42,484 nucleotides of DNA from assembly GCA_903904755.1 (NCBI GenBank), contig CAIVDV010000074.1, positions 1 to 42,484 of the forward strand. Reading direction: 5' to 3'. Position 1 is the first letter of the stretch. Every line of letters begins with the position of its first letter. The notes under the pieces were generated by a model, which was not told where the DNA came from, searched no databases, and was given only the letters and a program-made list of their open reading frames with translations. A program made the position numbers and the translations under genes. Positions 1-42,484 of this stretch are shown here, piece after piece. This stretch comes from an uncultured Acidobacteriaceae bacterium (GTDB lineage: Bacteria; Acidobacteriota; Terriglobia; Terriglobales; Acidobacteriaceae).

Positions 1-143
1 CAGTTCCAGCACACCAACAAGAGGAAACCAAACTCTCAGAACCAGACACTCGATGGGAAATGATGACTACACCTCGATGGTCTCGCTAAAAAATGCCTGG
101 TGATCACAGTCGGCAAGCTGTGGTGAGAAATGCGGGTTAGCCC

Positions 144-824
144 TCAACGCAGCGTCTGGACAAAGGCCCGCAGCCCGCTCGCCAGAATCTGCACCCCAAT
201 GCAGAACAGGATGAACGAGGACAGCCGCATCAGCACTGTTGTGCCCGACTTGCCCAGCATCGTCGTCGCCGCCCGCGCAAACCGGTAGCAAATGTACACC
301 AGCCCGCAAATCACCACGCAACCCAGCAGGGATGCCGCCAGTATCAGCGGCGAAAAGAAGCTCGTCGCGTGCAACTGGGTCGGCATGTGCGCACCCAGCG
401 CCACCGCCACCGCAATCGACCCCGGGCCCACCGTAATCGGCAGCGTGTAGGGGTAGAAAGCCTGCGCCAGCACCTCCTCCGGGTTCGCCGTCGCGTCAGA
501 ATCCTTGTGCGCGTCCTTGTTCAGCAGGTTCCAGCCCGCCGCCGCCACAATCAGTCCGCCGCCAATCTGCACAGAGTACAGCGCAATCCCGAAAAACGAC
601 AGAATCTTGCCGCCGCACAGCATCGACAGAAACAGCAGAAAAAAGCTGTAAACCGCAATCCGCTTGGCCAACCGCCGCTGGAATGGCACATCCAGCGCGC
701 CCACCATCGCCTGGAAGACCGCCGCCGAGCCAATCGGGTTCACAATCGGAAACAGTGCCGCCAGCACCAGGCCTGAGGCCTCGAGAACTTCCAGTATGGC
801 GTCGTAGAAATCGTGCAGATTCAT
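144..824 (-). CDS. MarC/SnatA-type integral membrane protein
   Basis: This 226-residue protein consists almost entirely of hydrophobic segments, about six predicted membrane helices. It carries the family's early FPIVNPIGSA loop (around residues 25-34) and the later YPYTLPITVGPGSIA loop (around residues 123-137). These two Asn/Pro/Gly-rich re-entrant-like motifs are the hallmark of the MarC/SnatA family (UPF0056) of the inner membrane. The length is usual for the family (about 200-220 residues). Some members, such as SnatA, move small amino acids; for MarC itself the old link to multiple antibiotic resistance is not supported, so the substrate is unknown. The start is the ATG read at 824. The gene stands alone, with 90 bases to the receiver gene upstream on the same strand. 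Family assignment is firm; function is not. Confidence 0.88.
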   Translation of the reverse strand: MNLHDFYDAILEVLEASGLVLAALFPIVNPIGSAAVFQAMVGALDVPFQRRLAKRIAVYSFFLLFLSMLCGGKILSFFGIALYSVQIGGGLIVAAAGWNLLNKDAHKDSDATANPEEVLAQAFYPYTLPITVGPGSIAVAVALGAHMPTQLHATSFFSPLILAASLLGCVVICGLVYICYRFARAATTMLGKSGTTVLMRLSSFILFCIGVQILASGLRAFVQTLR

Positions 825-914
825 TGGTTAGCCTGATGGTTTGGATGCGCGGACACAGCCCAAAAGCTGCATCTCCTCGCCCGGAAACAGAAAAACCGTG
901 CGCAGCCGTGCGCC

Positions 915-1334
915 TCAGGAAGCCTGCGCAATGGAGCAGTCCAGGTGCGAACTCCCCGCTTTCCGCGGCCCACGCTTGCGCGCGCTCATCACCCGGATGC
1001 GCTCCAGCAGGTCAGCCGACGAGCAGCATCCCTTGCCCAGAAACGCGTCCGCGCGGTGCGGCCGCTCCCCGGCACGTACCTGGTCGCTCACCAGAATCAT
1101 CGGCACATCGTGCGAAATCTCCTTCAGCCGGCCAATCAGCGCGTTCCCGTCCATCTGTGGCAGCCCCAGGTCCGTCAATACCAGGTCAACTGAGCTGCTC
1201 GAAAAAATCTGGATTGCCTCCTGAGAGCTTGCCGCCGTCAGCACACGATACCCGCGTGTCTCCAGGAAAAACTTGCGAATGCTGAGGGTTTGTTCGTTGT
1301 CGTCCACGCAGAGAATCGTTTTCTTTGGCCGCAT
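915..1334 (-). CDS. Stand-alone response-regulator receiver protein
   Basis: A single CheY-like receiver domain fills this 139-residue protein; there is no output domain. The acidic pocket is Asp11/Asp12, the phospho-acceptor is Asp55 in LVLTDLGLPQMDG, the switch residue is Ser83 and the conserved Lys is Lys101. It is expected to take a phosphate from a histidine kinase and act by protein contact in the cytoplasm. No kinase lies nearby. The open frame continues about 50 codons further upstream, but that extension has no receiver features. The ATG at 1334 starts exactly at the domain (MRPKKTILCVDDNE) and has an AGGAG about 11 bases upstream (1346-1350), so I chose it. The tail after Lys101 is basic (SARKRGPRK). 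Partner and pathway cannot be told from the sequence. Confidence 0.85.
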   Translation of the reverse strand: MRPKKTILCVDDNEQTLSIRKFFLETRGYRVLTAASSQEAIQIFSSSSVDLVLTDLGLPQMDGNALIGRLKEISHDVPMILVSDQVRAGERPHRADAFLGKGCCSSADLLERIRVMSARKRGPRKAGSSHLDCSIAQAS

Positions 1335-1894
1335 ATCAGAGGGTACTCCTGAAAAATTTCTGGTCCGGAGAAGCCTCCGGGCCGGGTCTTGCCGGTGGTT
1401 GTAACCGCTGCGTTGGGGGGATTGCCACTGGCCCGGCATGGGGCAAGCGGCTTCCGGTGCCGGGCAAAGCACTCCCTGCGAAGACAAAAGTCTCCTCTAC
1501 GGGCCATCTGGGTGGCTCGCGGGGTGGTACCTTCCGGTCCGGAACTATCCGGCTTGAGCTGCGGTGAACCTTGGAGCCGTACTCCCGGCAGGGATGTAAT
1601 TTCGCCTGGCCCGGAATCTCTCTGGGAAAGAGTTCCATGGCAGGCCGCATCCTGGGCGGGGGGTCAGACAGCGTTCCGAGGTTCGAGTCCGATGAAATCT
1701 ACCGTTGTGGCGTTCATCCCTGGAGGATGGTTGGCGTCTCAACGCTTCCCGAGACTAAGCGGGGCGAACCAAGTTCGCAATAGGGAAGATAGGGCGAAAT
1801 CACCTCAAAAATTTACTTGATTTTTTTGATAAAGCGGTAAACTCCCCGCTTTGCATGGGCTTGCAGCCCTTTTCGCCTGTTGAAAGCGTGTGCA
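1335..1894. other. 560-base intergenic region, no recognised gene
   Basis: This gap separates two minus-strand genes (PhzF-like upstream, receiver downstream). Open frames on both strands are short, low in complexity and show no family motif. An A/T-rich patch lies at 1801-1835, just downstream of the PhzF-like stop, in otherwise GC-rich DNA. A GGTTCGAGTCC stretch at 1680-1690 looks like a tRNA T-arm, but its flanks do not pair. I see the ribosome-binding site of the receiver gene at 1346-1350 and nothing else I can name. A long 5' leader or small RNA is possible but unsupported. Confidence 0.4.
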
Positions 1895-2839
1895 TCACGG
1901 CAGGAAAAGCCGGCCCATTGCCACGAGAATGGTGCTTCCTCCCACCCGCACTTCGCCTGTCCGCAGCTTCTCTGCCCCGTCTTGGGACATCCCATCGCTC
2001 AACCGCCGCGCACTCAGGTACAAATCGCTCGGCCGCTCCATCTCCACCCCCTGGCGCAGGTGAATCGTCTCTCCAGAGGCCACCGCTCCGTGCCCCACCA
2101 GATAGCTGATCGCGCATCCCGCAGCCGACCCCGTCGCCGGGTCCTCGCCCCCATGGAACTGCATCCGGGCCCGCCAGGTGGGCTCCCCCGCCTCCGTTGA
2201 CCCCGTGGGCCCAAGCACATAGAACCAGCGCGCTCCGCGGGCCCGCAGCCACGCTGTCGCCTGCTCCTGCCGCACATCCAGCTTCCCCAGTGCCTCGGCC
2301 GACCGCAGCGGCACAATGGCAAACGCCGTGCCCGTTGAAACCACCTGCGGCGGCAGCGCCGGGTCCAGCGCCTCCAGCGGCAGCCCGGTCAACTCCGCCA
2401 CCGCTGCCGGATCCAGCACTTGCCCAAACACCGGGTCGCGCTGCGTCATCTCTGCCGTCACCGGCCAGTCTTCTCTCCGCTTCTGCTGCCGGAAAACCAC
2501 CGGAATCGGGCCCACATGCAGCGCCAGCCGCAGCGTGTCGCCCACCAAGGTCTCCGGTGCCAGGTGCCGAATCAGGCTCGCCGTCCCCAGCGTCGGATGC
2601 CCGGCAAACGGCAGCTCTTCCTGGGTTGTAAAGATGCGCACCCGCACCCCCTCCAACGCCTCAATCTCAGCCGCCCTGCGCTCGACAAACGTCGTCTCTG
2701 ACAGGTTCATCTCCCGCGCTATCGCCAGCATCTCTGCGGTCGTCAGCGGTGCGGGCGGAAAAAACACAGCCAGCGGATTGCCGGTCAGCCGCTGGTTCGT
2801 GAACACGTCCAAAACGAAGTAGTCGAGTGAGTTGTCCAT
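1895..2839 (-). CDS. PhzF-family epimerase/isomerase
   Basis: The protein has 314 residues and is a full-length member of the PhzF (phenazine biosynthesis-like, diaminopimelate-epimerase fold) family. The N-terminus DYFVLDVFTNQRLTGNPLAVF is typical. The catalytic acid is expected to be Glu48 in NLSETTFVE. The second lobe carries the EDPATGSAAGCA loop near residue 228, which corresponds to the substrate-binding GSAAG signature. The fold is a pseudo-dimer of two similar halves, and the enzyme is cytosolic. No other phenazine genes are present, so it is probably one of the many PhzF-like proteins that isomerise an unknown small carboxylic acid, not a phenazine enzyme. The ATG at 2839 is the family-consistent start. 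It shares strand with the TIGR02206-type gene upstream (63-base gap), so the two could be co-transcribed. Confidence 0.88.
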   Translation of the reverse strand: MDNSLDYFVLDVFTNQRLTGNPLAVFFPPAPLTTAEMLAIAREMNLSETTFVERRAAEIEALEGVRVRIFTTQEELPFAGHPTLGTASLIRHLAPETLVGDTLRLALHVGPIPVVFRQQKRREDWPVTAEMTQRDPVFGQVLDPAAVAELTGLPLEALDPALPPQVVSTGTAFAIVPLRSAEALGKLDVRQEQATAWLRARGARWFYVLGPTGSTEAGEPTWRARMQFHGGEDPATGSAAGCAISYLVGHGAVASGETIHLRQGVEMERPSDLYLSARRLSDGMSQDGAEKLRTGEVRVGGSTILVAMGRLFLP

Positions 2840-2902
2840 GGGTGCCTGCCTGGGGAAGTTGGAGTGCTTCGAATCGGTGCCAGTTTCATCCGTGGCTCGA
2901 TT

Positions 2903-3610
2903 CTAATTTGCCGCCTCTTCGATCCCGCTTGCAACCATCGCCGGAGCCTTGCGGAAGGGAAGCCACAGCAGCAGGAAGCACCCCAGCGCCACTGGCTCGC
3001 AGGCCAGGATGTACCACGGCCACGGTCCCAGCAGATCCAGTGCTGAAGCCGTCGGCGGCTTGCTCCGCAAAAACATGTAGTCCGTGCCGAACAGCGCGTC
3101 AAAACTCCCCACAAACAGCGCGAATCCATTCAACGCCACCATCGCCCGCAGCAGCGAACCCGGCCGCGGGCGCGCCAGCCCGCTCCAAACCAGAAACAGC
3201 GGCCCCGCCACCAGCAACCCGTGGTCCACAAAGTACTGCACCGCGCGGAACAGCGACGGCTCCTGCAGATTCGGCGTCAGCAGCGCCTGCGTTGCCCCCG
3301 CCACCGCCAGGTACCACACAATGTCAAACACCGCGGGCTTCACAGTCAGCATCGCCACCACCACCAGCCACAGCGAGGCATCGCACAGCTCCAGCGGCAC
3401 ATGGCCCGGAAACATCTTTTCCCCGTGCAGGAATGGTTCGCCATAGTAGGCAATCGTACTCGCCACCAGCGCGGCGGCCAGCCCATAGCGGATTCCCCGC
3501 GACTCCGCCCCAAGCCTTCGTTGCCACGCCGCCAGCACCGCAGCCAGCAGCGGCACCGCCGCCACTATCAGCAGGTGAACCATTCCGAAAAGGTGAAGGC
3601 CGGGGGGCAT
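2903..3610 (-). CDS. TIGR02206/YwaF-type integral membrane protein
   Basis: The protein has 235 residues with about seven hydrophobic helices. Features of the TIGR02206 (YwaF-like) family are visible: HLFGMVHLLIVAAVP at the N-terminus, the PLELCDASLWLVV segment in the middle, and a C-terminal block with YMFLRSKPPTASALDLLGPWPWYI. The last motif, a short loop ending in GPWPWYI before the final helix, is very typical. It should sit in the cytoplasmic membrane. The family has no established function. The start is the ATG at 3610. It lies 63 bases upstream of the PhzF-like gene on the same strand, and 175 bases separate it from the divergent gene at 3786. Confidence 0.85.
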   Translation of the reverse strand: MPPGLHLFGMVHLLIVAAVPLLAAVLAAWQRRLGAESRGIRYGLAAALVASTIAYYGEPFLHGEKMFPGHVPLELCDASLWLVVVAMLTVKPAVFDIVWYLAVAGATQALLTPNLQEPSLFRAVQYFVDHGLLVAGPLFLVWSGLARPRPGSLLRAMVALNGFALFVGSFDALFGTDYMFLRSKPPTASALDLLGPWPWYILACEPVALGCFLLLWLPFRKAPAMVASGIEEAAN

Positions 3611-3785
3611 CTCAGGGCTCCGGGTTCAGGCCAGGCAGGCGTTTGCGTTTGCGGTTTGGGCCTGCCGGGGGTTGCTCGGCATTGTAGATGTCACGGCCCG
3701 CTCCGGGTCAAGAACGCTGCCATCCACCCCTCGATTGACCTTCCGGCCAGGGCAAAAATCCAACTCTCCGGTAGGATGGTGGAAG

Positions 3786-4859
3786 ATGTTTTCGCTCATC
3801 CAGATGCTCTTCCGCAAGACTTACTGGCAGATGCTGCTGCGTCGCGCCACATGGGAAGAGGCATGGATGAGCCTGATGCGCGCCCACAAAGACCGCCGCG
3901 CCCGCAAGCACCTGCTGCGCGTCCTTCTCCTCGCAGCCACCCCCGTCCTCGTCGGCCTCTGGCTCATGTGGGTCATCGGCAGCGGTGCGCTCATTCTCAT
4001 CCTCATTCTGGTGCCCATCTGGTGGTGGCAGTTACGCCGTGGCCGCCAGGCGCAGGAATCCGCTCCCAGCATCGTTCCCCAGGCCACCGCCCGCCGCGAA
4101 CTCACTGAGGAGGAACTGCGCCCCGTCCGCGAATTCCTCCGCCAGATGTCTCTCGTCTATGCCGCGATGGTCGACCGCGCCGGCACCGAAGGATTCCTGA
4201 AGCAAAAGGAGCTTCCCGAAAACGTCGAAGTCATCGCCCGCCGCGTCTACCTTGACCTGCTGAAGAGGGAAAACCTTTGGGATCGCCTGGATCGCGCCGA
4301 CCGGGAGGCCATGATGATGCCCGACGGCCACTGGGAGTGGCGCCAGATCAACGCAGTCGCGATCGGTCTCGAGCCTCTCCGCCTGATGCGGTGGATGTTG
4401 CGGGTCGATTTCTACCTGCCCTTCATCGGTCAGCAGCTCAAAGGCGACTTCACCATCGCTCACGAGCTGGTCAAGGAGCCGGAAAAGCTCGTCGCCAGTG
4501 ACACCCTGGTCAGTGTCACCTCCGTAGAAAACGCCCGCGAGGCCGCCATGCAGTACTACCTGCGCGGGCTGGCCGAGGAAATCACTCGCGGATACCGCGA
4601 GCCAGTGGACGAGAAGCAGCGCGCCTGGGCGCAGGGAGTGGTGGATGCGCTGGCCGGCAAGCAGCATGAAGACCTGGTGCTTGGCAACGAACTGGTCAGC
4701 GAGGCCCAGAAGCAGCAGTTGGAGTGGGCAACGCTGCTCGCCTACAACCGCTACCACTTCCTGGGCTGGGCCCTGCGCCTGATGAGCGGCGAAGCCCTGC
4801 CGGAAACTCTTCCCCGCGTCAGCCCGGAGCCCCGCGTGGAAGAGGAAGAGCCAGCCTGA
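3786..4859 (+). CDS. Two-helix membrane protein, possibly DUF4272-like
   Basis: This protein of 357 residues has a short basic N-terminus and two adjacent hydrophobic segments (about residues 45-90), followed by a large soluble, mainly helical domain. The soluble part contains HWEWRQINAVAIGLEPLRLMRWMLR; the Trp-Arg...Leu-Arg-Trp layout faintly recalls DUF4272, but the match is by eye only. The C-terminus ends in a run of Glu (VEEEEPA). An upstream in-frame ATG at 3672 would add 38 residues of low-complexity sequence. I prefer 3786 because it begins the amphipathic MFSLIQMLFRK segment and follows a purine-rich stretch. The gene ends 2 bases before the stop of the convergent oxidoreductase gene, leaving no room for a terminator. 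Function unknown. Confidence 0.65.
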   Translation: MFSLIQMLFRKTYWQMLLRRATWEEAWMSLMRAHKDRRARKHLLRVLLLAATPVLVGLWLMWVIGSGALILILILVPIWWWQLRRGRQAQESAPSIVPQATARRELTEEELRPVREFLRQMSLVYAAMVDRAGTEGFLKQKELPENVEVIARRVYLDLLKRENLWDRLDRADREAMMMPDGHWEWRQINAVAIGLEPLRLMRWMLRVDFYLPFIGQQLKGDFTIAHELVKEPEKLVASDTLVSVTSVENAREAAMQYYLRGLAEEITRGYREPVDEKQRAWAQGVVDALAGKQHEDLVLGNELVSEAQKQQLEWATLLAYNRYHFLGWALRLMSGEALPETLPRVSPEPRVEEEEPA

Positions 4860-4861
4860 GC

Positions 4862-6028
4862 TCACAGTTCCATCTGGAAGACCTTCGCCTGCTTCTGCGC
4901 CGTCAACACCAACTCGGTCGCCAGCAGTGCCTGCGTCTGGTCCTGTGCAATGTGCGTGCGGTTCACCACGTCGGCCACAAACTGCGGCCCAAACGGCAGC
5001 GGCACCTGCCCGCAGTCAATGTACCGCGCCCCTTTGCCATCCACCAGGAAGAGGTGATTTCCGCCCGGCCGCCCCTGCACGTCAATGTACTTGCGGAGCT
5101 CAATGTAACCCTCCGTCCCCAGCAGGAAGAGCCGCCCATCGCCCCACACGCCCAGCCCGTCCGGCGTAAACCAGTCCACCCGAACATACCCGAAGCCGCC
5201 GTTTCCGTGCAGCATCATGTCGCCAAAATCCTGGAACTTCGGCTTGTCGGGGTGGTGTACATTCGCCACCTGGCTGGCTGTCACCTCTGCCTTCGTCGAG
5301 CCCGTGTAATGCACAAACTGGTCTGCCTGGTGCGAGCCGATATCGCACAGAATCCCGCCAAACCGGTCGTAATCCCAGAACCATTCCGGCCGGGTCGCCG
5401 GGTTGATTTTGTGCGGCGCAATGTTCACCGTCTGGATCACTTTGCCAATTGCCCCCGAGTGCACCAGGTGCCCGGCATAGACAGCCGCGGGAACCTCCAG
5501 CCGCTCTGAGAAGAGAATCCCGAAGATCCGCCCCGTTTCGGCAATTGTCTTCCGCACCTCAGCCAACTGCTCCAGTGTCGTAATCGCCGGCTTGTCCGAA
5601 AGAAAATCCTTCCCGTGCCGCATCACCCGGATACCGAGTGGGGCGCGCAGATAGTTGATTCCCGCCGAGGCCACCAGTTGGATGCTCGGGTCCTCGAGAA
5701 TCTGAGCCTCGGACGAGGCCACCTGCGTGCCGGGGAACTGCTTGAGGAACTCAGCCACCTGCCCCGCCTGGTTCGCATAGACGGCCACCAGCTTGCCGCC
5801 CCCGCGAATCACTGCTGCCGTTATCCCGTAGATGTGGTTGTGGTCCAGGCCGATGACGGCAAAGCGGATGGAAGCGGTTGGGAGGACCGGCTCAAGATGC
5901 GCAATCGCAGGCTGTTGCATTGCCGGCGCGGCATATAGCCCCTCGGCGGGGGAGGGAATCGCAGACAGCAGGCCGGCTGTGCCCAGGGCCTTCAGCAGAT
6001 TGCGGCGGTCGGGGTTGGTGGGGTGCAT
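4862..6028 (-). CDS. Tat-exported Gfo/Idh/MocA-family oxidoreductase
   Basis: The 388-residue product begins with a twin-arginine signal (DRRNLLKALG, then a hydrophobic stretch ending near Ala-Glu-Gly-Leu-Tyr-Ala-Ala), so it is probably exported folded with its nicotinamide cofactor, as glucose-fructose oxidoreductase is. The Rossmann part opens with FAVIGLDHNHIYG. This departs from the usual GxGxxG and puts two His residues at the cofactor turn. The catalytic Lys of the family lies in DKPAIT, and the second-domain signature is GGILCDIGSHQADQF with its Asp and His. Members oxidise or reduce sugars and inositols. It faces a GH2 gene across a 226-base divergent promoter region holding a LacI-type operator-like site. 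A role in periplasmic sugar oxidation fits this context; the substrate is unknown. Confidence 0.85.
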   Translation of the reverse strand: MHPTNPDRRNLLKALGTAGLLSAIPSPAEGLYAAPAMQQPAIAHLEPVLPTASIRFAVIGLDHNHIYGITAAVIRGGGKLVAVYANQAGQVAEFLKQFPGTQVASSEAQILEDPSIQLVASAGINYLRAPLGIRVMRHGKDFLSDKPAITTLEQLAEVRKTIAETGRIFGILFSERLEVPAAVYAGHLVHSGAIGKVIQTVNIAPHKINPATRPEWFWDYDRFGGILCDIGSHQADQFVHYTGSTKAEVTASQVANVHHPDKPKFQDFGDMMLHGNGGFGYVRVDWFTPDGLGVWGDGRLFLLGTEGYIELRKYIDVQGRPGGNHLFLVDGKGARYIDCGQVPLPFGPQFVADVVNRTHIAQDQTQALLATELVLTAQKQAKVFQMEL

Positions 6029-6121
6029 TCAGAGCCTCCTGCAGACGGTCGGCCCAGGGCCTCCGTCCTCTACCTCAGGAGAATATCGCAGCTCGGGAGT
6101 GCAGCGTTTCCGCAGCAAAAA

Positions 6122-6133
6122 GAAAACGATTTC
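6122..6133. promoter_or_regulatory. LacI-type operator-like palindrome
   Basis: GAAAACGATTTC fits the LacI/GalR-family pattern GAAANCGNTTTC exactly. It lies between the divergent oxidoreductase (start 6028) and GH2 (start 6255) genes, about 120 bases upstream of the latter. Such regulators commonly control sugar genes. No LacI-type regulator is encoded in the window, so the assignment rests on one motif and its position. Confidence 0.4.
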
Positions 6134-6254
6134 ATGGTTCTATGTCCGATGCGTTAAGATTCCATCCGAACCGCCCTGCTCCACTCAGCCAGACCAGTTT
6201 CGGACCGCGGACGGATTCGCTACCGACTTTCGCATTCAGAGAGGGACTTAAGGT

Positions 6255-8549
6255 ATGGATCGGCGAGATTTCCTGAAAACTACCGGTGCGGTCGTGGCCG
6301 CAACCACAGTGGGTTTGCCCGCAGCCGCTTACGCTGGCGAGGCTGGGCGCGGGCGCACCGTCCTCGGCATCAACCGCAACTGGCGCTTCAGCCCCAAGGT
6401 CAACCCAGACGCCCGTGCCAAGGCCTTCGACGACTCCTCTTTCGAGCGCGTCACGGTGCCCCACACCAACGTCGTCCTCCCCTGGCACAGCTTTGACGAG
6501 CAGACCTACTGCTTCACCTCCACCTACCGCCGCAAGTTCAAGCTGCCCCCTGAGGCCCGCGGAAAGCGCGTCTTCGTCGACTTTGAAGGCGTCATGACCG
6601 CTTCCACCGTCTACATCAACGGCGAAAAGCTCGGCGAATACCGCGGCGGCTTCACCCCGTTCAACTTCGAGCTGACCAGCCACGTTGATTTTGAAGGGGA
6701 AAACCAGCTGGTCGTCGAGGTTGACTCCAGCGAGCGCGCCGACATCCCTCCCTTCGGCTTCGAAATCGACTACCTCACCTTCGGCGGCCTCTACCGCGAA
6801 GTCCAGCTCCGCATCGTCTCCCAAAGCTTCATCGAAAACATCTTCGCCCTGCCCAAAGACGTCCTTACCGACCACCCCTCCGTCGACGTCCAGGTCTTTG
6901 TCGAAGGGGCCGCGGCCGCAGCCAAAGCCGGCATGACCCTCGAAGTCGCCCTTTTTGACGGCGACCGCCTCATGGCCCACGCCACCGGCGGGGTTCTCGA
7001 TGGCGAATCCCAAACCATCTCCCTCGAAAAATTCGGCGGCATCGCCCTCTGGGAACTCCGCGCCCCCAAGCTCTATCGCGTTGAGGTTAAGCTTCTCCAC
7101 GGCGCGCGCATCGTCGACAACGACCATCGCCGCATCGGCTTCCGCGAGGCCAAATTCACCCCGCAGGGCTTCTCCCTCAACGGCAAGGTCATCAAGCTGC
7201 GCGGGCTTGACCGTCACCAGACCTTCCCCTGGGTTGGTCAGGCCATGGCCGGCCGCGCCCAGCGTCAGGACGCCAAGGTCCTCCGCAACGACCTGCACTG
7301 CAACATCGTCCGCACCTCGCACTACCCCCAGTCCCGCCACTTCCTCGACGCCTGCGACGAAATCGGTCTCCTCGTCCTCGAAGAAATCCCCGGCTGGCAG
7401 CACATCGGCCCCGTGCCGTGGCAGGACATCGCCGTCGACAACGTCGGCCGCATGATCCGCCGCGACTGGAACCACCCCTCTATCATCCTGTGGGGCGTCC
7501 GCATCAACGAGTCACTGGACAGCCACGACTTCTACCTCCGCACCAACGCGCTGGCGCACAAGCTCGACACCTCCCGCCAGACCGGCGGCATCCGCTACTT
7601 CCAGGGATCGGAGTTCCTCGAAGACGTCTTCACCATGAACGACTTCGGCTGGCCCCTGCAGAAGCCCAACCACCCGCTCTACCTCAACACGGAGTTCGTG
7701 GGCCACACCTACCCCACCAAGACCATCGACAACATCGAGCGCCTGCGCGAACACACCATCCGCCACGCCCGCATCCACGACCAGCTCGCATCGGATGCAG
7801 GCTATGCCGGCGGCATCGGCTGGTGCGCCTTTGACTACAACACCCACGCCAACTTCGGCTCCGGCGACCGCATCTGCTACCACGGCGTCATGGACATGTG
7901 GCGCGAACCCAAACCCGCCGCCGGCTTCTACCGCTCCCAGTGCGATCCCGAAGAGGAAGTCGTCCTCGTCCCGGCCTTTCACTGGGCCCGTGGCGACGAA
8001 AACATCGGCTTCACCGCCGCCCTGGTCTCCAGCAACTGCGACCACCTCAAGTTCTACGTCAAGGACAAGCTGGTGGCCGAGGTTGACCCCGACAAGGCAC
8101 AGTTCCCCAACCTCAAGTACGCCCCCTTTACCGCCCATATCGGCGGCAAAATCGATCCCTGGGGCGACCTGAAGGTTGAGGGCTACATCAAGGGTGAGCT
8201 CCGCATCACCCGCCGCTTCAGCGGCAAGGGGCTCGACCAGAAATTCACCGCAACTCCCGATGACCGCGAACTCATCGCCGACGGGGCAGACGTCACTCGC
8301 GTCGTCCTCCGCGTGACCGACGAGTTCGATGCCATCCGCCCCTTCTCCGCAGACCCCATCCGCTTCGAATTGACCGGCCCCGCGACGCTCATAGGAGACA
8401 ACCCATTCGTCCTGCAGGGTGGGCAGGGAGCTGTCTGGATTCGCGCCGGGGAAGAGGCCGGGCCGGTCAAGCTCACCGCCCACCACCCCACGCTCGGCAA
8501 GCAAACCGTCGAGCTCACCCTCAAGCGTGCCGAGCCCGAGCGAGCCTGA
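6255..8549 (+). CDS. Tat-exported glycoside hydrolase family 2 enzyme
   Basis: This 764-residue protein starts with a Tat signal (MDRRDFLKTTGAVVAATTVG, cleavage near AAAYA). The GH2 order follows: a jelly-roll sugar-binding domain (about 35-190, with VDFEGVMTASTVYINGEKLG and GGLYREVQLRI), an Ig-like domain, a TIM barrel (about 300-590) and C-terminal beta domains. The expected acid/base is Glu419 in NHPSIILWGVRINES. The usual Gly-Asn-Glu is altered here to Ile-Asn-Glu. The likely nucleophile is Glu480 in LNTEFVG. Family members hydrolyse beta-galactosides, beta-mannosides or beta-glucuronides. Exact specificity cannot be read, and a beta-galactosidase label would be a guess. A GAGGGA about 9 bases before the ATG supports this start. 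It is followed by GH20 on the same strand, 138 bases away. Confidence 0.87.
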   Translation: MDRRDFLKTTGAVVAATTVGLPAAAYAGEAGRGRTVLGINRNWRFSPKVNPDARAKAFDDSSFERVTVPHTNVVLPWHSFDEQTYCFTSTYRRKFKLPPEARGKRVFVDFEGVMTASTVYINGEKLGEYRGGFTPFNFELTSHVDFEGENQLVVEVDSSERADIPPFGFEIDYLTFGGLYREVQLRIVSQSFIENIFALPKDVLTDHPSVDVQVFVEGAAAAAKAGMTLEVALFDGDRLMAHATGGVLDGESQTISLEKFGGIALWELRAPKLYRVEVKLLHGARIVDNDHRRIGFREAKFTPQGFSLNGKVIKLRGLDRHQTFPWVGQAMAGRAQRQDAKVLRNDLHCNIVRTSHYPQSRHFLDACDEIGLLVLEEIPGWQHIGPVPWQDIAVDNVGRMIRRDWNHPSIILWGVRINESLDSHDFYLRTNALAHKLDTSRQTGGIRYFQGSEFLEDVFTMNDFGWPLQKPNHPLYLNTEFVGHTYPTKTIDNIERLREHTIRHARIHDQLASDAGYAGGIGWCAFDYNTHANFGSGDRICYHGVMDMWREPKPAAGFYRSQCDPEEEVVLVPAFHWARGDENIGFTAALVSSNCDHLKFYVKDKLVAEVDPDKAQFPNLKYAPFTAHIGGKIDPWGDLKVEGYIKGELRITRRFSGKGLDQKFTATPDDRELIADGADVTRVVLRVTDEFDAIRPFSADPIRFELTGPATLIGDNPFVLQGGQGAVWIRAGEEAGPVKLTAHHPTLGKQTVELTLKRAEPERA

Positions 8550-8687
8550 GTCCAAACCCAACCCCTGCCACACCGGGCGTCCTGTTTTTCCGGGGCGCCC
8601 ACGCCTTTTGGACTGGTGAGACGCTGGGGATTTGGAGTAAAGTGGTGATTACTTCGGGGCAAAACAATCAGAAGCGGGAGTAAACTC

Positions 8688-10724
8688 ATGAGAAATTGGC
8701 AGGTATTGGCATCTTCGGCGCTTATCGCGCTGGCTTCATCCACCGTCTTTGCGGCCCAGCCCGCGCTCATGCCCTGGCCCACCACCTACACCGCCAAGGA
8801 CGGCAGCCTCTCCCTCGACAAGCCCCTCCGCGTCGACGCCTCCGGCTGCGATGCCCGGCTCACCAAGGCGATTGACCGCTTCCGCGCCCAGCTCACCGCC
8901 CAAACCGGCAACCTCTACAATCACCAGCCAGTCGAAGCCAAAGACAACCCCGTCCTCGCTATCCACTGCGCTGCCGCCGGCCTCCCCGTCCAGGCCGTCA
9001 CTGAGGACGAAAGCTACGGGCTCGCCATTGACCCCGCCGGCGTCAAGCTCACCGCCCCCACCACCCTCGGCGCGCTCCACGGCCTGCAGACCATCCTGCA
9101 GCTCGCTACCTGGGCTCCCAAAGGCTGGGCCCTCCCCGCCGTCGAAATTCAGGACACCCCCCGCTTCCCCTGGCGCGGCCTGATGATCGATGTCTCCCGC
9201 CACTTTATGCCTCTCGACCAGCTCCAGCGCGAAATCGACGGCATGGCCGCCGTCAAGCTCAACGTCCTGCACATCCATCTCTCCGACGATCAGGGCTTCC
9301 GCGTCGAAAGCAAGAAGGCCCCCAAACTTCAGCAGCTCGGCTCTGAGGGCATGTACTACACCCAGGACCAGATCCGCGAAATCGTTTCATACGCACGCGA
9401 GCGCGGCATCCGCATCGTCCCCGAGTTCGATGTCCCCGGCCACTCCACCAGTTGGACCGTCGCTTACCCCGAGCTTGCCAGCGACACCCCGGCCACCCGC
9501 GTCGTCCGCAACCAGGGCGACCGCCAGCAGCCGCCTCTCGACCCCACCAACGAGAAAGTCTACAAGCTCCTCGACGATGTCTTCGGAGAAATGGCCGCCC
9601 TCTTCCCCGACGCCTACTTCCACATCGGCGGCGACGAAGTTGACCCCAAGTACTGGGACAAGAGTGAGCACATCCAGGCCTTCATGAAGGCCCACAACCT
9701 GAAGAACGCTGACGCACTCCAGGCTCTCTTCAACCAGCGCCTCCTTGCCATCGTCACCAAACACGGCAAGCACATGATTGGCTGGGACGAAATCCTCGTC
9801 CCCGAGCTGCCCAAGGAGACCATGGTCCACTCCTGGCGCGGGCCCAAATCCCTCGCCGTAGCTGCCAAAGAGGGCTTCAACACCATCCTCTCCGCCGGCT
9901 ACTACATTGACCTGATGCAGCCCGCCTCGCAGCACTATCTGGTGGAGCCGCTGAGTGGCGATGCCGCTGACCTCACCCCTGAGCAAACCAAACACATCCT
10001 CGGTGGCGAAGCAGCCCAGTGGGCCGAGTACATCACCCCTGAGAACGCTGACAACCGCATCTGGCCCCGCACCGCCGCCATTGCAGAGCGCTTCTGGTCC
10101 GCAGCATCTGTCCGCGACGTCGACAGCATGTACGCCCGGCTCGACCGCGTTTCCACGGAGCTGGAGTTTCTGGGCTTGAAGCATCGGGCGAATCAGGAGC
10201 GGATGCTGGCCCGGCTGGCCGGCAGCGCGCCACGCGACCTGGTCTCCACCCTCTCCAACACTCTCGAGCCCGTCAAGGAATACGAGCGCGGAGAGACGCA
10301 CGAGTTTGACGCCGATATGCCCCTCAACCAGTGGATTGACGCCCTCAGCCCGGAAAGCGACGCCGCCCGCATCGCCAACAACCTCGCAGCCAAAGTTGCC
10401 GCCAACCCCTCCGATGCTGAGGCCCGCCGCGACCTGCGCCGCATCCTCGAGCTCTGGCGCGAAAACGACCTGCGGCTGCAACCCTACATGGCCGACAGTT
10501 GGCCGCTGCAGTCCATCGCCGGCTTCTCGCCGGCACTCTCGCAGCTCGGCGCCGCCGGCCTGCAGGCGCTGGACTCCATCGAGTCCGGCATCCCAGTCAG
10601 CGCGGCTGAACACCAGGCCCACCTGGCCGCCATCAAGGCAGGCGAAGTTCATCGCGCCCAGTTGCTGCTGGCGGTCACGCCCGCCGTCCAGTCGCTGGTT
10701 GGCGCAGAAAAGGTGACCCAGTAA
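8688..10724 (+). CDS. Secreted GH20 beta-N-acetylhexosaminidase
   Basis: A Sec signal peptide (MRNWQVLASSALIALASSTVFAA) precedes a GH20 N-terminal alpha/beta domain (about 30-155) and the catalytic TIM barrel (about 160-500). The catalytic Asp316-Glu317 pair lies in the family signature YFHIGGDEVDPKYW, and HIHLSDDQGFRVE is the other conserved strand. The Asp positions the substrate acetamido group and the Glu is the acid, giving substrate-assisted release of terminal GlcNAc or GalNAc. The product has 678 residues; about 170 residues beyond the barrel form a helical tail. A GGGAG ends about 10 bases before the ATG. The gene ends 4 bases before the stop of the convergent sugar isomerase gene. 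With the GH2 upstream it suggests breakdown of an amino-sugar-containing glycan such as chitin, peptidoglycan or glycoprotein. Confidence 0.92.
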   Translation: MRNWQVLASSALIALASSTVFAAQPALMPWPTTYTAKDGSLSLDKPLRVDASGCDARLTKAIDRFRAQLTAQTGNLYNHQPVEAKDNPVLAIHCAAAGLPVQAVTEDESYGLAIDPAGVKLTAPTTLGALHGLQTILQLATWAPKGWALPAVEIQDTPRFPWRGLMIDVSRHFMPLDQLQREIDGMAAVKLNVLHIHLSDDQGFRVESKKAPKLQQLGSEGMYYTQDQIREIVSYARERGIRIVPEFDVPGHSTSWTVAYPELASDTPATRVVRNQGDRQQPPLDPTNEKVYKLLDDVFGEMAALFPDAYFHIGGDEVDPKYWDKSEHIQAFMKAHNLKNADALQALFNQRLLAIVTKHGKHMIGWDEILVPELPKETMVHSWRGPKSLAVAAKEGFNTILSAGYYIDLMQPASQHYLVEPLSGDAADLTPEQTKHILGGEAAQWAEYITPENADNRIWPRTAAIAERFWSAASVRDVDSMYARLDRVSTELEFLGLKHRANQERMLARLAGSAPRDLVSTLSNTLEPVKEYERGETHEFDADMPLNQWIDALSPESDAARIANNLAAKVAANPSDAEARRDLRRILELWRENDLRLQPYMADSWPLQSIAGFSPALSQLGAAGLQALDSIESGIPVSAAEHQAHLAAIKAGEVHRAQLLLAVTPAVQSLVGAEKVTQ

Positions 10725-10728
10725 TTCG

Positions 10729-11781
10729 CTAAATTCCCAGAAGGCGGCGGTTGCGGGCCGAATCCGTGGCGCCGCCGGCAAAGTCATCAAAGGCACGATC
10801 GGTTACACGAATCAGGTGATTCCGAATGAAGACGGCTCCCTCCCGGGCGCCGTCTTCGCCGTTTTTCAGGCAGTCTTCCCACTCCAGCACTGCCCAGCCT
10901 GGATAGTCATACTGCGCCAACTTGCTGAAAATCGCCTTGAAGTCCACCTGACCGTCGCCCAGTGACCGGAACCGCCCCGGACGGTCAATCCACTCCTGGT
11001 ACCCCGCGTACACGCCGCTCCGGCCGCTCGCCCGATACTCCGCATCCTTCACATGGAAGGCCCGGATGTACGGGTGGTACATGTCTACAAATGCCAGGTA
11101 ATCCAGTTGCTGAAGCACCATGTGGCTCGGGTCAAACAGAATCCGCGCCCGCCGGTGGTTGCCCGTCGCTGCCAGAAAGCGATCAAAGCTCGCCCCGTCG
11201 TGCAAATCCTCGCCCGGATGCAGCTCAAAGCACACATCCACGCCGGCTTCGTCAAAGGTATCCAAAATGGGCAGCCACCGCTTCGCCAGCTCCGCAAAGG
11301 CCTCCTCAATCAGACCCTTTGGCCGCTGCGGCCATGGATAAAAGAACGGCCACGCCAGCGCGCCCGAGAACGTTGCATGCGCCGTCAGCCCCAGATTCCG
11401 GCTGGCCTTTGCCGCCAGCTTCATCTGCTCCACCGCCCACACCGTTCGCGCCGCCGGGTTGCCCCGCAGCGCCTCAGGAGCAAAGACATCAAACTGCTCA
11501 CTGTACGCCGGATGCACCGCCACCAACTGCCCCTGCAAATGGGTTGACAGCTCACTCACCGCCAGCCCATGGCCCGCAAGCAGCGCGGTAATCTCATCCG
11601 CGTAAGCCTGGCTGGTCGCTGCGCGCTCCAGGTCAAAGATGTGCGGCAGGTTCGTCGGCAACTGCACCGCCTTGAACCCCAGCCCCGCCGCCCATCCCGC
11701 CAAGCCCTCCAGCGTGTTGAACGGCGCTTCGTCCGTAATAAACTGGGCCAGAAAAATTCCGGGTCCCTTCACTGTCTTCAT
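10729..11781 (-). CDS. Sugar phosphate isomerase/epimerase-type TIM-barrel protein
   Basis: The 350-residue protein belongs to the AP-endonuclease-2/xylose-isomerase-like fold. Likely metal ligands appear in family order: Glu in VCFELHPGED, Asp/His in ILFDPSHMV, His in IRAFHVKDAEY and Glu in WAVLEWEDCL. Such proteins isomerise or epimerise sugars or, in some branches, cleave oxidised (3-keto) glycosides. No signal peptide is visible, so it should be cytosolic. The ATG at 11781 overlaps the stop of the upstream DUF3857/transglutaminase gene by one base (TGATG), which implies translational coupling. A GTG one codon upstream is an alternative start. Its nearness to an exported Gfo/Idh/MocA enzyme is notable because the two families often act in one pathway. 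Confidence 0.85.
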   Translation of the reverse strand: MKTVKGPGIFLAQFITDEAPFNTLEGLAGWAAGLGFKAVQLPTNLPHIFDLERAATSQAYADEITALLAGHGLAVSELSTHLQGQLVAVHPAYSEQFDVFAPEALRGNPAARTVWAVEQMKLAAKASRNLGLTAHATFSGALAWPFFYPWPQRPKGLIEEAFAELAKRWLPILDTFDEAGVDVCFELHPGEDLHDGASFDRFLAATGNHRRARILFDPSHMVLQQLDYLAFVDMYHPYIRAFHVKDAEYRASGRSGVYAGYQEWIDRPGRFRSLGDGQVDFKAIFSKLAQYDYPGWAVLEWEDCLKNGEDGAREGAVFIRNHLIRVTDRAFDDFAGGATDSARNRRLLGI

Positions 11782-14700
11782 CACTTTGCCTCACCGGCGC
11801 CCAGCGCCTTGAGATGGTTCTGGGCTGCAACCCAGGTGCTCGATGGGCCAGCCATGCCTTCCGGCTTTTCCACCTTGCGATAGGCCTCAATCGCCGCATC
11901 CGGAATCCCGTACTGCTCATCCAGCAGCCCCAGGCCAAACCACACTTCCGACTCCGGCTCGCTCATGTTCGCCGCCGTCATCGCCTTCAGCAGCAACTCC
12001 CGCGCTTCCTTCGTCTTGCCCGTCGCCGCGTAAATGCACGCCAGTGTATGCATCTCGGCAAAGCGGGAGTTCTTCGTCAGCAGGTTGGCCTGCTGCGCAT
12101 TCTTTACCACCTGGTCGTCAATCTTCCCGTCAAACAGCGCCGTCCATGCATACCCGTTGTAGTCGTTCGCATTTGCCTTGCCCAGGTCAATAATCTGCTG
12201 CCTGGCCGCCCGCGCCGCGCCAAAGTCGCCCTGCCACTCCGCCAGATTCGACCGTATCCGCAACAGCGTCTCGTCCCGGGGATGCGTTTTCTGCCGCTTG
12301 TCCAAAAGGGCCGACCAGTCTTCCAGCGTCTTTGTCAGCACGTCCGCTCCGCCTGCCAACATCAGCGCCGTGTTGGAATCCGGATACTTCTTCAGCAACT
12401 CTCCGGCCATCGCGCGGGCATTCACCCCGTCCCGCACCGCAACGTAGCCGTTGGCCAGCAGCAGCGCCAGGCTCGTCTTCAACTCCTCATCCGTAGCCTT
12501 CTCCCACGCCGCGCGCAGCTCCGGCAGCCGCTGCGCAATCGCAGGGGTTTCGGCCAGTTCTGCCGCTGCGGCTAGTTCCATCGCCTCCCGGCTGGTCGTT
12601 TCCCCGGTCGTCCAGAAGCGGGGAAGCAGCGGCCCGCTCAACTGGTCATCGCCTCCGCCGCGGTGCAGCTGATCCCGCGTCCAGTCCAGCAGAGACCGCG
12701 CCTCCGCCTCCTTGCCCTTCCCCAGCATGTACAGCACCGCATTGCCAATCTCCGAGGGCGCCTTGGTGTCCGTTACGATTCGGAACCCCACATCCTCATG
12801 GCTCACAAAGAGCTGCTGCTCCGGAGCACCCAGCGCCTGTACTGAAACCTTGTATCCCGTCGCGTCATCTCCTTCGGCATTGAATTTGAAATTGCCCGCC
12901 AGCAGGTCCATCACCACCTGCTCCGGCAGCCCGGCCTGCAGCGCATAGAAGTGCACCAGCCCTCCCGACCGCATCATCCGGTTGTAATTCCGCTGCCACT
13001 CTTCCTCGCTGCCGTAGGCATGACGGCTCAGCAACTCCGCATTCTGCTTCTCGTCGTACTTGCCGCTCATCAGCCCCAGCAGCATCCGCTCCACCACCCC
13101 CGCCGCGCTGTTGGCCGGCTGCGAATACCCCTTCCACGGCTTCAGATTCCGGTACATCTCAATCTGCTGCGTCACCGCCGCCGCATTGGCATTGCCTTCC
13201 ACGCTCGCCGCCAGAATCCCCGCGGCCTCGGCATACATCCGCATCCGCATCAGCATCGCTCCGGCTGAGGCCAGCGCCTGGTTGCGAATCTGCGCACCCG
13301 CGGAAAGATGGTCAGCGCGCGCGATTCCAGCGGCAATTCCCGCCTGTCCCGCCTGCTTGCCCACCGCTCCCGCAATCGAAAGTCCATCCCGCGTTACGCT
13401 CGATGGCAGCTTATCCAGCTCGGTTTGCAGCTCGGTGTACTGCCCGCTGTAGAGCAGGTCATACAGCAGATTGTCCTTGTACTGGTCCGCCGTTTCCTTG
13501 TCTTTTTCCGCCAGCTCCCGGTACTCCCGCACCGCGTCCTTCAGCGGAGCACCCTCGCCATACCGCTCGCCGTTGGCGTTGTACTCGTCAATCAGTGCCA
13601 GGTTCAGCCTCGTGTTGGCATCCTCCGGGTCCAGTTCCCGCGCCCGCTCAAAGGCCTTCCGCGAGCACTCCCAGTCAAACCCGCGCGCATACTGCACCCC
13701 AATCGCGCTGAACTCGCAAACCCATGCCAGCGCCCGGTACGCATTCGCATTCTTCGCATCCAGCTTCGTCGCCTGCTCCGCCTGGGTCCGCGCCCGGTCA
13801 CCCAGCCCTGCCTGCAGCAGCGCATAGGCCAGTTGCACATGGTGCAGCGGCTCCGCCGGGTGCGCCGCAATCAGCGCGCCGTCGGCCGCCAGCGCCTCGC
13901 GAATCTTGCCCTGCGCCAGCAGCCGCGCTCCCACCTGGTCAAACATCACCATCAGCATGTCCTGCTTGTACGCCGCCAGTATCGCCTCGCGCAGCGCCAG
14001 CGCCTCGGCCAGCGTATAGGTCGGCTTGTCGGTCACAAACTTCAGTGCCGCCACCACCGCCCCGTCCGCGCCCTTTTCAAAGTGCTGGCTCAGCGTCGCC
14101 GGCCCCATCGCCGTCGTCTTGTCCTCGGGCAGTGCCCGCAGCTCAAAGCCCTCCGGCAGGGTAATGTGGTAGCGCCACTCAGCCGAAAACGGCGCCACCT
14201 CAAAGCTCGCCGGCCGCGCCGCCACCGCCCGCCGCTGGTCCTCCTGCTGCTGCGGAGTCAGCTTGTCGGTATCCGCCTGCGGATCCTTCCGGAACCACTC
14301 CGGCAACTGCGCAAACAGCCCTGCCGAGGGAATCGCCACTGCAGCATCATCAATCCCGGTATTCGCCCGCCGTCCCTCTGCAATGTCCAGTTTCAACTGG
14401 AACGGATGCGCCAGATCCGTCCCGTCCCCATGCTCAATCTTCGTCAGCGCCTTGGCCAGGTACTCGTCCTTCGCGTAGTTCTCCAGGTTCGTCCGCGATT
14501 CGCGCGTCTCGCCCACTCCAAAATCCGCGCGGTACTGCTCGTCAATGTCGCCCGTCGTGGAGCTTGTCTCCACAATATGCCCCGGCCCAAACACCGGCAG
14601 CGTAATCTCGCGCTCCTCCACCAGCGAGTTATCCGCCGGCGTCGCCTTCGGCGTCATCGTCAGCCCGGTCGTATTTTCCGCAATAACCAGCGCCCGCCGC

Positions 14701-15962
14701 CCGTGGTCCATGCTCGGCAGGTGGCCCACCTGCGCGTACTCCGCAGTCGCGTCAATCCATATCGGCGCATCCTTCGCCGTCTCTCCCGGCACGAATACAA
14801 TCGCGTGGTCAAACTCATTCATCCCCGGCAAATCCGGATTCACATCCACGCCCGGCCCTGTGTCCAGCAGCACCAGGTTCGCCGGGATGCCCGCTGCCCG
14901 CAGCATCGAAACCAGCAGCGCCGACTTGTCCTTGCAGTCGCCGTAGTGTCGCTTCAGTACCTCGGCCGGCGTCTCCGGCTGCAGTGCCGCCTGCCCAAAC
15001 TCAATCCCCGTATACCGGATATCCTTGTGCAGCCGCGCCACCAGCCGCTGAATCACCTGCAGCCGGCTCAGCCCCGTCTCCCTTGGCAGCAGCGCCCGCA
15101 CCGCATCCGGAACAATCCGCGGCTCGGCCAGCGCACGGTAAGCCGCCGCCACCGCTGCCCAGCTATCCCCGGTGGAAAACTCCACCAGCGAGCTCGCAAC
15201 CTCGTGCGTTGGCAGGTCAATATCCGGATCCACCTCGGCCGCCAGGTACCCCTGGTCAAATGTCTTCCGATGCACGCCATTCTGCTTGCTGTCCGCCACC
15301 GCCACATTCGGCAGCAAATGCGTCGCCGTCAGCAGGTTCATCCCCACCGGCGCTTCCAGCACCAGCACCGACCGCACCACAGGCACGGCCCGGCTGAAGT
15401 ATCGCCGGTACACCCCGCCTCCGGAAAAGAACGGGCTCTTGTCCGTCAGCACCGTCTCCTCTTCCACAATCGCGCCCACGGCCAGCCCCGGCAGCGGAGC
15501 CTTCCTGATCCGCTCATCCGTATACGTGTCGTCATCGCCCTCGCGCGCCGGCCCGTCGGTAATCGTCTTCGGGTCCAGTTGGCTCACCTGCCCGCTCGGC
15601 AATACCACGCGCGCCCGAATCTCCGGCTCACTCTGGTACCACGGATCCCACCGCTCCGACGTCTCCGACCATCCCTCAATCGCCGACTGGTTATCAATCC
15701 GGTACAGCAGAGAGTGCCGTATCGTCACCGCTCCCGAAGCAGCAATGGTGTACGTGTCCCGCTCAAACAGGACCGTCGCCTCCATGAATTGTTCCGCAGG
15801 CACCTGCGCCGCCGCAGCCTGCAGCTCCTGCACCGAGGCGGAAAACGCCGGCCCGTCCAGCGGCCAGGTGGCCTGCTGTGCCCACAACGAAGCCGGGGCC
15901 AGGCAAATTGCAACCAGCATCAGGGAAAAAACTGAAAGACAGGGGCGGCGGGATACGGCCAT
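11781..15962 (-). CDS. Secreted DUF3857/transglutaminase/TPR protein
   Basis: This very large protein (1393 residues from the ATG at 15962) has a Sec signal (MAVSRRPCLSVFSLMLVAICLAP..., cleavage after LWA). A DUF3857 domain (about 55-270) comes next, then a transglutaminase-like core (about 310-430) with the full triad: Cys in YGDCKDKSALL, His in EFDHAIVF and Asp in WIDATAEY. The rest is a long helical region with TPR-like repeats, for example AEPLHHVQLAYALLQAGLGD and NAYRALAWVCEF. The family is common in Bacteroidetes and Acidobacteria, is probably periplasmic or envelope-associated, and has no settled role; peptidase or transamidase activity is possible. A TTG three codons upstream is a less likely start. 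The downstream sugar isomerase gene overlaps its stop by one base. Confidence 0.88.
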   Translation of the reverse strand: MAVSRRPCLSVFSLMLVAICLAPASLWAQQATWPLDGPAFSASVQELQAAAAQVPAEQFMEATVLFERDTYTIAASGAVTIRHSLLYRIDNQSAIEGWSETSERWDPWYQSEPEIRARVVLPSGQVSQLDPKTITDGPAREGDDDTYTDERIRKAPLPGLAVGAIVEEETVLTDKSPFFSGGGVYRRYFSRAVPVVRSVLVLEAPVGMNLLTATHLLPNVAVADSKQNGVHRKTFDQGYLAAEVDPDIDLPTHEVASSLVEFSTGDSWAAVAAAYRALAEPRIVPDAVRALLPRETGLSRLQVIQRLVARLHKDIRYTGIEFGQAALQPETPAEVLKRHYGDCKDKSALLVSMLRAAGIPANLVLLDTGPGVDVNPDLPGMNEFDHAIVFVPGETAKDAPIWIDATAEYAQVGHLPSMDHGRRALVIAENTTGLTMTPKATPADNSLVEEREITLPVFGPGHIVETSSTTGDIDEQYRADFGVGETRESRTNLENYAKDEYLAKALTKIEHGDGTDLAHPFQLKLDIAEGRRANTGIDDAAVAIPSAGLFAQLPEWFRKDPQADTDKLTPQQQEDQRRAVAARPASFEVAPFSAEWRYHITLPEGFELRALPEDKTTAMGPATLSQHFEKGADGAVVAALKFVTDKPTYTLAEALALREAILAAYKQDMLMVMFDQVGARLLAQGKIREALAADGALIAAHPAEPLHHVQLAYALLQAGLGDRARTQAEQATKLDAKNANAYRALAWVCEFSAIGVQYARGFDWECSRKAFERARELDPEDANTRLNLALIDEYNANGERYGEGAPLKDAVREYRELAEKDKETADQYKDNLLYDLLYSGQYTELQTELDKLPSSVTRDGLSIAGAVGKQAGQAGIAAGIARADHLSAGAQIRNQALASAGAMLMRMRMYAEAAGILAASVEGNANAAAVTQQIEMYRNLKPWKGYSQPANSAAGVVERMLLGLMSGKYDEKQNAELLSRHAYGSEEEWQRNYNRMMRSGGLVHFYALQAGLPEQVVMDLLAGNFKFNAEGDDATGYKVSVQALGAPEQQLFVSHEDVGFRIVTDTKAPSEIGNAVLYMLGKGKEAEARSLLDWTRDQLHRGGGDDQLSGPLLPRFWTTGETTSREAMELAAAAELAETPAIAQRLPELRAAWEKATDEELKTSLALLLANGYVAVRDGVNARAMAGELLKKYPDSNTALMLAGGADVLTKTLEDWSALLDKRQKTHPRDETLLRIRSNLAEWQGDFGAARAARQQIIDLGKANANDYNGYAWTALFDGKIDDQVVKNAQQANLLTKNSRFAEMHTLACIYAATGKTKEARELLLKAMTAANMSEPESEVWFGLGLLDEQYGIPDAAIEAYRKVEKPEGMAGPSSTWVAAQNHLKALGAGEAK

Positions 15963-16080
15963 GGGTGGCAAAGTCCTTTGTCCAACAGCGAAAAAGGGGC
16001 TGCCGGATGCCTCTCATCTTAACGTGCAAACCCGTGCAAATACTGTCTCCGCCACACAGGGAGTGCCGCAAAAGCAAAGC

Positions 16081-16115
16081 CGCCGGAGACTGCCCTCTTC
16101 GGGGAATCTCCGGCG
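16081..16115 (-). terminator. Intrinsic terminator of the sedolisin gene
   Basis: A perfect 9-bp stem (CGCCGGAGA / TCTCCGGCG) with a 17-base loop lies just downstream of the stop at 16132. Read on the minus strand it is followed by GCTTTGCTTTTG, a moderately T-rich tract. Confidence 0.65.
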
Positions 16116-16131
16116 GGCACGCTCGTTTCGC

Positions 16132-19100
16132 TTACTGCACGTTGACGGTGAAGGTCGAGCTCGCCGTCACGGCTCCCGACGTTCCCGTGATGGTTACGGT
16201 GTACGATCCGGTCGTTGTGCCGGGGGACCCGCCGCCACCGCCACCGCCTCCGCCTCCACCACCACCGCCGCCGCAGGCAACCGCTCCAGTCGCCAGCGCG
16301 CCCAGCAGCAGCACCATCGCCAGCATGCCGCGCCAGTTACGCCGCTTCGCCGGAATCCCGAACAGCAGCAACGCCAAAAGCGAAAGAATCCCCGCTGGCA
16401 GCCAGCGGCTCATCGTTCCAGCCGCGTGTACGACAGCGGTTGTAGGCGCAGTGGTGGACACAGTCAGCGTCGCTGTCTGCGCCGCCGCACCGCTAATTGT
16501 CAGCGGGTTCGGTGTCGCAGCAAACGTCGGCAGGTGAATCGCGCCTGCCGGAGAGCTGGTAATCGACGCTGCAAACGTCACCGCCCCGGTAAATCCGTTC
16601 GTCGGCGTCACGGTCAGCGTACTCGTGTTGTTGGTTGCTGCTCCCGGCGCGGAGATGGTCACATTCGTCGCCGCCACAGTAATGCCCGGCGTCGGCGCAT
16701 TCACCTGCTCGTTCGCGCTGCCGCTGGCTGCGTTGTAGTTGGCGTCTCCGGTGTAGCTCGCCGTCAGCGTATCCGCGCCCAGCGCCAGCGCGCCTGCCGG
16801 AATCGTGATCTGCGCCGCGCCGGCCGTCAGTGCCGTCGCTCCGGAGTTGTAACCGCCACCCGCCAGCGTAATGCTTCCCGTCGGCGCAGCCAGCGGGCTC
16901 ACCGTGCCCACGTTCACCGTAACCGCCAGAGTCTTGTCCGTCGTCACGCTCGCGCTCGCCGGTGTCACCGTCACCGTTGGATTGCCCAGCACAAAGACGG
17001 CTGCCGTCCCCGTGCCCGGCTTGTACACGCCATCGCCTGAGTAGGTCACTGTCAGCGTGTCGTTGCCCGCCGCCAGATTCCCCGCGCTCAGGTTAAAGCT
17101 CGCCGCGCCCACCGCCAGCGTAACCGACGACGAGTTGTAGCTGCCCGAAGACAGTTTCACCGTTCCGCTCGGCGTCGCCCCGCTGCCGGTGACGGCAACG
17201 GTTACGCTCAGCGGGAAGCTGGAGATATTCGTCGCTCCCGGTGTTACGGTTACCGTCGGAGTCAAGGTTCCACCGGATCCCACCGTCACATTCGCCGTAC
17301 CGCTCTTTGCACCGTAGTAGCTGTCGCCGGCGTAGTGCACCGTCAGCGTGTCAACCCCGCTCGCCAGCGAGTTCGCAGGAATCACAATCGTCGCCGCACC
17401 GGCAGCAAGTGCCGTCGCGGCAGACGTGTACGTTCCGGAAACCCCCGGCGCTGACAGCGTGACCGATCCGCTGGGGGCGGAAAGCCCGGTTGCCGTCGTC
17501 AGGCTCACACTCACCGAAAGCGACTGGCTCGCCGGAATCGAGTTCGAAGCCGGGGAAACCGTCACAGTGGTTGAAGCCGCGGCTACATTCAGCGTTACCG
17601 GCGACGAAGCAGCCGACGCCGCGTAGTTCCCATCACCGTTGTATACCGCCGTAATGCTGTGCGTTCCCGAAGTGAATCCGGAGCCCGAGTACTGCGCCTG
17701 CCCGCTGGCCACAGAGCCGTTGACCGTCCCGGCCGTGCCCGCAACAGTCGCAGAATTGACCGTCGTAGCGCCGTCTTTGAAGCTCACTGTTCCCGTCGGC
17801 GCTCCGCCCCAGGAGTCAGTCGTCAGGCTTCCGGTAAGCGTCACCGAACTGCCGGCGACAATCGACTGTGTGCTCAGATTCAAAGAGGCAGTCGTTACCG
17901 CCGCATTCACCACCCCGGGCAGCGTCCCAGTGCTCGCACTGAAACTGCTGTCCCCAGGGAACACCGCCGTCACCGTGTTCGTACCCGGGGGCAAATCTGT
18001 GGTGTAGAACTCCGCAATGCCGTTCGACATCAACGGCGCAGTACCAAGAGTTGTGCTGCCACCCTTGAACGTGATCGTCCCTGTCGCATAGCCATTCGGG
18101 CTCGCTGCGGAAGCCGAGTTGCCATACGGCTCCGCATCCACATAGCAGAAGTAGCCGTAATTCGTCGTCGAGGTCTGAGCCTGCGTCTGAGGGTCAAAGC
18201 AGGCGCCAATCGAAACCGCCGTGCTGCTGGATTCCGCCGCAACCGTCACCGAAATCGCATTCGAGTCGCTCGCCGCATCCGTCTCATTGCCGCCATAATG
18301 CGCCTTCACCGTGTAGCTGCCTCCCGGCAGGTACGGTGTCGTCCCGGTAATTGTGCCGCCGGTCAGCGTAAACGCCTCAATCCCTTCGTTGTTTGGGAAG
18401 CTTGCCGGACTCAGGCTGTCCACCAGCGCCACATCCCCGGCAGGCGTGCTGCCAGAGCTGGCCGCCACATGCCCACCCACCGTCACGGATGCACCGTGCG
18501 TAATGTTCACCGCAGAGACACCGCCGTTCAGCGTCAGGCTCGTCGTCGTCGAAATCAGTCCGGCACTCGCCCAATTGCTGGCCAGTTTCGAGATATCCAC
18601 GCTGCCCAGGCCGGTCGCCTCGTCATACCCGGTTCCCGCGTCATACCCCGTCATAAATGGAGCGTTGTTGCTGTTCAAAGCGCAGTTCGGTGTGCCATTA
18701 AAGCAGTAGACCGAGTTGTTGCCGGTCGTCACATCGTGGAAGACCGTTGCATACTTCGTCTTCGCCAGGTTGTACAGCACATAGTCGGCCTGGCCCAGCC
18801 GGCCGCCCTGCTTCTGCGCCACCAGCGCCAGCATGCCGGCAAAGGCCGGTGCCGAGGCTGAGGTGCCGCCCACGCCTGTCAGGTTGAAGCTGTTGCCGCT
18901 CGTCGGGGTATTCAGGCAATCGGTCAGCAGGTTACCTGCATTGTCGTAGTCCTGATCCGTGCAAAGCCCCCACATCGCTCCATACAGCGCATTGGCTGCG
19001 AGGAAGGAAACATCAGGCTGGTTGCGTCCCGTCATATCCGTGGCAAAGCTGGACTGCCAACTCGGCACGGAGTAAACGGAAGAAACGCCGCCGCCGCCGC

Positions 19101-20601
19101 CCCCGATTCCCTGGTACTGCGAATATCCCTGTGACGCATAGGTCACGTTGTTCGCCAGCTTGCCGTTATCCCCGGGGAACGTCGAGTTGTTCCACGGTTC
19201 CTCCGGGATGTATGACTTCGCACTTCGGTGGTGGGGAAGCGAGTTACTCGTGTCCACGTACGTGGTGAAGCTGTTGAGCAGGACGTCATAGTCCGTTCCG
19301 CCAACTGCCACGTTGTAGGGTGTTGAGCCCAGGCCGTTCACGGCCAACCCGCCCTGCGCCTGGCTCACATTGCTGGCATCGCAGCCGGCCGAGCCGGAGT
19401 CGCCCGTAGAGACGGTGACCGTCATGCCCTGGGCTGCTGCGATTTCCCAGATGGTGTTGATGTACTGGTTCCCTGAGCTCCCCTGGCTGCTCTCGCAGCC
19501 CCCAAAACTCACGTTCAGCAGGTCAGCCTGGTTATCGTCCAGCGCTCGGTTGATGGCCAGGAAAAGCCCGTAGGAAACCCAGGTATTGTCCGCCGTATAT
19601 AGAATCACCGTCGCGCCGGGGGCCAGTCCGCCGGCAACCTGCGTGTCCAGGTACGCCTCAATCGCGTCGCCATTCACGCCGGGGTCAGGCCCAGCCAACA
19701 CCACCTGCGTATGGTTCACCGGCAGTCCAAACGTCGCCCGGTAGTTGTCATTCTGCGCCAGCGTAATGTTGGAGTCGCCGGCCACGCCAATCGTTATCCC
19801 CGTTCCGTCATACTTTGTTCCGCTGGCATTCGGGTTCAGGGAGTTGGGGGTGTCATAAATCGTCGCCGCGTCCGCCGGTCCCAGGTACATGTAATACCCG
19901 CTGGCGAGGCTCCCGGTGGTGTATTCCGGGGTAATCTTTCCCGTTGCCCCGTCCACGTGTCCGCTTGCCCCGCGCATGGCCATGGACTTCGGCCGGAAAT
20001 CGTTCATTGACGCCACACCGGCAACAACCGGGGCCAGGGCTTCGGGAATTTGCGGGTCGCGGGCATTCGCCCAGTGCTTCTCCCCGCTCACCTGGTAGCG
20101 GTGAATCTCGGTATGGAAGGCAGACCGAATCTGCGCCGCGGTGCCGGTGAACTCAATCGTCATCCGGTTCTTCGCAACCTTGTCAATGGCAAACCCATGG
20201 CTGCTCAGCCAGTTGGTCACAGCGGAAAGGTCCGCCTGCGCCACACCGAAACGCGCCCCAAACTCCTCTGGCGTCAGCCAGTGATGGTACTCAGGATCGG
20301 CGGGATTCTGGACCGCCTGCAGAAACGTCTGCAGCGCTGCCTCCTGGTCGGCACTGTGCCGCAGCACCAGGATCATTCGCCCGGCCACCATGGAATCGGG
20401 TGCGGCTCCCAAATCCGTTGCCTTCGCCAACAAGGGGTGGGTATTGCCCGGCAGCGTCACCAGCGCTTTCTCCCGCACCTGCTGGGTGATGCGCGCTGGT
20501 ACCGGCACAGGGCCAGTCGAAAAGGCCAGTGCAAGCGAGGCGGTCAATGCAATTGCTGACAACACAGAAAGCGAGCGGGTGAGTTTCATAAGGTTCGCCA
20601 T
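16132..20601 (-). CDS. Secreted S53 sedolisin (pro-kumamolisin) with Ig-like repeats
   Basis: The product is 1489 residues long. A signal peptide (near residues 5-27) precedes an activation domain (about 40-190, with YHHWLTPEEFGARFG and the FHTEIHRYQ strand typical of pro-kumamolisin). The peptidase domain follows. Its Glu/Asp pair is expected in DAIEAYLDTQVAGG, the oxyanion Asp in VSTGDSGSAGC, and the nucleophile Ser581 in GVGGTSASAPAFAG. After about residue 690 come some seven Ig-like repeats sharing GTVxFKDG and DTLTVxYxGDxxY motifs. Near the end there is a hydrophobic segment plus basic residues (FGIPAKRRNWRG), a second hydrophobic stretch ending in GAVAC, a run of 15 Gly and a final Ig-like strand. 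Sedolisins are acid-active serine peptidases, suiting an acidic soil habitat. The tail may hold it in the envelope. A start at 20589 (MKLTRS) is also possible. Confidence 0.92.
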   Translation of the reverse strand: MANLMKLTRSLSVLSAIALTASLALAFSTGPVPVPARITQQVREKALVTLPGNTHPLLAKATDLGAAPDSMVAGRMILVLRHSADQEAALQTFLQAVQNPADPEYHHWLTPEEFGARFGVAQADLSAVTNWLSSHGFAIDKVAKNRMTIEFTGTAAQIRSAFHTEIHRYQVSGEKHWANARDPQIPEALAPVVAGVASMNDFRPKSMAMRGASGHVDGATGKITPEYTTGSLASGYYMYLGPADAATIYDTPNSLNPNASGTKYDGTGITIGVAGDSNITLAQNDNYRATFGLPVNHTQVVLAGPDPGVNGDAIEAYLDTQVAGGLAPGATVILYTADNTWVSYGLFLAINRALDDNQADLLNVSFGGCESSQGSSGNQYINTIWEIAAAQGMTVTVSTGDSGSAGCDASNVSQAQGGLAVNGLGSTPYNVAVGGTDYDVLLNSFTTYVDTSNSLPHHRSAKSYIPEEPWNNSTFPGDNGKLANNVTYASQGYSQYQGIGGGGGGVSSVYSVPSWQSSFATDMTGRNQPDVSFLAANALYGAMWGLCTDQDYDNAGNLLTDCLNTPTSGNSFNLTGVGGTSASAPAFAGMLALVAQKQGGRLGQADYVLYNLAKTKYATVFHDVTTGNNSVYCFNGTPNCALNSNNAPFMTGYDAGTGYDEATGLGSVDISKLASNWASAGLISTTTSLTLNGGVSAVNITHGASVTVGGHVAASSGSTPAGDVALVDSLSPASFPNNEGIEAFTLTGGTITGTTPYLPGGSYTVKAHYGGNETDAASDSNAISVTVAAESSSTAVSIGACFDPQTQAQTSTTNYGYFCYVDAEPYGNSASAASPNGYATGTITFKGGSTTLGTAPLMSNGIAEFYTTDLPPGTNTVTAVFPGDSSFSASTGTLPGVVNAAVTTASLNLSTQSIVAGSSVTLTGSLTTDSWGGAPTGTVSFKDGATTVNSATVAGTAGTVNGSVASGQAQYSGSGFTSGTHSITAVYNGDGNYAASAASSPVTLNVAAASTTVTVSPASNSIPASQSLSVSVSLTTATGLSAPSGSVTLSAPGVSGTYTSAATALAAGAATIVIPANSLASGVDTLTVHYAGDSYYGAKSGTANVTVGSGGTLTPTVTVTPGATNISSFPLSVTVAVTGSGATPSGTVKLSSGSYNSSSVTLAVGAASFNLSAGNLAAGNDTLTVTYSGDGVYKPGTGTAAVFVLGNPTVTVTPASASVTTDKTLAVTVNVGTVSPLAAPTGSITLAGGGYNSGATALTAGAAQITIPAGALALGADTLTASYTGDANYNAASGSANEQVNAPTPGITVAATNVTISAPGAATNNTSTLTVTPTNGFTGAVTFAASITSSPAGAIHLPTFAATPNPLTISGAAAQTATLTVSTTAPTTAVVHAAGTMSRWLPAGILSLLALLLFGIPAKRRNWRGMLAMVLLLGALATGAVACGGGGGGGGGGGGGGGSPGTTTGSYTVTITGTSGAVTASSTFTVNVQ

Positions 20602-20844
20602 GGTTCACCCATCTTATACCCCTTCTTTTATGGAAATCATGACAAATCAACTGGAAATGGCCCGCCCGGGGTGCTTCCGGTGCCCCGAGATTCCTCATCA
20701 GAGTCAGGCAAACGATATACTGGCGATGGAAAGCTGTCGCCGCTGCGCCGCGAAATCGGCCAGGATGCGACGCAAAAGATTTGCCAACCGTCTGTAACAA
20801 ACTCGCCACCCCGTGGATTTGTTCTGTCGGGGGAGAAAAACGTC

Positions 20845-21252
20845 ATGGAAGTTACAGTCAGGCACCTCGACCAGGTGCGGTTTCAGATTCAGGCACGCCA
20901 GCACACAGTCCTCTGCGACCAGCCCGCAGACAACGGCGGTGCCGATACCGGCATGACCCCGCCCGAGTTCCTGCTTGCCTCGCTTGCAAGTTGCGCCGCC
21001 TTCTACGCCATGCAGTACCTCAAATCCCGCGGCCTTGCGGAAACCGGCGTCGAAGTGAAGGTTACGGCTGAGAAGCTCAAGCCTCCTGCGCGCCTCGGCA
21101 ACTTCGTCATAGCCGTTGACTGCCCGGTTGCGCTTACCGACGACCAGATGCAGGCCCTCGAGCGCAGCGTCAAACACTGCCTCGTTCACAACACACTGCT
21201 CAACGTCCCGGCAATCTCCCTGCAGGTCACGCAACCCCAGCTCACCGCGTAG
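20845..21252 (+). CDS. OsmC/Ohr-family protein
   Basis: The protein has 135 residues with the OsmC fold. The two redox Cys expected of the family are present: one in LASLASCAAFYAMQYL (helix of the first half) and one in SVKHCLVHNTLLN. With the Glu of TPPEFLLASL these form the thiol peroxidase site that reduces organic hydroperoxides in the cytoplasm. Many OsmC-like proteins remain uncharacterised, so peroxidase activity is likely but not certain. I start it at the ATG at 20845, where MEVTVRHLDQVRFQI begins the domain, with GGGGGA about 9 bases upstream. The longer open frame upstream has no family similarity. It is divergent from the sedolisin gene and shares a terminator with the convergent GntR gene. 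Confidence 0.87.
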   Translation: MEVTVRHLDQVRFQIQARQHTVLCDQPADNGGADTGMTPPEFLLASLASCAAFYAMQYLKSRGLAETGVEVKVTAEKLKPPARLGNFVIAVDCPVALTDDQMQALERSVKHCLVHNTLLNVPAISLQVTQPQLTA

Positions 21253-21269
21253 ACTCTCTGTGTCTGCGC

Positions 21270-21301
21270 AAAAAGGCCTGGCCCCTGGGCTCGGCCTTTT
21301 T
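21270..21301. terminator. Bidirectional terminator between osmC-like and gntR genes
   Basis: AAAAAGGCC and GGCCTTTTT form a 9-bp stem around a 14-base loop, with T-runs on both strands. It lies 17 bases after the OsmC stop and 21 bases before the convergent GntR stop, so it can end transcription from both sides. Confidence 0.8.
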
Positions 21302-21322
21302 GCTTTTCGGGGCATCCCGTCG

Positions 21323-22078
21323 CTAGTGTTTCCGGAAAAGAACCTTGTATCCCCGCTGAAACGCCCGCAGATGGGTCCGCATAGCCTTTCGTGCCGCAGC
21401 GGGATTCTTCTGCTTGATCGCTTCCAGAATCGCGCGATGGTGCTGGTACGCCAGCTCACTGCCCGCCGTCAGCACCAGGCTCTTGGTAATCACTTCCTGC
21501 AGCCCCGTCCGGATATGCTTCAGCAACGCCGCCAGCACATCGTTCTTCGCTCCGGCCGCAATCGCCAGGTGGAAGTTCAAATCCAGATCGCTGAAGCCCT
21601 CGCTGCCTCCATCTATCGACGACTTCATCTCCCGCACAAATTTCTCAATATTGCGGATATCCTGCACCGTCGCCCGCTCCGCGCACAGCCCGGCAATTTC
21701 CGTCTCCAGCAGAAGCCTCGCCTCGCAGAACTCGTTCACTTCCTGCTCGCTGTTCAGCACACCCTTGGTCAGCAGAAGCGGCTTGTCCATATATTTCGAG
21801 TGCTGGTCCGACACGTAGCTGCCACCGCCGGCCCGCATCCGGATCAGCCCAATGAACGACAGCGACTTCAGCGCCTCCCGCAGCGTCGACCGGCCAACGT
21901 TGAACACCTGGCAAAGCTCCGCCTCTGACGGCAGCTTCTCCCCCGGCGCCCACCGCTTGCTCTCCAACTCCGATGCCAGTTGCATCGCAACCTGCTCGCT
22001 CAGGGTCGTTCGCTGCACCGGTTTTAGAGTCACCGTCGTGCTGTTGGGCTGTTTCCCGATTCGCCGCGTTGCTGCCAT
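21323..22078 (-). CDS. GntR-family regulator, FadR/FCD subfamily
   Basis: The 251-residue protein has a winged helix-turn-helix (about 20-95, with EKLPSEAELCQVFNVGRSTLREALKSL and the wing GLIRMRAGGGSYV). An FCD ligand domain (about 105-240) follows. Likely metal ligands are Asp and His in DLDLNFHLAIA, His in YQHHRAILEAI and His in MRTHLRAF; FCD proteins bind small carboxylates through such a metal. The subfamily includes the lactate regulators LldR and LutR-like proteins. It is divergent from larA and close to lactate permease and dehydrogenase genes, so a lactate or 2-hydroxyacid sensor is the natural reading. A GAGGAAG lies 7 bases before the ATG. Palindromes fitting the FadR-type pattern lie in its own upstream region and before the permease gene. 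Confidence 0.9.
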   Translation of the reverse strand: MAATRRIGKQPNSTTVTLKPVQRTTLSEQVAMQLASELESKRWAPGEKLPSEAELCQVFNVGRSTLREALKSLSFIGLIRMRAGGGSYVSDQHSKYMDKPLLLTKGVLNSEQEVNEFCEARLLLETEIAGLCAERATVQDIRNIEKFVREMKSSIDGGSEGFSDLDLNFHLAIAAGAKNDVLAALLKHIRTGLQEVITKSLVLTAGSELAYQHHRAILEAIKQKNPAAARKAMRTHLRAFQRGYKVLFRKH

Positions 22079-22219
22079 CGTGCATCTTCCTCAATACATA
22101 AGTTATGGACAAGTCAGGATAGCAGACAGCCATCCTCAGCGGCGCGGCCATCTCCGGCATCCAACACCTCCAGGCACATTGCTCCCCGGCCCCACTCTCC
22201 CATCCAAAACTCTGTACAA

Positions 22220-22232
22220 CCTGCCAGACAAG
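22220..22232. promoter_or_regulatory. Candidate GntR operator, gntR-larA intergenic
   Basis: CCTGCCAGACAAG is an imperfect palindrome close to CTTGTCAGACAAG and to the FadR-subfamily pattern TNGTNNNACNA. It is centred about 145 bases from both gntR and larA. The wider block at 22217-22238 is identical at 18 of 22 positions to 25971-25992, between the porin and permease genes. This supports a common regulator, most simply the adjacent GntR protein. Confidence 0.5.
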
Positions 22233-22371
22233 CTGATAGGCTGGACTCCTCCGGATGCTGGCTGGCACGCTGGGGGATGCAGGGCGCAACGCGAATGCCC
22301 GCTCCCATCGCACCCCCGTCAGGCCCGCGACGATTCAAGGAAATCCATCGAAACAGGAGCTTCGATATCTT

Positions 22372-23664
22372 ATGAAAGCGCATTTCTCCTTTGGCAAGAC
22401 CGGCATTGAAGTTGCCGTCCCACCGGGCTTCCACACCCAGGTCATCCACAGCAAAACCGGCCCCGCTCTCCCCGACGAAGCAGGCGCGCTCGGCTGGGCG
22501 CTGGACCATCCCATCGGATGCCCCGGCCTCGTCCAACTTGCCGCCGGCAAAAAGACTGCCGCAATCAGCATCTGCGATATCACCCGCCCCGCTCCCAACC
22601 GCGTCACTCTGCCCCCCATCCTCGAGCGCCTCCACGCTGCCGGTATCCCCGTGGAAGGCATTACGATTCTCATCGCCACCGGCCTGCATCGCGGCGCAAC
22701 GCCCGAGGAAATCCTCACGATTGTCGGTCCCGAAATCGCGGCGAAATACAACATCGTCAGCCACGACGCCAAGGCCCTCCACGAGCACCGCTTCCTCGGC
22801 GAAACCGGCCGCGGAACGCCTGTCTACATCGACGAGCGCTTCATCGCAGCTGACCTCCACATCACCCTCGGATTCATTGAGCAGCACCTCATGCTCGGCT
22901 TCAGTGGCGGGCGCAAACTCATCGCTCCGGGCGTCGCCGCCCAGGAGACCATCAAGGTTATCCACTCGCCCCGCTTCATGCGCGAACCCAAGGCCACTGA
23001 GGGCTCCATCAAGGACAATCCGCTCCATGCCGAACTGCTGGAAGTGGCCCGCATGGCCCGCCACGATTTCGCCCTCGACGTTACCCTCACCCAGGACAGA
23101 AAAATCTCCGGCGTCTTCGCCGGCGAGCCCGTCCAGGCACACGCCGCCGGCGTCGCCTTCGTCGAAAAAACCTGTCTCGAAATGCTCGATGCCCCCGTCG
23201 ACGCCGTCATCACCAGCGCCGCCGGTTACCCGCTCGATCTCACCTTCTACCAGATTGTCAAAGGCATCACCGCAGCAACCCACATGGTCAAGCCCGGTGG
23301 CCGCATTCTCATCGTCGCCGAGTGTGCAGAAGGGGTCGGCTCGCCCGAGTTCGCCCATAAGCTTGAGACCCTGACCGACTTCCAATCCTTCCTGGAAACG
23401 CTCCGCCTTGCCCCGGTTGAAGTTGACCAGTGGCAGTTGGAAAAACTCGCCCTCACCGGTCAGAAGTTTGAGCTGTATTTCTATACTCCGGGCGTTCATC
23501 CCCAGCAGTTGGGTCTTCTCAGCCCAAGGGCCTATCCAACCGTCGAAGCAGCAGTGGACGCAGTCCTCCAAGGCCTCGATGCCAATGCCCGCGTCGCACT
23601 CGTCCCAGAGGGACCGTATACCTTTGTCAAGGCCGAAGCAGCCGGCCTCGTCGCCGTTTCCTAG
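22372..23664 (+). CDS. larA: LarA-family nickel-pincer 2-hydroxyacid (lactate) racemase
   Basis: The 430-residue protein matches LarA closely in its active-site layout. Arg72 lies in DITRPAPNRV and His106 in TGLHRGATPEE. His172 and Lys182 lie in EQHLMLGFSGGRKLIAPG; the Lys carries the nickel-pincer nucleotide in LarA. His198 lies in VIHSPR, Tyr293/Gln294/Lys297 in FYQIVKG, and Trp354 follows. Spacing is within a few residues of Lactiplantibacillus LarA (Arg75, His108, His174, Lys184, His200, Gln295, Lys298). It should interconvert D- and L-2-hydroxyacids in the cytoplasm by hydride transfer. Neighbouring permease and D-lactate dehydrogenase favour lactate, but LarA homologues also act on other hydroxyacids. 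The cofactor genes larB, larC and larE are absent here. The ATG at 22372 begins the domain, with AGGAG 12 bases upstream; the longer frame adds nothing. Confidence 0.88.
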   Translation: MKAHFSFGKTGIEVAVPPGFHTQVIHSKTGPALPDEAGALGWALDHPIGCPGLVQLAAGKKTAAISICDITRPAPNRVTLPPILERLHAAGIPVEGITILIATGLHRGATPEEILTIVGPEIAAKYNIVSHDAKALHEHRFLGETGRGTPVYIDERFIAADLHITLGFIEQHLMLGFSGGRKLIAPGVAAQETIKVIHSPRFMREPKATEGSIKDNPLHAELLEVARMARHDFALDVTLTQDRKISGVFAGEPVQAHAAGVAFVEKTCLEMLDAPVDAVITSAAGYPLDLTFYQIVKGITAATHMVKPGGRILIVAECAEGVGSPEFAHKLETLTDFQSFLETLRLAPVEVDQWQLEKLALTGQKFELYFYTPGVHPQQLGLLSPRAYPTVEAAVDAVLQGLDANARVALVPEGPYTFVKAEAAGLVAVS

Positions 23665-23676
23665 GCATCGTTAACT

Positions 23677-23723
23677 GCAAAAGAGAAGGGCAATCCGGCC
23701 TCCGGATTGCCCTTCTCTTTTGC
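23677..23723. terminator. Bidirectional terminator between larA and porin gene
   Basis: This is a perfect 22-bp inverted repeat with a 3-base loop (CCT at 23699-23701). It has A-run and T-run ends, so it works for both the larA transcript and the convergent porin transcript. It begins 13 bases after the larA stop. Confidence 0.88.
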
Positions 23724-23737
23724 GACCGATAAGCAGC

Positions 23738-25858
23738 TTACGGAAGGATGTACCGGAAGCTGGTGAAGATCATGTTCTCAACTCCCTTGGCACCAATTCC
23801 CGTCGCACCTGACCAGCTTTCCCGCACCGCATAGCTGTACTGGAAGCCCTGCCGCACACGTCCGCGATCACCCTTGTACAGGTCATACCAGAAGCCCGCA
23901 GTGGCCTCCTGCACATTGCGTGTCTGCGCGCCGCATCCGCCGCCACTGTAGTAGCCGGTTGAGCCTCCGTTGTATCCCGGATTCGCGTTCGTGCCGCATG
24001 CCGAGTTGTTCAGCAGGCGAGAGCCATATCCCACCGCAGCAGCACTTGGCGATCCCCAGTGCGCTCCCCATTTTCCACCTGCCGCAAGCAACTCTTCCGT
24101 CGCAGTTTTGCTGCACGTAATCGTGCCTGCCACCGTCGCGCAGAACTCCGCCGTTGGCGAGCCTAGCGTGGTTGCAAGTGTGCTGGATTCATCAGCCCGG
24201 CCAGCATAATCGCCACCGTAGTAGGTGTAAATCTGCAGCCTCGGCGTCGGCGTAAACTCCGCCGTCAGCAAGCCCGAGAGATTGTGAATAGGCACCAGCA
24301 TTCCCGCTGCATTGGACGTGGCATCCGCCAGCACCGAGGTACCAAAGTGGCCGACACCCGGTCCCCACAACGCCTTGGCGCCGACAGTCAATTTGTTGGC
24401 AATCACGGGCACTCGCATGCTGCCACCAATTCCGCCCAGGACAATGCTGTTGTACATCGCCCCGCTGGCAGAAAGTGCCGGCGCAACCACCGCGCCCGTA
24501 GCCACATCCGTATAGCCGCCGTACAAATAGCTGTTCGTCGTCTCGCCCGGATAAACAGTCTCGTGGAAGAACCGCGAGATTCCGAAGATCTCATAGTGCC
24601 CAAAGCCCGGATCAAATGCAGCTTTCACAATCATGTCCGGTGCCTGATTGAAGGAGATGTTCATCAGGTTAGCGCAGGAGTTGAGCGTCTTGTAGACAGG
24701 AACCGCAACGGCCACCGTGTTTCCGGCAGAGTCGGTCTCGCTCTGGTTCGTGTAATTCACAATCGCGGTCGAAGGCGAACAGCCGTTGATCGCCTGATTC
24801 AGAAAACTCGCTGACAACCCCGCGCTGCCCACCACTGCATACGGTGTGTTCCCAGCGAGCGATGCAGAGTAAATCAACTGCGGATTCTCAGCAGAAACCG
24901 CGAACGCCGCCTTGGCAAATGCCTTGGTAACACGCAGGCTCCCCATTCGTGCCCAAACCAGTCCAGCAACGTAATTCGGGTCAATCATCGTTGGCAATGC
25001 CATGTTGCTGGCGGCCGTCGAAATTCCGCTCTTGCCTTCCGTTACCAGTGACCAGCCCTGCCCGCCGGAGACTGTCCAGTGATTCTTCGTCTCCAACTCC
25101 GCCAACGCAATGCGTTGCCTCAGCAGGTAACTGGACGACTGGTTGTTGTTCGACCCAGTCCCGACACCCAGAAAGTCGCCTTCAAAATAGGCGCGAATCG
25201 TCCCGAATGGAAGTTTGCCCTCCATTGTTACGCCCACACGCGACTGCTGCCCCGAAAGCCCGGACTCACTCAGCAGATATGAGTCTGCGTGTTCATACGG
25301 CAGTGCATTCCACGGCGTCACCTCACCGCCGCCCGTTGCGTGCGAGCGGTAGTACGCTTCTCCGTTGAAGAATCCGTATGGGGTGAGCGTAATCCCTTTG
25401 AAGTGCAGTTGCGAGGGGTTTTCAATCTGCTTGGCAACCTTCGCCGTTTCCGTGCTCACCGTCGCCGCCAAGGTGGTCTCGCCGGTGCGGATTTCGGTGA
25501 CATTACTCGCCAGTGCGGCCACCGCAGCACTATTCTGCGTCAATGCCTGCGAGTCCGCTGCAGCTGCGCTTTCGGCGTGAACTGCCGCGGCGCGAGCCTC
25601 GGCGGCTTCCTGGCGAGCCTTCACCAGCTCGGCACTGCGCGCGGCCATCTCTTCGCGCAATCCAGCTATCTGGCTTGCCTGGCTTTGAATCGCCTCCTGC
25701 ATTGCCTTCAATTGCTCCTCTACGGTCGGCACAGCAGCGGCACTGGACTTCTTCGCCGTTGCCTGCTTCTTGGCGGCGGGTGGGGCGGCAAAGGCCGCCT
25801 GACAGGTAAGGGAGGTGGCAATCGATGCCAGTATAAGGGTGTTCCTCATCAGTCTCAT
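23738..25858 (-). CDS. Outer-membrane porin with N-terminal coiled coil
   Basis: From the ATG at 25858 the product has 706 residues. It has a signal peptide (MRLMRNTLILASIATSLTCQAAFA), a Lys/Ala-rich linker and a long coiled coil (about 40-130, starting VEEQLKAMQEAIQSQASQI). The rest is beta-rich with alternating aromatic and polar residues, glycines and Asn-rich loops, as expected of an outer-membrane barrel; FKGITLTPYGFFNGEAYYR begins it. The coiled coil could span the periplasm toward peptidoglycan. I cannot name a porin family with confidence. Starts at 25894 and 25939 are possible; I prefer 25858 because it gives a normal signal peptide and follows a GAGGAAG. It is divergent from the lactate permease, and operator-like palindromes sit between them, so hydroxyacid uptake across the outer membrane is a fair guess. 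Confidence 0.75.
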   Translation of the reverse strand: MRLMRNTLILASIATSLTCQAAFAAPPAAKKQATAKKSSAAAVPTVEEQLKAMQEAIQSQASQIAGLREEMAARSAELVKARQEAAEARAAAVHAESAAAADSQALTQNSAAVAALASNVTEIRTGETTLAATVSTETAKVAKQIENPSQLHFKGITLTPYGFFNGEAYYRSHATGGGEVTPWNALPYEHADSYLLSESGLSGQQSRVGVTMEGKLPFGTIRAYFEGDFLGVGTGSNNNQSSSYLLRQRIALAELETKNHWTVSGGQGWSLVTEGKSGISTAASNMALPTMIDPNYVAGLVWARMGSLRVTKAFAKAAFAVSAENPQLIYSASLAGNTPYAVVGSAGLSASFLNQAINGCSPSTAIVNYTNQSETDSAGNTVAVAVPVYKTLNSCANLMNISFNQAPDMIVKAAFDPGFGHYEIFGISRFFHETVYPGETTNSYLYGGYTDVATGAVVAPALSASGAMYNSIVLGGIGGSMRVPVIANKLTVGAKALWGPGVGHFGTSVLADATSNAAGMLVPIHNLSGLLTAEFTPTPRLQIYTYYGGDYAGRADESSTLATTLGSPTAEFCATVAGTITCSKTATEELLAAGGKWGAHWGSPSAAAVGYGSRLLNNSACGTNANPGYNGGSTGYYSGGGCGAQTRNVQEATAGFWYDLYKGDRGRVRQGFQYSYAVRESWSGATGIGAKGVENMIFTSFRYILP

Positions 25859-25973
25859 GATTCCGTGGGCTTCCTCTCGGGTCCGGTTCTGCATCTGCGT
25901 CGCTCCGCCGTTACGGCAGGCCTGGAATGCAGCGGGCAATCTTTCAATCCGTAAATTGTGTTCAAATGTTCAA

Positions 25974-25986
25974 CCTGTCTGATAAG
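25974..25986. promoter_or_regulatory. Candidate GntR operator 1, porin-lldP intergenic
   Basis: CCTGTCTGATAAG is an imperfect palindrome of the same type as the site at 22220-22232. It forms one arm of a larger inverted repeat: CTGTCTGATAAGC (25975-25987) pairs 12 of 13 with the second site downstream. The position suits control of either divergent gene. Confidence 0.5.
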
Positions 25987-26006
25987 CTGCTAAACAGAAT
26001 GACAGG

Positions 26007-26019
26007 CTAATCAGACAGT
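26007..26019. promoter_or_regulatory. Candidate GntR operator 2, porin-lldP intergenic
   Basis: Read on the minus strand this is ACTGTCTGATTAG, a second copy of the palindrome in inverted orientation, 20 bases from operator 1. Paired sites of this kind are common for dimeric GntR proteins that bind cooperatively. Confidence 0.45.
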
Positions 26020-26042
26020 GCGGTTCAAAATTGTGGTCTGGC

Positions 26043-26058
26043 GGTGACATGCGTCACA
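26043..26058. promoter_or_regulatory. CRP-like box upstream of lldP
   Basis: GGTGACATGCGTCACA contains GTGA-N6-TCAC, the core of the CRP-type consensus TGTGA-N6-TCACA, about 115 bases before the permease ATG. Two Crp/Fnr-family regulators are encoded in this window, but neither has been tied to this motif. Chance occurrence cannot be excluded. Confidence 0.35.
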
Positions 26059-26171
26059 GACTGGAATATTTCTTCGCAGCCAGACTGCTCTACACTCTCT
26101 GCTCGTAGCGTTCTTTGAACATCTGTTGTTCTGGCCAGCAAGGTGCGGAGTACTTCTTTCGCGAGGTTTCC

Positions 26172-27962
26172 ATGTCAAACTCTTCCGTCTCACTCAGTAA
26201 GGATCAGGCTGCCACCGCACCGCAGCCCGGCTCCGCACCGCTTCTCTCCCGCTTCCTCTTCTCGGCGGCTCTCCTGATCGCAGTTGTTGGAGCCGTCTAT
26301 CTTCTGAAAACAAATACCTCTTCCCCCTGGCAGCAGATCTACGACCCCACCGGACACTGGTGGCTTTCGACTCTCTGTGCAGCACTGCCTGTCGTCGCTC
26401 TGCTCGGTTCCATGGCAATCCTGCATATGAAGGCCCACCTCGCGGCTGTCGTCGGGCTCGTTACCGCCCTGGTCATGGCCATCTTCGTATTTCACATGCC
26501 CGTCCGCATGGCGCTCACAACCACAGTCTACGGGGCCGGCTATGGGCTCTTTCCCATCTGCTGGATTATCCTCCCCGTGATCTTTCTCTACCAGCTCACT
26601 GTCAAGTCTGGACAATTCTCGGCCCTCCAGCAAAGCCTCACAAACATCACTGACGATGGCCGCCTGCAACTGCTGCTCATCGCCTTTGCCCTCGGCGCAT
26701 TCTTTGAGGGTGCCTCCGGTTTTGGTACTCCGGTCGCGGTCTGCGGCGCTATCCTCATCAGCCTCGGTTTCAAGCCCATTCAAGCTGCCGGCCTCTCCCT
26801 TATCGCCAACACCGCACCCGTCGCGTTCGGTGCACTCGGCATTCCTATCATCACGCTTGCCGCCGTGACGGGTATCGATGTCATGCAGTTATCAAAGATG
26901 GCGGCTATCATTTTGGTCCCGTTTTGCCTGTTGGTCCCCTTCTGGCTCATCTGGGCGTACGCGGGCTTCAAAAGCATGTTGGAGATCTGGCCGGCAATTC
27001 TGGTTGCGGCCGTCACCTTCGCAACCGCGCAATATCTGATGGCTGCCCACACCGGCCCGTGGCTGGTTGCCATTGTCGCTTCCACCTCCACTATCGTCGT
27101 CCTCATCACATTCCTCCGCTTCTGGAAGCCGAAGCGCGTCCTGAATGCAAAGGGAGAGGACATTACCCACATCAAGCGTCAGCGATTTGACCACAGCGCC
27201 GGAACCACTTTCCGCGCATGGCTCCCCTGGATCATCCTTAGCCTGGTGGTCTTCATCTGGGGCCTGCCCATCTTCGCTCACGCTCTCGATGCCGCGACCA
27301 CCATCAGCTTCCCGGTTCCCGGGCTGCATAATCTCGTCCAGCGCGTGCCTCCCGTCGTTGCCAAGCCGGCCTTTGAGGCTGCGGCCTTCAAGCTCAACTG
27401 GGCTGCGGCGACCGGTTCCGCCATCTTCCTCGCTGCGGTGCTCTCCGGCTTTGCAATGGGCCTTGGCCCGCTGACACTCGCCCGAACCTTCCTCCAGACC
27501 GTCTTCAGCATCCGCTTCACCGTCATCACCATCGCGGCCATGCTCGCGCTCGGCTTCGTCACCCGCTACTGCGGACTCGACGCCACCATGGGTCTCGCCT
27601 TTGCACGCACCGGCGCGCTCTATCCGTTCTTCGGCACCCTCATCGGGTGGCTTGGAACCGCCACCACCGGCTCCGATACATCCTCGAACGTCCTCTTCGG
27701 CAGCCTGCAGAAAGTCACCGCGCAGCAAATCGGCGTCAGCCCTGTTCTCATGGCCTCGGCCAACTCTGCCGGAGGCGTCATGGGCAAGATGATTGACGCC
27801 CAAAGCATTGTTGTCGCCTCCACCGCAACCCAGAACTATGGGCAGGAAGGCACCATCCTGCGCTTCGTCTTCTGGCACAGCCTTGCCCTCGCATCCATGG
27901 CCGGCATCCTCGTATACCTGTTGGCTTACGTTCCCCCGTTTACTCACTTCGTGGTCAGGTAA
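26172..27962 (+). CDS. lldP: L-lactate permease (LctP/LldP family)
   Basis: This 596-residue protein has about 13-14 membrane helices. Family signatures include FFEGASGFGTPVAVCGAILISLGFKP near residue 180, the NTAPVAFGALGIPI segment, GWLGTATTGSDTSSNVLFGSLQ and the late SANSAGGVMGKMIDAQSI. These are the conserved loops of the lactate permease family (TC 2.A.14), which import lactate or glycolate with protons. The start at 26172 (MSNSSVSLSKDQ) follows GAGG at a good distance; an upstream ATG at 26115 lacks this. It is the first gene of an apparent operon with the D-lactate dehydrogenase 93 bases downstream. Regulation is probably by the nearby GntR protein through the palindromes at 25974 and 26007. 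Confidence 0.93.
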   Translation: MSNSSVSLSKDQAATAPQPGSAPLLSRFLFSAALLIAVVGAVYLLKTNTSSPWQQIYDPTGHWWLSTLCAALPVVALLGSMAILHMKAHLAAVVGLVTALVMAIFVFHMPVRMALTTTVYGAGYGLFPICWIILPVIFLYQLTVKSGQFSALQQSLTNITDDGRLQLLLIAFALGAFFEGASGFGTPVAVCGAILISLGFKPIQAAGLSLIANTAPVAFGALGIPIITLAAVTGIDVMQLSKMAAIILVPFCLLVPFWLIWAYAGFKSMLEIWPAILVAAVTFATAQYLMAAHTGPWLVAIVASTSTIVVLITFLRFWKPKRVLNAKGEDITHIKRQRFDHSAGTTFRAWLPWIILSLVVFIWGLPIFAHALDAATTISFPVPGLHNLVQRVPPVVAKPAFEAAAFKLNWAAATGSAIFLAAVLSGFAMGLGPLTLARTFLQTVFSIRFTVITIAAMLALGFVTRYCGLDATMGLAFARTGALYPFFGTLIGWLGTATTGSDTSSNVLFGSLQKVTAQQIGVSPVLMASANSAGGVMGKMIDAQSIVVASTATQNYGQEGTILRFVFWHSLALASMAGILVYLLAYVPPFTHFVVR

Positions 27963-27987
27963 ATTCGTGGTTCTATCGGCAGTTCTG

Positions 27988-28024
27988 ATGCCGGTACGCT
28001 GCTCAGTAGAGCAGGTGCCGGCAT
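27988..28024. other. Intercistronic hairpin between lldP and dld
   Basis: An outer stem ATGCCGG/CCGGCAT and an inner stem CTGCTC/GAGCAG around an AGTA loop make one branched-free hairpin in the 93-base gap. There is no T-tract, so it is not a classical terminator. It may stabilise or process the mRNA and set the ratio of permease to dehydrogenase. Confidence 0.5.
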
Positions 28025-28055
28025 TCCACCGGCAAGCAAATCTTTGGAGCAGAAA

Positions 28056-30959
28056 ATGGCAGCGTCATCCGTAGTTGAAATCAGTTCGCCGGCAGCAGGG
28101 CATTCCATCCCCATCGCGGAGATTGGTGCAAAGTTAAGGGCAATCATCGAGCCTGCGCGTGTGCTCACGCGTCCAATCGACCGCATCGCCTTCGCCTCCG
28201 ACGGAAGTTTGTACCGCCTCATTCCGCAGGCCGTCGTGCAACCGATGGACGTTGCGGAAGTCCGCTCGCTCTTCCAACTTTCGCAGCAGCAGCGCGTTCC
28301 GCTCACTTTCCGCGCTGGCGGCACCAGTCTCTCTGGTCAGGCCATCACGGACGGCATCCTGGTCGACATCGGCCGTCACTGGCGCGCCTCGCGTGTTGAA
28401 CAGAACGGCCGCACCATTCGTGTGCAACCCGGGCTCATCGGCGCTCAGGCCAATCAGGAGTTGAAGCTCTACGGCGCAAAAATCGGCCCCGACCCCGCAT
28501 CCATCACCGCCGCGCGCCTCGGCGGCATCCTCTCCAACAACGCCAGCGGAATGTGCTGCGGCGTCCAGCAAAATGCCTATCACACGCTGCGCTCGCTCAC
28601 TTTCCTGCTGCCCTCCGGCACTCTGATTGACACCGCGCATCCCGATGCCGAAGCAACCTTCGCCGCATCGGAGCCGGCTCTCAGTGCCGGCCTGCTCGAA
28701 CTGAAGCAGAAGATCCAGGCTAACCCCGCACTCGCTGACCGCATCCGCCGCAAGTATCTCAGCAAAAACACCACCGGCTACTCGCTCAACGCTTTCCTCG
28801 ACTTCGAAACTCCCCTCGCTATCTTCAGCCACCTGCTCATCGGTGCGGAAGGGACACTCGCCTTCATCTCTGAGGCTGTTCTCAACACAGTCCCGGATCT
28901 CCCTGTCAAAACTACCGGCCTCCTTCTCTTTGAAGATCTGCACGCGGCTTGCGCAGCCATCGCGCCACTTCGTGACGCAGGTGCCGCAGCGCTTGAACTC
29001 ATGGATCGCGCCAGCCTGCGCAGCGTGGAAGACAAGCCCGGTATCGACCCCGAAATCCGTCTTCTCGGCCCCACCGCCGCCGCTCTGCTCGTCGAGTTCC
29101 AAAGCGCAGATCGTCAAGCCATTGCCGCCAACACAGCACGCGCTCAGGCCGCCGCAGCAACACTTCAGTTGCTCAAGCCCGCCCGCTTCACCGCAGACCC
29201 CGTTGAGCAGGAGAAACTCTGGCACATCCGCAAAGGGCTCTTCCCCTCCGTTGGCGCCGTCCGCGCCAAGGGCACCACGGTCATCATTGAAGATGTCGTC
29301 TTCCCCATAGAGTCCCTCGCCGATGCCGCCGTCGACCTTACCCGCCTCTTCAGCAAGCACGGTTACGAGAACGCCATCATCTTCGGCCACGCCAAAGACG
29401 GCAATCTCCACTTCGTGATTGCCCAGGGTTTCAACACGGAAGCAGAGACGCGCCAGTATCGCGAATTCATTGACGATGTCGTGGAACTCGTCGTGCGCAA
29501 ATACGATGGCGCACTGAAAGCAGAGCACGGTACCGGCCGTAACATGGCTCCTTTCGTTGAGACTGAGTGGGGCCCCGAAGCATACGAAATCATGCATCGC
29601 CTGAAAGAACTCGCTGACCCGCACAATCTGCTCAATCCCGGTGTCATCCTCAATCCCGATCCTGCGGCGCACCTCGCCGATCTCAAAAAGATGCCTGTCG
29701 TTGAGCCTGAGGTGGACAAGTGCATCGAGTGCGGCTACTGCGAGCCCAAGTGCCCCAGCCGCGACCTCACGCTCACGCCACGTCAGCGCATCGTTGTACG
29801 CCGTGAGATGCAGCGCATCAAAGACGCCGGCGGCAATCACGCGGCCTACGATGCGCTCAATCGAGACTTTCCGTACATGGCCCTGGAAACCTGTGCCGTC
29901 GATGGTCTCTGCGCCACCGCCTGCCCCGTCAGCATTGACACCGGCAAACTCACCAAGCGCTTCCGTCAACTGCGGCACACAACCATCGCCAACAACATCG
30001 CGCTCCTCATCGCAAAAAACATGCGCCTGGCGGAGTTCGGCGGGCGCTTTGCCATGGGCGCGGGCCACGCCGTGCAATCCATCTTCGGTCTCGGCACCAT
30101 GCGCGCCATCACCCGTGTGCTCAACAAGCTCACACGCACCATCATGGACGAGCCCTTCTGGCAGTGGAGTGCAGAAATGCCGCGCCCGCGCCGCGGCGCA
30201 CTTCCGCAGCGGCCCAAGCAAAATGCCGACGCTGTGTACTTCCCCGCATGCATCTCCCGCATCATGGGCGCGCTCCCCGGCGAGCAGCAGCAAACTACCG
30301 TCATGCAGGCTCTGCTCAACGTCGCTGACCGCGCCGGCGTCAAACTCTACGTGCCTTCCGATATTCAGGGCAACTGCTGCGGCGTACCCTTTTCTTCCAA
30401 AGGATTTGAAGCCGCCCATCACGCCTCCGTTGACTACACAGTGGAGAACTTCTATCGCTGGTCCAATGGCGGCGAACTCGCAATCGTCGTTGACACCAGC
30501 CCCTGCACCTACGGTCTGAAAACTGCCCGTCCCCATCTCTCACCAGAGAATCAGGCACGTTTCGACAAACTTCGCATCGTCGACTCCGTCGAGTACGCGC
30601 ACGACATTTTGCTGCCCAAACTCAGCGTCCATCGCAAAGTGCATTCCGTCGCCTTGCACCCAGTCTGCTCCGCAACCAAAATGTCCATCGTGCCCAAGCT
30701 CGTCACCATCTCCAACGCATGCAGTGAAACCGTCCTGGTGCCGCGGGATGCAGGCTGCTGCGCCTTCGCGGGTGACCGCGGCTTCCTCCTTCCGGAACTC
30801 ACCGCCTCCGCAACCACAACGGAAGCTGAGCAGGCCGTTGCTGAAGACCATGATGGCTATTATTCCTCCAGCCGCACCTGCGAAATCGGCATGACCCGCG
30901 CCACAGGGAAGGTTTACCAGTCGTATCTTCACCTGCTTGACTACGTAACCCGGCCTTGA
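28056..30959 (+). CDS. dld: FAD/Fe-S D-lactate dehydrogenase (Dld/LldE-type fusion)
   Basis: The 967-residue protein joins a PCMH-type FAD-binding oxidase half to a GlpC-like iron-sulphur half. The FAD part has QPMDVAEVRSLFQLSQQ, TFRAGGTSLSGQA and ARLGGILSNNASGMCCG, and its cap ends near residue 520 (ALKAEHGTGRNMAPF). Two ferredoxin motifs follow: CIECGYCEPKCPS near 555 and CAVDGLCATACPV near 612. Then come two CCG-type motifs, GNCCGVPF near 772 and GCCAFAGDRG near 899. This matches the large membrane-associated dehydrogenases that pass electrons from D-lactate (or D-2-hydroxyglutarate or glycolate in relatives) to quinone. The neighbouring permease and LarA favour D-lactate. The ATG at 28056 has GGAG 6 bases upstream; a TTG at 28044 is the alternative. 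Confidence 0.9.
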   Translation: MAASSVVEISSPAAGHSIPIAEIGAKLRAIIEPARVLTRPIDRIAFASDGSLYRLIPQAVVQPMDVAEVRSLFQLSQQQRVPLTFRAGGTSLSGQAITDGILVDIGRHWRASRVEQNGRTIRVQPGLIGAQANQELKLYGAKIGPDPASITAARLGGILSNNASGMCCGVQQNAYHTLRSLTFLLPSGTLIDTAHPDAEATFAASEPALSAGLLELKQKIQANPALADRIRRKYLSKNTTGYSLNAFLDFETPLAIFSHLLIGAEGTLAFISEAVLNTVPDLPVKTTGLLLFEDLHAACAAIAPLRDAGAAALELMDRASLRSVEDKPGIDPEIRLLGPTAAALLVEFQSADRQAIAANTARAQAAAATLQLLKPARFTADPVEQEKLWHIRKGLFPSVGAVRAKGTTVIIEDVVFPIESLADAAVDLTRLFSKHGYENAIIFGHAKDGNLHFVIAQGFNTEAETRQYREFIDDVVELVVRKYDGALKAEHGTGRNMAPFVETEWGPEAYEIMHRLKELADPHNLLNPGVILNPDPAAHLADLKKMPVVEPEVDKCIECGYCEPKCPSRDLTLTPRQRIVVRREMQRIKDAGGNHAAYDALNRDFPYMALETCAVDGLCATACPVSIDTGKLTKRFRQLRHTTIANNIALLIAKNMRLAEFGGRFAMGAGHAVQSIFGLGTMRAITRVLNKLTRTIMDEPFWQWSAEMPRPRRGALPQRPKQNADAVYFPACISRIMGALPGEQQQTTVMQALLNVADRAGVKLYVPSDIQGNCCGVPFSSKGFEAAHHASVDYTVENFYRWSNGGELAIVVDTSPCTYGLKTARPHLSPENQARFDKLRIVDSVEYAHDILLPKLSVHRKVHSVALHPVCSATKMSIVPKLVTISNACSETVLVPRDAGCCAFAGDRGFLLPELTASATTTEAEQAVAEDHDGYYSSSRTCEIGMTRATGKVYQSYLHLLDYVTRP

Positions 30960-30986
30960 AGCTGGTCACGAAATGGCTTTCGCCCC

Positions 30987-31016
30987 CTGCGTACCATCGA
31001 CGATGATGGTACGCAG
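30987..31016. terminator. 12-bp perfect hairpin after dld
   Basis: CTGCGTACCATC and GATGGTACGCAG pair perfectly around a 6-base loop (GACGAT), 28 bases after the dld stop. No T-tract follows, so termination efficiency is uncertain. It could instead be an mRNA 3'-end stabiliser or a palindromic protein-binding site before the esterase gene. Confidence 0.45.
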
Positions 31017-31077
31017 CATTCGCTCGCCGCGACTCCCGTCCGCAGCAGCAAGGCCGAATTCAATTCGAGGCTTCAAT

Positions 31078-33033
31078 ATGCTTCGTTCTCTGCAATCGCT
31101 GCGCCGTCCTCTGTGGATTTTCATACTCCTGCTCCTCTCCCTGCCTGCGTCATCCCGCGCGCAATCCCTCCGCGCTTCCACCGTCGTTTCCACGCAGCAA
31201 GGTCCCGTCGCTGGCCATCGTGACAGCCGCCTCTCTACGCTCGTCTGGCTTGGTATTCCGTACGCGCAACCGCCCATTGGCCCGTCGCGCTGGAAGGCAC
31301 CGAAAGACCCGAATTCCCACGCACAAACTATCGAGGCAAACTCATACGGCAGCCCATGCTTCCAGCCCGGCAGCAAATCATCAGAAGACTGTCTCTACCT
31401 CAACATCTGGCGCCCCGCCTGCAGCGAAACCAAACTCCCAGTGCTCGTCTATATCCACGGCGGCAACAACATCTACGGCAGCGGCGAGGGTACCTGGCAG
31501 GCAGCCGCGCATTACCTGCACGCCATCGTGGTCACTTTCAACTATCGCCTCGGTCCCATGGGCTGGTTTCTTCACCCCGCAATGCTCACGGGCGATCCCC
31601 GTGACGACTCCGGAAACTACGGCACGCTCGACCAGATTCAACTGCTCACGTGGGTGCAGCGCAACATCGCAAAATTCGGCGGCGACATCACCAACGTCAC
31701 TCTCGCAGGCGACTCAGCAGGCGCGCAAAACGTAACTTACCTCATGCACAGCGCTCTCGCAAAAGACCTCTTCCAGAAGGTCCTGATATCCAGCAACTAC
31801 CCCATCATCCGGCCGCTAACCTCGGCGTACAAATCGTCAAAGCAGGTGCTCTACAACCTGATGGTCGCCGATGGTCTCGCAGCCGATACCGCATCCGCAA
31901 AATCTATCGCTGAAGCCCGCATGTCCAGCCAGGAGATTCGCAATTACCTCTACTCAAAATCTCCCGAGCAACTCATAAAGGCTTTCGCCAATCCAGATAT
32001 GGGCCCCATCGATTCCAGCGACATGTATCGCGACGACATCGTTACCGGCCAGAGCCACACGCCTCCGCCGATGATTCAGTCGCCAGAAAATCGACCCGAG
32101 TCCATGCAAATCATCGGCGATGGATACGTGATTCCCAAGGGCCTGGACTTTGCGGATTTTTCCGATGGTCACGTCTACCCGCGCCCCATGATCATCGGCA
32201 CCACACGCAATGAAAATCACGCCTTCTACTCCACGTGGCCTTTCAACTTTCAGCAGCACAAATCGCTCGATGCGCTGGTTGCGGAAGCAACGCAGGGCAG
32301 TGGCCATGCCGGCGGACGTATGCACCAGTTCTTTGCCCAGTTCAGCCAGCATGACTCACAAACCTTCCGCCGCAACTACACCTTCGCGACCGATCTCATC
32401 GACGAGTTGCACACCTACTACGGCGCTCAAATGCCCGCCAGAAACATGGTTCATTCGCACTCAGCCAATGGCATGCCTGTCTACGTTTACAGCTTCAATT
32501 GGGCCTCGGATGCGAAGAAGAACTACGCCATCCCAGATCAGGATGCCTGGATCTTTTACATCGGCTCTCCCCACACATCCGAATTCGACTTTTTCTACCA
32601 GAACTTCTTCGGACTCTCGGCAGCAGACGCTCCGAAGCAGTACCAATACACGACTGCAAATCTGCTGGGCCGCCGCCAACTCTCGCTCGCATTACGCTCG
32701 TATCTCAAGAGCTTTCTCTGGAACCGCGACGGCCGCATCACGAACTCCTCAAATCAACTAATCGAGTGGCAACCATGGACCGCAACCAGTGAGCAATCGC
32801 TCGCGCTCGACGCCGACACAACCACTGCAGACATCACCATGAAAAGATCCATCAGCCGCACGCCTGAGCAACTCTACGCGGCACACGCCGCATTTCCCAA
32901 CGCCGCTGCGCGCGATTTCATGGAATACGCAGTCCTGTGGGGCTGGTGCATCAACTGGTACCCGAATTCAGCGGTCGGCCACTTCAGCGCGGCTCCGGGC
33001 CCCAACCCACTCTTCGATCCGGCAAAGCCCTGA
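31078..33033 (+). CDS. Secreted type-B carboxylesterase
   Basis: The 651-residue protein starts with a Sec signal (MLRSLQSLRRPLWIFILLLLSLPASSRA). It shows the carboxylesterase type-B order: GIPYAQPPIGPSRWKAP, SEDCLYLNIWRP, VLVYIHGGNNIYGSG (oxyanion hole), then the nucleophile Ser213 in LAGDSAGAQN, where the usual Glu-Ser is Asp-Ser. GTTRNENHAFYS probably carries the acid. The family hydrolyses carboxylic esters; the physiological substrate is unknown. The chosen ATG at 31078 has GAGG about 8 bases upstream and gives the signal peptide; the frame extends 35 codons further upstream without a signal. It follows the lactate operon on the same strand, 118 bases after dld, so read-through is possible. 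The length is somewhat above the usual 500-560 residues. Confidence 0.87.
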   Translation: MLRSLQSLRRPLWIFILLLLSLPASSRAQSLRASTVVSTQQGPVAGHRDSRLSTLVWLGIPYAQPPIGPSRWKAPKDPNSHAQTIEANSYGSPCFQPGSKSSEDCLYLNIWRPACSETKLPVLVYIHGGNNIYGSGEGTWQAAAHYLHAIVVTFNYRLGPMGWFLHPAMLTGDPRDDSGNYGTLDQIQLLTWVQRNIAKFGGDITNVTLAGDSAGAQNVTYLMHSALAKDLFQKVLISSNYPIIRPLTSAYKSSKQVLYNLMVADGLAADTASAKSIAEARMSSQEIRNYLYSKSPEQLIKAFANPDMGPIDSSDMYRDDIVTGQSHTPPPMIQSPENRPESMQIIGDGYVIPKGLDFADFSDGHVYPRPMIIGTTRNENHAFYSTWPFNFQQHKSLDALVAEATQGSGHAGGRMHQFFAQFSQHDSQTFRRNYTFATDLIDELHTYYGAQMPARNMVHSHSANGMPVYVYSFNWASDAKKNYAIPDQDAWIFYIGSPHTSEFDFFYQNFFGLSAADAPKQYQYTTANLLGRRQLSLALRSYLKSFLWNRDGRITNSSNQLIEWQPWTATSEQSLALDADTTTADITMKRSISRTPEQLYAAHAAFPNAAARDFMEYAVLWGWCINWYPNSAVGHFSAAPGPNPLFDPAKP

Positions 33034-33478
33034 CCGGCGCCTCCGGAATCTGCGCAAGCCGCATGCGCTTCTCAGTCGGCACAGCAAGCGCTCCCCGCGC
33101 CACCTCAATGCCAAGTTCCTCCAGTCGCGCCGCATACGGATGCGCCCAGATTGCCACAACCCGCAAATCCACTCCCACCGCTGAGTCCCGGATCCCAACC
33201 ACTGGCGCCAGAACGCCGTTCTTCTTCTCATGGGGTAGCAGCCGGTCAATCGTCTCGTGACCCACCATGTCCGCGATCCCGTCCAGATCCGGCAAACTTC
33301 CAATCTCATCCACGTCGTCCAACGCAATCAGGCGGTCGAGTCCGAGCTGATCCGCTTCTCCGCGCTGGTGCGCCCTTACGCCGCCTATCACGCGCGCACC
33401 ATGCTGCTTCGGCGCTGCGCTCATGGCCACGGCCATCGCTGTCTACGTGGTCACAGTAAACCTGGCCTTCGTCCCGCA
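32984..33478 (-). pseudogene. Remnant of a zinc-type MDR (quinone oxidoreductase-like) gene
   Basis: About 150 codons resemble the nucleotide-binding half of medium-chain dehydrogenase/reductases: KQHGARVIGGVRAHQ, then LGLDRLIALDD, LDGIADMVGHETIDRLLP and the strand NGVLAPVVGI. The catalytic N-terminal half is missing. The similarity continues upstream in the same frame (KARFTVTT, an amber codon at 33443-33445, then TAMAVAMSAAPKQHGARVIGG), so an in-frame stop interrupts the Rossmann start. The usual end (GHxxGKxVL-like) is also missing, and the frame runs into the end of the esterase gene. I read it as a decayed fragment, not an expressed enzyme. Confidence 0.7.
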
Positions 33479-33547
33479 TAGCTGAACGGATGCATCAAGC
33501 CACAACCGCAATGGCGCGCTGTCCTCGCGTGAGAGCGCCCTTTGCAC

Positions 33548-33688
33548 TTACCGCCGTCCGCTCACCAGGTTGATGACCAGAACAACCAGTGCCACCACCA
33601 GCAGGATGTGAATCAGGCCGCCGGCCACATGAAAGCTGAATCCCAGAAGCCACAGTACCAGCAGCACAACAAAAATTGTCCAGAGCAT
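33548..33688 (-). CDS. lmo0937-type 46-aa membrane protein
   Basis: This 46-residue gene encodes MLWTIFVVLLVLWLLGFSFH followed by a Gly-Gly turn, a second hydrophobic segment rich in Val/Leu and a short basic end (SGRR). Two helices separated by HVAGGLIH are the signature of the lmo0937 family of tiny inner-membrane proteins, which occur widely beside stress genes and have no known function. AAGGAGA lies 6 bases before the ATG, a strong ribosome site. It lies 78 bases downstream of the SYLF gene on the same strand and may be co-transcribed, with a hairpin in between. Confidence 0.85.
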   Translation of the reverse strand: MLWTIFVVLLVLWLLGFSFHVAGGLIHILLVVALVVLVINLVSGRR

Positions 33689-33709
33689 GGAATCTCCTTT
33701 TCGAATGAA

Positions 33710-33747
33710 GGAACGCGCCGGGCTCTCACTACTCCGCGGCGCGCTCC
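33710..33747. terminator. Hairpin between SYLF and lmo0937-type genes
   Basis: GGAACGCGCCG and CGGCGCGCTCC form an 11-bp stem with one G-T pair and a 16-base loop. A six-T run follows shortly after on the plus strand; on the minus strand, the coding one here, the T-content is weak. It may act as a partial terminator or processing site. Confidence 0.4.
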
Positions 33748-33766
33748 CTGGTTTTTTCAGGGGAGG

Positions 33767-34456
33767 TTACTTGGCTGCAACTGCCTGAGCCTTGGCATGG
33801 ATGACGGCATCGAGAAACACCTTGGCCGATTCCGGAACCGTGACATCACCGCTCAAAATGCGGCGTGTCGGAATGTCGCGACCATACACAGCTTCTGTTG
33901 AATCGTCATCGCGGCGAATGCCGGCGCCGGTCAGCGTAAGCCCCGCAAATGCGCCACGCGCGCGTGAGTAAGTAAGAATCTCGGTCTCCAGCTTCCAATC
34001 CGTATTGGCTGAGGCATGACGCCCAACCGGGCCAGCCGCTGCTGAAGCATCCGCGCCAAGCTGGAACTTGCTGCCAATCAGCCGCTGCATTCCGTCTTCG
34101 TTCTGGATGATCATGACCAGGTCAACGCCTTCAACACCAATCTGAAGGCCCCAACTGCCGCCCGTAATCGTGAAGAATGAGGGTGCGCTCCAGCCGCCTG
34201 CCGTGCGGCAGGTTGCCACTCCGCGCCCATTTTCCGCGCCAAAGACGAATCCGCCCTTCAGCATGTGCGGTACCACAGCCACGCAACGCGCATGCTCCAG
34301 AACCTCTTCCGGAATGCCGCTGTCTGGCGCAGCCATAATTTCGTTCAGAACCCGCGCCGCATGGTCCAGCCGGTCGTCTGTCGACGCGCGGTTGCTGCCC
34401 GCCCAGCCAATCGTTGTCATACTCAGCAGCGCCACAATCGTAATCATCTTCTTCAT
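33767..34456 (-). CDS. Secreted SYLF/YSC84-type lipid-binding protein
   Basis: The 229-residue protein starts with a signal peptide (MKKMITIVALLSMTTIGWAG). The mature part is one SYLF (DUF500/Ysc84) domain: RLDHAARVLNEIMAAPDSGIPEEVLEHARCVAVVP, GGFVFGAENGRGVATCR, WSAPSFFTITGGSWGLQIGVEGVDLVMII and a C-terminal SRARGAFAGLTLTGAGIR. The domain binds phosphoinositides in eukaryotes; bacterial members are periplasmic with unclear roles, often in stress-responsive neighbourhoods. Its length is normal. I chose the ATG at 34456 (MKKM); a GTG three codons upstream is possible. It is divergent from the Crp/Fnr gene at 34879 across a 420-base gap. Confidence 0.88.
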   Translation of the reverse strand: MKKMITIVALLSMTTIGWAGSNRASTDDRLDHAARVLNEIMAAPDSGIPEEVLEHARCVAVVPHMLKGGFVFGAENGRGVATCRTAGGWSAPSFFTITGGSWGLQIGVEGVDLVMIIQNEDGMQRLIGSKFQLGADASAAAGPVGRHASANTDWKLETEILTYSRARGAFAGLTLTGAGIRRDDDSTEAVYGRDIPTRRILSGDVTVPESAKVFLDAVIHAKAQAVAAK

Positions 34457-34878
34457 ACATCTCACCTGTTTCTACCTGTGTGCATGGTCGCTTACTTATT
34501 CGCGCAGTGGAGCCGCACAAGGTAAGTCAAACCTTAACGGTCCAATCCAATACCGTCTGAGCTAGAACGCTCAGGGTGTCTCCTCGCCCCAAAACCCCAA
34601 TCGCGAAGCTCAGCAATCGCTCACCCGTGCAATGCAACATTGGTCAAAAGGAATCACCTCCCGGAACCGCACCCGTGGAATAATTGAAAGGAGCGTCATT
34701 CAGGGCGATTTCTCGAACCAGTCTACTTTCCCCAATCTCCCGGCGCGTACAGGTGCAATCTCAGGCATCAATCCACCATTGATGATCACTGCGCACCTCA
34801 TCTGGTCCCTCACGGATTCCTGATGAGTGATCCGGATTCCGACACTTCAGCAGGCACGTCTCTGAATGCCGTTGCCGG
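34457..34878. other. Divergent intergenic region between SYLF and Crp/Fnr genes
   Basis: No coding sequence is recognisable in these 422 bases; short frames on both strands have no family features and the region is less GC-rich than its surroundings. It holds the promoters of the SYLF and Crp/Fnr genes and one clear palindrome at 34766-34784, listed separately. Confidence 0.5.
34766..34784. promoter_or_regulatory. Palindrome upstream of Crp/Fnr gene
   Basis: CATCAAT-CCACC-ATTGATG is a perfect 7-bp inverted repeat with a 5-base spacer, about 95 bases before the Crp/Fnr start. Its arms recall the FNR half-site TTGAT but in outward orientation. An autoregulatory operator is plausible, unproven. 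Confidence 0.35.
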
Positions 34879-35610
34879 ATGGAGACGTCCGGTATGCTGC
34901 ACGCCCCACCCCCTCCTCCTCCATTCGACCTTGCATCCTTCCTGGCAAATGCCGGGCTGGGGCGTCGTATCGTGCGCCTCAAGGCGAAGGAAGCTCTCTT
35001 CTCGCAGGGCGACCCATCGGACTCCGTTTTCTATCTGCAAAAGGGACGCGTCCGCATCACAGTTGTTTCCTCAGCCGGGAAGGAAGCTACCATCTCCCTG
35101 GTCAACGTCGGCGAATTCGTCGGTGAGGCCGCGCTCGCCGCATCTCCCGGCCTGCGACTTTCCAGCGCCACCGCCATCACTGCTTGCAGCGTCTTGAAGA
35201 TTTCACGCAATGAAATGATTCGCGTCATGCACTCTGAGAGTGACTTCGCCGAGATGTTCATGAAGTTCCTCATCGCCCGCGGCATGAGAACCCAGGCCGA
35301 CCTCGTCGACCAGCTCTTCAACTCCAGTGAAAAGCGCCTGGCGCGTATCCTGCTCCTTATGGCCGAATTCGGGCTTTCCGATAACCCTCATGTCGTCATT
35401 CCAAAAATCTCCCAGGAGACACTCGCCGAGATGATCGGCACTACCCGCTCGCGCGTCAGCTTCTTCATGAATCGCTTCCGCAAAATGGGCTTCATCGACT
35501 ACAACGGCCGCATCCACGTCCACAAGTCCCTGCTCAACGTTGTCCTCCACGACTGTTTTCCCGACGACGAGTCCAATCGCCCTCAAATTCAGGAAGTCCC
35601 ACCGGAATAG
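34879..35610 (+). CDS. Crp/Fnr-family transcriptional regulator (copy 1)
   Basis: The 243-residue protein has a cyclic-nucleotide-binding-fold sensor (about 25-140, with EALFSQGDPSDSVFYLQKGRVRITV and GEFVGEAAL), a long dimer helix and a C-terminal winged helix (about 170-220, with SQETLAEMIGTTRSRVSFF). The phosphate-binding Arg/Ser of true CRP is not obvious and there is no N-terminal Cys cluster of FNR, so the signal is unknown. The block ADLVDQLFNSSEKRLARILLL and the recognition helix are nearly identical to the second copy at 41567-42334. An internal ATG at 34894 has GGAG at better spacing and may be the real start. A Pro-run (PPPPPP) follows the start. A stand-alone receiver gene follows on the same strand. 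Confidence 0.9.
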   Translation: METSGMLHAPPPPPPFDLASFLANAGLGRRIVRLKAKEALFSQGDPSDSVFYLQKGRVRITVVSSAGKEATISLVNVGEFVGEAALAASPGLRLSSATAITACSVLKISRNEMIRVMHSESDFAEMFMKFLIARGMRTQADLVDQLFNSSEKRLARILLLMAEFGLSDNPHVVIPKISQETLAEMIGTTRSRVSFFMNRFRKMGFIDYNGRIHVHKSLLNVVLHDCFPDDESNRPQIQEVPPE

Positions 35611-35724
35611 CGCCGGGCATCGCCACACTCTCCAGCCCCTCGTGCAAAACGGAACAGCGTAGCCGCTCAGTTGCTGCCACAATCGCCTCTACTCTCTGGC
35701 ACCTGTCCCTGCGCGAGGTATCCG

Positions 35725-36150
35725 ATGATCGCTCTGGCAAAAAGCCTTCTCATTGTGGACGACGAACCCGCCATTCGCACGTCCATGTCACTCCTGTTGC
35801 GCGAGTTCGGATTTCACGTCCGCACCTCTTCCGATGGAGTCGCGGCCCTCACCGCCATCGAGAACCAGTTGCCGGACATCATCCTCTCTGACCTGAACAT
35901 GCCCGGTATGTCGGGCTTCGAATTCCTCTCCATCGTGCACGCCTCCTATCGGTCGATCCGCGTCATTGCAATGAGCGGGGCCTTTCACGGCGATGAAGTT
36001 CCATCCGGAGTCCCCGCAGACGCCTTCTATCCCAAGGGAAGCGGCATCGCCTGTTTGCTCGGAATGCTCGGTGTCTCCCCAGCGCGCAACATCGCCGGCA
36101 GAAGCGAATCATCCAGTGCGGTCCACATCAGGAATCAGGCCGACGCATAG
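35725..36150 (+). CDS. Stand-alone response-regulator receiver protein
   Basis: This 141-residue protein is a receiver domain with a short tail. Asp12/Asp13 form the acidic pocket, Asp56 in IILSDLNMPGMSG is the phospho-acceptor, Ser84 is the switch residue and Lys104 in FYPKG is the conserved Lys. There is no output domain, so signalling would be through protein contact. The ATG at 35725 begins the fold (MIALAKSLLIVDDEP), with GAGG about 8 bases upstream. It lies 114 bases after the Crp/Fnr gene on the same strand and may share its transcript. No histidine kinase is nearby. Confidence 0.88.
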   Translation: MIALAKSLLIVDDEPAIRTSMSLLLREFGFHVRTSSDGVAALTAIENQLPDIILSDLNMPGMSGFEFLSIVHASYRSIRVIAMSGAFHGDEVPSGVPADAFYPKGSGIACLLGMLGVSPARNIAGRSESSSAVHIRNQADA

Positions 36151-36286
36151 AGCCTCCCCGCGGGCAATCGCTTCCTCCTCGCTCCATCCGCTTCAGGCGC
36201 CCATTCTATCCGCAGGGGCAACCGCGGCAGCACCCCGCCGCGCCACATCCCACACCACACCCAATCGGCTGCAAATCAGGAGAATC

Positions 36287-36460
36287 ATGAAATCACAACG
36301 CAGCACCAGAATCTCCCTCCTCGTTCTTGTCATCTCGGCATCGCTCCTCTCCGGCTGGAAATCCAAACAGAAAGCTCCTGATGCCCGCAGCCAGCAGGTT
36401 GAGCAGAAGCATCAGCAGCAGACTCAGCAGTTGCAGCAGAAGCACACCGCACAGCAATAG
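36287..36460 (+). CDS. Small Gln-rich exported protein, probably a damaged lipoprotein
   Basis: This 57-residue frame has a clear ribosome site (AGGAG at 36278-36282) and a signal-like start (MKSQRSTRISLLVLVISASL). It is followed by LLSGWKSKQ and a Gln/Lys/His-rich tail. LLSG would be a perfect lipobox if the next residue were Cys; TGG (Trp) differs from TGC by one base. The frame ends at TAG (36458-36460) but continues in phase for 19 more codons of the same Gln/Pro character (starting EMQAHQPQARPATT) to TAA at 36520; CAG to TAG would explain the stop. I infer a former lipoprotein of about 77 residues carrying two lesions, unless Trp and the short form are natural. Function unknown. Confidence 0.55.
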   Translation: MKSQRSTRISLLVLVISASLLSGWKSKQKAPDARSQQVEQKHQQQTQQLQQKHTAQQ

Positions 36461-36539
36461 GAGATGCAGGCTCATCAGCCCCAGGCTCGCCCGGCCACCA
36501 CGCCGCAGAAGCCCAGGTAACTTCAACCTGCAACACATC

Positions 36540-36578
36540 GCAGCGGCCCGGTTTGTTCAACCAGGCCGCTGCATTTTT
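36540..36578 (+). terminator. Intrinsic terminator after small Gln-rich gene
   Basis: GCAGCGGCC pairs with GGCCGCTGC; inside, GGTT pairs with AACC around a TGTTC loop, with one C-A mismatch. ATTTTT follows directly. It lies 20 bases past the TAA at 36520. Confidence 0.85.
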
Positions 36579-36608
36579 CTGTTCGCCTCTGCCCGCTCTC
36601 CGCTCAAC

Positions 36609-36866
36609 TCATCCTGCTTTGGATGCTGCGGCTTGCATCGCGCTCCGCTCGTTGTCTTCGGCCTTGCGCTCGTTGCAAATCTTCCGGTATCCCAGCAGCA
36701 ATCCGCCCGCCAGCAATATGCCCACTGTCCACAGTACGGGCCCATACCACCGAGCCAGCGTACCCGGCCTCATCTGCATCGCCGTGCGTCCGTACGCCGC
36801 GCCGAGCCACGCCACCAGCGCATAGCGAACAATGCGATCCGCGTGGGAAATGGTAACGCACTGCAT
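36609..36866 (-). pseudogene. C-terminal remnant of a DedA/VTT-type membrane protein
   Basis: The 85 codons from the ATG at 36866 read MQCVTISHADRIVRYALVAW, then LGAAYGRTA, PVLWTVGILLAGGLLLGYRK and a charged tail. An Arg-rich helix (RIVRYALVAWLGAAYGR) followed by a last membrane helix is the usual end of DedA/SNARE-associated (VTT) proteins, which are normally about 200 residues and act in lipid scrambling or undecaprenyl-phosphate recycling. The N-terminal two thirds are not found upstream in any frame that I can read. It is most likely a truncated relic; a free-standing small membrane protein is the alternative. Confidence 0.45.
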
Positions 36867-37492
36867 TGGATGTGCGTCTCGCACGCGCCTGCGTGAATCG
36901 CGCAATCATCTTTCGGGGCGGGAGTAATTTCTGCAATCGGTGGCATCATGCCCCCTTCTCAATGACGGTTCCGGAGCGCGAAATAATGCGGGTGGCTGCG
37001 CCGCTACGCTGCCCTTCGCCAACCTGCGAGCCCTGTTGCTAAATCAAGCCAGGGACAACCGCTTCCTCGTCCCCTGAAGTCTCTTCCGGCTTGAGGGAAT
37101 CATCCCCACCTGCGCCTTCCAGACAGTGTTCCCCAAAGTAGTCCTGTTGAAACTCGGCCTCAGCATCCGTCCACTCCACTCCACGCCAGCCTCTGCAACT
37201 GGCGTGTCCCTGGTCGATATCTCCGCCGGCTCAGGAACGGCGGCATTTCGCTTCCATACACCTGGATTGCGAGCAATCATCTTCCCCCCGTGCTGTTGGC
37301 TAAAAGTGAAAATGCAGCCCAATCATGAAGGTTTCTTCATGTCCACGATTTGGCGGATGCGTCTCCCACATCGGCGGGGAGGAGACGAAAGAATGCTGTT
37401 GGGCGATGGTCGTCTTCCATTTGCAAAGGCATCGCTGTGACTGCCCCAGCGACGAAGAAGTCACTGTCTTTCAACCGCGTGATGGTTGAACC
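36867..37492. other. 626-base region without a recognisable gene
   Basis: Frames of up to about 100 codons exist on both strands (for example 37126-37440 plus and 37044-37322 minus), but they overlap each other, have no family motif and no convincing ribosome site. With gene relics on its left side, the stretch looks like eroded coding DNA. A small hairpin (TTCAACC/GGTTGAA, 37470-37490) directly follows the stop of the small membrane gene at 37493 and could be its weak terminator on the minus strand. Confidence 0.45.
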
Positions 37493-37684
37493 TCAACGAC
37501 CCACGTGAATGTTCGAAAGATGGCTGAAAAGCCCAAAGAGATTGCCCAGCCACAGGACCAGCAGAATGACCACAAGTCCATTCAGAATCGACTTCACGGT
37601 TCCTTGCATGGGGATAAAGCGGTTCACCAGCCACAGGACCACTCCAACAGCGACAATCGTGATAATGACAGTTGTAAGCGGCAT
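37493..37684 (-). CDS. Thivi_2564-type 63-aa membrane protein
   Basis: The 63-residue protein MPLTTVIITIVAVGVVLWLV, then NRFIPMQGTVKSILNGLVV, then a second hydrophobic helix, matches the Thivi_2564 family of small two-helix inner-membrane proteins. The NRFIPMQGTVKxILN loop is the family mark. Function is unknown; relatives often sit with general-stress genes. AGGAG lies 8 bases before the ATG at 37684, which decides the start over the longer upstream frame. It lies downstream of the Mla-type operon on the same strand with a 227-base gap. Confidence 0.85.
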   Translation of the reverse strand: MPLTTVIITIVAVGVVLWLVNRFIPMQGTVKSILNGLVVILLVLWLGNLFGLFSHLSNIHVGR

Positions 37685-37911
37685 ATCTTTTTCTCCTGAA
37701 TCTCTGGCAAAGAGGGTTGGTTGTGGTTCCGGTCTTTCTCCCAACCCGCTGCTGTTGCCGGCGGCGAAGAGAAACCTTGTGGTTTGAGCATGGCAGGACC
37801 GCAGTGAAAATGTTGTTCAACTTTGCTCGAAACGGTAGCCCGCAGCGAAGTCCACAGCAAGCATCATTCCACGCAGCCTGCGCGCCGATATACTGCGGCG
37901 CTATCGCTTCG

Positions 37912-39105
37912 TCACCGCTGCAATGGCTTCACTTCCCCTGCTGCAGGAACTTTCTGTGCAGGCAGTGCTTCCGTATCCGGGGCGGTGGGTTCTCTCTTCT
38001 CCGCCGCTGCCTTCGTCCCCATCGGATACACCAGGATCTGCACCTGTCCCGCTCCGGGTAAATCATTGCCACTCGCAGACTTGCCCACTCCCATCGTCTT
38101 CAGTTGTCGGTCGTCAAACCCGAAATTCTTCACCAGCGAATCACGAATCTCCACTGCCTGCGCCTGTGTCAGCACCAGGTCCTTGTCGCTGTCGCCCTCC
38201 ATCCCGGCCGACACGCGAATCACAGCCATTCCAAACGGCGCTGATACCAGAAACTGCCCCGCCTCGTTCAACACTTTTTCGTTCCTCAGCTTCACCGTAT
38301 CCCCACCGGCAAACACCTGGCTCACGGCATAGGTGAAGGTCTTGGCAGGCGCTTCAGCCGGCAACGCCTCCACTGCATTCGCGGTCAGCGTTTCACTGTC
38401 CTCATAGCCACGCTTCTTGAAGAAACCGCTCAGCAGGAAGTTGTGTTTCATCGCCTCCATATTCTCCCGGAAACTCGTCACCCCAATCTGTGCCGATGCT
38501 ACTGTCGCCTTCAGGCCCGCTGTGGAATCCGTCAGGTTGTTATACAGTTGCCGGTCGTTCACCAGCGCTCCCACCGTTCCGGTTCCGGCATCGATCTTCG
38601 CGCTCAGCGAGTTCAGGTGTGCCGTGGCTTCCGTCGTATTCGCCAGCGCTTGTTTTCCGCTGTCCAGCAGGGTGCTTGCCTTCTTGAACAGGTCAGTCAC
38701 TTCCAGCGGCGGCAGACTCGCAATCGTCTCTCCGTCCCGAACCTCCGGCACTCCCTTCGATCCGAACGAAACCGCAAGATACTGGTTGCCCAGCACGCCC
38801 TCGGTCTCAATGGATGCAACAGAATCCTGCTTCACAATCTCATGCGTTGCATCCGTCAGCTCCATCACCACCGTCACCTTGTCGGTCGGCACGTGCGGCA
38901 GCTCAATGCGCAACACCGTACCGCTATGCACGCCGCCCACCTGCACATCCGCGCCGCTGGCAAGGCCCGCCACATTATCAAACTGCGCTCTCAGTTGATA
39001 CGTAGAACTGAAAAGGTAATGCTTGCTGCCGATGATGAACACACCCGCTGCCAGAATCCCGAGTGTTAAAACGATAAAGCCACCGAGCCGCGCTGCTCTC
39101 GACAT
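37912..39105 (-). CDS. mlaD: MlaD/MCE-domain protein with OmpA-like C-terminus
   Basis: The 397-residue protein has one N-terminal membrane anchor (about 8-27) and an MCE domain (about 38-115: YQLRAQFDNVAGLASGADVQVGGVHSGTV, then GNQYLAVSFGSKG). A helical stretch (about 130-225) follows, and then a C-terminal domain (about 255-375) that looks like the OmpA/MotB peptidoglycan-binding fold: VLTQAQAVEIRDSLVKNFGF, LKTMGVGKSASGNDLPGAGQVQILV. The usual Arg-Arg of the OmpA motif is replaced by Gly-Gln, so peptidoglycan binding is uncertain. MCE proteins carry lipids between the membranes together with an MlaE/MlaF transporter, encoded directly upstream here. AGGAG precedes the ATG; the gap to the ATPase gene is 8 bases. 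The tail after the domain is Pro/Glu/Ala-rich. Confidence 0.87.
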   Translation of the reverse strand: MSRAARLGGFIVLTLGILAAGVFIIGSKHYLFSSTYQLRAQFDNVAGLASGADVQVGGVHSGTVLRIELPHVPTDKVTVVMELTDATHEIVKQDSVASIETEGVLGNQYLAVSFGSKGVPEVRDGETIASLPPLEVTDLFKKASTLLDSGKQALANTTEATAHLNSLSAKIDAGTGTVGALVNDRQLYNNLTDSTAGLKATVASAQIGVTSFRENMEAMKHNFLLSGFFKKRGYEDSETLTANAVEALPAEAPAKTFTYAVSQVFAGGDTVKLRNEKVLNEAGQFLVSAPFGMAVIRVSAGMEGDSDKDLVLTQAQAVEIRDSLVKNFGFDDRQLKTMGVGKSASGNDLPGAGQVQILVYPMGTKAAAEKREPTAPDTEALPAQKVPAAGEVKPLQR

Positions 39106-39113
39106 ATGCTCTC

Positions 39114-39896
39114 CTACGACTGCTTTAGAAACAGCCTTACAAAATCGTTGTCCGACCGTTTCAGGTCATCAAAGGTTCCTTCAATTACAACGTGGCCCTT
39201 GTCCAACAGGACCAGTCTGTCTGCAATCGTCTTCGCACTGTGCATATCATGCGTCACCACAATCGACGACATATGTCGCTCTTCCTTCAGCTTCAGCACC
39301 AGATCATCAATCTCGCCGGAACCAATCGGGTCCAGGCCGGCAGTAGGTTCATCCAGCAGCAGAATCTCGGGGTTCAGCGCCAACGCACGCGCCAGCCCCA
39401 CCCGCTTCTGCATGCCACCGGAAAGCTCCGATGGCATCTTCTTCAAACTCCCCTCAATGCCCACTTCAGCCAGTAAAGTATTCACGCGCTCGCTGCGCTC
39501 TGCAGCTGTCATACCTTTCCGGTGGTGATCCAGCGGAAACGCAACATTGTCCTCTACCGTCAGCGAGTCATACAATGCAGCGTGTTGAAACAGAAATCCT
39601 GTTCGCTTGCGAATTTCGCCCAGTTCGTCGAGCGTAAGTCCGTTCAAGTCCTGGCCCAGAATGCGAACACTCCCTGCGTCCGGCTTCTGCAGGCCAATCA
39701 CCATCCGCAGCAGCACGCTCTTGCCGGTTCCGCTGCGACCCAGCACTGCCAGCGTCTTCCCACTGGCCACACTCAGGCTCACCCCATCCAACACGCGGTG
39801 CGTTCCAAACGACTGATGCACCTGGTCAATCGCAACAGCCAGGCTCGTCACAGGTTCGGTTTTCTTGCTCTCCTGCATTGCCCCGGGCGCGGTCAT
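39114..39896 (-). CDS. mlaF: ABC transporter ATPase, MlaF type
   Basis: The 260-residue protein is a complete nucleotide-binding subunit. Walker A is GRSGTGKS, the Q-loop region is GFLFQHAALYDSLTVEDNVAFPL, the signature is LSGGMQKRVGLARALAL, Walker B is ILLLDEPTAGLDP and the switch is VVTHDM. GFLFQxAALYDSLTVxENVAFPL is typical of the MlaF/Ttg2A branch. It powers lipid movement by the MlaE-type permease. The ATG at 39896 overlaps the permease stop by four bases (ATGA), so the two are translationally coupled. A longer open frame upstream runs antiparallel to nothing useful and overlaps the permease gene; it is not the real start. Confidence 0.93.
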   Translation of the reverse strand: MTAPGAMQESKKTEPVTSLAVAIDQVHQSFGTHRVLDGVSLSVASGKTLAVLGRSGTGKSVLLRMVIGLQKPDAGSVRILGQDLNGLTLDELGEIRKRTGFLFQHAALYDSLTVEDNVAFPLDHHRKGMTAAERSERVNTLLAEVGIEGSLKKMPSELSGGMQKRVGLARALALNPEILLLDEPTAGLDPIGSGEIDDLVLKLKEERHMSSIVVTHDMHSAKTIADRLVLLDKGHVVIEGTFDDLKRSDNDFVRLFLKQS

Positions 39897-40735
39897 GGGA
39901 ACACCGCGAGAATGAACTTCACCAGGACCACGTCCGCCAGAATCACAAACAGCGAACCCAGGACCACGGAGTTCGTCGCGGCACGTCCTACACCCGCAGC
40001 ACCGCCGTGTGTCCGCATCCCATGGAAGCAGGCAATCAACCCGATAATCAGCCCATACACAGCAGTTTTGAATGTCGGCGGAAGAAAAGCATTCAGCGTC
40101 GCACCATAAAAGCCGTCGTTGATGAACTGATGAAACGACAACGGCTCTACCATCGCCTGTGTCGCCCATCCGGTCAGCAGCGCCGAGGCATCTGCCGCAA
40201 GAGTCAGCAACGGCAGCATCACAATGCACGCCAGAATCCGGGGTGCCGCGAGCAACCGGTACGGATTCACAGCAGAGACTTCAATCGCGTCAATCTGCTC
40301 CGTAACCTTCATTGACGCCAGTTCTGCGCCTATCCCGGCACCAACCCGCCCAGACACCACGAGCCCGGTAATGATCGGTCCCATAATCTCAATCACCGAG
40401 TAAACCAGCGTTGCCGGGAACAGCGATTTCGCACCAAAATGCGCGAGGCTGTAACGAGCCTCAAGGGACACCACAACACCAATCGCAGCCCCGGCCATCA
40501 CCACCAGCGAAAGCGACCGCGCACCCACCTCGTCCATCTGGCGAATCAACTCGCGCCATTCATATGGCGGCGTCACACCCGCTTGCACAACCTGCCAGAA
40601 AAAGCTGCCCAAATTTCCAAACCACTCCAGCGCAATCATGATGGGCCGCAGCGGCGACACGCTCGCAGTTGCAGCGGGCTTCCCTGCGCTTGCTGGTGTG
40701 ATTCCAGTCGATTCTGTTACAGTTGCGCCGATCAT
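39893..40735 (-). CDS. mlaE: ABC transporter permease, MlaE type
   Basis: The 280-residue protein has about five to six membrane helices. It carries the MlaE signature ALVVSGRVGAGIGAELASMKVTEQIDAIEVSAVNP (here GLVVSGRVGAGIGAEL...) and the following PRILACIVMLPLLT. A short N-terminal Ala/Thr/Pro-rich stretch precedes the first helix. It forms the membrane part of the Mla lipid transport complex with the MlaF ATPase and the MCE protein. The ATG at 40735 overlaps the stop of the upstream exported protein by four bases; the stop overlaps the ATPase start by four bases. This four-gene chain points to one transcript. Confidence 0.93.
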   Translation of the reverse strand: MIGATVTESTGITPASAGKPAATASVSPLRPIMIALEWFGNLGSFFWQVVQAGVTPPYEWRELIRQMDEVGARSLSLVVMAGAAIGVVVSLEARYSLAHFGAKSLFPATLVYSVIEIMGPIITGLVVSGRVGAGIGAELASMKVTEQIDAIEVSAVNPYRLLAAPRILACIVMLPLLTLAADASALLTGWATQAMVEPLSFHQFINDGFYGATLNAFLPPTFKTAVYGLIIGLIACFHGMRTHGGAAGVGRAATNSVVLGSLFVILADVVLVKFILAVFP

Positions 40736-41490
40736 TCGTCCAGTCCTGACCCGGCAGCACCATGGCGATTATCAAAGTGCCACCGATGCATCCACGAGTG
40801 AACCCGTACCGGGCGAAACTCCAGAAGAACATTGGATCCCGCATCGCTCAGCAGGCTGTAGCTCCCCATCCGTAGCGCATCCATCGCTCCATATCGCCGC
40901 GGGTACCATCCGAAGACAGCAGTCATCGACCCTGCATACGGAGATGCCAGGGCCGAAAACGAAAAGGTGGCCCGCCGACTGCCAAGGTGCCTTGATGTCA
41001 GAGTCGATACCAGAGCATGGCCCACACGCGGAAAGAACCCTGTGCATTGGCAGCGGTAATACATCGTGTCTTCCCGTAGCGTCTCTGCCAGGGCATAATG
41101 CACGGTTGTACTCACAGCGTTCGTGCCATAGTCTGACCCGAGTCGCTTCGTGTAACCACTCATACCCTGCCTCCACTCCGGCGGTGAGTTCGTGGCCTGA
41201 TCCAGGCCTGCCTTTAACAGGGAAGTGGCGAGCGGATACGGACCGAAGGCGTTGTACAAATAGTTGTGAAACATAAGGGTCTGGGATGGTCGAGGCACCG
41301 CGAACACGGTCACCGGAACAACGACGGCAGGAGCATCTACCGCATCCTGCGCGCTTGTCGCCGGCTCTTGCCCCAGTGCTCCGGCCCGACAGGTTGCGAG
41401 CACTACCAGCACCAGGCACGCGAATCGAAATTGTGCGTTGCGTCTTGTCGTCACAGAATCCCAATCTCCCCCAGCCATCCGGTGGAGCAC
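40732..41490 (-). CDS. Exported conserved protein at head of Mla operon
   Basis: The 252-residue protein has a signal-like hydrophobic stretch (FRFACLVLVVLATCRAGALG) and then an Ala/Val-rich linker. The main domain contains FHNYLYNAFGPYPLATSLLKAGLDQATNSPPEWRQG, HYALAETLREDTMYYRCQCTGFFPRVGHALVSTL and APYAGSMTAVFGWYPRRYGAMDAL. I associate this type with Acidobacteria but know no function. The pattern of short Gly/aromatic strands would fit an envelope or outer-membrane location. The start is either GTG at 41490 or ATG at 41478; neither has a strong ribosome site. Coupling with mlaE by a 4-base overlap suggests that it works with lipid transport, perhaps at the outer membrane. Confidence 0.72.
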   Translation of the reverse strand: MLHRMAGGDWDSVTTRRNAQFRFACLVLVVLATCRAGALGQEPATSAQDAVDAPAVVVPVTVFAVPRPSQTLMFHNYLYNAFGPYPLATSLLKAGLDQATNSPPEWRQGMSGYTKRLGSDYGTNAVSTTVHYALAETLREDTMYYRCQCTGFFPRVGHALVSTLTSRHLGSRRATFSFSALASPYAGSMTAVFGWYPRRYGAMDALRMGSYSLLSDAGSNVLLEFRPVRVHSWMHRWHFDNRHGAAGSGLDE

Positions 41491-41566
41491 ACAGCCTACA
41501 GTCGCACAATGTGGCTATCCTTCGATGGCCACATTTGCTCGCTCGAAATCAGCCAGCATCAAGGAC

Positions 41567-42334
41567 TCAGGCGTGCAGAACCACATTCTTCAGCGAGCTC
41601 TTCACGCGCATTCCGGCGCTGTCATATTCCACATAGCCAAGCTCGCGAAAGCGATTCAGGAAGAAGCTGACCCGCGATCGTGTCGTGCCAATCATCTCGG
41701 CCAGTGTCTCCTGGCTGATCCGGGCAATGATTGCAGGCGATGTTGAATCCTCTCCTTGATTCGCCATCAGCAGCAACAGACGTGCCAGCCGCTTTTCACT
41801 GGAGTTGAACAACTGGTCCACCAGGTCAGCTTCCATGCGAATCTTCCGCGCCACCAGGTGAGCCATGAAGTGCTCCGTGAATCCCGCTTCGCGTTGCAGC
41901 AGCGACTGCATCACCTTGCGGTCTATCCGCACTACGGTGCTGCTGCCCAGGGAACTTGCCGAAGCAAGTCGCGACGGCTCGCCGGCAAGCGCCGATTCTC
42001 CAAAATAGCTGCCAGCGGGAAGGTGCGCAATCACGGCTTCTTTCCCGTTCTTCGACACGACTGTCAGCTTCACCTGTCCGCATTGAATGTAGTAGACCGA
42101 ATGCGACGTATCCCCTTGCAGAAATATCGAATCTCCAGGGAGATAGCTGTGGATTGTCTTGCCGACGATGTGGTTCTCAAGGAAGAGATCAAAGCTGAAG
42201 TCTGAACTGCGCTGTGGCGCAGGCTGGGCTTTCACGGGAGCCAGACGAAGGCGTGTTCTCGATGAATCGGAGGTTGCCCGGTTGCTCGGAAAGTTAAATC
42301 CAGAGGAGCGTAGCGTTGCAGAGTTCGTAGCCAT
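41567..42334 (-). CDS. Crp/Fnr-family transcriptional regulator (copy 2)
   Basis: The 255-residue protein has a Ser/Arg-rich N-terminus of about 50 residues, a cyclic-nucleotide-binding-type sensor (LPGDSIFLQGDTSHSVYYIQCGQVKLTVV, GSYFGESALAG), a dimer helix and a winged helix (SQETLAEMIGTTRSRVSFFLNRF). It is a paralogue of the 34879-35610 gene, near-identical in the dimer helix and recognition helix, so both may bind the same DNA site while sensing different signals. It lies 76 bases upstream of the exported protein/Mla operon on the same strand. No good ribosome site is seen before the ATG at 42334, and an IS3-type element begins only some 30 bases upstream, so its native promoter may be displaced. 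Confidence 0.88.
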   Translation of the reverse strand: MATNSATLRSSGFNFPSNRATSDSSRTRLRLAPVKAQPAPQRSSDFSFDLFLENHIVGKTIHSYLPGDSIFLQGDTSHSVYYIQCGQVKLTVVSKNGKEAVIAHLPAGSYFGESALAGEPSRLASASSLGSSTVVRIDRKVMQSLLQREAGFTEHFMAHLVARKIRMEADLVDQLFNSSEKRLARLLLLMANQGEDSTSPAIIARISQETLAEMIGTTRSRVSFFLNRFRELGYVEYDSAGMRVKSSLKNVVLHA

Positions 42335-42365
42335 GGAGGGAGCCTGGAGTGCCCGGCGACTTTTG

Positions 42366-42392
42366 TACCAGTGTCAATGAGACAAACTGGTA
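42366..42392. repeat. Inverted repeat at left end of IS element
   Basis: TACCAGT and ACTGGTA are perfect 7-base arms, and GTC/GAC pair inside around AATGA. They lie just before the transposase start. This may be part of the terminal inverted repeat or a hairpin that shields the transposase mRNA from outside transcription. The true IS boundary cannot be fixed without the right end. Confidence 0.45.
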
Positions 42393-42407
42393 TGAGAGGA
42401 GTCTGGA

Positions 42408-42484
42408 ATGGCACGAGGAAAGAAGCACACACCGGAGCAAATCGTAACGCTGCTTCGGCAGGTTGAAGTGGCAGTGGCGAACGG
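42408..42484 (+). mobile_element. IS3-family transposase OrfA, 5' part (cut by window end)
   Basis: The frame starts MARGKKHTPEQIVTLLRQVE and continues VAVANG to the window end. KKHTPEQIVxxLRQxEV is the start of OrfA (helix-turn-helix subunit) in IS3-family elements. AGGAG lies a few bases before the ATG. OrfB and the right end lie outside the window, so completeness and activity cannot be judged. Confidence 0.85.

Follow-up and report, generated by a model that had tools for sequence, protein, structure and literature searches.

A three-component Mla-type transporter with an OmpA-like domain on its MCE protein and an exported partner in the Acidobacteriaceae

The window (the whole analyzed stretch of DNA, 42,484 nucleotides from an uncultured Acidobacteriaceae bacterium) carries on its minus strand an operon for what appears to be a minimal Mla-type lipid ABC transporter, composed of an MlaE permease, an MlaF ATPase and a long MlaD, preceded by the gene of an exported protein (here called EXP). 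The OmpA-like tip on MlaD and EXP are what is new here. The reading we favor, at a probability of about 0.6, is that the transporter carries lipid across the periplasm, that its OmpA-like tip has been put to a new use and that EXP is an accessory. For most two-membrane bacteria it is an open question how lipids travel to and from the outer membrane when MlaA and MlaC are missing. The OmpA-like domain represents a second kind of long-MlaD tip, whose wall-binding residues are kept or lost depending on the relative; the presence or absence of EXP in close relatives amounts to a natural experiment, and the question is testable in culturable Acidobacteria.

The operon and its products

The earlier note on this DNA described the chain EXP-mlaE-mlaF-mlaD as one unit, and the open frames bear this out, two of the junctions being 4-base overlaps and the third a gap of 8 bases; the same gene order is found again in many genomes. 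The features are as follows.

41490-40732, minus strand: EXP, 252 aa from the GTG at 41490; exported, helical
40735-39893, minus strand: mlaE, permease (PF02405, 2.4e-60); 4-base overlap of its start codon with the EXP stop
39896-39114, minus strand: mlaF, ATPase (ABC_tran, 7.8e-36); 4-base overlap with mlaE
39105-37912, minus strand: mlaD-type MCE protein, 397 aa (PF02470, 3.5e-14); 8-base gap after mlaF
38023-38358, minus strand: OmpA-like domain, MCE residues about 250-361, from profile and fold searches
41567-42334, minus strand: CRP/FNR-type regulator (PF00027, 1.5e-19; PF13545, 1.5e-11), just upstream of the operon

Judged by eye, the GTG at 41454 (240 aa), which is preceded by GGGGGAGA, is the more likely start of EXP than the GTG at 41490. 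A scan for promoters and terminators gave no more matches than shuffled sequence. A SYLF protein is also encoded in the neighborhood. The permease scores 204 bits against PF02405 (Pfam cut-off 22.5), which places it in the MlaE family, and MlaF scores 175.8 bits against the NCBIfam MlaF equivalog model, under the cut-off of 441 for that model; its sequence contains GRSGTGKS, LSGGM and LLLDEP, which we take to be the Walker A, signature and Walker B motifs, respectively. The MCE domain scores 53 bits against PF02470 (cut-off 25.1) and lies at about residues 35-130, between a TM helix (3-31) and a helical stretch (about 136-231) that is followed by the OmpA-like domain and a tail of low model confidence. 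With 397 aa and with helices within 136-231, modeled at low confidence, the protein has the features of a long MlaD, a form that averages about 374 aa according to the text of Grasekamp et al. (2023; PMC10665443).

The OmpA-like C-terminus of the MCE protein

That the MCE protein ends in an OmpA-like domain had been proposed from the sequence, and three approaches agree on it. By itself the C-terminus of the window protein matches OmpA PF00691 at 16.6 bits (E 0.0099), below the cut-off of 27.2; all 20 members of the alignment, the window included, match this family at E<=0.1 (best 8.2e-12), and a PDB search with a profile built from these 20 finds the C-terminal domains of OprF, RmpM, Pal and OmpA (E 9.8e-7 to about 3e-3). 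Modeled residues 254-361 resemble the peptidoglycan-binding domain of TagL (Z 14.9, rmsd 1.7 over 106). The domain thus has sequence profile and fold in common with those of OprF, OmpA, Pal and TagL, but unlike them it is fused to an MCE protein and has lost the DAP-binding Asp and, in the window, the Arg. The structure prediction for the MCE protein with its C-terminus, which the earlier note had suggested as a check, yielded the OmpA-like fold (pLDDT mostly 64-85) and not the geometry of the ring and stalk, which are mostly at 33-63 in blocks of ten residues in a model with a mean pLDDT of 58.

In OmpA of A. baumannii DAP is bound by D271 and R286 (text of PMC6572160). Their equivalents in the window are Gly301 and Gln316, with the 15-residue spacing kept in an ungapped alignment, so that the proposed lack of the usual Arg features holds at Gln316, and the pair of Asp and Arg expected of an OmpA-like peptidoglycan binder is missing from the domain. 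Among the 38 rows in which the fusion is linked to EXP, the Asp equivalent is Gly in 37 and His in one and the Arg equivalent is Arg in 36 and Gln in two, while the 18 rows without EXP have Gly (9), Asp (5), Ser (3) or Asn (1) at the former position and Arg (14), Gln (3) or Trp (1) at the latter. The domain could still anchor the transporter to peptidoglycan through other residues and so hold the stalk at the wall, as its retained fold and four related loci with both Asp and Arg (L072, L129, L130 and L131) would suggest; since the Asp equivalent is not Asp in 51/56 sequences and Gln replaces Arg in the window, we regard such anchoring as unlikely. The tip would have descended from a peptidoglycan-binding domain, with the DAP-binding Asp lost in the clade of the window and the Arg lost as well in the window itself, and its most likely place would be close to the wall or outer membrane, where it would be a spacer or docking collar and not a canonical peptidoglycan anchor.

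The fusion of MCE and OmpA-like domains was searched for within the Acidobacteriota and was found in 12/61 genomes, the host included (at least 45% identity), in 22/200 genomes of the family and in 10/396 genomes of the phylum. Among the open-access papers listed in literature searches, none describes an MCE-OmpA fusion in its title or abstract, and neither the word stem Acidobacteri- nor the word OmpA occurs in the main text of PMC10665443. As set out in that text, MlaEFD of Veillonella parvula likewise has three components and no MlaA or MlaC, and its long MlaD likewise consists of a TM helix, an MCE domain and a helical stretch and is proposed to bridge the periplasm; the C-terminus of the V. 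parvula protein, however, is a predicted ten-stranded outer-membrane beta-barrel, whereas that of the window is the OmpA-like domain, and EXP, confined to one clade, is extra to the V. parvula set.

EXP and its linkage to mlaEFD

EXP loci were collected by an alignment-based scan of genome contigs, which returned 76 (a scan with the EXP sequence alone returned none). A locus was called linked if an mlaE frame lay within 600 bases of the end of EXP, and unlinked if there was none and more than 1500 bases were left; five of the 76 end too soon, leaving 71 informative loci. EXP stands directly before mlaE in 45 of these and is unlinked in 26, and in 38 of the 45 linked loci its stop overlaps the mlaE start by 4 bases (GTGA in 23, TTGA in 9, ATGA in 6). 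In two assemblies one copy is linked and another is not (L139/L161 and L144/L185). Since these loci were all fetched by EXP, the frequency of fusions without EXP was taken instead from genome samples (61, 200 and 396). Of the 30 sampled fusion genomes, 20 have no EXP in front of mlaE, and six of these 20 are from the genus of the window. Two of the 20 are ambiguous (G219, where EXP lies right at the edge of a different contig, and G158, with mlaE in two frames); the operon is split over two contigs in three of the ten genomes counted as having EXP (G212, G118 and G225), and one genome whose contig begins inside the MCE gene (G034) was left out of the count. Conversely, EXP homologs (E<=1e-20) occur in 12/200 genomes without the fusion (at 1e-40), five of the 12 being under 90% complete. 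Taking the two lists to cover the same 200 genomes, both are present in 11, the fusion only in 11, EXP only in 12 and neither in 166 (Fisher p 1.3e-6, uncorrected for kinship).

The expectation that EXP is conserved with mlaEFD thus holds inside the EXP clade (45/71 loci) and fails outside it, and linkage in every case is ruled out by the 20/30 fusion genomes and the 26/71 loci. It follows that the fusion transporter can do without EXP, and from the EXP-less fusions together with the fusion-less EXP genomes that EXP is an optional partner, confined to one clade and acquired later than the fusion. In the MCE tree (from which five loci repeating the same records and short or frame-broken MCE copies were omitted) a single clade, supported at 100/100, contains all 38 EXP-linked rows together with the six EXP-less rows from the genus of the window; two EXP-linked rows branch first within it, and the remaining 12 EXP-less rows fall outside. 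Two changes are enough for the pattern of EXP presence, and we read them as one gain and one loss. In the EXP tree (75 of the 76 loci, one frame being under 150 residues) linked loci and loci that lack mlaEFD are mixed together, giving 12 changes, and EXP may therefore have a job of its own. Both trees are midpoint-rooted, and in both the window rows sit on long branches and are not firmly placed.

No family of Pfam or NCBIfam matches EXP at E<=1. When 69 EXP sequences were compared with Pfam at E up to 10, four stray families appeared, each in one or two of the sequences, and what an EXP profile picked up among PDB sequences did not rise above chance (best E 0.23). Structure prediction of EXP alone, also suggested by the earlier note, succeeded (pLDDT 83), giving a mostly helical model whose helices are not strongly hydrophobic. 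It has no significant fold match; the matches are headed by complex I and TIM chains (Foldseek E 0.65, Z 6.8), which is noise level for helical models. These chains presumably represent the Tim17/22/23 family, and a four-helix arrangement of that kind in EXP is a weak lead from the model. The family of EXP is acidobacterial and multi-copy, with matches in 41/61 genomes; a CxC motif is invariant in the subfamily of EXP and present in 5/27 more distant members.

Lipid transfer without MlaA and MlaC

Neither the MlaA nor the MlaC family was matched in the host genome, which is 97.49% complete, or in 60 relatives, under searches that were positive in the controls E. coli and Caulobacter, and the proposed absence of both is therefore upheld (0/61 genomes each), as is that of MlaB at the level of the operon, none of whose four genes encodes a STAS protein. 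The possibility of separate mlaA or mlaC genes elsewhere in the host genome, which the earlier note had raised against its own proposal, is thereby ruled out, as is a PqiC-type lipoprotein as outer partner (PF03886, 0/1 in the host genome). In the E. coli MlaFEDB-MlaC-MlaA system, MlaE, MlaF and the MCE domain belong to the same families as those of the window, but MlaD is short and is joined by the STAS protein MlaB, the shuttle MlaC and the lipoprotein MlaA, of which MlaA and MlaC are lacking in the window genome. According to the text of Grasekamp et al. (2023; PMC10665443) MlaABC occur mostly in Proteobacteria and the long MlaD is the common form; absence of MlaA and MlaC therefore needs no special replacement. 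Mpc of Brucella abortus, an Mla-Pqi chimera, is an MCE system that has also been proposed to span the periplasm, and MlaC is likewise reported as not found in that genome (PMC12436622); its lipoprotein MpcA is PqiC-like, whereas PF03886 has no match in the host genome.

The earlier note suggested that the periplasmic carrier and outer-membrane partner are replaced by EXP and the C-terminal domain. In that form the proposal is not supported, MlaA and MlaC being absent in 61/61 genomes regardless of EXP, with EXP absent in 20/30 fusion genomes and present in 12/200 genomes without the fusion. A role for EXP as a stand-in for MlaA or MlaC, carrying lipid across from the OmpA-like tip to the outer membrane or back, would fit an exported, helical product of the first operon gene, with its frequent 4-base overlap, in a genome without MlaA and MlaC, but the six fusion operons without EXP in the genus of the window and the genomes with EXP and no fusion stand against it. 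EXP has no Pfam match to PF04333 (MlaA), and MlaA-like and MlaC-like folds are not among the matches listed, which are at the noise level for helical models. We hold such a role to be decidedly improbable. Still more so is a bolder version, in which the peptidoglycan-binding domain fused to MlaD has lost its binding residues and become a docking collar for EXP, and EXP is a new kind of exported helical protein for lipid transfer to or from the outer membrane, without homology to MlaA, MlaC or PqiC; if true, Acidobacteria evolved their own way to complete a trans-periplasmic lipid conduit. That EXP is instead a protein of the envelope or of stress with no tie to the transporter beyond shared expression is doubtful but has a real chance, given its multi-copy family, the few distant members with CxC, the unlinked loci and the two assemblies with both kinds of copy; the long-kept adjacency and gene overlap in one clade, however, exceed the usual effect of shared regulation.

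In the preferred reading, that of a trans-periplasmic transporter with EXP as accessory, MlaD would be anchored in the inner membrane with its MCE domains forming a presumably hexameric ring, as in known MCE proteins, and its helical stalk would extend into the periplasm and end in the OmpA-like domain; these domains are assigned by sequence and model, and a tunnel is suggested by analogy with MCE proteins. With no MlaC as shuttle, lipid would travel along the ring and the stalk. EXP, whose gene is linked to mlaE and overlaps it, would be an exported helical accessory specific to one clade; it would probably work with the transporter, on its periplasmic or outer-membrane side, and be dispensable for its core function. 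Other contigs of the host genome encode a second MCE protein and a second MlaE, which could do the main lipid transport. The CRP/FNR-type protein encoded just upstream is a possible regulator of the operon; a homolog is present at 16/45 EXP-linked and 8/26 unlinked loci and at 0/18 EXP-less fusion loci.

The four-gene operon and its fused MCE protein

The window system is a minimal MlaEFD transporter (permease, ATPase and MCE protein) with a degenerate OmpA-like tip. The host genome comprises 4.22 Mb in 83 contigs, the window being contig C74, and the anatomy of the operon is as described in the earlier note, with two 4-base overlaps and one 8-base gap.

Operon genes in the window
41490-40732 (-), EXP, uncharacterised exported protein, first gene of the four-gene run
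40735-39893 (-), mlaE, 4-base overlap with EXP
39896-39114 (-), mlaF, 4-base overlap with mlaE
39105-37912 (-), MCE protein, 8-base gap after mlaF

An alternative EXP start, GTG at 41454, has a good ribosome-binding sequence ahead of it and gives a more usual signal peptide, as judged by eye.

Following its TM helix, the MCE protein has the MCE domain proper (PF02470), then a helical segment and finally the C-terminal domain. The OmpA match is weak for the window protein by itself (16.6 bits); the fusion to an OmpA-like domain is nonetheless real, as had been claimed, because PF00691 is matched at E<=0.1 by 20 of 20 members of an alignment of MCE fusions that includes the window (best 8.2e-12), the profile of this alignment picks out PDB structures of MlaD (positions 7-142) as well as of OmpA-like domains (inside positions 249-351), and the fold predicted for the C-terminus resembles that of OmpA-like domains with Z up to 14.9 (outside this domain the MCE model is poor; mean pLDDT 58).

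In A. baumannii OmpA, D271 and R286 bind diaminopimelate (excerpts of PMC6572160); the window equivalents are Gly301 and Gln316. Over 56 fusion sequences the Asp place holds G in 46, D in 5, S in 3, H in 1 and N in 1, and the Arg place R in 50, Q in 5 and W in 1, both Asp and Arg being kept in four loci (L072, L129, L130, L131). The tip also lacks the usual Arg pair, as noted earlier, none standing ahead of the last strand among the OmpA-like rows listed. The classical binding residues are lost while the OmpA-like fold is kept, which makes canonical peptidoglycan anchoring by the tip unlikely for the clade of the window.

Absent partners and other MCE systems

MlaA and MlaC, reported missing from the host, have no family match in any of 61 genomes, both being detected in the E. 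coli and Caulobacter controls; PF03886 likewise has none in the one genome searched, the host. According to Grasekamp et al. (2023, PMC10665443), MlaABC is found mainly in Proteobacteria, and long MlaD is the common form, some with a beta-barrel tip. Because the host genome also encodes another MCE protein (G000:C15:46329-46895) and another MlaE (G000:C24:12929-13552), each on its own contig away from this operon, and the window MCE protein finds matches in 60 of 61 genomes (most at ~25-33% identity across the MCE part), the window operon is an additional system.

EXP as a probable optional accessory

EXP is an optional exported partner, probably an accessory, of the transporter in one acidobacterial clade. 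The fusion occurs, host counted, in 12 of 61 genomes (at least 45% identity), in 22 of the 200 family genomes and in 10 of the 396 genomes sampled across the phylum. EXP lies immediately 5' of mlaE in 10 sampled fusion genomes (G000, G019, G020, G118, G120, G167, G186, G209, G212, G225; three counted across contig breaks) and is absent from that position in 20, drawn from three region sets (8 + 5 + 7) and including two ambiguous genomes, both in the set of five; one further genome is uninformative on this adjacency. With seven EXP queries, tblastn gave no match at E<=0.01 in 21 EXP-less loci, the uninformative one included. Over the 200 genomes, 11 have both, 11 the fusion only, 12 EXP only (seven at least 96% complete, five under 90%) and 166 neither. 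Viewed from EXP, 76 loci, all from Acidobacteriota records, divide into 45 linked (an mlaE frame within 600 bases of the EXP end), 26 unlinked (none, with more than 1500 bases left) and 5 cut off, and mlaE's frame has the 4-base start-stop overlap, at putative start codons, in 38 of the 45. EXP-like proteins at E<=1e-35 occur in 16 of 396 phylum genomes, 11 of these in two other families, and none of six such loci checked has mlaE in its 3.5 kb region.

EXP forms a branch within a larger family of exported acidobacterial proteins, present in multiple copies and matched in 41 of 61 genomes. All 69 subfamily sequences share a CxC motif and 15 further invariant positions, and CxC occurs in 5 of 27 more distant members; the wider family (L006-L032) has a conserved E/Q-D-P/T-x-Y core. 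The EXP model is mostly helical (mean pLDDT 83) and found no significant fold match; the helices have many small residues and mild hydrophobicity, with a 19-residue stretch of mean hydropathy >1.6 in 3 of 69 sequences.

In the MCE tree (56 rows), a single clade (support 100/100) unites the 38 EXP-linked rows with six EXP-less ones from the window's genus, and its earliest branches are two EXP-linked rows; the remaining EXP-less rows fall outside it, four from the same family and the others from other families. One gain of EXP at the clade base and one loss in the window's genus suffice to explain this tree. The window copy is EXP-linked and its six sampled fusion-bearing genus mates are EXP-less, so differential loss or transfer of EXP is likely. 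Linked and unlinked copies are interleaved in the EXP tree (12 changes versus a shuffled mean of 26), and two assemblies each carry one of either kind. Replacement of MlaC and MlaA by EXP and the tip, as suggested in the earlier note, is still a hypothesis; the comparative data favour an accessory role for EXP.

Neighbouring genes

One further window gene encodes a candidate lipid-binding partner.

33767-34465 (-), exported SYLF/Ysc84 protein (PF04366), 3.4 kb from the MCE gene

Counterparts lie at L067 8325-9029, L068 4595-5299, L070 7760-8476 and L197 10766-11458, the PF04366 assignment coming from the three of these five proteins that were tested. The gene is directly 3' of the MCE gene, on the same strand at 158-213 bp, in 4 of 53 fusion loci, and the protein is also found near EXP in 4 of 26 unlinked loci. 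A 192-residue protein (L063 9286-9864 and equivalents), with no Pfam match at E<=0.001, neighbours EXP in 24 of 76 loci, some of which lack mlaEFD. Two CRP/FNR-type regulators flank the window operon, one on each side (41567-42334 and 34879-35610); among loci with EXP, 16 of the 45 linked and 8 of the 26 unlinked ones have a CRP homolog nearby, against 0 of the 18 fusion loci that lack EXP. The frame MARGKKHTPEQIVTLLRQ... at window 42408-42484 (+), broken by the contig end, is presumably the start of an IS3-type transposase.
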